Shown one piece after another: positions 1 to 64,000 of a stretch of 64,000 nt of DNA; the stretch's first letter is position 1, and every line of letters begins with the position of its first letter. Source of the stretch: Lachnoclostridium sp. Marseille-P6806 (GTDB lineage: Bacteria; Bacillota; Clostridia; Lachnospirales; Lachnospiraceae); NCBI RefSeq assembly GCF_900625025.1, contig NZ_LR130577.1, positions 1 through 64,000 on the forward strand. The letters are read 5' to 3'. The notes beneath the pieces are model-generated. The model was given only the letters and a program-made list of their open reading frames with translations, searched no databases and had not been told where the DNA came from. A program made the translations under genes and the position numbers.

Positions 1-2
1 AG

Positions 3-116
3 AACATCTACCGTGTGGACAACGGAGACAAACAGGGAATCAAAGTTTCCGCAATCCAGAAGAAGACAAAGAACGTGCTGGACACGCTCGGAGTCGACCT
101 ATTACGTAAAATTTGA
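3..116 (+). CDS. 3' end of an unrecognised protein (partial)
   Basis: Thirty-seven codons are open from the window edge to a TGA, giving a basic C-terminus that ends in LGVDLLRKI. The start lies outside the window. I do not recognise the family. It precedes an AT-rich accessory stretch with conjugative-transposon-like genes, so a mobile-element protein is plausible, but that is inference from position only. The reading could also be chance, because the fragment is short. Confidence 0.35.
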   Translation, partial: NIYRVDNGDKQGIKVSAIQKKTKNVLDTLGVDLLRKI

Positions 117-180
117 GGTTACAGTGTTATAAGGTTTTAATCTCAACATTATTATTTTTCTCCACAACTTTAAAATTGAT

Positions 181-624
181 TTATAACGCTCTTTTCAAAT
201 ACACCATATCCACTAATTGTACTCCATTCTCATATATTGGGTTAGCATAATTGTCAGTAAAAAAATTTGGTATGATATGAGAACGAACAAAACCACATTT
301 TTCATAAAATGAAATTGACATCGGAACATCACCTGTCCCAACTTGCAAAATGTTGTATTTTCCTTTGTATTTCTTAGCAATAAAGTCAATCAAAAATTTC
401 GCATAACCTTTGCCTTGATATTCCGAAAATGTTGCAATGTTTTTAATTTCAAGTACACCATTTCCCTCATTAGTTACGACACACTCACATTTGATACCAT
501 TATCATCAAGCAGATACATTTTACCTTTATCAAGATAACGATCTATCATATCTTCCTGTTCATCTGCCAATAACAGTAACTCAATATAAGCTTTTTTATT
601 TTCAATAACCTCGATTACTTCCAT
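181..624 (-). CDS. GNAT family N-acetyltransferase
   Basis: This is a 147-residue single-domain GNAT protein, expected to transfer an acetyl group from acetyl-CoA to an amine; the substrate is unknown. The central segment with YQGKGYAKFLIDFI (about residues 70-83) is the typical pyrophosphate-binding loop and helix (Q/R-x-x-G-x-G/A), followed by VGTGDVPMSISFYEKCGF, the usual last part of the fold where a Tyr sits near the CoA sulfur. An upstream in-frame TTG is possible, but the ATG at 624 sits better behind a GGTGGTG purine stretch. Base composition is AT-rich, unlike the ribosomal block, which together with its neighbours suggests acquired DNA. Confidence 0.85.
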   Translation of the reverse strand: MEVIEVIENKKAYIELLLLADEQEDMIDRYLDKGKMYLLDDNGIKCECVVTNEGNGVLEIKNIATFSEYQGKGYAKFLIDFIAKKYKGKYNILQVGTGDVPMSISFYEKCGFVRSHIIPNFFTDNYANPIYENGVQLVDMVYLKRAL

Positions 625-651
625 CAATCACACCACCAACTTCAAATTTTA

Positions 652-972
652 TTATTTCTTTTTCTTTGGTTTGGATACAGGTAATTCATCATACATTGAA
701 TTGAATAAACCAGTTAAAAAATCTTTATTGTCAACATCATCTACCAACAGCATTTCCTTTGCTCCATCATAGGGTAACTCATACTTTGCATTTGGCATAT
801 ATGCTATTGCAGATTTAACAGGCTTAACTAAAAATCTATCATCATAAATTCCACCAACAATTTTTCCACGATAATAAATTATATATTCACCCATCATTGA
901 CCTATATGATATTTCTTCCAAATCGGATAGTTGTTCTAAAATAAAATCTAAATATTCTTTACTTGAAGCCAT
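652..972 (-). CDS. TfoX/Sxy N-terminal domain protein
   Basis: A 106-residue protein that matches the stand-alone TfoX N-terminal domain: an early helix, then MMGEYIIYYRGKIVGGIYDDRFLVK, which is the characteristic core (M-x-G-x-x-x-Y-x-x-x-K/G-x-x-F/V-x-x-I-x-D-x-x-x-x-x-K), and a lysine-rich tail. The domain occurs in competence regulators of Proteobacteria, but the small Firmicutes versions have no established role. The ATG has a good AGGGGAAGAG ribosome binding site. It is AT-rich and co-directional with the genes on both sides, probably in one transcript. Confidence 0.8.
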   Translation of the reverse strand: MASSKEYLDFILEQLSDLEEISYRSMMGEYIIYYRGKIVGGIYDDRFLVKPVKSAIAYMPNAKYELPYDGAKEMLLVDDVDNKDFLTGLFNSMYDELPVSKPKKKK

Positions 973-991
973 ACTCTTCCCCTATTTATCC

Positions 992-1420
992 TCAAAATTT
1001 CAACAATCCATTTTCATCAAATTGAAAATTTGGTCCCCATGAAACTTCCCAATAGTATCCATCTAAATCCGAAAAATATGCGTGATATCCACCCCAAAAA
1101 ACTTCCTGTGGCTCTTTTACAATTTTTCCACCTGCTTTTCTTACTAATGCAATTACAGTCTCTACATCTTCTTTATGTTCAACATTGTAGGCTAATGTAA
1201 TTCCTGAAAATCCATTCCCTTTTGGTGGATTATTTTCATCAATATCTTTTGCTAATTGTTCCAAAGGAAATAGTTCAAACTTTGTTCCCGGAGTATCAAA
1301 AAAGCATACTGACGGATTATTTTCTCTGCAATCAGTCTTATATCCTAAACCATCTCTATAAAACTTTATTGACCTTTCCATATCTTTCACACCTAAACAA
1401 ATACAAGTAATCTTGTTCAT
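992..1420 (-). CDS. VOC (glyoxalase/bleomycin-resistance fold) protein
   Basis: 142 residues forming one vicinal-oxygen-chelate module. The N-terminal strand ITCICLGVKDMERSIKFYRD and the C-terminal GGYHAYFSDLDGYYWEVSW are the two signature halves of the beta-alpha-beta-beta-beta fold, and the second contains the usual D-P/L-D-G-x-x-W/E end. VOC members include glyoxalases, dioxygenases and antibiotic-binding proteins, so the specific function cannot be read from the sequence. TAGGAGG lies just before the ATG. It belongs to the same AT-rich co-oriented cluster as the flanking genes. Confidence 0.85.
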   Translation of the reverse strand: MNKITCICLGVKDMERSIKFYRDGLGYKTDCRENNPSVCFFDTPGTKFELFPLEQLAKDIDENNPPKGNGFSGITLAYNVEHKEDVETVIALVRKAGGKIVKEPQEVFWGGYHAYFSDLDGYYWEVSWGPNFQFDENGLLKF

Positions 1421-1446
1421 CGTTACCTCCTATGAATTCTTATTTG

Positions 1447-2064
1447 TCATACAATCAATTTACTTGCCAACTTGTAAACTTGTTTTATCTCTTTACTTTC
1501 TAATTTCCAGCTATCAAGCTCAATTTTAATCAACTCCGGGAATTTCTTACTAATATCCCTTAAAGCATTTCCAACTGATTTTCTCACATATTCGCTTGCA
1601 TCTTCTTTTAAGTTGGCAATCCTTTCAATAGCTTCATTCGGATTTTCCTTGAAATATGGTCTACTTGTCCATATTCTTAGTCCCTCCGTAACAGCTCTCC
1701 TTGTATTAGGATTATTGTTTTTTAACCATTCATCAATTATTGGAAGTGCTTTTTCATATCCTTTTTTCTTGCAGAATTCATCAAATGCCTTTGCCAACAC
1801 TTCCTGAACTCTCCAATTATCATCTTTGGAAACTTCATCTCTCATAAATGCTAAAATATCATCTTGTTCTGATAAATATCCAAAAAGAAATACACCGTAC
1901 ATCCTTACTTGATAAGTAACAGATTTATATGCTAAAAATGCCAAATTCTTAGCATATTCATTATCATTAGATTTATAATCGGTTAACGCTCTTTTCTCTT
2001 CCTCTTTGAAACCATTTTCTATCAAAGAAAATTCTTTTTCTAAACTCGCAATATATTCTTTCAA
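1447..2064 (-). CDS. DNA alkylation repair (AlkD-like HEAT repeat) protein
   Basis: About 205 residues of paired helices with HEAT-like pattern (for example NLAFLAYKSVTYQVRMYGVFLFGYL and KSVGNALRDISKKFP). This is typical of the AlkD/AlkC-like family, which excises bulky alkylated bases from DNA by cradling the duplex. The ORF extends to an ATG at 2082, but that ATG overlaps the AGGAGG ribosome binding site, so the TTG at 2064 (LKEYIASLEKEF), nine bases downstream of AGGAGG, is the more likely start. I did not verify the catalytic Asp/Trp positions, so it could be a structural homolog without glycosylase activity. Confidence 0.75.
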   Translation of the reverse strand: MKEYIASLEKEFSLIENGFKEEEKRALTDYKSNDNEYAKNLAFLAYKSVTYQVRMYGVFLFGYLSEQDDILAFMRDEVSKDDNWRVQEVLAKAFDEFCKKKGYEKALPIIDEWLKNNNPNTRRAVTEGLRIWTSRPYFKENPNEAIERIANLKEDASEYVRKSVGNALRDISKKFPELIKIELDSWKLESKEIKQVYKLASKLIV

Positions 2065-2097
2065 GTTGCCTCGCCTCCTCATAAAATATCTATTTTC

Positions 2098-2379
2098 CTA
2101 CAACGCTTTAATCTTCTCATTTATCAATTCAATAAATGCTATCACAGTCGCTCCTATCATCGGAAGCCCATAAGGACTAAATAAAAAACCAATGACCAAG
2201 CCCGATATACCTATTCCGACTTCTCCTTGAATAAAAGAAGCTAATGCTCCAAATACGCAGAACACCATAACGATATACAGTAATGCTGTTCCAATACCAA
2301 GCAAGAATGTCAAGAAAGCTATCAAAATTGATAAGACAAGACTAATCGGAAATAAGATAATTTTTAATATCCATCGCAT
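2098..2379 (-). CDS. CD1845-like small membrane protein of conjugative transposons
   Basis: 93 residues, almost entirely hydrophobic, with about three membrane segments (residues 3-22, 28-47, 55-85). The wording of the sequence (MRWILKIILFPISLVLSI at the start, FSPYGLPMIGA near the end) resembles the CD1845 family, found as cargo or accessory protein in Clostridioides difficile conjugative transposons and related elements. Function is unknown. AAAGAGGTAG precedes the ATG. It is the clearest positive sign that the AT-rich stretch came in on an integrative element. Confidence 0.75.
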   Translation of the reverse strand: MRWILKIILFPISLVLSILIAFLTFLLGIGTALLYIVMVFCVFGALASFIQGEVGIGISGLVIGFLFSPYGLPMIGATVIAFIELINEKIKAL

Positions 2380-2403
2380 ACACTACCTCTTTTTCTCTTT
2401 CGC

Positions 2404-2459
2404 TTATGTGCTGCTTACAACCATTATTTTTATGGATAATGACTCTAAGCAACACATAA
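2404..2459 (-). terminator. Imperfect long hairpin, probable terminator
   Basis: TTATGTGCTGCTTA (2404-2417) pairs with TAAGCAACACATAA (2446-2459) with one G-U, and CATTAT/ATAATG (2422-2427/2436-2441) pairs inside it. It lies between the HsdM fragment and the CD1845-like gene and overlaps the last codons of the fragment. There is no clean T-run, so termination is likely rather than certain. Confidence 0.5.
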
Positions 2460-2732
2460 ACCATCAGTTTCTTCAGTTTTTAACTTTGGTAGAAGCTTCA
2501 AAACCTTTGATTTTACTGAACTATTTGCCTCTGTCATTATTATGACACGAAACCCGCAGCATGGATCGTAAACACGGCAATTCGAGAACGGTTTCAGGAT
2601 CGAGACGAGAGTTTTTACGACGCTGGCAGGCGTATAGAATTCGCCGCCGCCTTTGCCTTCAACTTCGGCAAATTGTGCGATGCAGTATTCATAGGTTCGG
2701 CCCAGAAGATTCCAGAAGTGTCGTTTTGACAC
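2445..2732 (-). pseudogene. HsdM (type I restriction N6-adenine methylase) fragment
   Basis: About 50 residues read as the start of the methylase domain of a type I HsdM subunit: [14 protein letters not shown], then [12 protein letters not shown], then VYDPCCG, which is motif I, the SAM-binding turn (normally continuing S-G/G-M-F). The match stops exactly after DPCCG and the remaining residues are unrelated. The N-terminal helical domain and the catalytic NPPF motif are missing. Upstream it runs into the tail of the repA pseudogene in another frame, so this is a deletion-fusion remnant. No activity is expected. Confidence 0.75.
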
Positions 2733-2733
2733 T

Positions 2734-3435
2734 TCAAGAAATGTCTTTCCCAGAGTTATCCACAGTCCGGTAGAAGCTTTTCACATAGATCAGGTTGGGC
2801 TTTCCGAGGCCTTGGCGCTTTCGTTCGATCAGTCCGGCCTTGCTTTCCAGCTCATCCAGAAGCTGAACGGCTTTCTTGTTGCCGCAGTTCATGCTCTCCA
2901 TGATCTCAGCGATGGTACAGACGATATAGACGCGATCCTGATCATCCCGTCAGCCGTTCTTGTTTGAGAGTTCTGTCCGGTCAAACAGGATGCTGTACAT
3001 CAGCTTGGCTTCCGCAGAGATCCTTTGGAAGGCTTCATGCTGGATGAGGAGCTTCGGAACCCGGAAGAAAGCGAACTGCTCGGCTTCGGCGCTGTGGATA
3101 TAGTCAAGCACTCCTATCACCACCTCCCGGCAGGGGAACTCGTCCATCGGAAGCGGCTTCTGCCGGAAGTATTCCTTTTCCGGCTTGCCGTAGGGACACG
3201 TCGCAAACAGGCATTTCCTGTACTTGAACTCCGGATGGTAGTAGCAGCTGTCACAGGGCGATTTCTTTTTCGAAGACTCGGCCAGGTAGTAGCAGTTCTC
3301 CTTCTTGAGAGAGCATCCGGCTTTCCGGTTCTTCCAGAAGAAACAGCCTCTACAGCTTGTAGGACGGTCAGCGTAGTAACGCACGCCATCGATCACGATT
3401 GTTTCTTTTGCCATCGAATAATCCTCCTTTTTCAT
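2734..3435 (-). pseudogene. RepA_N family replication initiator, broken by nonsense codons
   Basis: The first 161 codons encode a Cys-rich N-terminus (CRGCFFWKNRKAGC, CDSCYYHPEFKYRKC) and then the RepA_N start FFRVPKLLIQHEAFQRISAEAKLMYSILFDR. An in-frame TGA at 2950-2952 stands where the family has Trp (NG-W). The same frame then continues perfectly as winged-helix RepA_N ([58 protein letters not shown]) to a second TGA at 2734-2736. It then reads on for a few codons before joining the HsdM fragment. Such initiators belong to plasmids and to the replicating modules of integrative elements. The unusual zinc-finger-like N-terminus could be an added DNA-binding domain. It is a decayed mobile-element gene. 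Confidence 0.8.
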
Positions 3436-3467
3436 GATGGTTCTGCAGAGCCTGCAGAAATGAAAAA

Positions 3468-3507
3468 AGCCCAGTTACCGTTTCAGTACAGCAACAGCAA
3501 CCGGGCT
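3468..3507 (-). terminator. Attenuator-like terminator before repA remnant
   Basis: On the minus strand an 11-bp stem (two G-U pairs) between 3497-3507 and 3468-3478 is followed directly by six T. It lies about 30 bases upstream of the repA remnant ATG, so it would stop transcripts in the leader of the initiator gene, a common copy-control arrangement. The regulatory role is inferred from position. Confidence 0.55.
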
Positions 3508-3604
3508 ATGTATGGGAGGCTTTTCTTCTGGGAAGTCACAGACGCCCGGCAGGAAGAACTTTCTGCTGAGCGTCTCAAATGAGTATAGAACAGGATTAGA
3601 ATGA

Positions 3605-3836
3605 TCAGATTCGGTCAGATTCTGTCAGTCGGTCTGAACACCCCGGATATCTGAGATCGTAGTCATCTGAACCAGTCTTTTGGCTCAGGCTCCGAGGGCT
3701 GAAAAATGAGGTCAAATGCACTTCTTACGCTCTCTCATTTCAAAAAATCCCCTCAAAATTTAACTACAGTGGCCCGCAAAAGGCCGGTTCCCTCAGTATT
3801 AACTACTATTTTCCGGTCAGATTACGTCAGAATCTG
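3605..3836. repeat. Phased 10-bp iteron-like repeats upstream of repA remnant
   Basis: Two tandem 10-mers, TCAGATTCGG and TCAGATTCTG (3605-3624, plus a partial third), recur about 200 bases away as TCAGATTACG and TCAGAATCTG (3817-3836). Between them a second direct repeat, CCCTCAAAATTTAACTAC (3750-3767) and CCCTCAGTATTAACTAC (3790-3806), appears. No gene is visible in 3436-3868. Repeats spaced by one helical turn next to an initiator gene look like replication-origin or partition sites of the lost element; this is inference. Confidence 0.5.
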
Positions 3837-3868
3837 CGAAAACAAATCAAAAAGTTTTGGGTAAAGAG

Positions 3869-3898
3869 AAAGCCCGGAAACCTTGTATTCCGGGCTTT
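3869..3898 (-). terminator. Terminator after rpsI
   Basis: A 10-bp perfect stem, AAGCCCGGAA (3870-3879) and TTCCGGGCTT (3888-3897), lies 23 bases past the rpsI stop and is followed on the minus strand by TTCTCTTTACCC. It ends the rplM-rpsI transcript and marks the boundary with the mobile remnant. Confidence 0.85.
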
Positions 3899-3920
3899 TC
3901 TGAGTGTTTTCGACTCGTGA

Positions 3921-4322
3921 TCAGCGCTTGCTGAACTGCGGTGCGCGACGTGCGGCCTTGAGACCGTATTTCTTTCTTTCCTTCATACGAGGATCTCTCG
4001 TAAGGAAGCCGGCTTTCTTGAGGATCGGTCTGTACGTCTCCGAATCCGCCTCGAGAAGAGCGCGGGCAATTCCGTGGCGGACAGCGCCCGCCTGACCGGT
4101 CGTGCCGCCGCCCTTGACCGTAACCTTAATATCATACTGATCCGCCGTCTGCGTCGCCGCCAGAGGCTGTCTGACAATGGTCTTGAGCGTTTCAAGCCCG
4201 AAATAATCATCCAGAGATCTGCCGTTGACCGTGATCTCGCCCTTTCCGGAAGTCATGAACACTCTGGCAACAGAGGATTTTCTTCTGCCGGTTCCGTAAT
4301 AGGTAACTGCTGCTTTAGCCAT
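3921..4322 (-). CDS. rpsI: 30S ribosomal protein S9
   Basis: 133 residues, normal bacterial length. [14 protein letters not shown] near the start and the strongly basic tail ending [14 protein letters not shown] are diagnostic; the C-terminal KR reaches the P site of the small subunit. It is the second gene of the rplM-rpsI pair, 20 bases after rplM, as in nearly all bacteria, and is followed by a terminator. Confidence 0.97.
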
Positions 4323-4342
4323 GATTTCTCTCCTTTATCCGA

Positions 4343-4771
4343 TCAAAACTTCAGTTCTTCGGGCTTCTGCGCGGCATGATTATGCTCGCTGCCCTCATAG
4401 ACATAGAGCTTCTTGAACATCTGTCTGCCGAGGGGACCCTGAGGAAGCATGCCGTGCACTGCGTGCTCAATGACACGGACGGGCTTTTTCTCCAGCATCT
4501 CGCGAAGAGAGGTGTAGGACGCGTTGCCGACATAATCAGTATGTCTGAAGTAAATCTTCTGCTCCATCTTCTTTCCGGTGACCTTGATCTTGCCCGCGTT
4601 GAGGACGATCACGTTGTCGCCGCAGTCAAGAAAAGGGGTATAGGTGGGCTTATTCTTGCCGCGGAGAACTTTCGCCACTTCCGAAGCAAGGCGGCCGAGC
4701 GTCATTCCGGTTGCATCGACGACATACCACTTTCTCTCGATGGATGACTCGCTGGGCATATATGTTTTCAT
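4343..4771 (-). CDS. rplM: 50S ribosomal protein L13
   Basis: 142 residues with the family landmarks [16 protein letters not shown], the [12 protein letters not shown] strand, and [14 protein letters not shown]13 is an early assembly protein of the large subunit. It has its own consensus promoter inside the end of truA and a leader of about 130 bases, so rplM-rpsI can be expressed apart from the ecf-truA genes upstream. Confidence 0.97.
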
Positions 4772-4905
4772 CGTATTTCCTCCATATAGAATCGTTCCAG
4801 ACTATCGGTATGCGATTCGCAGGGGCAGCGTTCATCTTCACAAAACCGGGGAGTCTGTGCGCCGGAGTAGGCATACTCCGACTGATGTTCTGCCGTCGCA
4901 CCAAA
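4772..4905 (-). promoter_or_regulatory. rplM leader, candidate L13 autoregulatory RNA
   Basis: Between the start site predicted from the promoter at 4908-4937 and the rplM ATG are about 130 untranslated bases. They contain a perfect hairpin, CGGAGTA-4 nt-TACTCCG (4863-4880), and further GC-rich pairings. Firmicutes rplM-rpsI mRNAs are known to carry an L13 leader motif; I could not align this stretch to that model. Confidence 0.5.
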
Positions 4906-4907
4906 AT

Positions 4908-4937
4908 ATTATAAGCTGGTTCTTCCGGTATTGTCAA
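4908..4937 (-). promoter_or_regulatory. Consensus promoter for rplM-rpsI
   Basis: TTGACA (4932-4937), 18 bases, TATAAT (4908-4913) on the minus strand. Both hexamers match the SigA consensus exactly. It lies within the last codons of truA. Confidence 0.85.
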
Positions 4938-5742
4938 ACAAAGTTTTCGTCTCTGTTTCATTCCGCGAACGGAGCGCAGGATCCCCCTCCGTAAAGAGAA
5001 AATCCGCAAGAACAAGTCCCTTGGGCGGCGCCGTGGGCCCTGCCCGCCGCCGTTCTTTCGCCTCCAGAATGGCGGGCATCTCCTCCGGCGCAAGGCGTCC
5101 CCGGCCGACTTCCATCAGCGTGCCTGCGATGATGCGGACCATATTGTAGAGAAAGCCGGTTCCCCTGATGCGGATCACGATTTCCCGCGGCATGCACTCC
5201 GATGTCGGCAGAACCTCCGCCGAAAGAATCGTGCGCACCGTTGTTTCCGCCTGTGAATAAATACTGCAGAAGCTCGCAAAATCGTGTGTCCCGACAAGAT
5301 ACTGCGCCGCTCTCTGCATGCTCCCGACGTCAAAGCGGCTGTAACTGTAATACGTATAGAGCCGCCGCACAGGGTTGGGAAAATCGGCATTATATATCGT
5401 ATATTCATAGGTTTTGACCGTACCGCACCGGCGGGGATGAAAATCCGCGCGAACCTCACAGGAGCGCCGCACGCGGATCGAGGGCGGCAGAAAACGGTTC
5501 ACCGCCAGGGCAAATTTCTCCGGAGGAATGTGGGACTCGGTGTCAAATACCGCAATGTTGCAGAGCGCATGAACCCCCGCGTCCGTGCGGCTCGCGCCGA
5601 TCACCTCGATCGTCTCATCCGTAAGCTCGCAGAGCGCCCGGTCAAGCGCGCCCTCAATGGTCCGGGGATCCTGCTTCTGGCGCTGAAATCCGGCATATTC
5701 CGTTCCGTCATAGGCGACGGTCAGCATGATGCGTCTTGACAT
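4909..5742 (-). CDS. truA: tRNA pseudouridine(38-40) synthase
   Basis: 277 residues. TVAYDGTEYAGFQRQ opens the protein and GASRTDAGVHAL (about residues 49-60) holds the catalytic Asp of the TruA family, which converts U38-U40 of the tRNA anticodon stem to pseudouridine. NMVRIIAGTLMEVGRG near the end is the usual C-terminal signature. It follows ecfT by 15 bases, the standard Firmicutes order. The tail after FLFTEG is longer than usual by about 25 residues and has no recognisable content. Confidence 0.95.
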   Translation of the reverse strand: MSRRIMLTVAYDGTEYAGFQRQKQDPRTIEGALDRALCELTDETIEVIGASRTDAGVHALCNIAVFDTESHIPPEKFALAVNRFLPPSIRVRRSCEVRADFHPRRCGTVKTYEYTIYNADFPNPVRRLYTYYSYSRFDVGSMQRAAQYLVGTHDFASFCSIYSQAETTVRTILSAEVLPTSECMPREIVIRIRGTGFLYNMVRIIAGTLMEVGRGRLAPEEMPAILEAKERRRAGPTAPPKGLVLADFLFTEGDPALRSRNETETKTLFDNTGRTSL

Positions 5743-5757
5743 TGCGCTTTACTCCTC

Positions 5758-6564
5758 TCAAAAAGGGACCGCCCGCGTCGCCGCGGCCGCAGCAAAATAA
5801 AGGATCAGCACAAGGTAGGCGACACCGTCCCGCCGCTGATATCTGAGCGGCTTCATCCGGGTACGCCCCTCTCCCCCGCGGTAGCAGCGCGCCTCCATCG
5901 CCATCGCGAGATCGTTTGCGCGGCGGAACGCCGCGATAAACAGCGGCACCAGCAGAGGAACCATCGCCCGCACGCGGGCAAGAAGTCCCCCGCTCTCAAA
6001 GTCCGCTCCGCGCGCCATCTGCGCCTTTTGTATTTTGTCCAGTTCCTCTGTCAGAATCGGAATAAAACGCAGAGCGATCGACATCATCATGGCGATCTCG
6101 TGCACCGGAACATGAAGTCGCCGGAGCGGACGGAGCAGCTTTTCCAGCGCGTCCGTCATCTGATTCGGCGTTGTCGTGAGCGTCATGAGCGTCGACGCCG
6201 TGATAAGAAAAATCAGGCGAAACGCCATCTTCAGAGCAAAACGGCCCCCCTCCATGGTGAGCTGCAGCCGCCAGAAGCGCCAGAGCACATGCTCGCCCGG
6301 CGTCAGGAACAGGTTGAACAGAACCGTGATCGAAAGCAGAAACAGCACCGGGCGCATCCCGTTCAGAATGTAGCGGAACGGAACTCTCGACAGCGCCACC
6401 GCGGCAAAAAGAAACGCGCCCGCCGCCAGATACCCTGCAAAACGATCGATCAGAAACAGGGAAATGATATAGAAAAAAACACCGGCCACCTTGACCCGGG
6501 GATCAAGCCGGTGCAGCAGCGAATCTGTCTGATAATATTGTCCCAGCGTGATTTCCCTGAACAT
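5758..6564 (-). CDS. ecfT: Energy-coupling factor transporter transmembrane protein EcfT
   Basis: 268 residues with about five to six membrane segments and the long cytoplasmic coupling region carrying two A-R-G-like motifs (QMARGADFESGG and AMEARCYRGG, about residues 183-194 and 221-230) that contact the two ATPases. EcfT scaffolds interchangeable vitamin-binding S subunits. GGGGAG sits before the ATG. A separate S component gene is present at 56910-57572 and could use this module. Confidence 0.95.
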   Translation of the reverse strand: MFREITLGQYYQTDSLLHRLDPRVKVAGVFFYIISLFLIDRFAGYLAAGAFLFAAVALSRVPFRYILNGMRPVLFLLSITVLFNLFLTPGEHVLWRFWRLQLTMEGGRFALKMAFRLIFLITASTLMTLTTTPNQMTDALEKLLRPLRRLHVPVHEIAMMMSIALRFIPILTEELDKIQKAQMARGADFESGGLLARVRAMVPLLVPLFIAAFRRANDLAMAMEARCYRGGEGRTRMKPLRYQRRDGVAYLVLILYFAAAAATRAVPF

Positions 6565-6673
6565 AAACTCCCCGCAAAATGATTCCGGTCGAAGACGTTC
6601 TCTCCCGTCCTCGCCGGAGCTTCTTTATTTCTCTTATTGTCTGCGGAAGCGCTGCAATCGGCTCCGCGGCAGC

Positions 6674-7546
6674 TCACCGCTCCGCGGCAGTGTCTCTTTT
6701 TCCCGGCAGCCTCCGGAGAATTTCCCGGGCAGCCTCCTCCACCGTCAGAGCGTCCGTTCGCACCGGAATCCCCTGCTCCTGCAGATGTCTCATAATATAG
6801 CTGATCTGCGGCGCGGCAAGCCCCATCTCCTCCAGCTCCCGAACACGGGAAAAGACCTCTTTCGGCGTTCCGTCGCAGGCAATCACTCCGCCGTTCATAA
6901 CAAGAATCCGATCCATATATTTCGCCACATCATCCATGCTGTGCGAAACCAGAAGAATCGTGATTCCAAGCTCCCTGTGCATTCCGGAGATCAGATCATA
7001 GATTTCATCTCTTCCTCTGGGATCCAGTCCCGCCGTCGGTTCATCAAGAATCAGCACTTTCGGCTGCATGGCCAGAACGCCTGCGATGGCTGCGCGGCGC
7101 TTCTGTCCGCCGGAAAGCTCAAAGGGAGACATCGCATAGCAGCTCTCGTCCAGCTTCACCTGCCGGAGCGCCGCCAGCGCCCTCTCTTTCTGTTCCTCTG
7201 CCGAAAGACCCATGTTCCTCGGACCGAAGCATACATCCGTCAGCACATCCGCCTCAAACAACTGATGCTCGGGATACTGGAATACCAGTCCGACCTCGGC
7301 GCGGAGCTTTTTCCGGTCATACTTCTGCCCCCAGACATCCTCGCTGTTATATAGGATGCGTCCCGATGAGGGCCGAAGCAGGCCGTTCAGAAGCTGCACA
7401 AAAGTCGATTTGCCGGAGCCGGTATGGCCGATCAGGCCGATGAATTGTCCGTCCGCAAGCTCCGCGGAAAGCCCGTGTACCGCCGGCGAAGCCATTGCGG
7501 AGCCCTCATCATATATGTAATTAACATTCTCTGCCCGGATTGACAT
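6674..7546 (-). CDS. ecfA2: Energy-coupling factor ATPase EcfA2
   Basis: 290-residue ABC ATPase with Walker A GHTGSGKST, Q-loop FQYPEHQLF, signature LSGGQKRRAAIAG, Walker B VLILDEPTAGLD and the switch His in LLVSHSM. It pairs with EcfA1 to power ECF vitamin uptake through EcfT. Its start overlaps the end of ecfA1 by about 26 bases, indicating translational coupling. The C-terminal tail after residue 265 is specific to EcfA proteins. Confidence 0.95.
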   Translation of the reverse strand: MSIRAENVNYIYDEGSAMASPAVHGLSAELADGQFIGLIGHTGSGKSTFVQLLNGLLRPSSGRILYNSEDVWGQKYDRKKLRAEVGLVFQYPEHQLFEADVLTDVCFGPRNMGLSAEEQKERALAALRQVKLDESCYAMSPFELSGGQKRRAAIAGVLAMQPKVLILDEPTAGLDPRGRDEIYDLISGMHRELGITILLVSHSMDDVAKYMDRILVMNGGVIACDGTPKEVFSRVRELEEMGLAAPQISYIMRHLQEQGIPVRTDALTVEEAAREILRRLPGKRDTAAER

Positions 7547-8423
7547 GCTCCCCCTGTTCGCTCTCCTGTCCGGATGCGGAAAAATATGGTTTCAGCGCTG
7601 CGGCCAGTTCTTCCTTTGTGAGTATCCCATCCGGAAGCGCCAGACCGTTTTTTTTCAGAATATATGCCAGCTCTGTCGCCGCCGGGACATCGAGATGCAG
7701 CGCCTTGAGCTTCTCCACATGAGAAAACACCTCCCGCGGAGTTCCCTGCATGGCGATCCGGCCGCCGTCCATGACGATCACGCGGCTCGCATAGATCACC
7801 TCTTCCATGTAATGCGTGATCAGAAGAATGGTGATCCGCTCCACGTCGTTGAGAGCCCGCGCTGCGCGGATGACCTCCTTGCGCCCGCTCGGATCGAGCA
7901 TCGCCGTCGGCTCGTCCATGATGATACAGCCCGGGTGCATGGCGATCACACCGGCAATGGAAACCCGCTGCTTCTGCCCCCCGGAGAGGCGATTCGGCGA
8001 TTTCTCGCGGTACTCCAGCATGCCCACCGCTTTCAGGCTCTCGTCCACGCGTTCCCGGATCTCCTGCGTCGGAACGCCGAGATTCTCCGGTCCGAAGCCC
8101 ACATCCTCCTCCACAATCTGACCGATGATCTGATTGTCCGGATTCTGGAAGATCATCCCTGCTCTCTGTCGAATTTCCCAGAGCTTCTCCGCATCCTCCG
8201 TATTCATGCCATCGACCCACACCTCGCCCCCGGAGGGATAAAGCAGCGCGTTGATATGCTTTGCCAGCGTGGATTTGCCGGAGCCGTTGTGCCCGAGAAT
8301 CGCGACAAACTCCCCCGCTTTCACCTCAATGTCAACGCCGTCCAGCGCCCGGATGACGGAGAGAGTATTCCCCTCGTCGTCTTTCTTTGTGTAGTTGTGG
8401 ATCAGGCCTTTCGTTAAGATCAT
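7521..8423 (-). CDS. ecfA1: Energy-coupling factor ATPase EcfA1
   Basis: 300-residue ABC ATPase with Walker A GHNGSGKST, Q-loop FQNPDNQI, signature LSGGQKQRVSIAG, Walker B CIIMDEPTAMLDPSGR and LLITHYMEE. It is the first gene after rplQ and the long hairpin, opening the ecfA1-ecfA2-ecfT-truA group. The ribosome binding site is weak (GGACTTCGGATAACA before ATG), so expression may be lower than for the ribosomal genes. Confidence 0.95.
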   Translation of the reverse strand: MILTKGLIHNYTKKDDEGNTLSVIRALDGVDIEVKAGEFVAILGHNGSGKSTLAKHINALLYPSGGEVWVDGMNTEDAEKLWEIRQRAGMIFQNPDNQIIGQIVEEDVGFGPENLGVPTQEIRERVDESLKAVGMLEYREKSPNRLSGGQKQRVSIAGVIAMHPGCIIMDEPTAMLDPSGRKEVIRAARALNDVERITILLITHYMEEVIYASRVIVMDGGRIAMQGTPREVFSHVEKLKALHLDVPAATELAYILKKNGLALPDGILTKEELAAALKPYFSASGQESEQGEHVNPGREC

Positions 8424-8580
8424 TGTTATCCGAAGTCCTGTGCGCGGTTAACTGCTCGTTACAGAGTACACCAAAAAAAGCGGGGACACAAGAGAGACGG
8501 CACAGCGCGCGGCGCACGAAGTACGCCATGCCCAGCGCTTTGCCGTTTCGCGGCGCCGCGCTGACGGCCTTCGCCGTATC

Positions 8581-8647
8581 GCTCCACCAACAAAAGCATC
8601 CCCGCCTGCACAGGAGCGTGCAGCGGGGATGCTTTTGTTGGTGGAGC
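8581..8647 (-). terminator. 25-bp perfect hairpin after rplQ
   Basis: Bases 8581-8605 are exactly complementary to 8623-8647; past one bulged C a further five bases pair (8606-8610 with 8619-8623), leaving a loop of about 8 bases. It lies 16 bases after the rplQ stop. There is no long T-run after the stem, so it may act as a terminator, an RNA 3'-end stabiliser or a processing site between the alpha operon and the ecf genes. The rest of 8424-8580 shows no gene. Confidence 0.7.
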
Positions 8648-8662
8648 GGCATGGCTTATGGT

Positions 8663-9199
8663 TTAGACAAATTCCAGCACAACCATCATGGCTGCATCGC
8701 CTTTTCTCTGGCCGATTTTGATGGCTCTGGTGTAGCCGCCCTTGCGGTCGGCATATTTCGCGCCGTACTCATCAAAGAGCTTTGCCACAAGGTCTACTTC
8801 CTTGGTGTTCTTCCTGCGGTTCTTGCCCTCCGCAGGAACCTCGACGACAGGATAAAGGAACTTCATGAGCTGGCGTCTTGCGTGGAGACGGCTCGGCTGA
8901 TCCTTGCGAATCTGCTTGTCGACGGTCTCGTAAACCGAAACCTTTTTGCCGTCCTTTTCCTCTTTGAGGCGCTTGCCGTCCTTATCTTTCTTCGCCTGCT
9001 TAACCTGCACGGTCACGGTGTCGTAGTTGTCCTTTTCCTTGGCCGCCAGCGTGATCATCGGCTCGACGATCTTCTGAATCTCCTTGGCGCGTGCCTCCGT
9101 CGTCACAATCTTGCCCTTATAGACAAGCTGCGTGACCTGATTGCGGAGCAGCGCCTTTCTGAGCTTGGTCTTCTTGCCGAGTTTTCTGTACATTGCCAT
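8663..9199 (-). CDS. rplQ: 50S ribosomal protein L17 (with lineage insertion)
   Basis: MYRKLGKKTKLRKALLRNQVTQL is the N-terminal L17 signature, and RKGGYTRAIKIGQRKGDAA plus a beta-rich end closes the domain. At 178 residues it is about 55-60 longer than the Bacillus protein. The extra is a lysine-rich segment around residues 53-100 (VKQAKKDKDGKRLKEEKDGK), as seen in several Lachnospiraceae. It is the last gene of the alpha operon (rpsM-rpsK-rpsD-rpoA-rplQ). Confidence 0.95.
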   Translation of the reverse strand: MAMYRKLGKKTKLRKALLRNQVTQLVYKGKIVTTEARAKEIQKIVEPMITLAAKEKDNYDTVTVQVKQAKKDKDGKRLKEEKDGKKVSVYETVDKQIRKDQPSRLHARRQLMKFLYPVVEVPAEGKNRRKNTKEVDLVAKLFDEYGAKYADRKGGYTRAIKIGQRKGDAAMMVVLEFV

Positions 9200-9365
9200 T
9201 TTGTGTTCATCCTTTCCTTAACGCAGCCTCCCGACCGCACTCTTCGGATTTTACCAGCCGGGAGTGTGAACTGTGAATCCCGCTCCGCGCTCGTCGGTCT
9301 TACCGGAACGGAAGCTCTGCCGGCTCCTGCCTCTGCAGAAGCGCGGCAGTATTTATCCGCATGAT

Positions 9366-10343
9366 TTACTGCAGCTCTTCGCCGCCCCGGAGCTGAAGTC
9401 CGAGCTCCTTAAGCTTCGCCAAAACCTCCTCCAGAGACTTTCTGCCCAGATTCCGGACTTTCATCATTTCGTCGGGCGTCTTGTTGCAGAGCTCCTCGAC
9501 CGTGTTGATGCCGGCTCTCTTCAGGCAGTTGTAAGAGCGGACGGAAAGCTCCAGCTCGTCGATGCTCATCTCCATGACCTTGGTCGCGGAATCATCCGCA
9601 GGCTGGCTCATTACGACGGCCTCCTGCGCATTCTCGCTCAGGTCGATGAAAATGGACAGATGCTCGCTGAGCACCTTGGCCGCAAGACTGACCGCCTCGT
9701 CCGGTGTCAGCGTGCCGTTGGTATATACATCCAGCGTGAGCTTGTCAAAGTCCGTCTGCTGGCCGACACGGGTGTTGGCGACCGTGCAGTTGACGCGCTC
9801 GACGGGAGTATAGATGGAATCGACCGGAATCACGCCGATCTTGGTCTCTTCTGTCTTGTTCTTATCAGAGCTTACATAGCCTCTGCCTCTGGTGATCGTC
9901 AGCTCGATGAAGAGCTTGGCTTTCTTTCCGCTCAGCGTCGCAATGACCTGATCGGGGTTCATGATCGTGATATCCTGATCGCACTGAATATCCGACGCAC
10001 GGACAACGCCCTCTCCCTCATACTCGATGTATGCGGTTTTGGGCTCGTTCGTCTCACTCACATTGCGGATCGCAAGGCTCTTGATGTTCATGACGATTTC
10101 CGTCACATCCTCCTTGACGCCGGGAATGGTGGAGAACTCGTGCTGAACACCGTCGATCTTGATCTGGCTGACAGCGGCTCCCGGGAGGGAGGAAAGCATG
10201 ATCCTCCGGAGGGAATTTCCCAGAGTGATGCCGTAGCCTCTCTCGAGCGGCTCCACTACAAAGCGGCCGTGCTTCCTGTCATCGGAGATCTCTTCCACAG
10301 TAATGTTCGGTCTCTCAAAATCAAACACGTTATAATCCTCCAT
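9366..10343 (-). CDS. rpoA: DNA-directed RNA polymerase subunit alpha
   Basis: 325 residues in two domains: the N-terminal assembly domain with [22 protein letters not shown] (about 33-54) and the C-terminal domain with [20 protein letters not shown] and [21 protein letters not shown], which binds UP elements and activators. It lies between rpsD and rplQ, as in all Firmicutes. Confidence 0.98.
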
Positions 10344-10463
10344 GTCATCTTGCCATACACATCAGCAACTGCCGTACAGCGCCGCGGCGCGTCCGCCGTC
10401 CGGCGAACAATCCCCATGGATTCTTTGCCGGAAACGGCGACGCGCCCGCGCCGATTCTTTCAG

Positions 10464-11057
10464 TTACTTGGAGTAAAGCTCGACGATCATCATCTCATCG
10501 ACAGGAACATCGATCTGCTCTCTGCGGGGAAGCGCGCTGACTGTGCCCTTCATCGCTTCCTTATCCACATCCACCCACTCGGGGGTCAGTCTCGCCGCGG
10601 TGATTTCGGCGATATCCTTGAATCTCTGCATGGATTTGGACTTCTCTCTCACCTCGACGACATCGCCGGCCTTGATGAGATAGGAGGGGATATTGATGCA
10701 CTTGCCGTTGACAAGAACATGCTTGTGTCCAACGACCTGTCTGGCCTCTCTTCTTGTGCGGGCAAAGCCCATGCGGAACACAACATTGTCAAGACGGCTC
10801 TCCAGCATGATCATCAGATTCTCGCCGGTCATGCCCTTCATGCGGTCCGCTTTCTCATAATAGTTGCGGAAAGGCTTCTCCAGAACGCCGTAGATGAACT
10901 TCGCTTTCTGCTTCTCGCGGAGCTGCTGTCCGTACTCGGACATCTTGCGGCTGCGTCTGTTCAGTGTTCTGCGGGACTTCTTGTCATAGCCCAGAAATCC
11001 AGGCTCCAGATCAAGGGATCTGCATCTCTTTAATACCGGTACCTTATTGACTGCCAT
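10464..11057 (-). CDS. rpsD: 30S ribosomal protein S4
   Basis: 197 residues. The S4 RNA-binding domain is at about 88-150 ([34 protein letters not shown]). S4 nucleates 30S assembly and in Firmicutes represses its own mRNA. It ends with [12 protein letters not shown], the usual C-terminus. AGAAAGGAG precedes the ATG. Confidence 0.97.
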
Positions 11058-11140
11058 GATATGGCTCCTTTCTGTCGGGAGTTTCTCCCGATATGTGGTT
11101 TACAGCCGTCCGGCCTTCCTCCCACTGGTGAACAGGTCAG

Positions 11141-11548
11141 TTATACTCTTCTCTTCTTCGGAGGACGGCAGCCGTTGTGCGGGACCGGCGTCACATCCGT
11201 GATGGAAAGAACAGCGAGGCCGTTTGCGTTCAGAGAACGGATCGCCGCCTCTCTTCCCGAACCCGGGCCCTTGACGAAAACATCAACGGCCTTGAGTCCG
11301 TGAACCTGCGCCGCCCTGACCGCCGTCTCGGTGGCCATCTGCGCCGCATAGGGAGTAGACTTTCTGGAGCCCTTGAAGCCCAGTCCTCCCGCGCTTGCCC
11401 AGCTCAAGGTATTGCCCTGCGTATCGGTCAGCGTAACAATCGTATTGTTGAAAGAGCTCTGGATATGTGCCTGTCCGCGCTCCACATTCTTTCTGACACG
11501 CTTCTTGGCAGCAGCCTTCTTTGCCGCCGCGCTCATCTGTTTTGCCAT
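11141..11548 (-). CDS. rpsK: 30S ribosomal protein S11
   Basis: 135 residues with [20 protein letters not shown] and the C-terminal [18 protein letters not shown], both diagnostic for S11, a platform protein near the 3' end of 16S rRNA. The N-terminus is a lysine/alanine-rich extension of about 18 residues. Confidence 0.97.
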
Positions 11549-11621
11549 GGATAAACTCTCTTTCTTTCCCGTTTTACCGGGAATGTGGAATCAACTCGCC
11601 GCGCAGCCGCGCGGTTCAACG

Positions 11622-11990
11622 TCACTTCTTCTTATTCGCAATAGTCTTCTTCGGGCCCTTGCGGGTTCTCGCGTTGGTCTTGGTCTTCTGACCGCGGCAG
11701 GGAAGCCCTTTCCTGTGGCGGGTTCCCCGGTAGCAGCCGATCTCCGTAAGGCGCTTGATGTCCATCGCGACCTGACGGCGAAGATCGCCCTCGACGGTAT
11801 ACTCCTCCGCGATGACTTCGCTGAGCTTTCTGACCTCGTCGTCCGTGAGATCACGGCAGCGGGTATCCGCGTTCACGCCCGCCTTGTTCACGATCTCCGT
11901 TGCGGACGCGCGTCCGATGCCGTAAATATAGGTAAGGCCGATCTCTACGCGCTTGTCTCTGGGTAAATCTACACCTGCGATACGAGCCAT
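11622..11990 (-). CDS. rpsM: 30S ribosomal protein S13
   Basis: 122 residues. [20 protein letters not shown] opens the protein, [26 protein letters not shown] is the C-terminal signature that reaches tRNA in the P site. It is the first gene of the alpha-type operon after a gene-free leader of about 370 bases. Confidence 0.97.
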
Positions 11991-12359
11991 TTCTGATTAT
12001 CCTCCATTGTTTGCTCATGTGCCCCGCGGCGGCCGAGCCGCCGTCTCTGTCCGGAGCACTGGCGTGAAAGCGCCGGTGTGTCCTGCTTTCACTGTTTACT
12101 GATTGATTGAGGCAGGACGAAGCTGTGATTCGTCCTAAGCGGCCTCCGGCCTTTTAAGCCTGCCGCTTTGCGCCCAACCGGAATTTCGCCCGTCCCGGAT
12201 GCCGGATCCGTTTCTCATAAAGCAGATCCCGCCCGAATGCAGCGTTCCGGTCTGTCCGTTGCAAGATGCTCTGCAAGGTATCAAAGAGTAATGCATGGCG
12301 GCAGGCTCCGCAAAAGCGCCTGCGGCCGCAGTATTCTATGATAAAGAGTCATGAATGGC
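11991..12359 (-). promoter_or_regulatory. Gene-free leader between rpmJ and rpsM with multi-stem structure
   Basis: 369 bases without a gene inside an otherwise tight ribosomal block. On either strand GGACGAA (12115-12121) pairs with TTCGTCC (12129-12135), GGCC with GGCC (12141-12151), and GGCAGG with CCTGCC (12111-12116/12159-12164) closes around them, an arrangement like a three-way junction. I see no convincing promoter hexamers. It may be an S4- or S13-responsive leader for rpsM-rpsK-rpsD-rpoA-rplQ; this is inference. Confidence 0.45.
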
Positions 12360-12473
12360 TCAACCCTGTCTCTGCTTATGCTTCGGATTCTCGCAGATCA
12401 CGCGAATAATGCCTTTGCGCTTTACGACTTTGCACTTTTCGCACATCGGTTTGACGGATGCTCTGACCTTCAT
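12360..12473 (-). CDS. rpmJ: 50S ribosomal protein L36
   Basis: 37 residues, too short for most ORF callers. It begins [20 protein letters not shown], and C11, C14, C27 and H32 form the zinc site of the usual L36 form. AAGGAG lies before the ATG. It sits between infA and rpsM as in other Firmicutes. Confidence 0.95.
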
Positions 12474-12620
12474 TCTCCTTATCCTCCTTCTTCCTGAATT
12501 TGCACCTGTTCAGCACCGCTGAACAACTCTCTCTATTTTTTGCAGCAAAAAATAAAGTGCACGGCTCGCAGAGAGCCGCACATAATATTACCATATAGAA
12601 ATGCAGGATTCAAGAACAAA

Positions 12621-12839
12621 TTACTTGGATCTCCAGACAATCCTCCCTTTGGTCAGATCGTAGGTGGACATTTCCAGCGTCACCTTGTCGCCCGGGAGAA
12701 TACGGATAAAATTCTGGCGGAGCTTCCCGCTGATATGCGCCAGTACAATGGCGCCGTTCTCCAGCTCGACCCGGAAAAGCGTATTCGGAAGTTTTTCCAC
12801 TACGGTTCCTTCCAGTTCAATTACATCTGCCTTTGACAA
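12621..12839 (-). CDS. infA: Translation initiation factor IF-1
   Basis: 72 residues forming one S1/OB-fold: [45 protein letters not shown]-1 binds the ribosomal A site at initiation. Its start is only 3 bases from the end of adk, with no map gene between, which is unusual (see findings). Confidence 0.97.
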
Positions 12840-12842
12840 AAC

Positions 12843-13487
12843 TCAGCCCTCCAGAATCCTTACAATATCGTCAAATACCACCTGAATATCCTGCGTTCCG
12901 TCCACGGTCCTAAGCACGCCGGCTTTCTCATAGTAGTCGATCAGCGGCTGTGTCTGCTCGTGATAGACGGCAAGGCGGCTCTTCACCGTCTCCGGCCTGT
13001 CATCGTCACGGAGCACCAGTTCTCCGCCGCAGCGGTCGCAGATCCCGTCCGCCGCCGGCTTCGCGTATTCCACGTGATAGGTCGCCCCGCAGCTCAGGCA
13101 CGCTCTTCTGCCTCCCATGCGCCGCACAATATTTTCATCCGGAACATCCACATTGACGGCGAAGTCGATGCGGTCGCTTATTTTATCAAGCTCCCCGGCA
13201 AGCACCTCCGCCTGCGGGATGGTACGGGGGAAGCCGTCAAGAACATAGCCGTCCCTGCAGTCCTCTTTCGCCACGCGGTCGAGAAGTATCCGGACGGTCA
13301 GCTCATCCGGGACGAGCTTTCCCTGATCCATATAGGTCTTGGCCTCCATCCCGAGTGCCGTGCCGTTCTTAATATTGTAGCGGAATATATCACCGGTGGA
13401 AATATGCGGAATGCCGTACCTGTCCGCAAGCATCTTCGCCTGTGTGCCCTTGCCTGCCCCGGGCGCCCCCAGCATGACAATCTTCAT
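12843..13487 (-). CDS. adk: Adenylate kinase
   Basis: 214 residues. P-loop GAPGAGKGTQA (residues 7-17), the AMP-binding DGFPRTIPQAE, and a zinc-type LID with CLSCGATYH and CDRCGGEL (four Cys). It interconverts 2 ADP with ATP and AMP. The ORF extends eight codons further up, but AAAGGGG nine bases before the ATG at 13487 fixes this start. It follows secY as in Firmicutes spc operons. Confidence 0.97.
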   Translation of the reverse strand: MKIVMLGAPGAGKGTQAKMLADRYGIPHISTGDIFRYNIKNGTALGMEAKTYMDQGKLVPDELTVRILLDRVAKEDCRDGYVLDGFPRTIPQAEVLAGELDKISDRIDFAVNVDVPDENIVRRMGGRRACLSCGATYHVEYAKPAADGICDRCGGELVLRDDDRPETVKSRLAVYHEQTQPLIDYYEKAGVLRTVDGTQDIQVVFDDIVRILEG

Positions 13488-13560
13488 TCGTCTGATCCCC
13501 TTTCTGCGCACATGCGGCTGCCCCTTTCCGGAGCAGCCGCATGATATGAACGATTCTCTC

Positions 13561-14880
13561 TTATGCGAGGAGACTCCGGTTCCTGCTCTTCATATATCCG
13601 ACCGTCTGCGTCATCGACTGTACCTGCCGGATTGTCTCCAGCACAACGCTGACGACAATGATGAGGCTCGTTCCGCCGAATGAAACGTTCGCATTGAACA
13701 CACCACGGAAGATGAACGGAAGAATACCGATGATGGTAAGACCCACCGCACCGATGAAAATGATGTATTTCAGCTTGTTCTCAAGATAGCTCTGCGTGGG
13801 CTTTCCAGGGCGTATTCCCTGCACCGTCGCCCCCTGCTTCTTGAGGTTGTTCGCGATCTCCAGCGGATTGAACGAAATGGAGGTGTAAAAATAGGCAAAG
13901 AACACAAGCAAAATGATATAGACGATCAGCCCCACGGAGTATTTCAGCTGTGCCGGATTGCACCAGTAGCTGGAGCTCAGGTACTTGAGCGCCTCAGACC
14001 ACCAGCCGGTTCCGTGGTATCCCACCAGCGTGGAAATGATAACCGGAAATTCCATGATCGACGCCGCAAAAATGATCGGCATGACGCCGGCAGTATTTAC
14101 CTTGATCGGAAGATCCTGTCTGCTGCTCTTGCCGTTCTTGAACTTGGCGGAATACATGATCGGAATATGGACCTCCGCGCCGTTCAGAAGAATAACCAGA
14201 ATAACCATTCCCGCAATCACCGCGAGAATCACGGCCGTGGCGATCGTCGCCCTCGCCACGTTCTGTCCGAGCACGAACTGTCGGAACAGCGTTGCGACAT
14301 CGGAGGGGATCCTCGAAATAATATTGATCGTCAGCACAATGGAAATGCCGTTTCCGATCCCCTTTTCCGTGATGCGCTCACCGAGCCACATCAGGAACGC
14401 ACTGCCCGCCGTCAGCGTGGTGATGACCATGATCACGTTGACCGCATTGTATTCCTCCAGAAGACCGCTTCGCCCGAAGCCGATCGCCATAGCCGCCGAC
14501 TCGATGAGCGACAGGCCGATGTTCATGTAGCGGGTGAGCGAGATCAGAAGCTTTCTGCCCTCTTCCCCCTCCCGCTGCATCTCTTCCAGCTTCGGAATGG
14601 CAATGGTCAGGAGCTGGATGATGATGGAGGCTGTGATGTACGGGGTAATATTCAGCGCCAGTACGGACATGTTAAGGAACGAACCGCCGGTAAAGGCATC
14701 GAACAGGCTGAACGCGTCGCTGGTCTGCTGTGCCGCAAACCAGTTCGAGAAGTAGTCCCTGTTTACCCCGGGCACCGGCAGCTGTGACCCGAAGCGGATC
14801 ACAGCCATCATCAGCAGCGTAAAGAGGATCCGGTTCCGGATCTCCTTATACTGAAATGATTTCTTAACGGTGTCAAACAT
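13561..14880 (-). CDS. secY: Preprotein translocase subunit SecY
   Basis: 439 residues with ten membrane segments. The start has FQYKEIRNRILFTLLMMAVIR, followed by the plug/TM2 region FTGGSFLNMSVLALNITPYITAS; IRPGKPTQSYLENKL marks the large cytoplasmic loop that contacts the ribosome and SecA. It forms the protein-conducting channel with SecE and SecG. It lies between rplO and adk. Confidence 0.98.
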   Translation of the reverse strand: MFDTVKKSFQYKEIRNRILFTLLMMAVIRFGSQLPVPGVNRDYFSNWFAAQQTSDAFSLFDAFTGGSFLNMSVLALNITPYITASIIIQLLTIAIPKLEEMQREGEEGRKLLISLTRYMNIGLSLIESAAMAIGFGRSGLLEEYNAVNVIMVITTLTAGSAFLMWLGERITEKGIGNGISIVLTINIISRIPSDVATLFRQFVLGQNVARATIATAVILAVIAGMVILVILLNGAEVHIPIMYSAKFKNGKSSRQDLPIKVNTAGVMPIIFAASIMEFPVIISTLVGYHGTGWWSEALKYLSSSYWCNPAQLKYSVGLIVYIILLVFFAYFYTSISFNPLEIANNLKKQGATVQGIRPGKPTQSYLENKLKYIIFIGAVGLTIIGILPFIFRGVFNANVSFGGTSLIIVVSVVLETIRQVQSMTQTVGYMKSRNRSLLA

Positions 14881-14896
14881 AAGCTATACCTCTGAG

Positions 14897-15337
14897 TCAG
14901 ATAACTTCTGCCGTGCCGCCGGCCGCTTCGATCTTCTCCTTCGCCGACGCGCTGAAACCGACTGCCTTGACCGTGAGCTTCTTCGTAAGCTCGCCGTTCC
15001 CGAGGATCTTCACCCCGTCTCCGGTTTTGGAGATTGCGCCCGCCGCAAGAAGCGCCGCCGTATCGATCACATCGCCGTCATTGAATTTCTTCTCGAGCGT
15101 GCTCACGTTGACGCCGATGATCTCCTTGCTGTTGATATCCTTGAAGCCCCTCTTCGGAAGTCTTCTGTACAGGGGCATCTGGCCGCCCTCAAAGCCGGCT
15201 CTCGGTCTGCCGGAGCGCGCTTTCTGTCCCTTGTGTCCGAAGCCCGCCGTCTTGCCGTTTCCGGACGCATGGCCGCGGCCTCTGCGATATTCGCTGTGCC
15301 GGGAGCCGTCCGCCGGGTGTAAATTGGAAAGATTCAT
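14897..15337 (-). CDS. rplO: 50S ribosomal protein L15
   Basis: 146 residues. The Gly/Arg-rich N-terminal arm ([20 protein letters not shown]) threads into 23S rRNA and is followed by the globular C-terminal domain. It lies 16 bases before secY. Confidence 0.97.
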
Positions 15338-15448
15338 CTCTGGTCCTCCTTGCGCGGAAATACCTGCGGCAGGAAACCTGCCGCGGTACCCCGCTCGCTC
15401 TCACTTGACTATATACGGTGGCAGAGGCCCCGCCCCTGCACGCCGTAA

Positions 15449-15634
15449 TTATTCGTTTACTTCTTCAACCTTGACGTAAGGCGCGATCCGTCTGATCTGT
15501 CCTCTCGTCGCCGCATTGTCGGGAAGAACAACGCTGCTGTTCAGCTTGTGGAAGCCCATGGACTCAATGATCGCTCTGTTTTTCGGAACCGAGCCGATCA
15601 CGGACTTCACCAGTGTGATTTTCAGCTTGGACAT
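15449..15634 (-). CDS. rpmD: 50S ribosomal protein L30
   Basis: 61 residues: KITLVKSVIGSVPKNRAIIESMG then LPDNAATRGQIRRIAPYV, the whole single-domain L30 with normal length. It lies between rpsE and rplO. Confidence 0.96.
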   Translation of the reverse strand: MSKLKITLVKSVIGSVPKNRAIIESMGFHKLNSSVVLPDNAATRGQIRRIAPYVKVEEVNE

Positions 15635-15672
15635 GGTATTTCTCCTTTCACAGTGTCATGGGAACGGACGGA

Positions 15673-16182
15673 TCAATACTTGAAATCCGCAACGTCCTTG
15701 CCGCGTCTTGCCGCGACCTCCTCCGGAACCTTGAGCTGGCTGAGACCCTCGAGGGTAGCCAGAACGACGTTCTGCTTGTTGTTGGAGCCGAGGGACTTGG
15801 TACGGATGTTCTTGATCCCTGCAAGCTCGCAGACCGTACGCGCCGGGCCGCCCGCGATGATACCGGTACCGTCGGGAGACTTCTTGAGCAGAACAGAGGC
15901 GGAGCCATACTGCCCGATGTAATCGTGGGAAATACTCAGGTTCTCATCCAGAGCGACGCTGACTAGATTCTTTGCCGCGTCCTCCTTGCCCTTGCGGATC
16001 GCCTCCGGAATTTCGGTCGCCTTTCCAAGGCCGACGCCGACATGTCCGTTGCTGTCGCCGACAACGACGAGCGCAGTGAACCGCATGTTGCGGCCGCCCT
16101 TAACCGTCTTGCTGACACGCTTGATGGTAACGACCTTTTCGGTCAGCTCAAACTGACTTGCATCAATCATAGCACGCTTCAT
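15673..16182 (-). CDS. rpsE: 30S ribosomal protein S5
   Basis: 169 residues. N-terminal double-stranded RNA-binding region with [16 protein letters not shown] and C-terminal region with [21 protein letters not shown]; part of the decoding-site entry, and mutations in the first half affect fidelity. Operon position between rplR and rpmD. Confidence 0.97.
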
Positions 16183-16201
16183 GTGAAATCTTTCTCCCTT
16201 C

Positions 16202-16570
16202 TCAGAACTCTAAGCCGGCCTTGCGGGCTGCCTCTGCGAGCGCTGCGACCTTGCCCTGATAGATGTAGCCGCCTCGGTCAAACACGACCTTGGTGATGCC
16301 CTTTTCCACCGCTCTCTTTGCAACAAGATCGCCGATGTAGGCCGCCGCCTCGATGTCGTCGGTGTTCTTCAGCGCAGTCCTCACGTCCTTCTCCACCGTC
16401 CCCGCTGCGACAAGCGTTTTGCCGGCGGCGTCGTCAATGATCTGGGCATAGATATGGCTGTTGCTGCGATATACAGAAAGACGCGGTCTCTCTGCCGTTC
16501 CACTGAAACGGTTGCGAAGTCTGTAATGCTTCTTTTCGCGAATATCCTTTCTGGACTCCTTTGTAATCAT
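16202..16570 (-). CDS. rplR: 50S ribosomal protein L18
   Basis: 122 residues: [23 protein letters not shown] and the end [27 protein letters not shown] are typical. L18 carries 5S rRNA into the large subunit with L5 and L25-type proteins. Confidence 0.97.
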
Positions 16571-16599
16571 GATTCACTCCTTATATGGTCTGCTGTCGA

Positions 16600-17139
16600 T
16601 TACTTCTTACCGGTCTTGCCAACCTTGCGGCGAATGGTTTCATCAGCATACTTGATGCCCTTGCCCTTATAAGGCTCAGGTCTTCTCTTGTCTCTGATCT
16701 CGGCAGCCAGCTGACCGACACGCTCCTTATCAATACCCTTAACGGAGATGATCTGTCCCTCTACGGAAGTCTCGACGCCGTCGGGATCCTCCATCTCTAC
16801 CGGGTGAGAATATCCTAATGTCAGAACTAATTTCTTACCCTGCTTGGCCGCTCGGTAACCGACACCGTTTACCTCGAGTTTCTTCTCAAAGCCTGTGGTA
16901 ACACCGACGACCATGTTGTTCAGCAGACTTCTGGTAAGTCCATGGAGAGATTTCTCTCTCTTCAAGTCATTCGGTCTTTCAATGACGATCTGGCCGTTTT
17001 CCTGCTTGATCGTCATCTCCTTGGGGAGTGCTCTTGTCAGCGTTCCCTTGGGACCCTTCACCGTCACCGTGTTATTTTCTGCTACCTCGACGGTAACACC
17101 GGCGGGAATAGCGATTGGCATTTTACCTATGCGTGACAT
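16600..17139 (-). CDS. rplF: 50S ribosomal protein L6
   Basis: 179 residues with the internal duplication of the L6 fold. [17 protein letters not shown] starts the protein and the C-terminal [23 protein letters not shown] is the conserved signature near the factor-binding site. Confidence 0.97.
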
Positions 17140-17241
17140 GCCCGTACCTCCATATATTCTGTCTTTACGTCTGTAAGCATAAAATTCTCCGGAAAGCGTC
17201 TCCCGCAGAGCCGCGTCTCCGAAACGGCAAGCGCGCCGCGA

Positions 17242-17643
17242 TTACCAGATGAATGCAAGGACTTCGCCGCCGACGCCGAGCTCGCGGGCTTTCTTGTCGG
17301 TGATCACGCCCTGATTCGTAGAAAGAATAGCCGTTCCGAGGCCGTCAAGAACCTTGGGAAGGTTCTCCTTGTTCGCATAAACGCGAAGACCGGGCTTGGA
17401 GATTCTCTTTAAACCGGTAAGGATTCTGTCCGTCTTGTCCGCGCCGTACTTGAGAGTGATGCGGATGTCCTTGAAGCTGCCGTTATCGACAAGATCAAAG
17501 CTCTTCACATAGCCTTCGTCAAGGAGAATCTGCGCGATCGCCTGCTTCATCCTTGAGCAGGGAATATCGACGGTATCATGTTTTGCCGTATTTGCATTAC
17601 GGATTCTTGTAAGCATATCCGCGATCGGATCATTTGTGCTCAT
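17242..17643 (-). CDS. rpsH: 30S ribosomal protein S8
   Basis: 133 residues: [19 protein letters not shown] at the start and the C-terminal [21 protein letters not shown]8 binds the central domain of 16S rRNA and represses the spc operon in E. coli; whether that holds here is unknown. Confidence 0.97.
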
Positions 17644-17667
17644 CTGTATTTTGCCTCCTTATCAGAA

Positions 17668-17853
17668 TTACCAGCTTGCTTTCTTAACGCCCGGGATCTG
17701 TCCTTTATAAGCCAGCTCACGGAAGCAGATTCTGCAGATCCCGTACTTCTTCAGAACAGAGTGGGGACGGCCGCAGATTTTGCAGCGAGTATAAGCTCTT
17801 GTCGAGAACTTAGGTTTCATCTGCTGTTTGATCTTCATGGATGTTTTCGCCAT
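17668..17853 (-). CDS. rpsN: 30S ribosomal protein S14, zinc-binding type
   Basis: 61 residues. CKICGRPH and CRICFREL supply four cysteines for zinc (the type Z form), in contrast to the 89-residue zinc-free form. [10 protein letters not shown] opens it. It lies between rplE and rpsH. Confidence 0.97.
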
Positions 17854-17900
17854 GGTCTGATTTATCCTCCAAAATTATATACGCCCTGCCGGAAGCTCCC

Positions 17901-18440
17901 TCACTTGGAAAAAGGCATTCCGAACAATCTGAGCAGCTCTCTCGCTTCCTCGTCGGTCTTCGCCGTGGTGGTGAAGATGACGTCCATTCCTCTCACCTTG
18001 TCAACCTTGTCATACTCGATCTCGGGGAAAATGATCTGCTCCCGGATGCCGAGCGCGTAGTTGCCTCTGCCGTCAAAGGAGTTCGGATTCACGCCGCGGA
18101 AGTCGCGAACGCGGGGCAGAGCCAGATTCACGAGCCGGTCAAGAAACTCGTACATTCTGTCGCCGCGGAGCGTGACCTTGCACCCGATGGGCATGCCCTC
18201 TCTGATCTTGAAGTTTGCGATGGACTTCTTCGCCTTGGTGTAGACCGGCTTCTGTCCGGTAATGACAGCCAGATCCGCAGCGGCTGCCTCAAGGAGCTTC
18301 TCGTTCTCCTTTGCCTCGCCGACTGCCATATTCACAACGATCTTATCCAGCTTCGGGATCTGCATCACGTTCTTGTAGCCGAACTTCTTCGTCATCTGTT
18401 CACGAATTTCGTCATTGTACTGATCTTTTAATCTGCTCAA
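17901..18440 (-). CDS. rplE: 50S ribosomal protein L5
   Basis: 179 residues. [22 protein letters not shown] and [23 protein letters not shown] are signatures; L5 binds 5S rRNA and contacts P-site tRNA. Normal length. Confidence 0.97.
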
Positions 18441-18465
18441 CGCTGTTACCTCCTTTCCGTTTCTC

Positions 18466-18777
18466 TCAGTCGATGGTCTTGCCGGTCGCCTTGGCGACGC
18501 GAACCTTTTTGCCGTCCTCGATCTTAAAGCCGACGCGGGTCACCTTGCCGCCCGCAAGAAGCATGACATTGGAAATATCCAGCGCCGCCTCCTCCTGAAC
18601 CAGTCCGCCGTCCGGATGTCCCGCCGAGGGCTTGGTGTGCTTGGTCACCATGTTGACGCCCTCGACGACAACCCTGTGATTCTTCGGGTCAACGGAAGAA
18701 ACCTTTCCCTCCTTGCCCTTATTCTTTCCAGCGATCACTCTGACGGTGTCGCCCTTTTTGATCTTGCATGTAGCCAT
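18466..18777 (-). CDS. rplX: 50S ribosomal protein L24
   Basis: 103 residues with a KOW motif at the start ([20 protein letters not shown]) and [15 protein letters not shown]. It initiates large-subunit assembly and lines the tunnel exit. Confidence 0.97.
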
Positions 18778-18790
18778 GATAGTCTCCTCC

Positions 18791-19159
18791 TTACAGAACT
18801 TCCGGAGCCAAAGAAAGAATCTTCATGTACTGTTTCTCACGAAGCTCTCTGGCGACAGGTCCAAAAATACGGGTTCCCATAGGCGTCTTGTCGTCCTTGA
18901 CGATAACCGCCGCATTCTCGTCAAAGCGAATGTAGGATCCGTCTGCTCTGTGGGTCTTCTGGACGGTACGGACAACGACGGCTTTCACCACGTCGCCTTT
19001 CTTGACAACGCCGCCGGGTATTGCATCCTTGACCGCGCAGACAACGATGTCGCCGATTCTTGCATATCTTCTTCTGGAGCCGCCGCTGACACGGATGACC
19101 AGAAGCTCTCTGGCGCCGGTATTATCAGCGACCTTTAATCTACTTTCCTGCTGAACCAT
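18791..19159 (-). CDS. rplN: 50S ribosomal protein L14
   Basis: 122 residues: [20 protein letters not shown] and the end [25 protein letters not shown]14 forms an intersubunit bridge and is the docking site for the silencing factor RsfS. Confidence 0.97.
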
Positions 19160-19223
19160 AGTTGATTTCCTTTCTTGCAGAAATTCTCACAGCCCGGAAC
19201 GGGTCAGGATAATCTCTGTCGGA

Positions 19224-19481
19224 TTATCTTGCCTTTTCAACGACGGAAACAAGTCTCCATCTCTTGGTCTTTGAAAGCGGTCTGGTCTCCATCACTCTGA
19301 CCGTATCGCCCTCGCCCGCCTCGTTGTTCTCATCGTGAGCCGTCAGCTTGTAGGTCTTTCTGACAATCTTGCCGATGACGGGATGCTTTACGTTGTCCTC
19401 AATGGCGACGACGATCGTCTTGTCCATCTTGCTGCTGACGACCTTGCCGATACGGACTTTTCTCAAATTTCTCTCTTCCAT
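19224..19481 (-). CDS. rpsQ: 30S ribosomal protein S17
   Basis: 85 residues: [20 protein letters not shown] opens the OB-fold and [21 protein letters not shown] closes it. Normal length and order (rpmC-rpsQ-rplN). Confidence 0.97.
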
Positions 19482-19524
19482 GATCTCTATCCTTTCACGT
19501 AACAGCGCTTTTTTTCGCCGCCGG

Positions 19525-19728
19525 TCAGTCAGCAGCCTTTCTGGTCAGAACGGTCTGAATGCGCGCAATGTTCTTGCGAACCTCGGTGATTCTCGCCGTG
19601 TTGTCCAGCTGATTGGTTGCATTCTGGAACCGCAGATTGAACAGTTCCTTCTTCGCGGAGACAAGCTCCTCGTTCAGCTCGGCAACCGTCTTGTTCTGCA
19701 GCTCTTTTACATATGTCGTACTCTTCAT
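19525..19728 (-). CDS. rpmC: 50S ribosomal protein L29
   Basis: 67 residues, two long helices: [21 protein letters not shown] and [19 protein letters not shown]. It sits at the tunnel exit beside L23. Its start codon overlaps the rplP stop by one base. Confidence 0.96.
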
Positions 19729-20156
19729 TATTCTGCACCGCCTTCCAACTGTGCCTTAGAAACGATCTTGCACCTGCAGGGAAGTTTGTTCGCTGCAAGG
19801 CGGAGCGCCTCTCTGGCGTCTGCTTCGGCTACGCCGGCAATCTCAAACATCACTCTGCCCGGCTTCACAACCGCCACCCAGAATTCCACAGCGCCCTTAC
19901 CGGAACCCATTCGGACCTCGGCAGGCTTCTTGGTCACCGGCTTATCGGGAAAAATCTTGATCCAGATCTGACCGCCTCTCTTAACAAAGCGGGTCATGGC
20001 AACACGGGCCGCCTCGATCTGATTGGAGCGGATCCAGACCGGCTCCTCACAGACAAGCCCGAACTCACCGTAGGTAAGCGTTGTGCCGCGGCAGATCTTG
20101 CCGGACATGTTGCCACGGAACTGTTTACGATGCTTTACTCTCTTCGGCATTAACAT
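19728..20156 (-). CDS. rplP: 50S ribosomal protein L16
   Basis: 142 residues: [20 protein letters not shown] then [24 protein letters not shown]16 lies next to the peptidyl transferase centre. Start overlaps the rpsC stop by one base, so the two are translationally coupled. Confidence 0.97.
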
Positions 20157-20839
20157 TAGTTATCGCTCCCTTCCGTATCCGCAGCCTTTCTGGCCGCTTT
20201 GTCTGCGGGCTTTGCAGGAAGAATCTCACCCTTGTAGATCCAGACCTTGACGCCGACCTTGCCATAGGTGGTATCTGCCTCAGCAAAACCATAATCGATA
20301 TCCGCGCGGAGCGTCTGCAGCGGAATGGTTCCCTCAGAATACGTTTCGGTACGGGCGATATCCGCGCCGCCAAGTCTCCCTGCGCAGGAGGTCTTGATTC
20401 CCAGAACGCCGGACTTCATGGTTCTGTTCATGCAGGACTTCATCGCTCTGCGGAACGAGACGCGCTGCTCAAGCTGCTGCGCGATATTCTCGGCGACAAG
20501 CTGGGCGTCTCTGTCCGGTCTCTTGATCTCCTTGATATCCAGCAGGCACTTTCTGGAGGTGAGCTTTTCCAGCTCTTTCTTGGTATTCTCGATCTCCGCG
20601 CCGCCCTTGCCGATGATCACGCCGGGCTTCGCCGCATAGACGGCGACTTTCACTCTGTCGGACGTTCTCTCAATGTCGATCTTGGAAACGCCTGCGTTCA
20701 TCAGCTTCTTCTTGAGAAACTTTCTGATATTGTAGTCTTCCACTAAGAGGTCGGAGAAATCGCCCTCGGCATACCACTTGGAATCCCAGTCCTTGATCAC
20801 GCCGACTCTCAGACCATGCGGGTTAACTTTCTGTCCCAT
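20156..20839 (-). CDS. rpsC: 30S ribosomal protein S3
   Basis: 227 residues: [23 protein letters not shown], a KH domain around 60-100 ([21 protein letters not shown] with the GxxG loop), and the C-terminal domain with [23 protein letters not shown]3 forms part of the mRNA entry helicase. The C-tail is short and acidic. Confidence 0.97.
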
Positions 20840-20858
20840 TATAGGCTCCTTTCAATGC

Positions 20859-21260
20859 TTACTCTGCGTCTGCCTTCTTCTCGTCCAGAACGATCGTCAG
20901 ATGGCACTCTCTCTTGAGAATCCGATATGCTCTGCCCTGTGCGCGGGGATGAATTCTCTTCATCACAGGCCCGTTGTCCGCACGGCACTCCGCCACATAC
21001 AGATTCGCTGGGTTCATGCCATTGTTGTTCTCCGCATTGGCCACTGCCGACTTCAGCAGCTTGAGAATGACGCCGGAAGCATATCTGGTGTTGTACGCCA
21101 GAATTCCCTCTGCCACCGCGACATCCTTGCCTCTGATCGCATCCATAACAAAACACGCCTTCTGCACCGGGATCCTCGCAAAAGAAAGCTTTGCGGAGGG
21201 TCTGTTGTCTTTCCGGCTGTTTCTGTCTCTCTTAATCTGAGATCTATGTCCGTTCGCCAT
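20859..21260 (-). CDS. rplV: 50S ribosomal protein L22
   Basis: 133 residues. AKLSFARIPVQKACFVMDAIRGK and RIHPRAQGRAYRILKRECHLTIVLDE define L22; its extended loop lines the exit tunnel where macrolides act. It has a basic N-terminal extension of about 20 residues relative to shorter homologs. Confidence 0.97.
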   Translation of the reverse strand: MANGHRSQIKRDRNSRKDNRPSAKLSFARIPVQKACFVMDAIRGKDVAVAEGILAYNTRYASGVILKLLKSAVANAENNNGMNPANLYVAECRADNGPVMKRIHPRAQGRAYRILKRECHLTIVLDEKKADAE

Positions 21261-21304
21261 AGATACACACTCCTTTCAGTCTTACTGCCTCCCGAGACCG
21301 GAAA

Positions 21305-21586
21305 TCAGCCTCTTCTCTCATCCTTATTGTTCCCGCTGTGGCCGCGGTAGGTTCTCGTCTGCACGAACTCACCCAGCTTGTGCCCGACCATATCCTCGGT
21401 CACGTACACCGGAACATGCTTCCTGCCGTCATGGACCGCAAAGGTGTGTCCCACGAACGACGGGAAAATAGTGGAACGGCGGGACCATGTCTTGATGACC
21501 GTCTTGTCGCCGGATGCATTTGCCGCATCAACTTTCTTCAACAGGCTCGCGTCTGCAAAAGGTCCTTTTTTAATCGATCTTGCCAT
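21305..21586 (-). CDS. rpsS: 30S ribosomal protein S19
   Basis: 93 residues: [42 protein letters not shown], and the C-terminal [11 protein letters not shown]. Binds the 16S 3' head domain with S13. Confidence 0.97.
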
Positions 21587-21601
21587 GATGTATTCTCCTT
21601 A

Positions 21602-22441
21602 TTATCTCGCGGACTTGGCGTTTCTTCTTCTGACAATGAGCTTATCGGAAGACTTCCTCCTGCGGGTCTTGTAACCCAGCGCAGGCTTGCCCCAAGGAGT
21701 GCTCGGTCCCGGGCGTCCCACCGGAGCCTTGCCCTCGCCGCCTCCGTGCGGATGATCGTTCGGGTTCATGACAGAGCCGCGAACCGTAGGACGGATACCC
21801 ATGTGACGGATGCGGCCGGCCTTACCGTAGCTGATCAGGTTGTGATCGATGTTGCCGACGGTGCCGATCGTTGCTCTGCAGGTCAGCGGCACCATTCTCA
21901 TCTCACCGGAGGGAAGACGGAGCGTCGCATATTTGCCCTCTTTCGCCATAAGCTGCGCCGCATTGCCAGCGGAGCGGACAAGCTGGCCGCCCTTTCCGGG
22001 ATACAGCTCAACGTTGTGAACCATTTCACCGACCGGGATCTCGGAAAGCGGGAGGCAGTTGCCGACGCGGATCTCAGCCTGCGCGCCGTTCATGACTTTC
22101 ATGCCGTCTGTCAGTCCCTGCGGAGCAAGGATATAGGACTTCTCGCCGTCCGCGTAGCAGATCAGCGCGATGTTCGCGGAGCGGTTCGGATCGTACTCGA
22201 TGCCGATGACCGTCGCCGGAACGCCGTCCTTGCGTCTGCGGAAGTCGACCTGTCTGTATTTCTGCCGGTTGCCGCCGCCGTGATGTCTCACGGTGATCTT
22301 GCCTTGGTTATTGCGGCCGGCGTTCTTCTTGAGAGAAACGATGAGAGACTTCTCCGGAGTGCTCTTCGTCACCTCGGAAAAATCAGAGCCGGTCATATTA
22401 CGTCTGGACGGCGTATATGCGGTGTATTTCTTGATTCCCAT
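21602..22441 (-). CDS. rplB: 50S ribosomal protein L2
   Basis: 279 residues. [20 protein letters not shown] starts it, [12 protein letters not shown] lies near the middle, and [17 protein letters not shown] near the end carries the conserved His important for peptidyl transferase. Confidence 0.98.
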
Positions 22442-22552
22442 TTGTATATCTCCTTTTCTTTATCACACGCATGCTTTTGCTGCTGCCGCCGGCGGGAAGC
22501 CGTCTGCGCGTTTAATTGAATCCGGCAGCAGAATCGGGAAAGCTCCCCCGGA

Positions 22553-22852
22553 TCAGAGTCCTGCGAACAGCTCAATATCCTTGCTGTCCTCGGTCAGCGT
22601 CACGATCGCTTTCTTAGTCTTCGCCGTGTAGCCGATCACATAGCCTCTTCTCTTCTTCTTGGCTCTGCAGTTCATCGTGTTGACTTTCGCGACCTTGGTT
22701 CCCTCGAACATCTTCTCGACGGCATCGCGGATCATGATCTTGTCTGCATCCGGATGAACATAGAACGTATATTTCTTCTCGCCCATGACGGACATGCTCT
22801 TCTCCGTGATGACCGGCTTCAGAATGACGTCATAATAATTTAATGCTGCCAT
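22553..22852 (-). CDS. rplW: 50S ribosomal protein L23
   Basis: 99 residues: [43 protein letters not shown]23 is the docking site of trigger factor and SRP at the tunnel exit. The start overlaps the rplD stop by one base. Confidence 0.97.
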
Positions 22853-23475
22853 TATGCGTACACCTCCTCGATCTTCGCAATGGCCGCTTTCGTCGCGATC
22901 ACGGTCTTTGCGTTCATGATATCGTATACATTGAGCTCGCCGGTCTGCTCCGTCTTGACGCCCGCAAGGTTCCTCGCGGAAAGAATGACATTTTTGTCAT
23001 TGTCTGCCAGAACAACCAGCGCCTTGCCGGAAACGTTCAGATTCTCCAGCACCCTGACAAAGTCCTTTGTCCGGATCGCGTCCAGCTTCAGCTCATCCAT
23101 GACGATCAGCCGGTTGCCATTGACGCTGTCGGTCAGAGCGGACTTGAGAGCCGCCCTCTTCTCCTTGCGGTTCATCTTAAAGGAATAGTCGCGCGGAACC
23201 GGTGCAAACACCATGCCGCCACCGGTCCACTGCGGCGCTCTCGTCGAGCCCTGTCTCGCGTGGCCGGTTCCTTTCTGTCTCCACGGCTTTCTGCCGCCGC
23301 CGGAAACCTCGGAGCGGGTCTTCGCTTTCTGCGTCCCCTGCCGATTGTCTGCAAGCTGCTGCACAACAGCCATGTGAACGAGATGCTCATTCACCTCTGC
23401 GCCGAAGACTGCATCGCTGAGATCGATTTTGCCGACCTCCTTGCCCTCCATATTGTAAACAGATACGTTTGCCAT
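22852..23475 (-). CDS. rplD: 50S ribosomal protein L4
   Basis: 207 residues: [20 protein letters not shown], then the tunnel loop [25 protein letters not shown]. In E. coli L4 also represses the S10 operon through its leader; the long rpsJ leader here could serve the same purpose. Confidence 0.97.
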
Positions 23476-23508
23476 CTGTATGATCCTCCTTTCATCCCGG
23501 ACAGGCTA

Positions 23509-24189
23509 TCAGGCTTCCGCCTTGGTGGTGTCCTTAAGCGTGACCAGCCCTTTCTTCGGTCCCGGGATCGCGCCCTTGACCAGAATCAGATTCTTTTCCG
23601 CGTCAACTCTGACGATCTCAAGATTGCGGACCGTCACCTGCTCCGTTCCCATGTGTCCGGGCATCGTCTTGCCCTTGAATACATGGCTCGGATCGGAGCT
23701 CGAGCCGTTGGAACCCTGATGGCGGTGGAACTTGGAGCCGTGCCCCATGGGTCCTCTGTGCTGGCCTTTCTGAATCGCAGAGACAAAGCCCTTTCCCTTG
23801 CTGATCGCCGTGGCATCGATCTTGTCGCCCTCTGCGAAGATATCGGCTTTGATCTCCTGTCCGAGCGTGTACTCCGCCGCATTGTCAAAACGGAATTCCT
23901 GAAGGAAACGCCTGCTCTCCGTGCCGGCTTTCTTGAAAACGCCCTGCTGTGCTTTCGGAACGCCGTGCTCGTGAATCACCTGCTTTTTGCCGCTCTTGTC
24001 GACGACCGTGATTCTGTCCTTTTTCGCGCCGAAGCCGACCTGAACCGCTTCGTAGCCGTCGTTCTCATTCGTCTTGACCTGCGTGACGACGCAGGGGCCG
24101 GCCTCGAGAACCGTAACGGGAACCAGTGTTCCGTCCTCTTTGAAAATCTGCGTCATGCCGATTTTTGTTGCCAGTATTGCTTTCTTCAT
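23509..24189 (-). CDS. rplC: 50S ribosomal protein L3
   Basis: 226 residues from the ATG at 24189. [20 protein letters not shown] is the canonical start, and an AAAGAGG site lies seven bases upstream, so the 18 further in-frame codons above it are excluded. [17 protein letters not shown] is the central extension reaching the peptidyl transferase centre. Confidence 0.97.
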
Positions 24190-24477
24190 AATCTGCCTCT
24201 TTCTGTCCCGTTTCTCATCCGGGACGTTTTCTACAGCGGACATCAGCAGGGGGCGCTTCCCGAATCGTCTCCCGCCGCACCGCAGACTGCTGTCTGACTG
24301 CTTCGCGGACGGTGCCCCCGTGCCTCTCCTTCCCGCAGGAAAGGGATGTCATACTAGTAGAGGTTCTGTCTTGCGCCGCATCATACGCCGGCGCGGAACG
24401 TTTATATCATCAATGAAAACTTCCCGGTCACAGGGCGGCGTCTCCGCCCTCTGGCTGATCTGTCCCCGGGGAGCCTC
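24190..24477 (-). other. Gene-free gap between rpsJ and rplC
   Basis: 288 bases. The reading frames here are shadows. GC-rich short hairpins such as CAGAC-TGCT-GTCTG (about 24283-24296) occur. I see no promoter hexamers and no T-run. Ribosomal genes rpsJ and rplC are usually only tens of bases apart, so the gap is longer than expected. Confidence 0.4.
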
Positions 24478-24798
24478 TCAGGCCTTGGTCTTCATCTTGA
24501 TATCAATGTAGACGCCGGCCGGCATTTCCAGTCTCTGCAGCGCTTCGACGGTCTTGGGGGTCGGGTTGATCACATCGATCAGTCTCTTGTGGGTTCTCTG
24601 CTCGAACTGCTCGCGGGAATCCTTATACTTATGAACGGCGCGGAGAATGGTGACGACCTCCTTTTTCGTAGGAAGCGGCACCGGACCGCTCACCTGTGAG
24701 CCGTTCTTGCGGACGGTTTCGATGATCTTTCTGGACGATCCGTCGACCAGCTCGTGATCATACGCCTTAAGGGTGATTCTCATTACCTGATTTGCCAT
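24478..24798 (-). CDS. rpsJ: 30S ribosomal protein S10
   Basis: 106 residues from the ATG at 24798, chosen because GGAGGG lies upstream and the protein then begins [20 protein letters not shown] as in relatives. [35 protein letters not shown] is the S10 core, also the NusB partner in antitermination. It is the first gene of the S10-spc block. Confidence 0.97.
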
Positions 24799-25105
24799 AA
24801 AAAAAGTCCCTCCTTTTCGCACTTTTTTTACAAGTACGACAAGCAGTGACTGTACACAGTTCCGTGTGTGTCATCGACCTTCCGATAAAAACGAAGCCGG
24901 AAAGGCTCCTTCGATGGTTTCGACTTCGCGACGCAGCACGCCGATTCTGCAGCTGTTTTGCAGATCCCGATTGTACAGTGACTTGCCGTCAGATTATTGA
25001 GGCGGTACCGGACCTCCCGGTACACTCCAGACATTCGCTCCACGGAATAACCCGTCATCCTGCGGATGACAGCAACCTCACGCTTCACAGCTATCATGTC
25101 ACAGC
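24799..25105 (-). promoter_or_regulatory. Long rpsJ (S10 operon) leader
   Basis: About 300 untranslated bases from the predicted start site near 25105 to the rpsJ ATG. A minus-strand frame of 89 codons exists, but its product resembles nothing and crosses the promoter. A leader of this size before rpsJ is a candidate for L4-type autoregulation, known in Gammaproteobacteria; not demonstrated here. Confidence 0.4.
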
Positions 25106-25108
25106 GAA

Positions 25109-25171
25109 AATGATTATATCGGAGGAAAACGTCGAATGCAAGCGGTTTTCCGGGCCTCCGATATAATTATT
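25109..25171. repeat. 17-bp inverted repeat carrying GATATAAT at both ends
   Basis: CCTCCGATATAATTATT on the plus strand (25155-25171) is matched by CCTCCGATATAATCATT on the minus strand (25109-25125), one mismatch, centred near 25140. The minus-strand arm contains the -10 box of the rpsJ promoter. Confidence 0.65.
25113..25141 (-). promoter_or_regulatory. Promoter of the S10-spc ribosomal block
   Basis: TTGCAT (25136-25141), 17 bases, TATAAT (25113-25118) on the minus strand, upstream of rpsJ. The -10 is perfect, the -35 matches four of six positions. Confidence 0.8.
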
Positions 25172-25223
25172 GTATTTTTTTTCGTACAATTCGGTCTCTG
25201 TCCCGCCGTCCGGGTCCGGCGTC

Positions 25224-26756
25224 TCACTTCATCGCCGCGACCCGGTCATACTTCTCGAGGAGGTCCTGCGCCGGCGGGGGCGTAAGGAGCGACACCACGG
25301 CATTCACGGCCAGCGCAATCAGAAAGGCCGGGAGCAGCTCATAGATATTCCAGAGCCCGCCAAGGGGGCGCACAAGAAACTTCCATATAAATATCATCAC
25401 ACCGCCGGTCAGCATGCCCGCCATCGCGCCCGCGCCGCTCGAGCGGCGCCAGAAGAGCGCCAGCAGAATGGCGGGACCGAACGAAGCGCCGAAGCCCGCC
25501 CATGCGAACGAGACGATCTGGAACACCGAGCTGTCGCTGTCCCATGCAAGGAAAACCCCGACAACGGCGATCAGGATCAGGCTCACGCGGGAGATCAGAA
25601 GAAGTCTCTTCTGATCGATGCGCAGATGAAAGCATTCCATCAGGATATCGCTGGAGATGGACGAGGACGCCGCGAGAAGCTGCGAATCCGCCGTGGACAT
25701 CGTGGACGCCAGTATCCCCGAAAGAACGACCCCGGCAAGGAGAGCAGGAAAAATGCCAGAAGAAGAAAGGAGGTCGGCGATCTCAATGATGACCGTCTCC
25801 GAGGCAGCCCCCTCCAGCACGGGGATCACCCCCGCCCGGCTCATCCCCAGCCCTGTCATGCCAATGAGGACTGCAGCCGCCATGGAAATGACGACCCACG
25901 CCGACGCGACCCGGCGGGAGAGCTTCAGCTTGCTGTCATTCTCAATCGCCATGAAGCGGAGAAGAATGTGCGGCATGCCGAAATACCCAAGCCCCCACGC
26001 GAGCGTGGAGCAGATGGTAAGAAGTGAATACGGGACGGCGCTTCCGGACAGGACGTCATATCCCGCCCGCATGGAGAGATAGCCCGGCAGAGCTCTCGCA
26101 TTCTCTGCCACCGCTCCGATGCCGCCGGCCTGCACGACGCCGAAGACCAGAACCGAAAGCAGAGCCGCCGACATGACAATGCTCTGAATGAAGTCCGTGG
26201 TGCTTGCCGCAAGAAAGCCTCCCATCGCCGTGTAGAAAATAATGATGACGGCGCTGAGAATCATCGCCGCATGATAATCCATGCCGAACAGGGAGGAAAA
26301 CAGCTTGCCGCAGGCCGCAAAGCCCGAGGCCGTATACGGGACGAAGAACACAATGATCCAGACCGCCGCAATCAGCGTGAGAATCCTGTGTCTGTCTCCG
26401 TAGCGGTTTGAAAAAAATCCGGGGATCGTGATCGAATGATTCGCCTCCGTATAGCGGCGAAGACGCTTTGCCACAATCAGCCAGTTGAGATACGTTCCCG
26501 CTGCGAGACCGATCGCCGTCCAGCCCGCATCCGCAAGGCCGGACAGATAACACACGCCGGGGAGCCCCATAAGAAGCCAGCTCGACATATCCGACGCCTC
26601 GGCACTCATCGCCGTCACAAAGGGGCCGAGCCTGCGCCCTCCGAGATAGAAATCTCCCACCGTCTCATTTTGTTCCGACAGCCTGATGCCGACGCCGATC
26701 ATCACCAGCAGATAACAGACCATCGCCGTCAGCATCGCAATCTGTGCACCTGTCAT
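25224..26756 (-). CDS. Sodium/proline-type symporter (SSS family, PutP-like)
   Basis: 510 residues, about 13 membrane helices. The first helix (MTGAQIAMLTAMVCYLLVMIGVG), GDFYLGGRRLGPFVTAMSAEASDMSSWLLMG with the sodium-site region of TM2, and the TM8 region SSGIFPALLAGVVLSGILASTMSTADSQLL are close to PutP proline symporters. The longer ORF start at 26882 is rejected: AGAGGGGAG lies before the ATG at 26756 and the 42 residues above are not membrane protein. It has its own divergent promoter. Substrate proline is likely but related solutes are possible, so no gene symbol is given. Confidence 0.85.
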   Translation of the reverse strand: MTGAQIAMLTAMVCYLLVMIGVGIRLSEQNETVGDFYLGGRRLGPFVTAMSAEASDMSSWLLMGLPGVCYLSGLADAGWTAIGLAAGTYLNWLIVAKRLRRYTEANHSITIPGFFSNRYGDRHRILTLIAAVWIIVFFVPYTASGFAACGKLFSSLFGMDYHAAMILSAVIIIFYTAMGGFLAASTTDFIQSIVMSAALLSVLVFGVVQAGGIGAVAENARALPGYLSMRAGYDVLSGSAVPYSLLTICSTLAWGLGYFGMPHILLRFMAIENDSKLKLSRRVASAWVVISMAAAVLIGMTGLGMSRAGVIPVLEGAASETVIIEIADLLSSSGIFPALLAGVVLSGILASTMSTADSQLLAASSSISSDILMECFHLRIDQKRLLLISRVSLILIAVVGVFLAWDSDSSVFQIVSFAWAGFGASFGPAILLALFWRRSSGAGAMAGMLTGGVMIFIWKFLVRPLGGLWNIYELLPAFLIALAVNAVVSLLTPPPAQDLLEKYDRVAAMK

Positions 26757-26832
26757 TCCGTTCTCCCCTCTTCCGTTCCGTTTCCGCGGCGGCTCTTCCT
26801 GCGGTATCCCTGTCCGCCGCCATATGAAACGC

Positions 26833-26861
26833 ATTATAGAGAGATTTGTTTGCTGCGTCAA
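26833..26861 (-). promoter_or_regulatory. Promoter of the symporter gene
   Basis: TTGACG (26856-26861), 17 bases, TATAAT (26833-26838) on the minus strand, about 75 bases before the ATG. Confidence 0.85.
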
Positions 26862-26927
26862 TACGTTATCGCAGTAAAGCAAGACGGACGGTCGACTTTT
26901 CGAGGGATCTGTGGGAGAATATTCATC

Positions 26928-28328
26928 ATGAAAAAAAGAGCCGCGGCCGCCGCGGTGCTCCTCCTCGCGCTCGCCGCCGTGCTTCTCCTCCGGACAGGAA
27001 AGAGGCCGTTCGTCCGTCCGGGCGCGCAGGGCGGCGCTCCGCGCACAGAAGCCGAATCACAGGACGAAGCACAGGACAAATCAGAAGTCCGATCATATAT
27101 TGAAGCAGACGCTGGGGCCGGAAGCTCTTCCGCCCCGGCGAAAGCCGCTCCTCTGTCGGCCCTCGCAAAAAGCGTCGCTGAATCCGAAGCGCTGCGGACA
27201 GAGCTTCTGCGGAAGCAGGCGGCCGCAGTGGAGGCCGCAAGGAAACGTGCAGAAAAAAAGGCCGCTCTCCTCGCCGAAAAGGAAGCGGCCCTGAACGCAG
27301 CCTGCCGCGCCGCGGACGCCCTGGAGGACCCCGCGCTCTCCTTTCCCGGAAAACCGGAGGTCCGCGCTCTGCCCGGGGCCGATCTCGCCGCCGCGCAGAG
27401 CACCTTCTCCCAGATCAGGGCCGAAGCAGCGAGCAGCGGACAAAAGAAGAGCCGCACGTCGGAAAAAAGCGGCTCCGCAGCGGCCGGATGCCTCGGGGAA
27501 CTCCGCTTCTACGGAATGGACAAAACAGCGGACGATATGCCGGAGCTGCCGTATGATATGCCGCACGGCATGAGCAACCGCACCGTCGCGCAGCTCCGTG
27601 ATGCCCTTGACGCCTGCACGGAAAACGGCCACAGCGTCGGCTTTGTTCTGCTCGACCTCACCAGCGGGGAGGCGGCTGCATGCCGGGCCGGGGCAAAGTA
27701 TTACAGCGCAAGCATGATAAAGGCCCCTTACATTTTCAGTCTTCTGGATTCCGGCCTCCCTCTCGACGGGCATATGGAGGAGGCCATCCGGATATCCAGC
27801 AACAGCGATTATAATCTGCTCACCGAAAAATACGGCCGCGCCGTGTTCCGCCGGTATCTGGACGAAGCCGGAACGACAAACACCGAATGGGCGTCCCGTT
27901 ACAGCGAGACGACGCCCATCGACATGACAAGGCTCTGGCTCAGGGGCGAAACGCTGCTGTCCAGAAACGGGAGCCGCGCCGCAAAGCTCCGGGACGTCCT
28001 CCAAGCCGGATACGGATCGGCCATAAAGGCTGCACTCGGCAAAAGCTGCGTGACATACAGCAAGGCCGGCTGGATCTCCTATGACGAGGATCCCCGCTAC
28101 AACGTCTATGGAGACGCAGGCATCGTCGACGACGGCGCCTTTCCCTATATCCTGGTTATTATGTCCGATCTCGACAGCACGGAGGGCATTTCCCCCGTGA
28201 GCCGTCTCGTCCTTGCGCTGAACCGGCTTCATCTTGAGATGATGCGCGCATTTCTTTACAGAGAACAGAGCAGACTGCCTTCCGCAGGTATTCCGTATGA
28301 AAACCGCATTCCGGAAATTTCTGAATAA
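26928..28328 (+). CDS. Secreted serine hydrolase of the class A beta-lactamase fold
   Basis: 466 residues. The start at 26928 (GGGAG ten bases before) gives a membrane-anchoring hydrophobic segment at residues 4-22. Residues 80-130 are an Ala/Glu/Lys-rich likely coiled coil. The C-terminal half has the penicilloyl serine transferase motifs in order: S262-M-I-K265, S293-D-Y-N296 and K379-A-G-W. These define beta-lactamase-like enzymes, but no omega-loop ExxLN is obvious, so a peptidoglycan or D-amino peptide hydrolase is as likely as antibiotic resistance. A longer in-frame ORF upstream of 26928 is antisense to the symporter and not real. It overlaps the next gene by 32 bases. Confidence 0.8.
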   Translation: MKKRAAAAAVLLLALAAVLLLRTGKRPFVRPGAQGGAPRTEAESQDEAQDKSEVRSYIEADAGAGSSSAPAKAAPLSALAKSVAESEALRTELLRKQAAAVEAARKRAEKKAALLAEKEAALNAACRAADALEDPALSFPGKPEVRALPGADLAAAQSTFSQIRAEAASSGQKKSRTSEKSGSAAAGCLGELRFYGMDKTADDMPELPYDMPHGMSNRTVAQLRDALDACTENGHSVGFVLLDLTSGEAAACRAGAKYYSASMIKAPYIFSLLDSGLPLDGHMEEAIRISSNSDYNLLTEKYGRAVFRRYLDEAGTTNTEWASRYSETTPIDMTRLWLRGETLLSRNGSRAAKLRDVLQAGYGSAIKAALGKSCVTYSKAGWISYDEDPRYNVYGDAGIVDDGAFPYILVIMSDLDSTEGISPVSRLVLALNRLHLEMMRAFLYREQSRLPSAGIPYENRIPEISE

Positions 28329-28770
28329 TATAAGAAAGGACGCCGGAGCCATCGCGCTCCCTGCGCCCCTCCTGCTTCTGTGGCGTGCGCTGATGCTCGC
28401 GCGCTTCAAAGCCTCCTGTCCGTCGGTCATTCTGACCGGCTTTCCCTGCCCCGCCTGCGGTCTGACAAGAGCCGCGCTGGCTCTGCTGCGGGGCGATTTT
28501 CGGACGGCATGGCAGATGAATCCCTCGCTCTTTCTGCTTGTACCGTTCGTGTTCTGGTGCCTGTACTGGCGCTGGTGGAGGGAAGAGAGGATACGCGGCT
28601 TCCGGCCTCTTCTCCTTGCGCTCTGCATCGCCGCCATACTCCTTTTTGCCGCGCGCATGCTCCGTTACTTCCCGCGGCAGGCCCCCTATTCTTTCAGCTA
28701 CCGGAGCGTCACCTCGCACCTCATTCCCGATTACAACCGCAGGGTCAGCGGGTATTTTCCGTCGCCGTAA
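28297..28770 (+). CDS. DUF2752 membrane protein
   Basis: 157 residues. FPCPACGLTRAALALLRGDFRTAWQMNPS (about 50-78) is the DUF2752 signature: the CPxCG(L)TRA zinc-knuckle-like turn, then an Asn-Pro in the next helix. Two or three membrane helices follow. Function of the family is unknown. Its start lies inside the end of the hydrolase gene, so the two are translationally coupled, and it converges on the methyltransferase with a 26-base overlap. Confidence 0.8.
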   Translation: MKTAFRKFLNNIRKDAGAIALPAPLLLLWRALMLARFKASCPSVILTGFPCPACGLTRAALALLRGDFRTAWQMNPSLFLLVPFVFWCLYWRWWREERIRGFRPLLLALCIAAILLFAARMLRYFPRQAPYSFSYRSVTSHLIPDYNRRVSGYFPSP

Positions 28771-29626
28771 AGCGTCCCGCCGCCCCGCAGGGGAGCACCA
28801 GTCCGTTTGAGGATACCGGGAGTCCCAGCTCGTCGGCCTCGATCACGCCTGCCGTTTTCCCATCCAGCACCGTGTGCAGCAGATAGCGGAGCACCGCGGG
28901 CTGCAGCCCTGTCGTATAGGAGCTCAGCAGGAAGAACAGGGGCTTTTCGGAGAGCAGGCCGGAGGTCTTCCGGAGCAGCTCGAAGACCCCCTCCTCCATC
29001 TTCCATATCTCGCCCTTGGGCCCTCTCCCGTAGGAGGGCGGATCCATAATCACGGCGTCATATCGGCTGCCGCGCCGGAGCTCTCTCTCGACGAATTTCA
29101 TGCAGTCGTCCACGAGCCATCGGATCGGCGCAGAACCGAGTCCGCTGGCGGCCGCGTTTTCTCTCGCCCACGAAACCATGCCCTTGGACGCATCCACATG
29201 GGTCACCTGCGCGCCCGCCTTTGCCGCGGCACAGGTCGCGCCGCCGGTATACGCAAAGAGGTTCAGAACCCTCACTCCGCGCCCGCGCTGCACCGCGTCC
29301 CGGATGAGCGGCATAAACCAGTCCCAGTTCGCCGCCTGCTCGGGGAACAGACCCGTATGCTTGAAAGAGAACGGCTTCAAGTGGAAGCGCAGCTCACCGT
29401 AGCGTATCGTCCACTCCTCCGGCAGATCAAAAAATTCCCATTCCCCGCCGCCCTTTGCGCTCCTGAGGTAGTGCGCATTGGAATTTTTCCAGCTTTTTCC
29501 GCGGGGCGTATCCCAGATCACCTGCGGGTCCGGGCGGATCAGGCGGTACTGCCCCCATCGCTCCAGCTTCTCCCCGCCGGAGGTGTCGATCACTTCATAA
29601 TCTTTCCAGTTTTCCGCCAGCCACAT
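28745..29626 (-). CDS. Class I SAM-dependent (rRNA-type) methyltransferase
   Basis: 293 residues. VLNLFAYTGGATCAAAKAGAQVTHVD (about 135-160) is the SAM-binding motif I with the F-A-Y-T-G-G turn typical of the RlmI/RlmL-like branch, and VIMDPPSYGRG is the catalytic D-P-P-S/K-Y motif. It lacks the N-terminal PUA domain of RlmI. Probable target is large-subunit rRNA; the exact base cannot be told. GGAGG precedes the ATG. It lies downstream of metK on the same strand. Confidence 0.85.
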   Translation of the reverse strand: MWLAENWKDYEVIDTSGGEKLERWGQYRLIRPDPQVIWDTPRGKSWKNSNAHYLRSAKGGGEWEFFDLPEEWTIRYGELRFHLKPFSFKHTGLFPEQAANWDWFMPLIRDAVQRGRGVRVLNLFAYTGGATCAAAKAGAQVTHVDASKGMVSWARENAAASGLGSAPIRWLVDDCMKFVERELRRGSRYDAVIMDPPSYGRGPKGEIWKMEEGVFELLRKTSGLLSEKPLFFLLSSYTTGLQPAVLRYLLHTVLDGKTAGVIEADELGLPVSSNGLVLPCGAAGRFTATENTR

Positions 29627-29710
29627 GACTGCGTTCCTCCCTGCCGCCGGATGCCGCAGCCTCTTCCGTCTGCTCCGTCGCTGCCGCCCCGTCCCGGAGC
29701 CCTCTGCCGC

Positions 29711-30916
29711 TTATGCCAGCTCCGCCCGGAGCTCCTCGACCTTGTCGAGCTTCTCCCACGGGAGCTCCACGTCGGTTCTTCCGAAATGCCCGTAGGCCGC
29801 CGTCGACTTGTAAATCGGACGGCGAAGATCGAGCATCCGGATGATGCCGGCCGGACGCAGATCGAAGTGCTTCCGGATGATCTCCGTGATGCGCTCGTCG
29901 GCGGTCTTTCCCGTCCCGAACGTATTGACATTGACCGAGGTCGGCTGCGCGACACCGATCGCGTAGGAGAGCTGAATTTCAAGACGGTCCGCATAGCCGG
30001 CCGCCACGAGGTTCTTCGCGACGTAGCGCGCCGCATAGGCCGCGGAGCGATCGACCTTGGTGCAGTCCTTTCCGGAGAACGCGCCGCCGCCGTGGCGTCC
30101 CGCTCCGCCATAGCTGTCCACAATGATCTTGCGTCCGGTCAGACCCGCATCCCCGTGCGGGCCGCCGATCACAAAGCGCCCGGTGGGATTGATATAGACC
30201 TTGGTATCCTGATCCACCATCGAGCCGTCCACCACGGCATCGATCACATATTTCCGTATATCCTCATGAATCTGTTCCTGTGTGGCCTTGTCGTCATGCT
30301 GCGTCGAAATCACGATGGCCTCGAGCCGCACCGGACAGTTCTCCGCATCATACTCGACTGAGACCTGAGACTTTCCGTCGGCGCGGAGATAGGGAAGCGT
30401 TCCGTTTTTTCTGACCTCCGTGAGCTTTCTCGTCAGCTTGTGCGCGAGATTGATCGAATAGGGCATATACTCCGGCGTCTCGTTGGTCGCATAACCGAAC
30501 ATCATACCCTGATCGCCCGCTCCGATCGCCTCGATCTCCTCGTCGGTCATGCGGTTCTCTCTCGCCTCAATAGCCCGGTCCACGCCCATGGCGATATCCG
30601 GAGACTGCTGATCCAGAGCGACAAAAACGGCGCAGGTATCACAGTCAAAGCCCTTGGACGAATCGTCGTAGCCGATCTCGCGGATCGTCTCGCGCACAAT
30701 CCTCTGATAATCGACCGCCGCCTTGGTTGTGATCTCGCCCGTCACCAGAACAAAGCCCGTGCAGGTCGCCGTCTCACAGGCGACGCGGCTCATGGGATCC
30801 TGCTCCATGCAGGCGTCAAGGATGGCGTCCGAAACCGCATCGCAGATCTTGTCCGGATGTCCCTCTGTCACCGATTCCGAAGTAAAAATATATCTCTCCA
30901 GAAAAAATTCCTCCAT
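29711..30916 (-). CDS. metK: S-adenosylmethionine synthetase
   Basis: 401 residues from the ATG at 30916. [39 protein letters not shown] and [23 protein letters not shown] are the three MAT signatures; it makes SAM from methionine and ATP. The start is odd: the only canonical codon that keeps the conserved N-terminus is an ATG that belongs to the dispersed repeat (copy at 30911-31107), with just a weak purine stretch before it. The nearest good site, GGAGG, overlaps that ATG and would suit the CTG at residue 6 instead. The gene is under a SAM-I riboswitch, so its own product shuts it off. Confidence 0.95.
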
Positions 30917-31107
30917 GCCGAAGCACTCTGTGCGAGTCACACGCCGCAAGCCCCCTGCGCCGGCGCGCAGTGTGCCGAGCCGCTCTGCGGCTCATGCCGT
31001 CCCGCTGCCTGACAGCATTTTTCGTTTACTGAATGGTCCGCGCAGGCGGTTTTGCGGCTGCGATAGGGGGCGATCTGGGCTTCGGTGCAGATCGCCCTGC
31101 ACAAAAC
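30911..31107. repeat. Dispersed structured repeat, copy 2 (in the metK leader)
   Basis: Begins CTCCATGCCGAAGC and contains GAGCCGC-TCT-GCGGCTC, GACAGCATTTTTCGTTTACTG, the CGCAGGCGGTTTTGCGG block and the stem GCGATCTG (31070-31077) with CAGATCGC (31088-31095) around a GGCTTCGGTG loop. The far end found in other copies is missing; here it stops at the SAM-riboswitch terminator. Transcription of metK passes through it from its right end to its left end. Confidence 0.85.
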
Positions 31108-31140
31108 AAAAAAATTCCGCGCGGCGAACACCGTGCGGAA
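31102..31140 (-). terminator. SAM-riboswitch terminator of metK
   Basis: On the minus strand TTCCGCACGG (31140-31131) pairs with CCGCGCGGAA (31124-31115, one G-U) around a 6-base loop and is followed by seven T. It lies directly after the aptamer and before the repeat copy. Confidence 0.9.
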
Positions 31141-31161
31141 AGAAAGCTAGGCCTTGCAATC

Positions 31162-31274
31162 CTCTTATTGTTCGACGCGCCTTTCGGCTCTCGCTCAGGT
31201 TGGCACCTTCCCATCTTGCAGGGGTTGCCGCGGCTTCACAGATCCTTTGTATCTCCACCGCCTCTGAATAAGAG
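31162..31274 (-). promoter_or_regulatory. SAM-I (S-box) riboswitch aptamer
   Basis: Read on the minus strand: P1 CTCTTATT (31274-31267) pairs with AATAAGAG (31169-31162). Between them are AGAGGCGGTGGAG, then GATCTGTGAAGCCGCGGCAACC, AAGGTGCCAACCTGAGCGAGAGC and the P4 region, the conserved core of SAM-I aptamers. High SAM stabilises the aptamer and lets the adjacent terminator form, stopping metK transcription. Confidence 0.93.
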
Positions 31275-31297
31275 TGAGGTATATTTAACTGTCCATC

Positions 31298-31326
31298 ATC
31301 ATACGCCTGCTCAGCCGCGCTGTCAA
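31298..31326 (-). promoter_or_regulatory. metK promoter
   Basis: TTGACA (31321-31326), 17 bases, TATGAT (31298-31303) on the minus strand, placing the start site about 15-20 bases before the riboswitch P1. Confidence 0.85.
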
Positions 31327-31345
31327 CGAGGCGGAAGACCACACA

Positions 31346-32077
31346 TCAGGTATTTTGTCCCGTTTCCTTTCCGGCAAGGGCACAATATGCCGCCGCCATC
31401 GCCCCTCTCCGATAGGCCGCGACCCAGAGATCCGCAATGCCGCAGGAAAGAAGCCCCAGCAGAAACAGCGGCACAAAGCTGAACGTGAGATAAAGGAGCT
31501 TTCCCATGTTTCTCCGCGTCATGCGCACGGACATCCGCAGCGCCTCCGCCGCACCCATATCCGGAAAGTCGATCAGCAGATACGGCGCCATGGAAAACAG
31601 CAGAGAAATGACGAAAGAGGTAAGAATGCCGAGCCCTGTCACGCCCCAGTAGAGCAGGCTCCCCGCCTGTGCCTTTCCCAGATGCAGGCCCAGTATTTCC
31701 CCGGGCAGCCCGCAGAGCACGCTGACCGCCGCCGGAAGCAGCTCGATGCGGATCACACGGTCCGCCTCGCCGCGGCGAAAGCCGCGCAGCAGATCGGCCC
31801 CCGATACCTGACCGCCGAAGAGAGCCGCCAGACTGACGTAGGAAACACCGTACTGAAACAGCCCCGCAAAGGCCGATATCAGCACCGACGCCAGCGAGTC
31901 CAGAACAATCCCTGCCGCGCCGCCCACCGCAAAAACGGCAGAGGACAGCTCCAGCAGAATAAATGAGGCCGACGCAGCAAGCAGAAACCCGCCGATCATC
32001 AGACCGTAATGCCCCAGCAGCGCGCCGCGGGCCTCTGCCTTGCACGCCCGTGAAAACTCAGATAATTGTTGCCGCAT
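31346..32077 (-). CDS. DUF975 family membrane protein
   Basis: 243 residues starting MRQQLSEFSRACKAEARGALLGHYG, the usual DUF975 opening, with about five membrane segments and ALRMSVRMTRRNMGKLLYLTFSFV in the last third, also typical. Role unknown. The ATG at 32077 is preferred; an ATG at 32098 is possible. It overlaps the end of the upstream gene by about 20 bases, indicating coupling. The longer frame up to 32383 is a shadow of that gene. Confidence 0.8.
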   Translation of the reverse strand: MRQQLSEFSRACKAEARGALLGHYGLMIGGFLLAASASFILLELSSAVFAVGGAAGIVLDSLASVLISAFAGLFQYGVSYVSLAALFGGQVSGADLLRGFRRGEADRVIRIELLPAAVSVLCGLPGEILGLHLGKAQAGSLLYWGVTGLGILTSFVISLLFSMAPYLLIDFPDMGAAEALRMSVRMTRRNMGKLLYLTFSFVPLFLLGLLSCGIADLWVAAYRRGAMAAAYCALAGKETGQNT

Positions 32078-32735
32078 CGAGTATCGTCTCTCTTTCATTC
32101 CCATTCCGGTGCCGATCACCGCCGTCCTGTCCCGCGCCATCTCCGCCGGCCTTATTCTCGCTGCCGGCTTCATCCCCGCTCGCGCCGGTTTCGCCGTTTT
32201 CTCCGGAAATCGGCGTGCCGTCCGGGTAGAAGCCCGTCCCGCCGTCATCTGTACCGGTGTCATCACCCGGGGCCGGTCCCTCCATGATGCCCTGCACCGC
32301 CGCATCCGCATTGCCGTTCGCTCCAAGGTCAATGCCGTACTGCTGTTCCAGAAGCTCCAGCATATCGTCAAAGGAGTATCCATACATCTGCCGGGTCATC
32401 CGGTTTGCCGTCTCCCGCATGCCGGCATCCGTGAACAGCACATAATAGGAGCCGCCGACCATCACGGTATTGACCGCCAGAGCGACAGCGGAAATGATCG
32501 CCGCCCGTCTGGCCGCGGCCTCCATCCGCCGCGCCTCTCCCCGTGAGAGAAAGGCCAGCACAACCGCAACCGGAGCCAGAACATACGGAAGCACAATCGT
32601 CATCAGAAGCGTACTGAGGAGAGCGGCGATGCTCAGAAAAAACGCCGTCCCCGCCATCTGTTTTCCCTTATGTGCGCGGGCGTATCGGGGATCATAGCCG
32701 TCGTCGCTGCCGCGGTATCTGTTCTCTTCGCTCAT
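32058..32735 (-). CDS. Membrane protein of unknown function with acidic Gly-rich tail
   Basis: 225 residues. Two or three hydrophobic helices (about 28-60 and 75-100) follow a charged N-terminus; the region around 110-135 (MYGYSFDDMLELLEQQYGIDL) is amphipathic, and the last 70 residues are a Gly/Asp/Glu-rich low-complexity tail. The layout is like DUF4190-type proteins but no motif confirms it. It is coupled to the DUF975 gene. Confidence 0.65.
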   Translation of the reverse strand: MSEENRYRGSDDGYDPRYARAHKGKQMAGTAFFLSIAALLSTLLMTIVLPYVLAPVAVVLAFLSRGEARRMEAAARRAAIISAVALAVNTVMVGGSYYVLFTDAGMRETANRMTRQMYGYSFDDMLELLEQQYGIDLGANGNADAAVQGIMEGPAPGDDTGTDDGGTGFYPDGTPISGENGETGASGDEAGSENKAGGDGAGQDGGDRHRNGNERETILDAATII

Positions 32736-33034
32736 ATTCCACTTCCTGCACTTCCGTTTCCTGAATTTCCGCTTTTCTTCTGATTTCCTGCTGACGGAGC
32801 GTCTCCGCCTCCGGATTCATGTCTGTGCAATATTATACTCCGTCACTCCGCCGAAAAGCGACCGAAAATATGCAGGCGTGGGAAATATCCGCCCCCGGCT
32901 CTCCCATGCAGGAAAAGCAGAATACCGCAGAGCCGTTCAGGCCTGCGGTATTCTGTGCATAAAGCGTCTGCGTGACTGCTTAAGCGGCAAAGCCCGCTGA
33001 CGTCTGCGTCTCTTTGATATGACGGATATTGCCG
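32736..33034. other. Intergenic region with terminator and -10 box
   Basis: 299 bases. A TATAAT lies on the minus strand at about 32832-32837 (before the membrane-protein gene) without a clear -35. The second half holds the terminator of the sugar operon. Nothing else is visible. Confidence 0.4.
32918..32955 (-). terminator. Terminator of the sugar operon
   Basis: 13-bp perfect stem, CAGAATACCGCAG (32918-32930) and CTGCGGTATTCTG (32943-32955), with a 12-base loop, followed on the minus strand by CTTTTCC. Confidence 0.75.
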
Positions 33035-34534
33035 TTACTTCACAAACGGATTCTCATCCTCGTAGCGGACGCCGGCCGGACGATTGTAGCCGATTTCTTT
33101 CGGATCCACGCCGATGTATTTCAGAGCGTCATACAGCGTCTTACCGTAGTGACCGAACATGACCGCGCCGTGATGAGGATAATTCTTTCCGATCAGCTCA
33201 TAGCGGTAGAAGCGGCCCATTTCCTTGATCGCGAACACGCCGATGCCGCCGAACGACTGCGTCGCCACCGGAAGAACCTCTCCCTCTGCAGCATAGGCGC
33301 GCAGCACGTTGTCCGCCGTGGACTGCAAACGATAGAACGTGATGTCGCCGGGATTGATGTCGCCCTCGATCGTCCCCTCGCACCACTCTGCCGGATGCGT
33401 GTTGGCCATGATCTTCTGATAATCGAGATGCGCGCCGTGGATCTTGCTGGAGCAGGTGTTGCCGCAGTGGAAACCCATGAAAGTATCGGTGAACTTATAG
33501 TCGAACTTGCCCTCGATGAACTCTCTGTACATATCTTTCGGGACAGAGTTGTTGATATCAAGCAGGGTGACAGGCTCGCCGGTGATGCAGATGCCGATGT
33601 ACTCGGACAGCGTGCCGTAGATATCGACCTCGCAGGAAACCGGGATGCCGCGTCCGGTCAGACGGCTGTTCACATAGCAGGGCACAAAACGGAACATATC
33701 CTGAAACGCCGGCCAGCACTTCGTGGTCAGTGCGACATACTTGCGGTATCCCTTATGCGCCTCGACCCAGTCCGTGAGCGTCAGCTCGTACTGCGCAAGC
33801 TTCTTGAGCATCTCCGGGGCCTTGCCCTCGGCATAACCCATCTCCTGCGCCATATCCGCGGCGACAGCGGCGATTCTCTCGTCGCCCTCGTGCTTCTGAT
33901 ACGCCTCAAAGAGATCCAGCTCGGACTCCTCCTCGATCTCGACGCCGAGATTGAAGAGCTGCTTGATCGGCGCATTGCAGGCGAGGAAGTTCTGCGGGCG
34001 GGGTCCAAAGGAAATGATCTTGAGGTTCTGCAGGCCCTCCGCCACACGGGCTATCGGGAGGAACGCATGGATCATATCGGCGCAGTCCTCCGCGTCGCCC
34101 ACCGGATATTCCGGAATATATGCCCTGATATTGCGGAGCGCCAGATTGTAGCTGGCATTCAGCATGCCGCAGTACGCGTCGCCGCGTCCGGTGATATCCA
34201 GCGAATGCTGCGACTCCTCCGCCGCCGCGCAGAACATCTTGGGGCCGTCAAAGTGCTTTGCCAGAAGCGTCTCGGCGATCTCGGGGCCGAAGTTTCCCAG
34301 ATAGACGCAGAGCGCGTTGCAGCCCGCCTTTTTGATATCCTCAAGCGCGTTCACCATGTCGATCTCGCTCTCGACAACGGTGACGGGGCACTCATAGATG
34401 TCGTCCGCGCCGTATTTCGCGGTATAGGCCTTGACGAGGGCCGCTCTTCTGTCGACCGCAAGGTTTGCCGGGAAGCAGTCGCGGCTGACCGCCACGATGC
34501 CCACCTTGATAACGGGAACGTTTGCAAATGCCAT
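33035..34534 (-). CDS. L-fucose/L-arabinose isomerase family protein
   Basis: 499 residues from the ATG at 34534 (GGAGGAG before it). The protein matches the FucI/AraA superfamily: the N-terminal Rossmann-like part VPVIKVGIVAVSRDCF, CEVDIYGTLSEYI with the acidic metal ligands, GFHCGNTC, and THPAEWCEG with the late His ligand. Family members interconvert aldoses and ketoses with Mn2+. The neighbours are a xylulokinase and DUF4867, so a pentose or deoxyhexose entering through xylulose or a similar ketose is likely; the actual sugar is not readable. It is the last gene of the operon. Confidence 0.85.
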   Translation of the reverse strand: MAFANVPVIKVGIVAVSRDCFPANLAVDRRAALVKAYTAKYGADDIYECPVTVVESEIDMVNALEDIKKAGCNALCVYLGNFGPEIAETLLAKHFDGPKMFCAAAEESQHSLDITGRGDAYCGMLNASYNLALRNIRAYIPEYPVGDAEDCADMIHAFLPIARVAEGLQNLKIISFGPRPQNFLACNAPIKQLFNLGVEIEEESELDLFEAYQKHEGDERIAAVAADMAQEMGYAEGKAPEMLKKLAQYELTLTDWVEAHKGYRKYVALTTKCWPAFQDMFRFVPCYVNSRLTGRGIPVSCEVDIYGTLSEYIGICITGEPVTLLDINNSVPKDMYREFIEGKFDYKFTDTFMGFHCGNTCSSKIHGAHLDYQKIMANTHPAEWCEGTIEGDINPGDITFYRLQSTADNVLRAYAAEGEVLPVATQSFGGIGVFAIKEMGRFYRYELIGKNYPHHGAVMFGHYGKTLYDALKYIGVDPKEIGYNRPAGVRYEDENPFVK

Positions 34535-34586
34535 GATATTCTCCTCCTGTGTTATATAAATCAATAAAAAGTTGATGAATTACCGC

Positions 34587-35219
34587 TCAGTCCTCATAGA
34601 GGTCGAGATTCTTTCCGACAAGCCCCAGCGGAGAGCCCTCTGCAAGGCCGCCCTCCGGATGCCCGATCAGCCACTTGTTCACCGCGGTGAGGTGACGGTC
34701 CTCGACCGTCCTCTCATGCTTCTCCCCAAGCTCCAGATTCGTCCCCGCAGGCAGCGCCACGCCGACCTGAAAGCCGTCTTTGCCCGGCGCGTTGCACGGC
34801 GCGTAGTGAAGCGTCGTCGCATAGACCTCCACAACCGTTCCCTCCGGGATCAGGAACGCCTCGACCTTTGCAGTGTCGTAGGTCATATCCGCCGAAACGT
34901 CCTGCTGGCGTCCGATCATCAGAACTGCGTCCGTCGCCGCAAAATTGATCTCAGAGCTGCGGTGATACTCCAGCGCATTGAGCTTCGTATTGTCTCCGTT
35001 GCAGTAGCCGACCTGCACCGGCAGCTCGCCGAACGCAAGGCTCTGCATCGCCCTGCCACCCTCCGTGGCCTCGAGCTCCGGATCGCCGGGAACGTAGACA
35101 ACGTTCCCTTTCGGCATTTCCTTTTTCCGGAGCGCCCCGATCAGACCGGCAAACGACGGATCCTCAAGCACTCTGCCGTACGGCGCAAATTCGGGATCGC
35201 TTACTCTGTAAATTTTCAT
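34587..35219 (-). CDS. DUF4867 family protein
   Basis: 210 residues beginning MKIYRVSDPEFAPYGRVL; AAAGGAGAG supports the ATG at 35219 rather than the one seven codons up. The body is mostly beta (EINFAATDAVLMIGRQQDV, TVVEVYATTLHYAPCN), cupin-like, with His in LHYAPC. The family is regularly placed with FucI-like isomerases and sugar kinases. A sugar epimerase or mutarotase-like role is a guess. Confidence 0.75.
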   Translation of the reverse strand: MKIYRVSDPEFAPYGRVLEDPSFAGLIGALRKKEMPKGNVVYVPGDPELEATEGGRAMQSLAFGELPVQVGYCNGDNTKLNALEYHRSSEINFAATDAVLMIGRQQDVSADMTYDTAKVEAFLIPEGTVVEVYATTLHYAPCNAPGKDGFQVGVALPAGTNLELGEKHERTVEDRHLTAVNKWLIGHPEGGLAEGSPLGLVGKNLDLYED

Positions 35220-35243
35220 GCCCTCTCCTTTGTCTCGCATCCT

Positions 35244-36716
35244 TTATTTCGCAATTTCCTGAAAAACAGGCTTCAGCGCCGGGTACAGCGTGCGAAACTG
35301 CCGGTACCGCTCCTCGTACTTCGCCACAAGCTCCGGATCCGGCTCCTCGGTCTCCCGCACCTTTACGATCGCGTTCGCCGCATCCTCCACCGTCGCGTAG
35401 ACCCCATCGGCCACCATCGCCAGCATCGCGCCGCCCATGCCCGGGCCCTCCTCGCAGGCCGGCACATCCACCTTGATATTGAGAATGTTCGCGATCATCC
35501 TGCGCCAGAGCGGGCTCTTCGCTCCTCCGCCGCAGATCTTCGTCCGATCGACATGGACGCCGAGAGAACGCGCGATCTCATACATATCGCGGGTGGCGAA
35601 GCACACTCCCTCGAGAACCGCCTGCGTCAGATCTGCCCGCGTCGTGTCCATCGTGATGCCGGTAAAGGTCGCCCGCGCCATCGGATCGTTCCACGGCGAG
35701 CGCTCGCCCATCAGATAGGGCAGGAAAAAGACATGGTTCTCGCCGAGCTTTGTAATATCCGCCTGCTCGCCGGCATAGTCCTTTGTGGCGAGGATGTCGT
35801 CCATCCACCACTTATTGCAGCTCGCCGCGCTGAGCATGCAGCCCATCAGATGGTAGGTACCGTCGGCATGATCAAAGGAGTGCAGCGCATTGTTGCTGTC
35901 CACTCTGAACTGGCGGGAGGAAATGAAGATCGTTCCGCTCGTTCCCAGAGAGATATTGCACCTGCCGTCGCCGACCGTGCCGGTTCCGACCGCCGCCGCC
36001 GCGTTGTCGCCCGCGCCCGCGGCAATCACTACCGCCTCCGGCAGACCGAGGCGCTTTGCCAGCTCCGGCTTCAGCGTTCCGACTTTCTCATAGCTCTCAA
36101 AAAGCTGTGGGAGCTGATCTTCCGTTACCCCGCAGATCTCCAGCATTTCCTTTGACCAGCGGCGGTTCTTCACGTCGAGCAGCAGCATGCCCGAGGCGTC
36201 CGAAAGATCGGTGGCAAAGGTTCCGGAAAGGCGATAGCAGAGATAATCCTTAGGGAGCATGATCCGGCGGATGCGCGCGAAATTCTCCGGCTCGTTGTCA
36301 CGCACCCAGAGGAGCTTCGGCGCGGTAAAGCCGGCAAACGCAATGTTGGCCGTGTACTCCGAGAGCCTGTCCCTGCCGATCTCCTGATTGAGGTAATCCG
36401 TCTCTTTTACGGTGCGTCCGTCATTCCAGAGAATCGCCGGGCGGATCACCGCATCGTTCTCATCCAGAATCACCAGTCCGTGCATCTGCCCGCCGAAGCT
36501 GATGCCGGCGACCTTGTCCCGGTCAGCCCCGGAAACCAGCTCCTCAAGACCCGCGAGCGTCTGCTCAAACCAGTCCTCCGGATTCTGCTCCGACCAGCCC
36601 GGATGCGGAAAAAACAGCGGATATTCTCTGGAAACAACATTGTGAATTCTGCCCGTCTCGTCCATGAGCAGGAGCTTCACTGCGGATGTTCCCAGGTCAA
36701 TGCCGATGTATAGCAT
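35244..36716 (-). CDS. xylB: Xylulokinase
   Basis: 490 residues of FGGY kinase. DLGTSAVKLLLMDETG starts the actin-like ATPase fold, GGQMHGLVILDENDAVIRPAILWND holds the substrate-binding region typical of XylB, and GAGDNAAAAVGTG is the phosphate-binding segment of the C-terminal domain. It phosphorylates D-xylulose or a similar ketose. First gene of the operon, read from the promoter at 36788-36816. Confidence 0.9.
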   Translation of the reverse strand: MLYIGIDLGTSAVKLLLMDETGRIHNVVSREYPLFFPHPGWSEQNPEDWFEQTLAGLEELVSGADRDKVAGISFGGQMHGLVILDENDAVIRPAILWNDGRTVKETDYLNQEIGRDRLSEYTANIAFAGFTAPKLLWVRDNEPENFARIRRIMLPKDYLCYRLSGTFATDLSDASGMLLLDVKNRRWSKEMLEICGVTEDQLPQLFESYEKVGTLKPELAKRLGLPEAVVIAAGAGDNAAAAVGTGTVGDGRCNISLGTSGTIFISSRQFRVDSNNALHSFDHADGTYHLMGCMLSAASCNKWWMDDILATKDYAGEQADITKLGENHVFFLPYLMGERSPWNDPMARATFTGITMDTTRADLTQAVLEGVCFATRDMYEIARSLGVHVDRTKICGGGAKSPLWRRMIANILNIKVDVPACEEGPGMGGAMLAMVADGVYATVEDAANAIVKVRETEEPDPELVAKYEERYRQFRTLYPALKPVFQEIAK

Positions 36717-36765
36717 AATGGTACCTCCTTTGCCGGCTCTGTCTGCGCCTCATAACTGCTGATAT

Positions 36766-36779
36766 CGTGCCCGTGCACG
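36766..36779. promoter_or_regulatory. Candidate operator at the xylB start site
   Basis: CGTGCCCGTGCACG: 5-bp arms CGTGC/GCACG around 4 bases, lying at or just after the predicted xylB start site. A second symmetric site, TATATG-CA-CATATA (36837-36850), lies just upstream of the -35. Either could bind the divergent LacI-type regulator; this is inference. Confidence 0.4.
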
Positions 36780-36787
36780 CCATTTAT

Positions 36788-36816
36788 AGCATACGCATTT
36801 CGCCTCAAAACTGCAA
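36788..36816 (-). promoter_or_regulatory. Promoter of the xylB operon
   Basis: TTGCAG (36811-36816), 17 bases, TATGCT (36788-36793) on the minus strand. Confidence 0.7.
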
Positions 36817-36938
36817 CACTGTTTTTCCTTTTCGTTTATATGCACATATACAGGCTGAACTTTTTGTGCTCTTTCACCACTTGACGCACGGCTCCCTCCG
36901 CCTCGCCGTGCCTTTCCGTGCTCAGGCACGCTTCTTCG

Positions 36939-36967
36939 TTGACTTAAAGAAAAATGCAGGCTAAACT
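36939..36967 (+). promoter_or_regulatory. Promoter of the LacI-type regulator
   Basis: TTGACT (36939-36944), 17 bases, TAAACT (36962-36967), about 95 bases before the regulator ATG. Confidence 0.75.
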
Positions 36968-37063
36968 ACAAGGCATACAGTTCCCTTTCATTCTGCGGTC
37001 TGCCCCGCTGATGCCGGCCGCCGCAGAGCAGCGTTTTTTCTATAAATTTAATGAGGACAGAGT

Positions 37064-38092
37064 ATGGCAACCATCAAAGAAATCGCAGAGCTCGCCGGCG
37101 TCTCCCGCGGAACGGTCGACCGCGTCCTCAACAATCGCGGGGCCGTGAGCCCTGAAACAGAGAAAAAAATCCGTGAAATCGCCCGCGCCGTCCGCTACAC
37201 GCCGAACCGCGCCGGCATTGTTCTCGCCGCGCAGAAAAAAAATCTGAAGCTCGGCTTCATCGTATTCGGGCACAGCAATCCTTTCTTCGACAAGGTTCTC
37301 CTCGGCGTCGAGGAGGAGTCCGCGGAGCTCCGCTGCTACAACTGCCGCGTGCTGACCCGCCGCGTCGGCGTGAGCACCGGCGAAATGATAGGCGCCATCG
37401 ATCATCTGGTCCGGGAGGGCGTGAGCGGCCTCGCCATCGCTCCCGGCAACGACGATTCCATCCGGCATAAGATCGACGAGCTGGCGGAGCGGAACATCCC
37501 CGCCGTCACCCTGAATACCGATATCGAAAATTCCCGGCGCATCGCCTATGTGGGCAGCGACTATTATGAAAGCGGGCGCACCGCCGCCGGCCTCATCAGT
37601 CTTGTCACCGCGCCGTTCGCCGTGCCCGTCCATGTTGGCATTGTCTCGGGCTCCGATCAGATTCTGTGCCACACGAGACGCATCGCCGGCTTTCAGGAGC
37701 GCATCATGGAATGTTATCCCGGCATCTCCGTCGCGGACATCATCTACAACCATGACGACGACATCGAGAGCTACCGCAGAACCCGCGAAATGCTGGATGC
37801 GCACCCGGAAATCAATGCGCTGTATTTCGGCTCCGCCGGCGTGCACGGAGGGTGCCGGGCCCTGTGCGAATCCGGCAGGCAGAGCGCCGTCCGCGTCATC
37901 GCCCACGACGCCGTTTCAAGTACCGAGGAGCTGATCCGGCGGGGCGTCATTTCCGCCACCATCTGCCAGCAGCCGGAAAAACAGGGCTCTCTCCCCCTCT
38001 CTCTCCTTTTTTCCTATCTCACCACCGGAGAGAAGCCGGACAGCGAATACTACTATACTAATTCCGATATCCGCATCCGGGAAAATATCTGA
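37064..38092 (+). CDS. LacI-type sugar-responsive regulator
   Basis: 342 residues. Helix-turn-helix at residues 3-25 (TIKEIAELAGVSRGTVDRVLNN, the LacI signature with an R in place of the usual S at the recognition helix), hinge NRAGIVLAAQ, then a periplasmic-binding-protein-like effector domain (LKLGFIVFGHSNPFFDKVL, VHVGIVSGSDQ). The V-D-R-V-L variant is common in regulators with a ribose-like sensor domain. It faces the xylB operon across 347 bases and probably controls it. Confidence 0.85.
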   Translation: MATIKEIAELAGVSRGTVDRVLNNRGAVSPETEKKIREIARAVRYTPNRAGIVLAAQKKNLKLGFIVFGHSNPFFDKVLLGVEEESAELRCYNCRVLTRRVGVSTGEMIGAIDHLVREGVSGLAIAPGNDDSIRHKIDELAERNIPAVTLNTDIENSRRIAYVGSDYYESGRTAAGLISLVTAPFAVPVHVGIVSGSDQILCHTRRIAGFQERIMECYPGISVADIIYNHDDDIESYRRTREMLDAHPEINALYFGSAGVHGGCRALCESGRQSAVRVIAHDAVSSTEELIRRGVISATICQQPEKQGSLPLSLLFSYLTTGEKPDSEYYYTNSDIRIRENI

Positions 38093-38114
38093 AATCAAAA
38101 GGGGTATAGGGCAA

Positions 38115-38160
38115 AAACGCCCCCGCCGGGAAAGATCATGGTCTTTCCGGCCGGGGGCGC
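38115..38160. terminator. Bidirectional terminator between regulator and arcC
   Basis: GCCCCCGCCGGGAAAGA pairs with TCTTTCCGGCCGGGGGC (one bulge-like mismatch) around a 6-base loop; the two flanking genes converge on it. Confidence 0.85.
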
Positions 38161-38187
38161 TGCTTTGTTCTTTATTTCCATGTCCGC

Positions 38188-39129
38188 TCAGGCGGTGATA
38201 ACCGTCCCCGCATTTCCGGCGATGGCGTCGTCGACCCGGTCCAGCGATGTGATGAGCACGCGGCCGTCCGGCTTCGCGGCGAGATATTCGATCGCCGCCT
38301 CGATCTTCGGTTTCATCGTCGTCTCCCCGAACTGTCCCTCGCGGATCAGAATCTTTGCCTGCTCTGCATTCATCTGCGGAATGGCTTTCTGGTTCTCCGC
38401 GCCGAAGTTCTCGAACACATTCGGCACCGCCGTCAGAATGATCAGCTCATCCGCCATGATGTCCGCCGCCAGCTTTCCGGCGATCGCGTCCTTTTCAATG
38501 ACCGCGGAGGCGCCCCGGAGCGCATGCTCCTGCACGATCACCGGGATCCCTCCGCCGCCGCAGCAGATCACCACCTGCCCGGCGTCCGCGAGGAGGCGGA
38601 TCGTCTCAATCTCCATGATCTCCAGCGGTCTGGGCGTCGCCACAATGCGAAGATACCCGTGCCCCGGCTCCTCAGTCACAAAATTCCCTTTCTTTATCTC
38701 ATTGTCCGCATCCTCTTTCGCCATATAGCGGCCGATTTTTTTTGAGGGACTGTAAAACGCCTCATCATAGGGATCGACGGCAACCTGCGTCAGTATCGTC
38801 GCGACCGTCGTCGAATTGCCGCGGGAGAGAAGCTCCGCGCGCAGCGAATTCTGAATATCATAGCCCACATAGCCTTGGCTCATGGCGCTGCACACACTCA
38901 TCGGCGCCGGCGTATAATCAATATAGACGCGGCGAAGCTCCGTCATCGCCTTGTGAATCATCGAAACCTGCGGCCCGTTGCTGTGCGTGATCGTAAGCTG
39001 ATAGCCGGCCTCGACCAGATCCGCCAGCGCCTGCGCCGTGACGCCGACCGCATCTTTCTGCTCGTTGGTCGTATAGCCGAGCGCGTTGTGCCCGAGCGCT
39101 ACCACGACTTTCTTCTGATGACTGTTCAT
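38188..39129 (-). CDS. arcC: Carbamate kinase
   Basis: 313 residues from the ATG at 39129 (GGGGAGGAG just before; the ORF start 39 codons further up is rejected). VVVALGHNALGYT opens the amino-acid kinase fold, VICCGGGGIPVI is the glycine-rich carbamoyl-phosphate site, and DKDxAxxxLA appears as EKDAIAGKLAADIMADELIILT. It makes ATP from carbamoyl phosphate and ADP. No arcA or arcB lies nearby, so the carbamoyl phosphate may come from another pathway such as allantoin or agmatine breakdown. Confidence 0.93.
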   Translation of the reverse strand: MNSHQKKVVVALGHNALGYTTNEQKDAVGVTAQALADLVEAGYQLTITHSNGPQVSMIHKAMTELRRVYIDYTPAPMSVCSAMSQGYVGYDIQNSLRAELLSRGNSTTVATILTQVAVDPYDEAFYSPSKKIGRYMAKEDADNEIKKGNFVTEEPGHGYLRIVATPRPLEIMEIETIRLLADAGQVVICCGGGGIPVIVQEHALRGASAVIEKDAIAGKLAADIMADELIILTAVPNVFENFGAENQKAIPQMNAEQAKILIREGQFGETTMKPKIEAAIEYLAAKPDGRVLITSLDRVDDAIAGNAGTVITA

Positions 39130-39239
39130 GGCTCCTCCCCGATAAGCCTCTGCCTGCGCAGCGGCATGCTGCTCCCGCCCTGCTCCGCCGCAAAGCGGAC
39201 GACAGGTGGGATATCGCTGAAAGTATATCAAAAATATGG

Positions 39240-39268
39240 TTGACATGCCACCGAAAGGCAGTTATTAT
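39240..39268 (+). promoter_or_regulatory. cysK promoter
   Basis: TTGACA (39240-39245), 17 bases, TATTAT (39263-39268), about 80 bases before the cysK ATG. Confidence 0.85.
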
Positions 39269-39287
39269 CTTTTCGAGATATTCATAC

Positions 39288-39304
39288 GGAATTAGTAGGA
39301 ATTA
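39288..39304 (+). promoter_or_regulatory. Candidate operator in the cysK leader
   Basis: Direct repeat GGAATTA-GTA-GGAATTA about 20 bases after the -10. It resembles sites of Rrf2-type regulators (CymR/IscR) that control cysteine genes in Firmicutes. Identity of the regulator is inferred. Confidence 0.4.
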
Positions 39305-39350
39305 AGCAGCCGCCGCACGGCGGACAGCACAGGAAAGTGAGGATGAGATC

Positions 39351-40292
39351 ATGGCAGACATAAAAACCAGCGCAGCACAGCTTATCGGACGCACCCCTCT
39401 TCTTGAGGCGTCAAACTATCAGAAAAAGAGCGGCACCACCGGCGCAAGAATCCTTGTAAAGCTCGAATATCTGAATCCGGCCGGTTCCGTCAAGGACCGC
39501 ATCGCACTGGCGATGATCGAGGACGCCGAGGAGCGCGGCCTCCTCCGCCCCGGGGCGATCATCATTGAGCCCACCTCGGGAAATACCGGCATCGGCATCG
39601 CCTCCGTCGCCGCCGCAAAGGGCTACCGGGCCATTCTGACTCTCCCCGATACGATGAGCGTCGAACGCCGGAATCTCCTCCGCGCCTACGGCGCGGAGCT
39701 CGTCCTGACCGAGGGAGCGCAGGGCATGAAAGGAGCCATTGCCCGGGCGGAGGAGCTGAATCGCAGCATCTCCGGCTCGGTCATTCTCGGCCAGTTCTCC
39801 AATCCCGCCAACCCGCGGGCCCATTATCGGACCACCGGCCCCGAGATCTGGGAGGACACGGACGGCAGCGTCGACGCTTTTATCGCCGGCGTCGGTACCG
39901 GCGGGACGCTCAGCGGCGTCGGGAAATACCTCCGGGAAAAGAATCCGAACGTTAAGATCATCGCCGTGGAGCCCGACGATTCGGCCGTCCTCTCCGGCGA
40001 GAAGCCCGGCCCTCACAAAATTCAGGGCATCGGCGCAGGCTTCATCCCAGAAACGCTCGACACCGGGATCTACGACGAAATCATCCGCGTCCCGAACGAA
40101 AACGCCTTTGAGGAGGGACGCCGCATCGCCGTCAGCGAGGGCATCCTTGTCGGCATATCCTCCGGCGCAGCGCTGTGGGCAGCCGGGCAGCTTGCGAGAC
40201 GGAAAGAGTTTCAGGGCAAGACCATTGTCGCCCTCCTCCCGGATTCCGGCGACCGGTATCTGTCCACTGCGCTGTTCTCCCCGGAGAGCTGA
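39351..40292 (+). CDS. cysK: Cysteine synthase A
   Basis: 313 residues of PLP enzyme fold type II. Lys in [12 protein letters not shown] (about residue 45) forms the Schiff base, TSGNTGIG holds the substrate carboxylate, [13 protein letters not shown] binds the PLP phosphate, and GISSGAAL closes. It makes cysteine from O-acetylserine and sulfide. Single gene with its own promoter. Confidence 0.93.
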
Positions 40293-40361
40293 GCCGGCGT
40301 CCCCATGACCTTTTGTCTGTCTAACTGACGCCTGACACAGACTGCAGAGGCTGAACACGGA

Positions 40362-40838
40362 TTACAGCGCCTTGAGCGCCGTCACGGCCGCTCCCAGCGC
40401 GATACCGAAATCCGCGAAATTGAACACAATGTTCCGAAGCGCCGGGATCCCGATATCAAAGCTGATGTAATCCGTGACGTACCCGCGGCGGAGCCGGTCG
40501 TAGGCATTGCTCCACGCCCCGCCGAGAAGAAGAGCGAATCCCGCTTTCAGCGTGTACCGCCCCGCCTTTCCCAGAGTGATGATAAAGACAGGCATCAGCG
40601 CCGCCGTGAGAAAAAGTGCGGCGGCGCCGACCACCGCCGGATACCGCTCTCCGAGATTCATCGCCGCGCCGCTGTTGCGGCTGTTCCTGAAGAGGATCAA
40701 CCCGCGGCGGCTTTTTTGTATTCCGTCCATTCCTAGTTCCCGGGCCCTGCGTTTCATATACTGATCCGCTGCAAAAAGCCCTGCCGCCAGCAGCGGGAAC
40801 AGAAGCGCCGCCCGGCCTTTCCGGGCTCTTCCACTCAT
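40362..40838 (-). CDS. lspA: Signal peptidase II (LspA)
   Basis: 158 residues, four membrane segments. DQYMKRRA near the first helix, NSGAAMNL, NAYDRLRRGYVTDYI (first catalytic Asp) and FNFADFGI (second Asp) are the family's conserved boxes. It cleaves prolipoproteins after lipidation. Its ATG lies 3 bases after the clpX stop, so it is coupled to clpX, an unusual partner. It is diverged from standard LspA, so a second paralog elsewhere is likely. Confidence 0.8.
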   Translation of the reverse strand: MSGRARKGRAALLFPLLAAGLFAADQYMKRRARELGMDGIQKSRRGLILFRNSRNSGAAMNLGERYPAVVGAAALFLTAALMPVFIITLGKAGRYTLKAGFALLLGGAWSNAYDRLRRGYVTDYISFDIGIPALRNIVFNFADFGIALGAAVTALKAL

Positions 40839-40841
40839 TTC

Positions 40842-42581
40842 TCAGACAACCTCCGCCGCTCCGACAGACGCAGCCCCGTCCGGCAGCAGCTCTGTCCTTT
40901 TCATCTCCAGCTTCTTCTGCTCGCCCGCAATGCCGGCGGCGTCCGTGCGTATTCCGATCTTCGGCGCGCCCTTTCCCTCGATATAATCGCGGGTGATGGC
41001 CACCGTTCCGATGCTGTCGTCCTTGGGAACCTCGTACATAATATCCAGCATGAAGTCCTCAATAATCGCCCGCAGCGCCCGCGCCCCGGTCTCCTTTTCC
41101 ATGGCGCGCTCCGCGATGGCCTCCAGCGCGTCCTCGTCAAAGTCAAGCCGCACCTCATCGAGCTCAAGGAGCTTCTGATACTGCTTGAGGATCGCATTCT
41201 TCGGCTCCTTAAGGATCTTCACCAGCATATCCCGGTCAAGCCCCTGCAGCGTGCAGACGACCGGAAGACGGCCGATAAATTCGGGGATAAAGCCGTAGGC
41301 GCGCAGGTCCTCCGTCGTCACGCGGGAGAGAAGATTCTTGTCCTTATCGTAGCGGTCCCTCAACTCCGCGTGATAGCCGAAACCGCTCTGCTTCGTGAGG
41401 CGTTCCCTGATCCGGTCCTCGAGATTCGGAAACGCGCCGCCGCAGATAAAAAGAATGTTGCGGGTATTGACCGTCGTCATCGGAACCATGGCGTTCTTGC
41501 TGCTCGCGCCGACGGGCACCTCCACCTCCGCGCCCTCGAGGAGCTTGAGCATTCCCTGCTGCACCGACTCCCCGTTGACATCCCGGGATGTCATCGTGCT
41601 CTTCTTGGCAATCTTGTCGATCTCGTCGACAAACACGATGCCCTGTTCTGCGCGCTCCACGTCATTGTCCGCCGCATCGAGGAGCTTTGAGATCACTGAC
41701 TCAATATCGTCGCCGATATAGCCCGCCTCCGTGAGAGAGGTCGCATCCGCAATGGCGAGCGGCACATCAAGGAGCCGCGCCAGCGTCTTGACCAGATAGG
41801 TCTTGCCGCTGCCCGTCGGGCCGATCATGAGAATATTCGACTTCTCGATCTCGATGTCGTCCATGTGGCCGGTGGTCACCCGCTTGTAGTGGTTGTAGAC
41901 CGCCACGGAGAGCGTCTTTTTCGCCCGCTCCTGTCCGACCACATATTCGTCGAGCTTTGCCTTGACGATGTGAGGCGCCGGCATGTCGTCGATGGTAAAC
42001 ACCGGCTTCGGCCGGTTCTCTTTCTTCTTTTTAACCTGCGGGCGCATTCCCTGCGGCCCCATGCCGCCGAAAATATCCCCGAGATTCAGGAAGCTGATGG
42101 TCGGGCCGCCTTTCTTTTTATCGCCCTTATTCTCGTCCGCTTCCCCGCCGCTCTCCTCGCCGCCGTCCGTGCTCCCGGCGGCTCCGGGTGCGGGCGCATC
42201 GTGCCGGGCTGTCTCTGTCCGGGCTTCCTCCTCACGAATCGCCTCTGTCCCGTCCGCCTTTCCCGCACCGCTTCCGCCTGCGCCGTCTTCCTCCGCCGCC
42301 GGTTCATCCGCGCGGCGCTGTGCGCTTTCCTCCGCGGCACGGCTCAGCTCTTCATAGAGCTGTCGGTTCATCTCCGCAAGCGACGAGGGGTCGCTCAGCA
42401 TCTTCGTCAGATCAAGATGCGAGGCCATATTCATCATATTCTGCATGCAGCTTCTGCAGATGCACATGCCGTTCGGCAGATGCAGCATCGGCCCCGCCTG
42501 CTTCGACGAGCGGCGGCATACCGCGCAGTAGCTCTCGTATTCTTCGTCTCCGGAATGATGGTTGCTGAAATCTTCGCTCAT
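40842..42581 (-). CDS. clpX: ClpX-type protease ATPase with long linker
   Basis: 579 residues from the ATG at 42581, versus about 420 usual. The N-terminal zinc domain is present (CAVC at about 19-22 and CICRSC at about 43-48). Then comes a linker of about 120 residues rich in Glu, Gly, Ala. AAA+ core: Walker A GPTGSGKTYLV, Walker B IVFVDEIDKIAKK, the pore loop region, sensor GRLPVVCTLQGLD with the R-finger around GFIPEFIGR, and the C-terminal small domain. ClpX unfolds proteins for ClpP. The ClpP-contact loop (I/L-G-F) reads SGFGYH, so ClpP binding should be checked. It may be a second, specialised ClpX. It has a promoter at 42635-42663. Confidence 0.88.
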   Translation of the reverse strand: MSEDFSNHHSGDEEYESYCAVCRRSSKQAGPMLHLPNGMCICRSCMQNMMNMASHLDLTKMLSDPSSLAEMNRQLYEELSRAAEESAQRRADEPAAEEDGAGGSGAGKADGTEAIREEEARTETARHDAPAPGAAGSTDGGEESGGEADENKGDKKKGGPTISFLNLGDIFGGMGPQGMRPQVKKKKENRPKPVFTIDDMPAPHIVKAKLDEYVVGQERAKKTLSVAVYNHYKRVTTGHMDDIEIEKSNILMIGPTGSGKTYLVKTLARLLDVPLAIADATSLTEAGYIGDDIESVISKLLDAADNDVERAEQGIVFVDEIDKIAKKSTMTSRDVNGESVQQGMLKLLEGAEVEVPVGASSKNAMVPMTTVNTRNILFICGGAFPNLEDRIRERLTKQSGFGYHAELRDRYDKDKNLLSRVTTEDLRAYGFIPEFIGRLPVVCTLQGLDRDMLVKILKEPKNAILKQYQKLLELDEVRLDFDEDALEAIAERAMEKETGARALRAIIEDFMLDIMYEVPKDDSIGTVAITRDYIEGKGAPKIGIRTDAAGIAGEQKKLEMKRTELLPDGAASVGAAEVV

Positions 42582-42634
42582 AAGACTTCTGTCCTTTCTG
42601 ATCCTGCCGCCGCATCCGGCCACATTCAAATCAA

Positions 42635-42663
42635 AGTATATCGTCCGCGCCGCGCGGCATCAA
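42635..42663 (-). promoter_or_regulatory. clpX promoter
   Basis: TTGATG (42658-42663), 17 bases, TATACT (42635-42640) on the minus strand. Confidence 0.75.
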
Positions 42664-42715
42664 GTTAAGGATTTCTAAAGAAACGGAGCTCTTGCGGAAA
42701 ACATCCCTTTACAAA

Positions 42716-42753
42716 AAGATACCGGCGGCGCGAAGCCCCGCGCCGCCGGCCGG
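42716..42753 (-). terminator. Terminator after htrA
   Basis: CCGGCGGCGCG and CGCGCCGCCGG form an 11-bp stem around a short loop, followed on the minus strand by TATCTTTTTG. Confidence 0.85.
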
Positions 42754-42820
42754 CATCTTTCCGTGCCGCCTCATTCCTTTTTCGGACATCTCGCCCGTTT
42801 CCGGGTGCGTCCCTGTCCTG

Positions 42821-44494
42821 TCAGTTCGATCCGTTGCCGAAGACATCGCCGTCAAAGAAATATCCGAACGGGCTTCGGGAACCGCCCGAGCCCTCTCCCG
42901 GGTTCTCTTCCTCTCCGGGCGCAGCTCCTCCGCTCTCCTGCGACCCGCTGCCGCTCCCTGCGGAGGCCCGGTTCACCTCCTTGCTTCCGCTCAGCTTCAA
43001 GGTGATCTCCCGCTCCCCGTAACTGCCGTTGTCGGCTCGCTGGATCGTCAGCGTAACCTTGGTTCCCGCCTTGTAATACGCAAGCTGCTCTTTCAGCTCA
43101 TCCATTCCCGAAACCGAAACGCCGCCGATCTTTGTGATAATATCGCCCTTTTGAAGTCCCGAATCCGCCGCGCCGGTGCCACTCATGATTTCCGCGACGT
43201 ACACGCCCTCGGGCATATTGTAGGCGCTCGCGACCTGCGCCGTCACACTGATTCCGCTGATTCCCAGATAGCCCTGCTCATCCTCCGAAACCTTTTCCCT
43301 CGTCTCACGGTTCATCAGCTCCTCGATGATCGGGATCGCACGGGACATCGGAATCGCATAGCCCATGCCCTCGACCTTTGTCGCGCCGATCTTGTTGGAA
43401 TTGATGCCGATGACCTCTCCGCGGCTGTTCAGCAGCGCACCGCCGGAATTTCCGGGATTGATGGCCGCATCCGTCTGAATGAAGACATTGGTTTCCGTAT
43501 CCGAAAGAGGAAGCTCCCTGTCCACCGCGCTGATGACACCTGTCGTGACGGACTGCCCGTAACCAAGCGCATTGCCGATCGCGATCGCAGGCTCCCCGAC
43601 TCTCAGCTCATCGGAATCTCCGATCGTCGCGACCGTGATCTGCGCTCTGGTGTCCTCCGGGATATCCGAACGCTTCACCGCGAGCACCGCAAGATCATTC
43701 CCGGAATTTGTCCCCTTGATATTGGCCTCCGCCGTCGAATTGTCGATGAACTGCACCTTGAGCTCATTGGCATTCGAGACGACATGGTTGTTCGTTGCGA
43801 TCAGAAGCTCCGTATCGGTCTCTGCAATAATGATGCCCGATCCCGCGGATTCCTCCTCCGAGGTATAGACCTGACCGAAGAGATCCTGCTGCGTCACGAT
43901 CGCGCTGTTGTAAACCGACACGATGGACGGCATCACCGCCTCCGCGATATCGGACACGTCCGTGACGGTTCCCGCGCCGCCGCTCCCGCCGGTGCTGCTG
44001 GTCTTCAGCGTCACTCCGCCCGAGGCTTTTTCCTCCGATGCCCCGGCGCTTCCCCCGTCCTCCGCGGAAACGGAGCCTCCGTTTTCCGCCGGCGCTTCCG
44101 CGTTCTCCTGCGGCGTCTCCGGGGAAGCTTTCTCCGTGGACGGGCCCGCGCTGATCACCGCAAGCGACTGTACGCCGACGGCGCCGGCCCCGGCGCAGAG
44201 ACCGAAGACCGCAGCCACGGCAAGCGCCAGCGCGGCGCGCGCGCCGCCGCTCATTTTGCCGCCTTTTCTCTTCCTGCGTCCCTTTCCGTTCTCATCGTTG
44301 CCCGGCATCGGATTGGAGCCGTAGGCACTGCTGTACGGATTGTAATAATTTCCGCTCTGATGATGTCCGTCCTCGCGGCCGCTGCCCTGACCCGAAGCAT
44401 CCGCACTGTAAAGAGAGGAGCCTCTGCTCTCCTGCTGTCCCTGTACTTCATTCTGTCCGTTATCATTCTGTCTGTCATTCTGCTCGTCGTACAT
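42821..44494 (-). CDS. htrA: HtrA/DegP-type S1C serine protease with PDZ domain
   Basis: 557 residues. The first 80 are a Gln/Asn/Ser-rich cytoplasmic tail, a membrane helix spans about 84-105, then a low-complexity linker. The protease domain carries H237 (NNHVV), D267 (GNDLAVL) and S350 (PGNSGGALL). A PDZ domain lies at about 395-490 (VYVAEIMSGTGAADSGLQKGDIITKI). The last 55 residues are Gly/Ser/Glu-rich. HtrA degrades misfolded proteins at the cell surface under stress. It lies next to an ECF sigma factor, but on the opposite strand. Confidence 0.93.
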   Translation of the reverse strand: MYDEQNDRQNDNGQNEVQGQQESRGSSLYSADASGQGSGREDGHHQSGNYYNPYSSAYGSNPMPGNDENGKGRRKRKGGKMSGGARAALALAVAAVFGLCAGAGAVGVQSLAVISAGPSTEKASPETPQENAEAPAENGGSVSAEDGGSAGASEEKASGGVTLKTSSTGGSGGAGTVTDVSDIAEAVMPSIVSVYNSAIVTQQDLFGQVYTSEEESAGSGIIIAETDTELLIATNNHVVSNANELKVQFIDNSTAEANIKGTNSGNDLAVLAVKRSDIPEDTRAQITVATIGDSDELRVGEPAIAIGNALGYGQSVTTGVISAVDRELPLSDTETNVFIQTDAAINPGNSGGALLNSRGEVIGINSNKIGATKVEGMGYAIPMSRAIPIIEELMNRETREKVSEDEQGYLGISGISVTAQVASAYNMPEGVYVAEIMSGTGAADSGLQKGDIITKIGGVSVSGMDELKEQLAYYKAGTKVTLTIQRADNGSYGEREITLKLSGSKEVNRASAGSGSGSQESGGAAPGEEENPGEGSGGSRSPFGYFFDGDVFGNGSN

Positions 44495-45030
44495 ATCGCT
44501 TCTTCCTTTCTTTTTATGATCCGGAGCCCTCTGCCATCCCCGGGTCTTTCCGCCCCGGAGCAGTCCCGGCCCGCGCCTTATTTCTCACTTCTATGTTGAA
44601 CAGTATAAAAGCCAATTGTGTTCAAACTGTGTTCAATCCATTAGAAATCCGTGAAAAAAGCGCCGGTCTGCCGCAAGCAAAGCAGCAGACAGCGGAAAAC
44701 GCAAGATATCCGCCCACAAGCGCAGGCGTCGCTCCAAAAAACCGACGTTAAATATAACGGAATCAGGGGATAGACCATTTCACTGGAAATATCGGCAAAG
44801 CGAGGCACGCGCCGCAAAATCCGCGCAGGCGGTTTTGCGGCTGCAATCAGGGGCTATTTGGGCTTCGGCACAAATAGCTGTGTAAAAATCAGCGCATCGG
44901 CGTGATTTTTCACACTACCATTTCCGAAGAGGGAAAAATGAACCGATCGTTCATCCGCGACAATATATAAGCGTAAGAGCAACATCCTTATCGTCGACGA
45001 GAGGGGAAAGGGAGAAAACGATAACCTGCG
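44495..45030. other. Divergent gap between htrA and the sigma factor
   Basis: 536 bases with no gene. It contains a TTGAAC direct repeat near 44629-44640 on the minus strand close to a TATACT, and the deleted repeat copy 1. On the plus strand TGAACCGATCGTTCA (44939-44953) has 5-bp inverted arms and is followed by AATATATAA. I could not define a convincing pair of hexamers for the sigma gene. Confidence 0.4.
44798..44915. repeat. Dispersed structured repeat, copy 1 (internally deleted)
   Basis: Starts inside the element at AGCGAGGCACGCGCCGCAA, lacks about 100 bases of the middle, then continues CCGCGCAGGCGGTTTTGCGG, the stem GCTATTTG (44853-44860)/CAAATAGC (44871-44878) with loop GGCTTCGGCA, and the last hairpin TGTGTAAAAATCA/TGATTTTTCACAC. 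It lies upstream of the sigma factor gene. Confidence 0.8.
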
Positions 45031-45570
45031 ATGAATAATCATGAATTCGAGCAATTTGTCCATGATAACGGGAAAGATATTCTCCGATTTTGCAGAATGC
45101 TCTGCAATGACGGAGAAGCCGGAGACGAATTGTACCAAGACACGATGCTTAAGCTGTTGGTGAAGAGACAGCGGTTGGATTCCCAGCAGAATGTGAAGAA
45201 CTACGCCTTATCCGTATCCACGCTGCTCTGGAAAAACAAAAAGAAAAAATATGCGAACAGAAACCGGCTGGTCCCTATAGACAGCATGGATCGCATGGAG
45301 CTCGAAGAAAATCTGTATATGGCAGACACATCAGCTGCATCACCGGAAAGCCGCATCCTGCGGGAGAATGAGAAAAGCGCTGTTCAGCAGACCGTTGCAA
45401 AATTATCAGAAAAGTACCGGATTCCTATTCTCCTGTATTATTCGGCAGATATGTCGATTCAGGAAATAGCGGATTTTTTACAGATCCCGGGCGGCACGGT
45501 AAAAAGCCGCATGAGCAAAGCAAAATGTTTGTTGAAAAAAGAATTGGAGGCATTAGGATATGACAGATGA
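45031..45570 (+). CDS. ECF-type sigma-70 family RNA polymerase sigma factor
   Basis: 179 residues. Region 2 covers about 10-75 (DILRFCRMLCNDGEAGDELYQDTMLKLL), region 4 about 115-170 (LSEKYRIPILLYYSADMSIQEIADFLQIPGGTVKSRMSKAK, helix-turn-helix). No region 1 or 3. The next gene, overlapping by 11 bases, encodes a membrane protein built like an anti-sigma factor, so the pair is a likely signal-transduction unit. The ATG has only a distant GGGAG, so the start is less sure. Confidence 0.9.
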   Translation: MNNHEFEQFVHDNGKDILRFCRMLCNDGEAGDELYQDTMLKLLVKRQRLDSQQNVKNYALSVSTLLWKNKKKKYANRNRLVPIDSMDRMELEENLYMADTSAASPESRILRENEKSAVQQTVAKLSEKYRIPILLYYSADMSIQEIADFLQIPGGTVKSRMSKAKCLLKKELEALGYDR

Positions 45571-46501
45571 AAAACTGGATCAAATCTTAAAGCAGGCGCT
45601 TGCTCCGGAAATTGAAGATTCCGAAATTCAAATCAGAGGAAAGGCAGGGAAGCATACCATGAGAATAAAAAAAGTAATTGCGGGCGGCGTCGCCGCATGC
45701 GCGGCACTGACCTTAGTCGCCGCCGGAGGATATTTCGGCAGCGCCGGAGGATATTTTGGCGGATTTTTAAAGCGGGAAGGAAATGAACCTGTCAGCGGGG
45801 CGAATGAGCAAAAGGTGAGCGTCGGCAACTTATTTGCCGTAACCGCATACGCGGCCGACTTGCCCGAGGGAATTTCTTCCGGAGACGTCGTGGGACTGAA
45901 TACGGCTTCCGCGACGTATGGAAGTTCAAAGTATCTGGATAACCGCTTTGCCATTTCAGGACAGAATATCGAAAAGATAAAAATCACCACCGACAAATGC
46001 CGTCTGTATTCCGTCACATCCGTCTACGAGGGCGACGCAGATTATGAAGAAGCGCAAAGCGGCGAAATGAGCGGCAGCGACGAATATGTAAGAATCACGG
46101 ACGCGGGCCCGGACTATGACGAGGAGACCGCGGCCGAACCGGCGCCGTATCACTATGAGCACCTTGTCGTCGCGGGAAATACGTATGAGGGCGCTTATCA
46201 TGACGATATCATGTTCGGCATGTCCGTTCCGGAGGAGCTCTGGAGCACCAACGACGATATGCAGGCGGCGTTTCACGAAGACATCGATCAGGTAAATGGC
46301 GCGATTCTCACGATGGAAGTTACATTCTCGGACGGCAGTACGGAAACGCATCATTATCGCCTGAATACCGGAAAGATTTTCGTGCCCGCGGATCGCGACG
46401 GATACCTGCAGTGGGATAAGCTCACCCGGTTTATCACGGCTGAGGAGGAAAAAGCGGAGACCTGCTATGTCTACGGATATCTGATGGAAAAAATTGATTG
46501 A
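45560..46501 (+). CDS. Probable anti-sigma factor, membrane-anchored
   Basis: 313 residues. A short cytoplasmic N-terminus (MTDEKLDQILKQALAPEIED) that could hold the sigma factor, one membrane helix at about 38-60, and an extracytoplasmic domain of about 250 residues that is acidic and predicted beta. Right after the helix, GGYFGSA-GGYFGGF is a short tandem duplication visible at DNA level. It starts inside the sigma gene. Resembles DUF4179-type anti-sigma proteins only in layout; no zinc-binding HxxxCxxC motif is present. Confidence 0.7.
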   Translation: MTDEKLDQILKQALAPEIEDSEIQIRGKAGKHTMRIKKVIAGGVAACAALTLVAAGGYFGSAGGYFGGFLKREGNEPVSGANEQKVSVGNLFAVTAYAADLPEGISSGDVVGLNTASATYGSSKYLDNRFAISGQNIEKIKITTDKCRLYSVTSVYEGDADYEEAQSGEMSGSDEYVRITDAGPDYDEETAAEPAPYHYEHLVVAGNTYEGAYHDDIMFGMSVPEELWSTNDDMQAAFHEDIDQVNGAILTMEVTFSDGSTETHHYRLNTGKIFVPADRDGYLQWDKLTRFITAEEEKAETCYVYGYLMEKID

Positions 46502-46524
46502 TGAAAAACCGCAGCACGAGAAAC

Positions 46525-46593
46525 GGCATGACCTCGGGCGTCATGCCATTCCCGGCAAAACAGTCAAATACCCCGCTGCATGCAGCGGGGTAT
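46525..46593. terminator. Two tandem hairpins between convergent genes
   Basis: GGCATGAC (46525-46532) pairs with GTCATGCC (46540-46547). Then 46568-46593 is a perfect 26-base palindrome, ATACCCCGCTGCA and its reverse complement with no spacer. The genes on both sides point into it. T-runs are weak. Confidence 0.6.
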
Positions 46594-46624
46594 AATCTGA
46601 TCCGTCTTTTGGTTATGACTCCTT

Positions 46625-47092
46625 TTACTGCGCGAGCTCCTTTTCCCAGCCGGCGGTGAGCGAAGCGAGCTTTTCGTTGATCGCTTTCGCATCTCCCTCC
46701 GCGTAGAGAATCCGGCCTCCCTCCATCAGGAGCCGCCGCGATTTGGTATCAATCGTCTCCGACTTGGTGCTGTATTCCTTGGTAATCAGCTCCTCGCCGT
46801 CCATATTCGCCGCAGACGCGGTATAAAACGCCTCCGCCTCGGCAGGATCCGAGAAGCGCACATACTGAATCACATACCGCGACTCGGCCTCTGTCGCCAT
46901 ATAGGCATCGATCACACTTGTATAGCCGAGATCATCCGCATAATGCGCCTTGACATCCCCCACGGCAAGACCAGACTCACTGCAGATCTGTGAGAACTCC
47001 TGCCCCGTCGCAATAAACTTGGAAAGACTGCACCCGGTAAACAGCAGGAGCAGCAGAGCTCCCAGCAGAGTCACCTGTATTTTCCTGCGCAT
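46625..47092 (-). CDS. Lipoprotein of unknown function
   Basis: 155 residues. Signal peptide (MRRKIQVTLLGALLLLLFTGC) with lipobox LFTGC, so Cys21 is lipidated and anchored. The mature part is a small alpha/beta domain (GDVKAHYADDLGYTSVIDAYM, VIQYVRFSDPAEAEAFYTASA) of no recognised family. GAGGAGGAG precedes the ATG. Confidence 0.75.
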   Translation of the reverse strand: MRRKIQVTLLGALLLLLFTGCSLSKFIATGQEFSQICSESGLAVGDVKAHYADDLGYTSVIDAYMATEAESRYVIQYVRFSDPAEAEAFYTASAANMDGEELITKEYSTKSETIDTKSRRLLMEGGRILYAEGDAKAINEKLASLTAGWEKELAQ

Positions 47093-47223
47093 AGCCGCTC
47101 CTCCTCTCCTGTGAATTTCTTATGTACTAAATATAGTCTACATGATTTTCACTCTGAAAGGCGGAATTTCTGCGCTGCAAAATCACCAATCTTTTTTCAT
47201 TTTCTTTGTATAGACTGACTTAG

Positions 47224-47436
47224 TCAATGCCCATCCGCCCCCTGTTTCGCGCGGAGCTCCGCCAGCTTTGCCGCTTCCTCCCTCGCGTGCGCGCAGTTTC
47301 CTCCGCAGCACCCAGAGGAGGAGCCGCAGCCGGCGCATCCGCCCCCGTTCAGTTCATTTCTGAAGCTGCGGATCACACTGCGCCCGCTGAAAAAAACGAC
47401 CGCCGCAATAATAATCCAGACAATAATATTTCCCAT
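47224..47436 (-). CDS. FeoB-associated Cys-rich membrane protein
   Basis: 70 residues from the ATG at 47436. One membrane helix (MGNIIVWIIIAAVVFFSG) and then CAGCGSSSGCCGGNCAHA, a Cys-rich cytoplasmic or exposed stretch. This is the small protein usually found just after feoB in Firmicutes, thought to take part in iron delivery, without proof. The 14-codon extension upstream lacks a ribosome binding site. Confidence 0.85.
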   Translation of the reverse strand: MGNIIVWIIIAAVVFFSGRSVIRSFRNELNGGGCAGCGSSSGCCGGNCAHAREEAAKLAELRAKQGADGH

Positions 47437-47478
47437 ACAAACCACCATTCCAAAACACTTTGTTTTTCCCGAAGACAA

Positions 47479-49764
47479 TCAGCCGGCGCTCGCCTCCACC
47501 GATGTGAGGGAGCGTGTGCTCTCATCCGGCCGATAGCCCCTGCGGAGCAGCAGATAAATAATGCCGGCCGCCACGGCAAAAGCCACCACCGTCCAGAAGC
47601 CGAACGCGACCTCCCCGCCGATGAAGCCGCCGATCTGATAGACGATCAGAGCCACGACATACGCCCACAGGCACTGGAAGCCGACCGTTGCGAGCGTCCA
47701 CTTTGCGTTGTTCATCTCCCGCTTGATCGCGCCGATCGCCGCAAAGCAGGGAGCGCACAGCAGGTTGAAGCACATGAAGGCAAAGGCCGAGAACACGGTA
47801 TAATCGGCGGCGATGCGTCCCCAGATCTGATCGCCCTCCTCGCTGAGCTCCTCCTCGGAATCGTCATAGTTGTAGAGCACGCCGAACGTTCCGACAACCT
47901 CCTCCTTGGCCACAAGACCGGTCACTGTCGCCACCGTGGGCTTCCAGCTCCCGAAGCCGAGAGGTTTGAAAACCACGGATGCGGCATTGCCCACGCCCGC
48001 AAGAATCGACGCATCCATCGGGTTCACCTCATCGACGGAGATATCCATTCTGTCCGCGATCTGTTCGACCGCCGCCTCCGTAACGATCGTCTCATCGGCA
48101 AAGAGATTCTCCACCATTCCGAAGTGTCCGTTGACCGATCCGAAATTCGACAGGAACCAAATCAGGATCGAGGAAAGCACAATGACGGAGCCTGCACGCT
48201 TGATGAACGACCAGCCGCGCTCCCATGTCGCACGGAGCACGCCCACGCCGGACGGCACATGATATGCCGGAAGCTCCATGACGAACGGCGCCGGCTCACC
48301 GGCAAAAACCTTGAACTTTTTCAGAATAATGCCCGTGACAATGATGGAGCCGATGCCGATGAAGTAGGCGGAGGCCGCCACCATGGCGCTGCCGTGGAAC
48401 AGTGCGCCCGCGATCAGTCCAATGATCGGAAGCTTTGCGCCGCAGGGCATGAACGTCGTGGTCATGACCGTCAGCTTGCGGTCCCGGTCATTCTCAATGG
48501 TGCGGGAAGCCATGACGCCGGGCACGCCGCAGCCGGTCGCCACCAGCATCGGAATGAACGATTTGCCCGACAGGCCGAACTGACGGAACACACGGTCCAT
48601 GACAAAGGCGACACGGGACATGTAGCCGATGTCCTCCAGAATGGAGAGCAGGAGGAACAGTACGAGCATCTGCGGGACAAAGCCGAGCACCGCGCCCACG
48701 CCGGCGACAATGCCGTCCTGAATCAAGCCGTACAGGACGGAGCCCTCGGCGACGCCGACCGCGCCGAGGATTACGTCGAACCATGCCGGAACCCACTCGC
48801 CGAAGATCACATCATTTGTGAAATCCGTCGCAGCCGTACCGATCGAGACGCTCCAGCCGCCCATCGCGACGGCGTAGACAAGAAACATGACGACCGCAAA
48901 GATCGGCAGGCCAAGGATCCGGTTCGTGACAATCTTGTCAATCTTATCGGAGACCGTGAGCGAACCTTTCGGAGCGGACTTCCTCACCGCGCCCGCACAG
49001 GCTCCGGTGATATATTCATAGCGTGCGTTCGTGATGATGGATTCCGCGTCGTCGTCCTCCGCTTTCTCCACCGCCGAAATCAGCCTCTCGATCTCGCTCT
49101 TCTGCGCGGCGCTGAGACTGAGCGAAGCCACAACCTTTTCATCCCGCTCAAACAGCTTGACCGCATACCAGCGCTGAAGTCGTGCATCCACCAGCCCGCC
49201 GGTCAGCTTCTCAATGCCGGTGATCGCTTCTTCAATTTTACCGGTAAAGATCTGCGGGACGGCGGATACCTTTTTTGTTCTCGCCGCCTCGACCGCTTTC
49301 TTTGCCGCCGCAAGGCTGTTCTCATTTTTCAGCGCGGAAATCTCGATCACCTCGCAGCCGAGCTTCTTTCCCAGCTCGCCGATGTCGATCCGGTCGCCCG
49401 CCTTGCGGACGAGATCCATCATGTTGACCGCCATGACGACCGGGATGCCCAGCTCGATGAGCTGCGTGGTCAGATACAGATTTCTCTCGATATTGGTTCC
49501 GTCCACAATGTTGAGAATTGCGTCCGGCTTCTCCGTGACGAGATAGGTCCGGGAGACGACCTCCTCAAGCGTGTACGGGGAAAGAGAATAGATGCCGGGA
49601 AGATCCTGAATCACGACATCGGACTCGCCTTTCAGCCTGCCCTCTTTCTTTTCCACCGTGACGCCCGGCCAGTTTCCCACATACTGACTGGAGCCGGTCA
49701 GCGCGTTGAACAGCGTCGTCTTACCGCAGTTCGGATTCCCTGCAAGAGCAATTTTAATCGACAT
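47479..49764 (-). CDS. feoB: Ferrous iron transport protein B
   Basis: 761 residues. N-terminal G-protein: GNPNCGKTTLFNALTG (G1, 9-24), DLPGIYSL (G3), NMMDL (G4); a helical GDI-like spacer (about 175-260); then the two Gate motifs with conserved Cys (FVPQMLVLFLLLSILEDIGYMSRVAFVMD and VTGLVAKEEVVGTFGVLY) in about nine membrane helices. It imports Fe2+. It is overlapped by feoA upstream. Confidence 0.96.
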   Translation of the reverse strand: MSIKIALAGNPNCGKTTLFNALTGSSQYVGNWPGVTVEKKEGRLKGESDVVIQDLPGIYSLSPYTLEEVVSRTYLVTEKPDAILNIVDGTNIERNLYLTTQLIELGIPVVMAVNMMDLVRKAGDRIDIGELGKKLGCEVIEISALKNENSLAAAKKAVEAARTKKVSAVPQIFTGKIEEAITGIEKLTGGLVDARLQRWYAVKLFERDEKVVASLSLSAAQKSEIERLISAVEKAEDDDAESIITNARYEYITGACAGAVRKSAPKGSLTVSDKIDKIVTNRILGLPIFAVVMFLVYAVAMGGWSVSIGTAATDFTNDVIFGEWVPAWFDVILGAVGVAEGSVLYGLIQDGIVAGVGAVLGFVPQMLVLFLLLSILEDIGYMSRVAFVMDRVFRQFGLSGKSFIPMLVATGCGVPGVMASRTIENDRDRKLTVMTTTFMPCGAKLPIIGLIAGALFHGSAMVAASAYFIGIGSIIVTGIILKKFKVFAGEPAPFVMELPAYHVPSGVGVLRATWERGWSFIKRAGSVIVLSSILIWFLSNFGSVNGHFGMVENLFADETIVTEAAVEQIADRMDISVDEVNPMDASILAGVGNAASVVFKPLGFGSWKPTVATVTGLVAKEEVVGTFGVLYNYDDSEEELSEEGDQIWGRIAADYTVFSAFAFMCFNLLCAPCFAAIGAIKREMNNAKWTLATVGFQCLWAYVVALIVYQIGGFIGGEVAFGFWTVVAFAVAAGIIYLLLRRGYRPDESTRSLTSVEASAG

Positions 49765-49985
49765 TATTCCACCTCCACCATCTGGGCGTCGCCTTTGCGT
49801 ACAGACAGCTCATATCCGCGGATGTTGAGCTCCATCGGATCCCCGAGCGGCGCAACCTTGCGGACGTGAATCTCCACGCCCTTTGTGATCCCCATGTCCA
49901 TGATCCTGCGCTTCACGGGTCCCTCCCCGTGGAGCTTCAGTACCCTGCAGTCCTCGCCGACCTTGACATCGCTCAATGTCTTCAT
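49764..49985 (-). CDS. feoA: FeoA family protein (second copy, nearest feoB)
   Basis: 73 residues, SH3-like beta barrel: GEGPVKRRIMDMGITKGVEIHVRKVAPLGDPMELNIRGYELSVRK. FeoA supports FeoB activity. The stop overlaps the feoB start by one base. Confidence 0.93.
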   Translation of the reverse strand: MKTLSDVKVGEDCRVLKLHGEGPVKRRIMDMGITKGVEIHVRKVAPLGDPMELNIRGYELSVRKGDAQMVEVE

Positions 49986-49996
49986 CTCTTCCCTCC

Positions 49997-50209
49997 TCAG
50001 ACCATGATTCTTTTTACCAGATCCTCATTCAGAGCAACCCGCACGTTTTTCACGTTCACAATCGCGCCGCCGTTATTGAGGTTTACAAGCGTGATTTCCT
50101 CACCGCCGATAAATCCCATTTCCGCCAGATGATGACGCACAAGGTCTCCGCCGCCTACCTTGAGGATGCGGTAGCTCTTTCCGGGCTCTGCAAGCTGTAA
50201 TGGAAACAT
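49997..50209 (-). CDS. FeoA family protein (first copy)
   Basis: 70 residues: KVGGGDLVRHHLAEMGFIGGEEITLVNLNNGG, VKNVRVALNEDLVKRIMV. It differs strongly from the next FeoA, as is normal for tandem feoA pairs in Clostridia. First gene of the feoA-feoA-feoB operon. Confidence 0.92.
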   Translation of the reverse strand: MFPLQLAEPGKSYRILKVGGGDLVRHHLAEMGFIGGEEITLVNLNNGGAIVNVKNVRVALNEDLVKRIMV

Positions 50210-50467
50210 GTCATGTTCTCCTCTGATGAAGCATTCCGGTTAATCATAGTTAACTTACAGCAGTAGTATACAGTTATTTCCTCCTAACTTCCAGTAAAAA
50301 TACGCATAAATTCATCACAATATTCCATCCTCTTTTTGGAATATTTATGACATTTCGCGTATATCGGGTATACTGTATTCTGTTACCAAACGATTTCCGC
50401 GCGTCTTTGCCTGCCGGGCGGCTTTATCGGATTTTTTTCATATTTATATAAAAGCGGAGCTGCTTTC
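50210..50467. promoter_or_regulatory. Divergent feo/pdxK-like control region
   Basis: 258 bases. A TATACT -10-like box on the minus strand (about 50267-50272) without a good -35, and the inverted repeat GTTAA-6-TTAAC (50239-50254) between it and feoA, which could be a metal-regulator operator (DtxR/Fur-type). Iron control is inferred from the downstream genes. Confidence 0.45.
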
Positions 50468-51343
50468 ATGAAACGAATCGCAACCATACAGGATATTTCC
50501 TGCGTCGGAAAATGCTCGCTCTCCGTCGCTCTTCCCATCATTTCCGCTCTCGGCGCGGAGGCTGCCGCCCTCCCCACGGCCGTGCTGTCGACGCACACGG
50601 CGTTCCCCGACTTCACCTTTCGGGATCTGACGCCGGACATTCCCGGCATTCTCCGGCACTGGAGGCAGGAAAAAATCCATTTTGACGCGGTATACAGCGG
50701 TTATCTAGCATCCCACGAGCAGATCCGCCTTGTGGAGGAGCTGTTTGACCTCGCCTCCCCCGGCGTGCTTCGCATCGTGGATCCCGTCATGGGAGATCAC
50801 GGGCGTCTGTACACCGGCTTTGACCGCAGCTTTCCCGAGTCCATGCGAGAGCTGTGCGCCTCCGCCGATGTCATCCTGCCCAATCTGACGGAGGCCTGTC
50901 TGCTCGCCGGCATCTCTTACCGGGAAACGCTCTCCGGCGAAGAATCCGCGGCGCTCCTCCGCCGGCTTGCAGAGCTCGGTCCCCGCTATGCCGTTCTGAC
51001 CGGAGCCGCAGACGAAGACCGGCGGCAGATCGGCGCGCTCTGCTTCGACCGGTCGGAGAACCGTTTCCATGCTCACTACACCCGGCTCCTGTCGCCGGCC
51101 TTTCACGGCACGGGGGATATTTTTGCCAGCACCATGGCCGGCGCGCTGGTGCGGGGGCTCCCGATCGACCGGGCCATGGCGCTGGCCGTCGACTTCACCG
51201 CCGAATGTATCCGCCTCACCCCCACGGATCCCGCGCTTCGCCGCTACGGCGTCCATTTTGAGGCGGCGCTCCCGTGGCTGATTCGCCGTATCGGACAGGA
51301 ATGCGGCGGCCCGGATGATACAGACAGAACTGCTGAGACATGA
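50468..51343 (+). CDS. Pyridoxal/pyridoxamine kinase-like PfkB protein
   Basis: 291 residues. IATIQDISCVGKCSLSVALPIISALG is typical of PdxY/PdxK-type kinases, HGTGDIFASTMAGALVRG has the anion-hole GxGD with catalytic Asp (about 218), and NLTEACLLAG is the magnesium/ATP loop. It phosphorylates pyridoxal or pyridoxine to make vitamin B6 cofactors. A ThiD-like activity cannot be ruled out. The stop codon lies inside a 24-bp hairpin. Confidence 0.85.
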   Translation: MKRIATIQDISCVGKCSLSVALPIISALGAEAAALPTAVLSTHTAFPDFTFRDLTPDIPGILRHWRQEKIHFDAVYSGYLASHEQIRLVEELFDLASPGVLRIVDPVMGDHGRLYTGFDRSFPESMRELCASADVILPNLTEACLLAGISYRETLSGEESAALLRRLAELGPRYAVLTGAADEDRRQIGALCFDRSENRFHAHYTRLLSPAFHGTGDIFASTMAGALVRGLPIDRAMALAVDFTAECIRLTPTDPALRRYGVHFEAALPWLIRRIGQECGGPDDTDRTAET

Positions 51344-51388
51344 CAGAGGGAGCCGGGGCGTTCTGCCCCGGCTCCCTCTGTCATGTCT
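51336..51388. terminator. 24-bp perfect hairpin overlapping the kinase stop
   Basis: 51336-51359 is the exact complement of 51365-51388 with a 5-base loop, and includes the TGA stop of the kinase gene. The gene on the other side converges on it. A strong bidirectional terminator candidate. Confidence 0.75.
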
Positions 51389-51461
51389 GCCGTCTTATGC
51401 TTTATGCTTCTGCTGTCTCAGCGTTTATCCCGTTTGCCCGCGGCCGGACCGATCCGCCGCG

Positions 51462-52505
51462 TTATGCCTCTCTTCTCGCCATCGCCTCTTCAAAATCTCT
51501 GGTACCTTTCCAGATCTCATTCCTGTACGGATTGATCCCGCGCGCCTTTGACCGTTTGATCAGAGCTGCCGCGCAAGCCACATTGACACCGATGGAGAGC
51601 ACCGCGACAAAGCCCATCGCACCCGCATCCGCCGCAGCGGTCGGATGAGCCAGAGGATCCATCACGCCGTCCGTATACATCCGCGGCAGCACCGCAAAGA
51701 TTCCCTGATCCTGAAAAAGCGGGAACACCTGCGCAAACATGCACCAGATCGCCAGCGTGTTGGCGCGGTTCTGAATCCAGCCGCCCTTGTTCCAGAACAT
51801 CGCGGCAAAGGTCGGTGCAAGGAGCAGAGCAAGGCCGCAGTACCAGCTGTGCGTCGGAAGATTGAGATAGGTGTACTCAAAATTCCAGACATCATACGCC
51901 AGAATATAGACCCACGTCATGTCCGGCCACAGCATATCCTGCTGCTTTTTGGAGGAATAGATTCCCCACCAGCCGGTCATAAGGAAAATATTGATCAGTC
52001 CCGCAATGCCGTTCGCCCAGTTCCACCAGCCGCCGTAGAGCCACACGCCCTCGGAGGAGAGCCACCAGCGGCTGCCGGTCTCGGCCAGCGCGATGGAGCC
52101 GCGGATCGCATTCTCGAAATCCGATCCGACGGCAATCAGAATGTTAATCGCAACGATAATGAACGGGAACGGCTTGAACCACGCTTTTTTCCCGATCCAG
52201 ACATTATATTTAAGGAACATGAAGCCGATGCAGCCAATGGTCGCCGCATAGAGCTTCGCATAGTGGAACCAGCTGTTCATGTGGATGTAGGTCTGATTGT
52301 TCAGCGCCCAGTCCGCTCCCGCCGCCGCTCCGGCGGCGATGGCGATAAAATAGACCGTAAGGGCGGCCGGAATGGCAAGAAATACCGTGTAGCCGCCCGC
52401 CTTGGTACGCCGCGCGATCTCGTTGACGACGATCAGCGCCGTGAAAACCAGAACCCATCCGAGCACCTGCCAGATGGATCCTTCCCCGTAAACCTGAAAT
52501 AACAT
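51462..52505 (-). CDS. DUF5692 family membrane protein
   Basis: 347 residues with about nine membrane helices rich in Trp/Tyr (GVWLYGGWWNWANGIAGLINIFLMTGWWGIY). The sequence agrees with what is known as DUF5692 in Clostridia; the function is unknown. The C-terminus (KARGINPYRNEIWKGTRDFEEAMARREA) is cytoplasmic and charged. GGGGAGG precedes the ATG. Confidence 0.75.
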   Translation of the reverse strand: MLFQVYGEGSIWQVLGWVLVFTALIVVNEIARRTKAGGYTVFLAIPAALTVYFIAIAAGAAAGADWALNNQTYIHMNSWFHYAKLYAATIGCIGFMFLKYNVWIGKKAWFKPFPFIIVAINILIAVGSDFENAIRGSIALAETGSRWWLSSEGVWLYGGWWNWANGIAGLINIFLMTGWWGIYSSKKQQDMLWPDMTWVYILAYDVWNFEYTYLNLPTHSWYCGLALLLAPTFAAMFWNKGGWIQNRANTLAIWCMFAQVFPLFQDQGIFAVLPRMYTDGVMDPLAHPTAAADAGAMGFVAVLSIGVNVACAAALIKRSKARGINPYRNEIWKGTRDFEEAMARREA

Positions 52506-52732
52506 GTGAGAGCCTCCCCTGCATAATTTTAAGAAAACGCGATCCCGGCCGCCGCGGAAACGGCACGAAGCATAAGATCTCCTTATAATAATAACAAGGC
52601 CGCCTCTGCTTTTTGAGCATATTCATCCAAAAAAAAGGCATATACGAACATTTTTGCTTTCGGAAGCTATTTTCATCCTCAAAAGGACATGCTAAAATCG
52701 TTCCGAAAAATAACAGCTCATGAGGATATCGC

Positions 52733-53878
52733 ATGCACGCCCCGGACTCTTCCGTCAGAAAAAGCACTGTCTTCACCGTCCCTGCCTATTATAAGGACTT
52801 CCTCTGCAAGGGAGGCCGCTGCCGTCACACCTGCTGCGACGGTCTGGCCATCGCCATCACGCAGGACGAATATTTCCGCCTCGTCGGTCTCGCCTGCACG
52901 GAGAGGCTCCGCCGGCAGCTCGATGTCTCCCTCATCCGCATTCCCTACGGCGACCCGGGACGCTTTGCCCTGCTCTCGCCGGATTTCACCGGACGCTGCC
53001 GCATGCTGGACGAAGACGGCCTCTGCCGACTGCACGCCGAATGCGGCGGCGATATGCTGGCCGGCGTATGCCGGTATTTCCCGCGGCGTCCACGGCGGCA
53101 GGGAAGCGGGGCGGAGCCCGAAGCGGAGCACAGATCGGAAAGCGGTCCGGAATGCGCCTGCGCAAACGCCTGTGAGCACACGCTGGAGCTTCTCTGGGAC
53201 AACCCGGACGCCATGCGCCTTGTGACGCAGGAGCTCTCCTTTGATCTCCCCAGGGCGCCCGCCTCCGGAGAGATACCGCCGGCGCTCTGCCGACGCATGA
53301 CCGTCGTCATGGCGGACAGCTCTCGCCCCTTTGCCGACCGTCTGCAGGAGCTCGGCTGTCCCGGGCCGGATTACAGCGACGCCCATCTGCAGCGCATCCG
53401 GCGAATCATCGCGTGGGCGGAGGAAAGCTGCGCCTCCGTCTCCGTTTTCTGCCGCCGGGCGCTTACTCTGCCCGATATTTGCTTTGCCCGGCATTTTGAG
53501 CAGCTCGCAAAGCTCCGCTATCGCTTCCCCGATTTTGACGGCTTTCTGTCCCGGGCGCTTGCAAACGACATATTTTTCCTGAATTACCCCTCCCCGGACG
53601 AAGGCGGCGATATTTCCTTCGCCGGAAGAGCGCTGCGCGACGAGATCGACACGCTCCTCTATCTGACCGCCGCAAACGAGGAGCTGCTCCTTTCAAAGGA
53701 GGATGTGATCGATCTCTTTGCCGCATTTTTCCGCATGGTCGATCTCACGAACTTTCAGCACAACATCCTCGCGGCGGGCGGCCCTGCCGATCCGGACGGA
53801 GGCCCCGGCTTCCTGCGCCGCGGCAGTGACCAAAGCGGCAATGACGGAGGCAGCGGAGGCGCTCCCGCCGCTGTGTGA
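52733..53878 (+). CDS. Flagellin lysine-N-methylase (FliB)-like protein
   Basis: 381 residues. YYKDFLCKGGRCRHTCCDG at the start, then CRMLDEDGLCRLHAECG and VCRYFPR form the cysteine cluster typical of the FliB/YkgJ-like group; in FliB a 4Fe-4S cluster is likely. Family members methylate lysines of flagellin in Salmonella. No flagellar gene lies in this window, so the target here may be something else. The C-terminus is rich in Gly/Pro/Asp. Confidence 0.75.
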   Translation: MHAPDSSVRKSTVFTVPAYYKDFLCKGGRCRHTCCDGLAIAITQDEYFRLVGLACTERLRRQLDVSLIRIPYGDPGRFALLSPDFTGRCRMLDEDGLCRLHAECGGDMLAGVCRYFPRRPRRQGSGAEPEAEHRSESGPECACANACEHTLELLWDNPDAMRLVTQELSFDLPRAPASGEIPPALCRRMTVVMADSSRPFADRLQELGCPGPDYSDAHLQRIRRIIAWAEESCASVSVFCRRALTLPDICFARHFEQLAKLRYRFPDFDGFLSRALANDIFFLNYPSPDEGGDISFAGRALRDEIDTLLYLTAANEELLLSKEDVIDLFAAFFRMVDLTNFQHNILAAGGPADPDGGPGFLRRGSDQSGNDGGSGGAPAAV

Positions 53879-53937
53879 CGACCGCTGTGCCGGGCCGAAA
53901 TCCCGAGCCCGTACGACGCGCCGTTCCCCGCACCGCA

Positions 53938-54738
53938 TCACGTTCCCGCAGACACCAGATGCGTCTCCGGCTGCCGGACGCCTGAGCGGCTCAGCGCCTC
54001 CGTCACTCTCTTTGTCGTATCGTAATATACCTCCCAGTAATCCTCTGTTCTGACCCAGACCTTTACCGTAAAAGAATAGAAATTTTCTCCCGCCTTATCG
54101 AGATGAATTTCCGGGGCCGGCTCCCGAAGAATCTTTTCCACTTCAAAGACCGCCTCCCGGCACAGCCTCTCCACCTCCGAGACATCCTCCCCTCGCGAGG
54201 TGACAAAGCTCATATCGACCCGCCGGGTCGCTTCTCTGGAAAAATTGACGACATTCGCATTCATCAGCGCTCCGTTGGGAATCATAACCCTCTTGTTGTC
54301 CGGGGTATTCAGCGTGGTGTAAAAAATCGTAATCTCGCGGACCGAGCCGTCCGCTCCGGAGGCCGAAATATAGTCCCCCACACTGAACGGACGGAAGATC
54401 ATGAGCATCAGTCCTCCGGCAAGATTTCCGAGAGACCCCTGCAGGGACATCCCCACCGCAATGCCGGCAGAGGCCAGCACCGCCACAATCGACGCCATCG
54501 GAACGCCGAGCACCGCAATGATCGACAGCAGCAGAAGCACATAGAGAAGCGTCCGGAGAAGATTCCCCACAAAGCTCCGGACCGTGGGCTCCACCCAGCG
54601 GACACTCCCCAGCTTATCAAACAGCTTCATCAGATGCTCGATCACGAAGCGCCCGATAAAGTAAATCAGCAGCGCCATCACCAGCTTTTTGACAATCTCC
54701 GTTCCGGAGACTGTCAGCTCATTGATCAGTCGTTCCAT
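53938..54738 (-). CDS. mscS: Small-conductance mechanosensitive channel (MscS family)
   Basis: 266 residues from the ATG at 54738, behind AAGGAGG; the ORF's 52 extra upstream codons are rejected. Three membrane helices, the pore helix (VLASAGIAVGMSLQGSLGNLAGG, with the A/G pattern), then the beta domain (RPFSVGDYISASGADGSVREITIFYT) and a soluble vestibule. It opens at high membrane tension to release solutes after osmotic down-shock. A structured RNA and its terminator lie upstream, and a possible promoter at 54798-54827. Confidence 0.92.
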   Translation of the reverse strand: MERLINELTVSGTEIVKKLVMALLIYFIGRFVIEHLMKLFDKLGSVRWVEPTVRSFVGNLLRTLLYVLLLLSIIAVLGVPMASIVAVLASAGIAVGMSLQGSLGNLAGGLMLMIFRPFSVGDYISASGADGSVREITIFYTTLNTPDNKRVMIPNGALMNANVVNFSREATRRVDMSFVTSRGEDVSEVERLCREAVFEVEKILREPAPEIHLDKAGENFYSFTVKVWVRTEDYWEVYYDTTKRVTEALSRSGVRQPETHLVSAGT

Positions 54739-54797
54739 CGTTTCCTCCTTATGTACGGCACGGGCAGCGGCTCCCTGTCTCTGCTCCAGCCACAGAC

Positions 54798-54827
54798 ATA
54801 CTGACACTTTACAGGCCCTCCTGTCAA
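54798..54827 (-). promoter_or_regulatory. Possible proximal mscS promoter
   Basis: TTGACA (54822-54827), 18 bases, CAGTAT (54798-54803). The -35 is perfect, the -10 only fair. If real, mscS can be read without the upstream RNA. Confidence 0.4.
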
Positions 54828-54879
54828 ACCGCCGCGGCATTCTCCGCGCAGCGGCCCGCAAGACTTCCCGCTTGCATAC

Positions 54880-54924
54880 AAAAATCCCGCCCACCCGGCG
54901 TATGCTCCGGATGAACGGGACTTT
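54880..54924 (-). terminator. Intrinsic terminator of the RNA upstream of mscS
   Basis: Minus strand: TCCCG (54920 side) and CGGGA pair, then CATCCGG and CCGGGTG (one G-U) around an 8-base loop, followed by TTTTTG. It ends 140 bases before mscS. Confidence 0.8.
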
Positions 54925-55142
54925 TGCTTCATCAACTTTACATCAACTTATTACATAGGAGAAGGGGTTTATATCAAATTGACTGTGCGGGTCAATATTG
55001 ATACCGATACCGGCTCCGACAGACACCGATGAGACTTCTGTTGCCTACCATGCGGGGAGTGCTCAGTTCTCCGGGCCAGCCTCACCTGATTCATTTCATC
55101 AGGTACTTTTCTTTGTCTCATTGAGTTTGTCCTGCCTAACTT
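54925..55142 (-). ncRNA. Structured RNA upstream of mscS (riboswitch-like or stand-alone)
   Basis: From the promoter at 55149-55177 a transcript would run about 260 bases to the terminator. It contains ACCTGAT-7-ATCAGGT, then GGCT...AGCC enclosing GGAG-9-CTCC and ACAGA-14-TCTGT. It also has the strings GGTGAGGCT, GAACTGAGCAC and GGTAGGCAACAGAAG. The last two resemble pieces of the metal-sensing M-box and NiCo aptamers and perhaps the raiA RNA, but the core sets of those families are not complete. No conserved coding frame is visible. Either it controls mscS by attenuation, or it is an independent RNA. Confidence 0.55.
54968..54995 (-). promoter_or_regulatory. Second promoter-like sequence within the mscS upstream RNA
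   Basis: TTGACC (54990-54995), 16 bases, TATAAA (54968-54973). It would give a short transcript that still passes the terminator. Confidence 0.4.
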
Positions 55143-55148
55143 AGTTGA

Positions 55149-55177
55149 AGTTTACCATGGGCGTCGGGGTCTGTCAA
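55149..55177 (-). promoter_or_regulatory. Promoter of the structured RNA upstream of mscS
   Basis: TTGACA (55172-55177), 17 bases, TAAACT (55149-55154) on the minus strand. The -35 is perfect. Confidence 0.8.
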
Positions 55178-55349
55178 CAGGAAAATACATCAAAAGCAGA
55201 AAAAGGTTAGTCGTATATAACTCAAAGTCCCGCCTGCGGCTCTTCCTCCGTCCGCGAGAGCGCCTATTCCTTGCGCTGGATCAGCGTCCGCATCTGTGTT
55301 ATAGTAGCGCTGACATATTCCGGAAGCGCACAGTATGATCAGATAAAAA

Positions 55350-55598
55350 ATGAAAGCAGAATATTTCCTTACCCGCAAGGGCGAAAAAATAGGCGCGATC
55401 TACGATACGCGCCAAAGAGTTTCTCTTCCGCAGCTTGAGCAGGACGCCTTGGCCGGTCGTCTGGAGAACGTCACAGCCTCCCGCTCGACGGACGGCGTCC
55501 GTCTCGTCGGGAACGGCGTTCCCTCCATAGAGGACCGGGAGCCGGAGCCCAGCACCACCGGAGACATCAATTTCTACCGTCTCTGGCGCGAGTTCTGA
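55350..55598 (+). CDS. Small hypothetical protein
   Basis: 82 residues, charged, no membrane segment: MKAEYFLTRKGEKIGAIYDT, LPQLEQDALAGRLENV. No family recognised. The ribosome binding site is weak, but its codon use fits the genome, and a TATAGT lies about 45 bases upstream. Possibly a small regulatory or structural protein. Confidence 0.5.
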   Translation: MKAEYFLTRKGEKIGAIYDTRQRVSLPQLEQDALAGRLENVTASRSTDGVRLVGNGVPSIEDREPEPSTTGDINFYRLWREF

Positions 55599-55647
55599 GC
55601 CCCGGCTCCGTCTGTTCGCACGGCGGAACTGCTTATGCGGGCGCCGC

Positions 55648-56631
55648 TCAGGCCAGCGACGCCGTGATGATCGCCATGGAGTAAACCTCCAGCGCATTGC
55701 AGCCCCGCGACAGATCGTTGATCGGCGCGTTGAGGCCGAGCAGGATCGGGCCGTAGGCCTCAAAATTTCCCATACGCTGCGCGATTTTATAACCAAGATT
55801 TCCCGCATTGACATCCGGGAAAATAAAGGTGTTCGCGTGTCCCGCCACATTGGAGTCCGGCGTCTTCTGCCGCGCCACGCGGGGAGAAACCGCCGCGTCA
55901 AACTGCAGCTCACCGTCAATCGGAACATCCGGATACCGGCCCTGCGCTTTTTTCGTCGCGTTCTGCATCTTGGTCACCGACGGATCATGCGCGGAGCCCT
56001 TGGTCGAAAACGAGAGGAACGCCACTTTCGGGTCAATGCCGAACGCCCGCGCGCACTGCACGGTCTCCCCGCAGATCTCAACCAGCTCATCCTCCGTCGG
56101 ATTGATGTTGATGGCACAGTCGCTCATCGCGATAACCTCATTGTCGCCCGTCGCCGAGGGACGCACCAGAATGAAGCAGGACGAAACCACGCTGTTGCCC
56201 GGCTTTGTCTTGATGACCTGCAGCGCAGGACGGACCGTATCCGCCGTCGAGTAGGTCGCGCCGCCCAGCAGACAGTCCGCCAGTCCCATCTTGACGAGCA
56301 TCGTTCCGAAATAATTCGCCTGACGGAGAATCGGGCGCGCTTTCTCCTCCGTCATGCCCTTGTTCTTCCGAACCTCACAGAATACCTCAACCATCTCGTC
56401 AAATTTATCATAATCCTCCGGATTGATGATCTCCGCCCCCCGGATGTTGTAGCCGGCCTCTTCCGCCGCTCCGGCGATTTCCTCCGGATTGCCCAGCAGA
56501 ATGGGCTTGAGGAAATTGCTGGCCAGAAGCCGCGATGCAGCCTCCAGAATGCGGGCATCCTTTCCCTCCGTCAGGACGATGGTCTTCGGATCCGCTTTCA
56601 GCTTTTCAATCATAGTGCCGAACCCGTACAT
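55648..56631 (-). CDS. pta: Phosphate acetyltransferase
   Basis: 327 residues. TIVLTEGKDARILEAASRLLAS, KMGLADCLLGGATYSTADTVRPAL and PDVNAGNLGYKIAQRMGN are the conserved parts of the short, catalytic-only Pta. It converts acetyl-CoA and phosphate into acetyl phosphate, the first step to acetate and ATP. GGAGG lies before the ATG. No ackA follows, so the partner kinase is elsewhere. Confidence 0.95.
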   Translation of the reverse strand: MYGFGTMIEKLKADPKTIVLTEGKDARILEAASRLLASNFLKPILLGNPEEIAGAAEEAGYNIRGAEIINPEDYDKFDEMVEVFCEVRKNKGMTEEKARPILRQANYFGTMLVKMGLADCLLGGATYSTADTVRPALQVIKTKPGNSVVSSCFILVRPSATGDNEVIAMSDCAININPTEDELVEICGETVQCARAFGIDPKVAFLSFSTKGSAHDPSVTKMQNATKKAQGRYPDVPIDGELQFDAAVSPRVARQKTPDSNVAGHANTFIFPDVNAGNLGYKIAQRMGNFEAYGPILLGLNAPINDLSRGCNALEVYSMAIITASLA

Positions 56632-56837
56632 ATTCCGATACCTCCGATAAAAAAGAAAGATGGATCCGCAGCCCGCCGGCGGGTCTGTTTACCGGCGGTT
56701 TTCGCGGCGGAGCTCCCGCACGGGCCCCTTTGCCGCCGCTTCGGATCTGAGATTGTATACAAAACCCCTTTTGATTGCAGTGTATCATGTTCTCTGCATA
56801 TTTTCTTCCTTTATTTGAATTGTATATCATAAAAAAC

Positions 56838-56873
56838 AAAACCACCCTGCCGCAGCCGCAGCAGGGTGGTTTT
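56838..56873 (-). terminator. Terminator after the ECF S component gene
   Basis: A perfect 13-bp stem, AAAACCACCCTGC (56838-56850) and GCAGGGTGGTTTT (56861-56873), with a 10-base loop. Confidence 0.85.
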
Positions 56874-56909
56874 GCCCCTTATTATCGTTAAACTTTTGTC
56901 ATTTTCGGC

Positions 56910-57572
56910 TCAGAGACGAAAAAACAGACCGGCTCTGCGGAGTGGCACACGAAGCGCCCAGTAGAGAAGAATGACGACCACCAGAGATGCCGCCGCGTTG
57001 ACAAGCGTGACCGCAAAATTGATGGCAAACGACACCTCCGCCATCGGCTTTCCGAGAATCAGGATCTTGTAAAAATAGCGGAGCGTCGGATCAAAGACTA
57101 CATTATAGAGGAGTCCCGCCGCACTGGCGATGATCACCCAGCGCATCACCTTTCCCTTATCGCTCTCCCGCGTGATATGGCCCAGACGGTGTGCGATCAC
57201 CCCCACGATAAGGCCCAGCAGGAGCTTGATGATAAATGTGATCGGCGCCTCCGCGATATAGGCCGGGTCGACGAGATCCGCAATCGTAAGCCCCAGCGCT
57301 CCCGCGATTCCTCCGTAATATCCGCCCAGAAACAGGGCTCCCAGAACCACAAAGACATTGCCGAGCTGCACCGACACCTGTCCGCCGCCCGGCGTGGGGA
57401 TCCGGATAGATAAAAAGGTGAATACTATAAAGGTCAGGGCCGCAAAGACACCGGCAAACACGGCTTTGCGGAGACGATCCTGACCGCGCCCCGCCTCCTC
57501 TACACGCGCAGAGCCTGTTCCCGCGGCTTCTCCTGCATTCTTCCTGACATTTTCTTCTCTTTCCGTACTCAT
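56910..57572 (-). CDS. ECF transporter S component
   Basis: 220 residues. After a 35-residue charged N-terminus come about six membrane helices; FAGVFAALTFIVFTFLSIRIP and GGGQVSVQLGNVFVVLGALFLGG match S components that bind vitamins or other cofactors and couple to EcfA1A2T. The ecfA1-ecfA2-ecfT module is present at 5.8-8.4 kb. Substrate cannot be told; it looks like the DUF1393/ECF-ribofla_trS type. Confidence 0.8.
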   Translation of the reverse strand: MSTEREENVRKNAGEAAGTGSARVEEAGRGQDRLRKAVFAGVFAALTFIVFTFLSIRIPTPGGGQVSVQLGNVFVVLGALFLGGYYGGIAGALGLTIADLVDPAYIAEAPITFIIKLLLGLIVGVIAHRLGHITRESDKGKVMRWVIIASAAGLLYNVVFDPTLRYFYKILILGKPMAEVSFAINFAVTLVNAAASLVVVILLYWALRVPLRRAGLFFRL

Positions 57573-57715
57573 TTGGCACCTCCTTGGATGCCACTCAGTA
57601 TAGTGCCGAAGTGGATATACTTAAAGTTCCAATTTATGTATTTTTGAACAGTCCAGTTTTTCCAATCTCCGATCTCCGGATCAGAAACGCCATGCCGCTC
57701 CGCAGAGCTCTTTCA

Positions 57716-57744
57716 TTGACGCTGTTTTCCCGTCATGCTAAGAT
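57716..57744 (+). promoter_or_regulatory. Promoter of the pgl-like/gnd/zwf set
   Basis: TTGACG (57716-57721), 17 bases, TAAGAT (57739-57744), reading rightward into repeat copy 3 and then the lactonase gene. Confidence 0.7.
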
Positions 57745-57768
57745 TTCCGTGGTAAAATGACAGCAATC

Positions 57769-57990
57769 CTCCATGCCGAAGCACTTTTGTGCGAGGCACG
57801 CGCCACAATCGCCCAGCGCCAGCGCGCAGGGCTCCGAGCCGCTTTGCGGCTCGTGCCGTCCCTTGACCTGACAGCATTTTTCGTTTGCTGAAAGGTCCGC
57901 GCAGGCGATTTTGGGGCTGCGATCAGGGCTATTTGGGCTTCGGCACAAATAGCTGTGTAAAAATCAGCGCATCAGCGTGATTTTTCACAC
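57769..57990. repeat. Dispersed structured repeat, copy 3 (full length)
   Basis: 222 bases: CTCCATGCCGAAGC start, GCAC-TTTT-GTGC, GAGCCGC-TTT-GCGGCTC, GACAGCATTTTTCGTTTGCTG, CGCAGGCGATTTTGGGGCTGCG, the stem GCTATTTG (57928-57935)/CAAATAGC (57946-57953) with loop GGCTTCGGCA, then the last hairpin GTGTAAAAATCA/TGATTTTTCACAC. It lies between the ECF S gene and the lactonase gene, in the 5' leader of the latter. Confidence 0.88.
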
Positions 57991-58010
57991 TATTCTCCAT
58001 GGTGACGTTC

Positions 58011-59015
58011 ATGAATTATACAGGCTATGCCGGAACCTACACCGGCTCCGGCAGTCAGGGCATTTACCGCTTTCAGTGCCGGGACGGGATCCTCTCCGAA
58101 GCCGCCCTGTTCGCCCGGGCTGAAAATCCGAAATATCTGTGCTTTTTTGACGGTATGATCGCGGCCGCCGTCGATTTTTCTGCCGAGCTTGCAGCCAAGT
58201 CCCTTCCGTCCACGGTTCCGAAAATCCATCCGGACGACAACGCCGGCATCGCCCTGTTCCGGCCGAACGGGGAGCGTGTGCAGGCTCTCGCCTATGAGAG
58301 AGGAAGCTCCTGCTATCTCTGCGCGGGCGGTGATTTCCTGTATTCCGCGAATTACCACACCGGAGTGCTGAGCGCGATCCGGGCGGATGCCTCCAAAGAC
58401 GACCCGGTGCTCACACTGGCGGCGCAGCTTTTGATCGCCGATCATGCCGGTGCGCATCAGGCACTCCCTTTCGGCGAATGGCTGCTCGTCCCCTGCCTGT
58501 TTCTGGATCGGATCGTGCTCGTGGACCGAATCCGCTTCCGGATCACCGGCAACATCGGCTTTGAGCCCGGAGCCGGCCCCCGACATGGCGTTTTTTCGGA
58601 GGACCTGCGCTTTCTCTATGTGATCGGGGAGCTCAGCGGCGCGCTCTACGCCGTCGATATGCAGAGCTTTTCCGTCGTGAACCGCCTCCCGCTTCTTCCG
58701 GACGGAGAGCTCCCCGCGGAGGGGAGCGCCGCCATCCGCCGGGCGGGGAATCTCTTATATGTCTCCACCCGGGGACAGGATCTTCTCTCGGTCGTCCGGG
58801 CCGAGGGCAGCGAAATGCGGCTTTTGCAGACCTGCTCCTCCGGCGGCAGACATCCGCGGGATTTTGTCCTCACAGAGGACGGACGGCTCATCGCCGCGAA
58901 CCGCTTCAGTCATTCGCTCGTGTCGATGGAACGGGCGGAAAACGGCCTGCTCGGCAGGAGCGTTTCCTCCGCGGCGGTGCCCGAGGCCGTCTCGATTATT
59001 TTACGGGAGCAATGA
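58011..59015 (+). CDS. Lactonase family protein, likely 6-phosphogluconolactonase
   Basis: About 334 residues (an ATG four codons upstream at 57999 is also open). Seven-bladed beta-propeller of the YbhE/Pgl type: GYAGTYTGSGSQGIYRF opens it, GAGPRHGVFSEDLRFLYVIGELSGALYAVD and GGRHPRDFVLTEDGRLIAANRFSHSLV are the family signature with the active-site His/Arg. The next genes are gnd and zwf, so the function in the oxidative pentose phosphate path is likely. Gly/Ala/Ser content is typical of this genome. Confidence 0.85.
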   Translation: MNYTGYAGTYTGSGSQGIYRFQCRDGILSEAALFARAENPKYLCFFDGMIAAAVDFSAELAAKSLPSTVPKIHPDDNAGIALFRPNGERVQALAYERGSSCYLCAGGDFLYSANYHTGVLSAIRADASKDDPVLTLAAQLLIADHAGAHQALPFGEWLLVPCLFLDRIVLVDRIRFRITGNIGFEPGAGPRHGVFSEDLRFLYVIGELSGALYAVDMQSFSVVNRLPLLPDGELPAEGSAAIRRAGNLLYVSTRGQDLLSVVRAEGSEMRLLQTCSSGGRHPRDFVLTEDGRLIAANRFSHSLVSMERAENGLLGRSVSSAAVPEAVSIILREQ

Positions 59016-59079
59016 AAACAGAAGCTATAAAACCATATGATGCAGGCTCTGCGGCATGTACGCAGACAGAAAGGAAATC

Positions 59080-60465
59080 ATGAGTCAGATCGGCGTCATC
59101 GGCCTGGGCGTGATGGGAAGCAGCATCGCCCGCAACATGCTGAGCCACGGCTTTTCCGTGAGCGGCTACAACCGCTCCTTTTCAAAGACACAGGCCCTCA
59201 TCGGCCGGAACATTCCCGGCTTCTCGGGCTATGAGACCCTCGCGGAATTTGCGGCCTCTCTTGAGAGTCCAAAAAAGGTCTTCCTGATGGTGCCCGCGGG
59301 CAGCGCGGTGGATCAGACCATCGACGAGCTCATCCCTCTCCTTGCCCCGGGGGACATCATCATGGACGGCGGAAACTCTTTCTTCCGCGATACCAACCGC
59401 CGGAGCGAGCGCCTGCGCGCGCTCGGACTCCGCTACTTCGGCGTCGGCGTCTCTGGCGGCGAAGAGGGCGCTCTGAAAGGCCCCAGCATCATGCCCTCCG
59501 GCGATCGGGAGAGCTACCCTCTCATCGCGGAAATTCTGGAAACCATCAGTGCGAAGAAGGACGGGGAGCCCTGCTGCGCGTATATCGGTCCGGAGGGAAG
59601 CGGGCATTACGTCAAGATGGTGCACAACGCCATCGAATACGCCGATATGCAGCTTCTGGCCGAGGTCTATCTCGTTCTGAAATACGTGAACAGGCTGAAA
59701 AATGCAGAGATTGCGGATATCCTCGAGGACTGGAACAAGGGCGAGGTTTCAAGCTATCTCGTGGAGATCACCGCGCACATTCTGCGGGAGAAAGACCCTG
59801 ACACCGGAAATGATCTGATCGATATGATCCGGGATGTTGCAGGCAACAAGGGGACGGGACGCTGGACCAGCATCGAGGCGCTGGAGCAGGAATGCAATGC
59901 CTCTCTCCTCACCGCAGCCTATCAGGCCCGCATCACCTCGGGCAGCACGCTCCTGCGCACGGCGCTCCGCGGCATCGTAAAAGAAAATGCGGCCGCGCCG
60001 GTTCCGATGCAGACGGTTCATGCGGCCTATGCCCTCGCCAAGTCCATCGCCTATTCGCAGGGCTTCGCCCTCTACTCCGACGCCTCCCGGCGCTATCAGT
60101 GGGATCTGAATCTCGCGGAGATCGCCTCAATCTTCCGGGCGGGCTGCATCATCCGGGCGCGCCTCCTCTCGGATATCATGGAGGCCTGCCGCGGCGGCGC
60201 GGAGCATCTGCTGCTCGCCCCCGGCTTCCGCGCACAGGCGGAGAACAACAGCGGAAGCCTCCGGGAGCTCCTCATCGCGGGGCTCCATGCAGGGCTTGCC
60301 CTCCCGGTCTTCTCAAGCGCCGCCGCCTACCTGAATCAGCTCTCCGCCGAGTGCCTCGGCGCCAACATCATTCAGGGGCAGCGCGACTTCTTCGGCGCGC
60401 ACACCTACGAGCGGATCGACCGCGAGGGCGCCGAGCATCATCTGTGGAGCGCGGCGGAGCATTGA
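59080..60465 (+). CDS. gnd: 6-phosphogluconate dehydrogenase (NADP+-dependent, decarboxylating)
   Basis: 461 residues from the ATG at 59080, behind AAAGGAAATC. IGVIGLGVMGSSIARNM is the NADP-binding Rossmann loop, GVSGGEEGALKGPSIMPSG the conserved substrate loop, and KMVHNAIEYADMQLL (K and N) the catalytic part. It makes ribulose 5-phosphate, CO2 and NADPH. Confidence 0.95.
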   Translation: MSQIGVIGLGVMGSSIARNMLSHGFSVSGYNRSFSKTQALIGRNIPGFSGYETLAEFAASLESPKKVFLMVPAGSAVDQTIDELIPLLAPGDIIMDGGNSFFRDTNRRSERLRALGLRYFGVGVSGGEEGALKGPSIMPSGDRESYPLIAEILETISAKKDGEPCCAYIGPEGSGHYVKMVHNAIEYADMQLLAEVYLVLKYVNRLKNAEIADILEDWNKGEVSSYLVEITAHILREKDPDTGNDLIDMIRDVAGNKGTGRWTSIEALEQECNASLLTAAYQARITSGSTLLRTALRGIVKENAAAPVPMQTVHAAYALAKSIAYSQGFALYSDASRRYQWDLNLAEIASIFRAGCIIRARLLSDIMEACRGGAEHLLLAPGFRAQAENNSGSLRELLIAGLHAGLALPVFSSAAAYLNQLSAECLGANIIQGQRDFFGAHTYERIDREGAEHHLWSAAEH

Positions 60466-60505
60466 TAAGACAGCAGCCCTCCTCTCCGGGAGGGGCCGGA
60501 CGAGC

Positions 60506-60539
60506 GCCGGACCGGGCTGGCTTTGCCGCCCGGTCCGGC
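60506..60539 (+). terminator. Hairpin between gnd and zwf
   Basis: A 12-bp perfect stem GCCGGACCGGGC (60506-60517) and GCCCGGTCCGGC (60528-60539). No T-run follows, so it may be a processing or attenuation site that sets the gnd:zwf ratio. Confidence 0.5.
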
Positions 60540-60555
60540 ATGATATGAGGGAAGC

Positions 60556-61938
60556 ATGAACAGAACAACTGTCATTATTTTCGGCGGGACCGGTGATCTC
60601 ACGTACCGGAAGCTGATTCCCGCCCTGTACAACCTGAGCCAGAGAGAGCTTCTCGGCGACGATTTTTTCATTATTGCCATCGGACGGCGGGATTATGATA
60701 CCGCCGCCTACATAAGCGTCATTGATTCATGGCTGAAGCAGTTCGCCCGCCTCCGCTTCGACGGAGAAAAGCTCGCCGCTTTTTACCGCCATATCCGCTA
60801 TTACCGGATGGATTTCACCCGTCAGGAGGAGTACGAGGGGCTGAATGCGTTCTGCGCCGGGCCGGAAAGCGGGGCCACGCTGGTTTATTATGCCGTGGCG
60901 CCCCAGTTCTTCAACGCCATCACCTACGGCGTCAGCGCCTGTCCGAATATCCGCAGCCCCCGGATCATTCTGGAGAAGCCGTTCGGAGCGGATCTGGAAA
61001 TGGCGAAGCTCCTCAGCTACGCGCTGGAATCCCGCTTCGGGGCGGAAAATATCTACCGCATCGATCATTATCTTGGAAAAGAGATGATCCGCAACATCCT
61101 CGCGATCCGCGAGAACAATCCGATTATCGAGAACGCATGGTCGCGGGAAAGCATTGAATGCGTCCACATCTCCGCGCTGGAAACCGTCGGCGTGGAGACA
61201 AGAGGCGATTATTACGACAGGGCCGGCGCCCTGAAAGACATGGTGCAGAATCATCTCCTGCAGCTCCTCAGCATCACAGCGCTGGAGCATACCGGGGGGA
61301 ATCTTGCCGATGAACAGCTCGCCGTGCTACGAAGCCTCCGTCCTGCTGCCGGATCGGACATCCGGGGCAGCATGGTGCTCGGGCAGTACGAGGGCTACCG
61401 GGAGGAGCCGAAAGTCGCTCCCGATTCCGACACGGAAACCTACGCCTGCCTCCGGCTCTTCATCGACAACGAACGATGGCAGGGCATCCCGTTTTTCATC
61501 CGCACCGGAAAAAAATGCGGAAACCGCGAGGTGGAGGTCGCCATTACATTCCGGCGGGTGAATCCGGCGGCCGACCCCAATGTCCTCATCATTAAAATAC
61601 AGCCCACCGAGGGCGTGTATCTTGAATTCAACATCAAAACGCCCGGCGAAGAGACCGGCATCAGCAAGGCCAAAATGGAATTCTGCCAGAACTGCAATGA
61701 CATCTTCCGGCAGAACACGCCCGAGGCCTACGAGCGGATGCTCTACGCCTGCATCACCGGTGATTCGTCATGGTTCAGCAAATGGGATATGATCGAATTC
61801 AGCTGGAAATACATTGAGGATCTGAAAGCGCTCTATGACGACGCGGGCCTGACCGTCTATCCCTACGCGCAGGGAAGTGCCGGCCCCGCGGAGGCGGACC
61901 GGCTAGCAGAAAACGACGATCAGCGCTGGAGAGAGTAG
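60556..61938 (+). CDS. zwf: Glucose-6-phosphate 1-dehydrogenase
   Basis: 460 residues. FGGTGDLTYRKLIPALYNL is the NADP-binding turn; RIDHYLGKEMIRNI (about residues 169-182) is the active site with the catalytic His-Asp/Lys; IPFFIRTGKKC closes. The first step of the oxidative pentose phosphate path. Its last codons overlap the converging chimera by 36 bases. Confidence 0.95.
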   Translation: MNRTTVIIFGGTGDLTYRKLIPALYNLSQRELLGDDFFIIAIGRRDYDTAAYISVIDSWLKQFARLRFDGEKLAAFYRHIRYYRMDFTRQEEYEGLNAFCAGPESGATLVYYAVAPQFFNAITYGVSACPNIRSPRIILEKPFGADLEMAKLLSYALESRFGAENIYRIDHYLGKEMIRNILAIRENNPIIENAWSRESIECVHISALETVGVETRGDYYDRAGALKDMVQNHLLQLLSITALEHTGGNLADEQLAVLRSLRPAAGSDIRGSMVLGQYEGYREEPKVAPDSDTETYACLRLFIDNERWQGIPFFIRTGKKCGNREVEVAITFRRVNPAADPNVLIIKIQPTEGVYLEFNIKTPGEETGISKAKMEFCQNCNDIFRQNTPEAYERMLYACITGDSSWFSKWDMIEFSWKYIEDLKALYDDAGLTVYPYAQGSAGPAEADRLAENDDQRWRE

Positions 61939-62562
61939 ACCGGCGGACTCAGCTCCGATGCGGATCGCCGCCGCGCCCTTTATCTCTTCTCCCTGCCGGC
62001 AAAGCGACAACAGAGTCTTACCGGCAGGCTCCTCCCGGATATCGAGCATTTCACGGGCCGCCGCATTCATGCGGACAAGCTTCCCGTTCTCATCCAGCAG
62101 AAGCAGCCCCTCTTCCATATACTCCAGTATGGTGTCCAGCTCCTCCTGCTTCTGATCCAGAAAGCGCTCCTGCCGGGTCAGCTCCTCCTGCTGACTGCTG
62201 ATTCTCCGCAGAAGAGGCGCGAGCTCGTCGAAGCCCGCATTGTTGAGCGGCTGCTCCAGATCGAGAAAGTTGAGCGGCCGGATAATCCGTTCCGACAGCC
62301 GCACCGAAAAAAATGCCGATATCCCGCCCACCAGAGCCGTCATCACCAAAAGCGGCTGCAGGATCCCCAGCAACAGCATCCATATGGAACGCTGGGAAAC
62401 CGAGAGCCGCAGCACGCTTTCGTCCTCCATGCGCACCGCCGCGTAAAGAAGACGCTCCATGAGCGTCTCGGAATAGCGCCGGCTCTCCCCGTAGCCTGTC
62501 CGCAGCGCCTGCTGCGTTCCGTACCAGAGATCCAGCTTGCTCGTCCGAATGGCAGTTTCCAT
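61903..62562 (-). pseudogene. Chimera: pstB start fused to phoR-type sensor kinase middle
   Basis: 219 codons. Residues 1-20 (METAIRTSKLDLWYGTQQAL) are the beginning of a PstB ATPase, correctly placed 2 bases after pstA. Without a stop the frame then becomes the periplasmic end, second membrane helix (SIWMLLLGILQPLLVMTALVGGISAFF), HAMP-like linker, coiled coil and first PAS part (MEEGLLLLDENGKLVRMNAAAREMLDI) of a PhoR-type histidine kinase. It stops soon after, next to zwf. The Walker motifs of PstB and the kinase domain of PhoR are all absent. The joint shows GGCGCTGCGG, fitting a microhomology deletion. Confidence 0.75.
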
Positions 62563-62564
62563 AT

Positions 62565-63299
62565 TTACCTCTGTTTCCTCAGCCTTGCGGCCATGTAATC
62601 CGCAAGGAAATTGATCAGCAGCGTCAGCAGAAGAAGAATGACCGCGATGGCAAAGGCGACCTCCGTCTCTCCGCGTTCCCCCGCGTACACGTACAGCGCC
62701 ACCGTCAGGGTCGCCGATGATGACGTGAGCGCATTCCAGAAGCTGTTCAGGGCAAGGTCGAAGCCCGCCGTGAACAGCAGCGCCGCCGATTCCCCGACCA
62801 TGCGTCCCGCCGCAAGAATGCAGCCCGTGACAATGCCGTCCACCGCGCCGGGCAGAACGACGGTGCGTATCATGTGCCACTTCCCCGCACCCATGGCCAG
62901 CGTTCCCTCCCGATGCTGTATGAAAATCAGCATGCCCACAAGGCCGAAGATAATGGAGGGAATCCCGGTCAGCGTCTCCGCCGCAAATTCGATGAGCTCC
63001 ACGATTTTTCTGTTTTTTGCATATTCCGTCAGATAGACCGCCGCGCCCACGCTGACCGGCAGAGCGATCAGCATGGCCGTCACAATGATATAGAGCGTGT
63101 TCAGAAGATTCGGCAGTATGCCGATGCGGCTCTCCAGATAGCTGCTCTCCGTACTCAGAAGCTCCCACGTCAGATACGGGAGGCCGCGCCACAGAATATA
63201 GCCGATCAGAAACACCAGCAGTAATACCGTAACGGCGGCGCACAGGTGCAGTACCGTCGTCGCCGCGTTCCACAATCTGCGTCTCAGGCCTTTTTTCAT
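62565..63299 (-). CDS. pstA: Phosphate ABC transporter permease PstA
   Basis: 244 residues from the ATG at 63299. Six membrane helices; TLYIIVTAMLIALPVSVGAAVYLTEYA, ETLTGIPSIIFGLVGM and GCILAAGRMVGESAALLFTAG are PstA signatures (the last is the ATPase-coupling loop). Upstream codons in the same frame belong to repeat copy 4. The only nearby ribosome binding site, GGAG 11 bases before the ATG, is supplied by that repeat. Confidence 0.9.
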   Translation of the reverse strand: MKKGLRRRLWNAATTVLHLCAAVTVLLLVFLIGYILWRGLPYLTWELLSTESSYLESRIGILPNLLNTLYIIVTAMLIALPVSVGAAVYLTEYAKNRKIVELIEFAAETLTGIPSIIFGLVGMLIFIQHREGTLAMGAGKWHMIRTVVLPGAVDGIVTGCILAAGRMVGESAALLFTAGFDLALNSFWNALTSSSATLTVALYVYAGERGETEVAFAIAVILLLLTLLINFLADYMAARLRKQR

Positions 63300-63310
63300 G
63301 ACAGCGTAGT

Positions 63311-63537
63311 CTCCATGCCGAAGCGCTTTTTGCGAGGCGCGCACCGCAATCGCCCAGCGCCAGCGCGCAGGGCTCAGAGCCGCTTTGCGGCTCGTGCCGT
63401 CCCTCTACCTGACAGCATTCTTCGTTTGCTGAAAGGTCCGCACAAGCGATTTTGCGGCTGCGATCAGAGGCAATTTGGGCTTCGACACAAATTGCTGTGT
63501 GCAAAATCAGCGCATCAGCATCAGCGTGATTTTGTAT
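63311..63537. repeat. Dispersed structured repeat, copy 4 (between pstC and pstA)
   Basis: 227 bases with all parts: CTCCATGCCGAAGC, GAGCCGC-TTT-GCGGCTC, GACAGCATTCTTCGTTTGCTG, CGATTTTGCGGCTGCG, and the stem GCAATTTG (63470-63477)/CAAATTGC (63488-63495) with loop GGCTTCGACA. The last hairpin has a short insertion (CATCAG twice) and runs into the end of pstC, supplying its last codons. Confidence 0.88.
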
Positions 63538-64000
63538 CCCCTTTCCTCATGATGGCATTGGGCACCGCGTTCAGCAGCATGATGAACAGAAACAGCACCA
63601 GACCGATCGAAAACAGCGCGTTTCTCTGCAGGGAGCCGACGGCGGCATAGGACATTTCCGAGGCGATCGCCGTCGTCATGAAGCGGACGGATTTGAGCAA
63701 CTCCGGCATATTCGCCACATTTCCGGATACCATGATGATCGCCATCGCTTCTCCGACGGCACGTCCGACGCCCAGTACGATGGAGGCGGCGATTCCGCTG
63801 CGTGCCGCGGGAACCGATATTTTCAGATAGATTTCATACGGCGTCGCGCCGAGGGCCATGGAACCCTCCTCGTATTCTTTCGGCACAGCCTCCAGCGCCG
63901 AGACGGACACGCTGACGATGGACGGCAGAATCATGACCGCCAGAACCACGATCGCCGCCAGCAGCGTCGCGCCCGACGCCAGATGAAAGGCGCTCTGGAT
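63521..64000 (-). CDS. pstC: Phosphate ABC transporter permease PstC (3' part)
   Basis: 159 codons in the window; the N-terminal part is beyond the edge. ILPSIVSVSVSALEAVPKEYEEGSMALGATPYEIYLKI and GVGRAVGEAMAIIMVSGN are the PstC coupling loop and following helices. The last codons (DTKSR, stop) are encoded by repeat copy 4, so the natural C-terminus was replaced or trimmed. Confidence 0.9.
   Translation of the reverse strand: MQSAFHLASGATLLAAIVVLAVMILPSIVSVSVSALEAVPKEYEEGSMALGATPYEIYLKISVPAARSGIAASIVLGVGRAVGEAMAIIMVSGNVANMPELLKSVRFMTTAIASEMSYAAVGSLQRNALFSIGLVLFLFIMLLNAVPNAIMRKGDTKSR

Follow-up and report, generated by a model that had tools for sequence, protein, structure and literature searches.

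A small structured repeat that probably inserts between the SD and the start codon and brings its own SD

The window, by which we mean the whole 64,000-nt stretch of DNA analysed here, contains four copies of a structured repeat, and these raise the question of whether such a block regulates the gene that follows it or is a mobile element and, if it is mobile, how it comes to lie where it does. A sequence-only reading of this DNA had located the four copies and described a covarying stem under a conserved loop. All four are at those places, and a covariance model scores them far above chance (E values of 4.6e-34, 7.1e-32, 3.9e-26 and 4.2e-17, with 0.063 for the best of the remaining window matches), the model alignment having been made without the window copies and with 19 relatives from the same genome. 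The sense strand of the element is the complement of the strand given in that reading, and the copies and their surroundings are as follows.

30906..31107, minus strand: copy 1, long form with the D' hairpin missing, between the SAM riboswitch terminator and metK
30910..30914, minus strand: Shine-Dalgarno sequence (SD; GGAGG) given by copy 1 to metK
29711..30901, minus strand: metK, with CTG at the start position of its relatives and an in-frame ATG inside the element's SD end
31162..31274, minus strand: SAM riboswitch upstream of copy 1 (Rfam scan)
44780..44924, minus strand: copy 2, short form, without the SD end and part of the A' region
57764..57999, minus strand: copy 3, long form, complete, with no ORF of at least 60 aa starting beside its SD end
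57768..57772, minus strand: SD carried by the element in copy 3
57775..57782, minus strand: 3' strand of the pseudoknot in copy 3, GCTTCGGC in sense
57781..57792, minus strand: A' hairpin (GCAC/GTGC) of copy 3, poorly conserved
57836..57852, minus strand: GAGCCGC/GCGGCTC hairpin of the optional B block in copy 3
57928..57953, minus strand: C' hairpin of copy 3, the covarying stem of the sequence-only reading
57937..57944, minus strand: C' loop strand of the pseudoknot in copy 3, GCCGAAGC in sense
57955..57990, minus strand: D' hairpin of copy 3, the element's 5' end in sense
57995..57998, minus strand: SD-like GGAG flanking the D' side of copy 3
63306..63548, minus strand: copy 4, long form, between two ABC-permease genes, the upstream frame ending inside its D' hairpin
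62565..63299, minus strand: gene served by the SD of copy 4 (BPD_transp_1)

Two of the four window copies adjoin a start codon, that of metK and that of a permease gene; on our reading of the operon, the permease genes around copy 4 are pstC-like (upstream) and pstA-like, the latter being the one served. The SD end of copy 3 faces away from pgl (lactonase), and about 190 nt separate it from the next gene on that side, which encodes an ECF transporter component. At 30880-30949 the element's ATG (inside ATGGAGG) lies in frame, five codons upstream of the metK CTG; the insertion may therefore have supplied a new start codon. At 63521-63548 the element provides the stop codon of the pstC-like permease, whose frame continues into the D' hairpin. 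Elsewhere in the window, the Rfam scan places an S10-Clostridia ribosomal protein leader on the minus strand at 24983-25096.

The family is far larger than the four copies first counted. A BLAST search with copy 3 matched at least 58 stretches in the 3.13-Mb assembly of the same genome (G000; the best 40 of 186 candidates were scored). Outside the window these lie on both strands, so the single orientation reported earlier is true of the window and not of the genome; what is invariant is the orientation of a copy relative to its gene. Among 43 own copies examined, some of them partial and others decayed or truncated (35 genome stretches plus the window), 37 have a start codon and an open frame of at least 60 aa after the element's SD, and 28 of these 37 start codons lie 16-17 nt after CGGC. 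The earlier argument that copies sit in leaders read in both directions thus falls, since in those 37 copies the A end points at a start codon of the complementary strand and the copy beside pgl is exceptional.

The modular build of the element explains why copies vary in length. Its short form, with the order A-C-D in the direction of the sequence-only reading, is about 150 bp long including the SD and lacks a block of about 90 bp with the GAGCCGC hairpin; the long form carries this extra block, B, inserted into the middle hairpin. The statement that the GAGCCGC/GCGGCTC and GCAC/GTGC hairpins are kept needs qualifying on both counts, as the former belongs to a block absent from the short form and the latter is the poorest-kept part of the element (Watson-Crick in 63 of 99 lettered cells, 25 sequences), its 3' arm continuing into the partner strand of the C' loop. 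Three copies have a relative of B inside the D hairpin, instead of or besides the usual place, and the block orders found are A-B-C-D, A-C-D, A-B-C-B-D, A-C-B-D and A-B-D. The element usually measures 145-155 bp and reaches about 325 bp with extra blocks. Two related versions of B sit in two different hairpins (L004, L009 and L019 together with the long copies), and the block has the look of another small hairpin element lodged within the main one. Some copies that are otherwise normal have extra hairpins inserted into the C' loop or middle hairpin (L308 at 812-984, L128, L195 and L175), and there are tandem and nested copies joined at an SD.

The order of parts relative to the gene is constant. 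Read in sense, a host SD is followed by the D' hairpin, the C' hairpin, the middle hairpin, the A' region with the partner strand of the C' loop, the element's own SD, a few nucleotides and the start codon. Most copies end in sense in ...CGGCATGGAGGATT or ...CGGCATGGTGATT, with ATG about 2-4 nt further on; correspondingly, the A end usually has on its left a CAT, which on the complementary strand is a gene's start codon. The same holds for copies from named records: a start codon with a frame of at least 60 aa lies within -6 to +24 of the model end in 87 of the 103 copies (out of 110) that have enough downstream sequence, and 16 have no such frame. The start codon falls at exactly +1 in 51 of the 103, and random placements (n=5150) meet a start codon and frame in 29.5% of cases. 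The host genes checked are unrelated to each other: metK and the two ABC permeases in the window and, elsewhere, purC, ftsY, trpS, purine nucleoside phosphorylase, an RlmB/TrmH-like methyltransferase, pyrB, pyrI, pyrE, rnpM and a 3-hydroxybutyryl-CoA dehydrogenase-like protein. An SD-like purine stretch usually precedes the D' hairpin, and no insert was seen by eye in 21 gene starts of orthologues from more distant relatives (purC, trpS, pyrE, hbd, pyrB and metK; those in which the start motif was found among the orthologues fetched). Together these observations indicate that the element sits between the host SD and the start codon. The SD, the pseudoknot and this insertion site were missed by the sequence-only reading.

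The covarying stem stands as it was described, with the versions GCTATTTG/CAAATAGC, GCGATCTG/CAGATCGC and GCAATTTG/CAAATTGC. Beyond it, the C' loop can pair with the strand immediately preceding the element's SD, which makes a pseudoknot. Pairing was scored in an alignment (A1) of 25 sequences, namely 19 own short copies and six from G014, G007, G024 and G031; the truncated L030 and window copy 44780, the long copies and the divergent G009 and G010 were left out. With the pseudoknot included, 96.0% of cells pair, both sides change in 18 of 42 pairs, and 58 cells carry such changes (12.4 in shuffles). Sliding the partner by one column lowers pairing to about 41%, a comparison that favours the true register because the structure was read from one of the 25 sequences. 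Five loci near contig ends (L123, L125, L126, L132 and L138) were left out of a separate reading of copies.

A covariance model without the pseudoknot (R1) was then used to gather 110 copies from named records, by searching 100 of the at least 114 loci with the conserved D' core. When the pseudoknot was added afterwards, 95.6% of cells were paired, with changes on both sides in 31 of 42 pairs and in 580 cells, against 171.5 in shuffles. Five of the nine pseudoknot pairs show such changes, and the pseudoknot's two parts have 92.4% and 77.3% of their cells paired; this alignment was fitted to the nested helices and not to the pseudoknot, whose columns were taken from the commonest loop sequence. 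A perfect match of at least 8 nt between C' loop and 3' strand occurs in 48 of the 110 copies, and in 13.7% when partners are swapped; loop sequences with a perfect complement include CCGGAGCGT, TTTCTGAGCGA, CCGCAGGCAC and GTCGAAGCGC. G-U and A-C are about as scarce as each other in the nested helices (34 and 37 of 3246 cells), and in the pseudoknot G-U exceeds A-C (55 vs 32). As we read these alignments, the moving element may need its fold, and a settled copy may not be strongly kept as RNA. The outer D' stem varies strongly between otherwise like copies in several genomes and stays complementary (GTGTG/CACAC, GATTG/CAATC, GGGGG/CCCCC and others).

Filled and empty alleles were compared in G021 and G051, which, to judge from about 96% identity at two shared sites, are sister species. 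Twelve gene starts have a copy in one or the other genome, and nine of these were found in both: L307 is filled in both and eight differ. With the two further shared sites this gives 11 sites compared, 3 filled in both and 8 differing. Flank identity is 94-99.9% at seven of the differing sites and 84-86% at L305. Seven of the eight have a second allele that looks empty, and there the insert separates the purine stretch from the start codon; in one pair the empty allele reads GGAGGCATACATG and the filled one GGAGGCA, the element and GAAAGGCAAACATG. At the eighth, L314, one species retains no more than some 20 nt from the element's end, including the SD, so that this difference is a deletion. 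Some of the presence/absence differences could therefore be losses, one of the eight being such a deletion. L304a is less regular, with a weak host SD and, in the empty allele, a few bases beyond those of the filled one. The empty allele of L306 ends in an older remnant of the element, which implies that the second copy landed on an SD supplied by the first.

The spread of the element among related gut bacteria is patchy. Under strict filters, R1 found matches in 41 of 61 genomes sampled in the genus (E <=0.001) and in 7 of 146 sampled in the order (E <=1e-6; five genera, two families), the own genome counting in both; since G007, G014, G024, G031 and the own genome had fed R1, their matches arise partly by construction. 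Many of the matching genus genomes hold tens of copies (the best 50 per genome were scored). The D' core occurs in at least 114 stretches of GTDB genomes; among the matches listed, record titles are mostly Lachnospiraceae or Acetatifactor, the others being Clostridium, Bacillus, Eubacterium, Roseburia, Clostridiales and plain bacterium. G113 appears to hold young copies. Fourteen of its 20 loci (five at contig ends and L359 were left out) are 95.6% identical over the core and 36% identical in their left flanks, the core has sharp boundaries at AGTGTG and GGAATGGAGGAT, and in five cases a contig breaks off within a copy; near-identical copies, unrelated flanks and such contig ends make recent activity likely. 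Unrelated host genes, present and absent alleles, patchy spread and the G113 copies all bear out the earlier preference for a mobile intergenic repeat over one cis-regulator.

A viral or plasmid vehicle was considered and set aside. IMG/VR gave no exact match of the D' core and PLSDB plasmids no match of copy 3. Three unverified faecal records titled 'Bacteriophage sp.' hold whole copies (MT837007, MT836788 and MT838414; L400, L401 and L402), and as one such copy precedes what we read from its sequence as an enolase-like frame, these records are probably bacterial fragments.

Mobility and site choice are, in our assessment, well supported. Unrelated host genes and sites that differ between sister species point to a small mobile element that targets ribosome-binding sites and rebuilds them. 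We think it likely that this is a non-autonomous element that inserts in fixed orientation between an SD and its start codon and brings its own SD. The host's SD-like stretch stays on the 5' side, and the element's 3' SD, a few nucleotides from the start codon, again makes a correctly spaced ribosome-binding site. The mobilising machinery would recognise the folded strand, as single-stranded DNA or RNA, with the pseudoknot marking its 3' end, and the target would be chosen through its purine-rich SD. We give most weight to a route in which a recombinase would insert the folded single strand 3' of the SD, with the element's own SD end forming the second junction. Because translation is restored, insertions would be nearly harmless and could accumulate by the dozen in a genome, in front of usually essential genes as well. 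Thereafter selection would act mainly on the SD end, and the remainder would decay or be deleted.

How far do the junctions and the protein search agree with such a route? Left and right SDs resemble each other beyond chance in G056, where some copies are in tandem (7.55 vs 6.04 permuted; 0 of 5000 permutations reach it), weakly in G000 (p 0.04), and not above permuted values in 20 copies of other genomes (p 0.32); L030, L019b, truncated copies and the window copies except copy 3 were left out of this comparison. The first base after GAGG agrees in 6 of 15 G113 copies, and by eye the base after GG agrees in several G021/G051 copies. Protein models were run on 14 copy-rich and 12 copy-free genomes. 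Y1 matches occur in 9 of 14 and 6 of 12, TnpB in 6 of 14 and 6 of 12, and RVT_1 in 8 of 14 and 5 of 12, respectively. None of the Y1, TnpB zinc-ribbon and RVT_1 models matched in the copy-rich drafts G021, G051 and G056 (rated 87%, 96% and 80% complete); Y1 had no match in G000 or G202 either, the latter rated 100% complete, nor had RVT_1 in G014, G202 or G031. The single Y1 match of G113 lies in a 286-aa frame. Around Y1 genes, 11 stretches, some cut by contig ends, held no copy at E up to 1. The only reverse transcriptase domain in the own genome lies in a 480-aa frame (contig C4, 295370-295996), and the stretch around it holds no copy. Truncation on the D' side affects five long copies, and we considered it as a sign of reverse transcription; the flanks read pass into neighbouring coding or terminator-like sequence and lack an SD, which is better explained by deletion. 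Among these three families, the only ones searched, we find no consistent link to the element, and the mobiliser may have been lost after a burst or may belong to another family.

These data also bear on other explanations. A non-autonomous element of the IS200/IS605 type, or one driven by a RAYT, would have a Y1 transposase move a folded single strand 3' of an SD without target duplication, its own SD being the right cleavage site. The orientation fixed to a short 5' motif, the terminal hairpin, a 3' end resembling the target, the lack of a clear duplication in the young G113 copies and the Y1 gene of that genome all suit this account. However, Y1 is missing from five copy-rich genomes, is present in half of those without an R1 match and has no copy beside it in the stretches searched, and the G056 junctions argue for some duplication; we regard this route as unlikely. 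Junction likeness in G056 and G021/G051 would rather suit an ordinary MITE moved by a DDE transposase, with a short target duplication and a site preference produced by survival bias. Yet survival bias should leave copies at 3' and far-upstream intergenic positions, whereas 51 of the 103 copies from named records end at one exact distance from a start codon. Terminal inverted repeats were not seen by eye in the G113 consensus (AGTGTGAAAA vs TAATCCTCCATTCC, the reverse-complemented other end), nor is duplication apparent there, which makes a MITE improbable.

Two further accounts would have the element act in the mRNA. A cis-regulatory RNA, riboswitch-like or a protein-bound leader, could control translation of the next gene and have spread because regulation is useful; indeed, the element lies in the mRNA sense strand directly before the SD, the pseudoknot ends beside that SD, covariation is strong, and the pseudoknot favours G-U over A-C. 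But the host genes share no pathway, the nested stems show none of the strand preference of an RNA kept copy by copy, sister-species alleles look empty, orthologues lack the element, and copies decay, truncate and are patchy between species. We hold such a regulator to be quite unlikely. Still harder to credit is a leader ORF, coupled to the gene, that would be translated from the host SD. A start codon followed by AAA-AAT is common in the D' arm, and such a start occurs in 90 of 110 copies, but several copies have no start codon there and, in a count made without a shuffled control, 34 of the 90 frames stay open to the element's end and 56 close before it; a leader peptide is thus not supported. 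We likewise rejected an internal anti-SD guide (CCTC ahead of the A' hairpin), as by eye it does not covary with the SD across subfamilies.

If the likely reading of a mobile element that re-creates the ribosome-binding site is right, it departs from the usual view that small repeats survive where they do least harm, for this element seems to deal with the problem in an active way: it breaks into the few most sensitive bases of a gene and returns a working substitute, and so can sit before metK, pyrB, trpS and ftsY. Tentatively, and against our own leaning, it might even represent a mobile element of a new class whose defining trait is the target, one that homes to SDs, is recognised as a pseudoknotted single strand of RNA or DNA independently of Y1, TnpB and reverse transcriptase, and repairs the split site with its own SD. 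Confirmation would reveal a new targeting principle and a natural way to swap 5' leaders genome-wide without breaking genes. It would also be a warning for annotation, as many leaders in these gut bacteria would be insertions that conserved-structure searches flag as regulators. The G021/G051 pair and the young G113 copies make the mechanism directly testable.

The earlier statement that no named family has this sequence holds for Rfam on the copies scanned and for the open-licence PMC literature, where we found no description of the element. Rfam matched only SAM and S10-Clostridia in the window; copy 3 alone, ranked by E-value, gave RsmY (17.2 bits, gathering 57) and P33 (16.1, gathering 45), and 16 loci with other copies gave T-box, 6S and c-di-GMP-I, none overlapping placed copies. 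With no match at or above a gathering score on the copies scanned, membership of an Rfam family was rejected.

Riboswitches of the SAM-II and preQ1 type have a pseudoknot next to the SD; unlike them, the element is mobile, precedes many unrelated genes, keeps its SD outside the pseudoknot and matches nothing in Rfam. IS200/IS605 elements and the guide-RNA ends of TnpB combine terminal hairpins, insertion 3' of a short motif without target duplication, and a pseudoknotted 3' region. The element shares these traits, with mixed evidence on duplication (G113 fits, G056 argues for some), but it has no coding region, and Y1 and TnpB are missing from several copy-rich genomes. By analogy, an IS200/IS605-like route would be the nearest known one, but it fails on enzyme presence.

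BOX elements of Streptococcus pneumoniae resemble the present element in being dispersed, structured and modular, with a middle block of variable number, and are thought to be parasitic, one case involving riboswitches; terminal inverted repeats and target duplications are reported for them, and nothing in the parts of that account compared here confines them to the gap separating SD from start codon or gives them a replacement SD (PMC3049150). REP and REPIN sequences with their RAYTs are likewise short, high-copy hairpin repeats with a short motif directly 5' of the hairpin; as far as that description was compared, REPs start with GTAG- or GTGG-like motifs, measure about 20-40 nt and alternate in orientation in BIMEs, whereas our element is about 150 nt long, keeps one orientation to the gene and has no linked RAYT that we found (PMC2817692). 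Neither is tied to the SD in the descriptions compared, and on those descriptions BOX stands closest to the element in anatomy and REPs in being hairpins.
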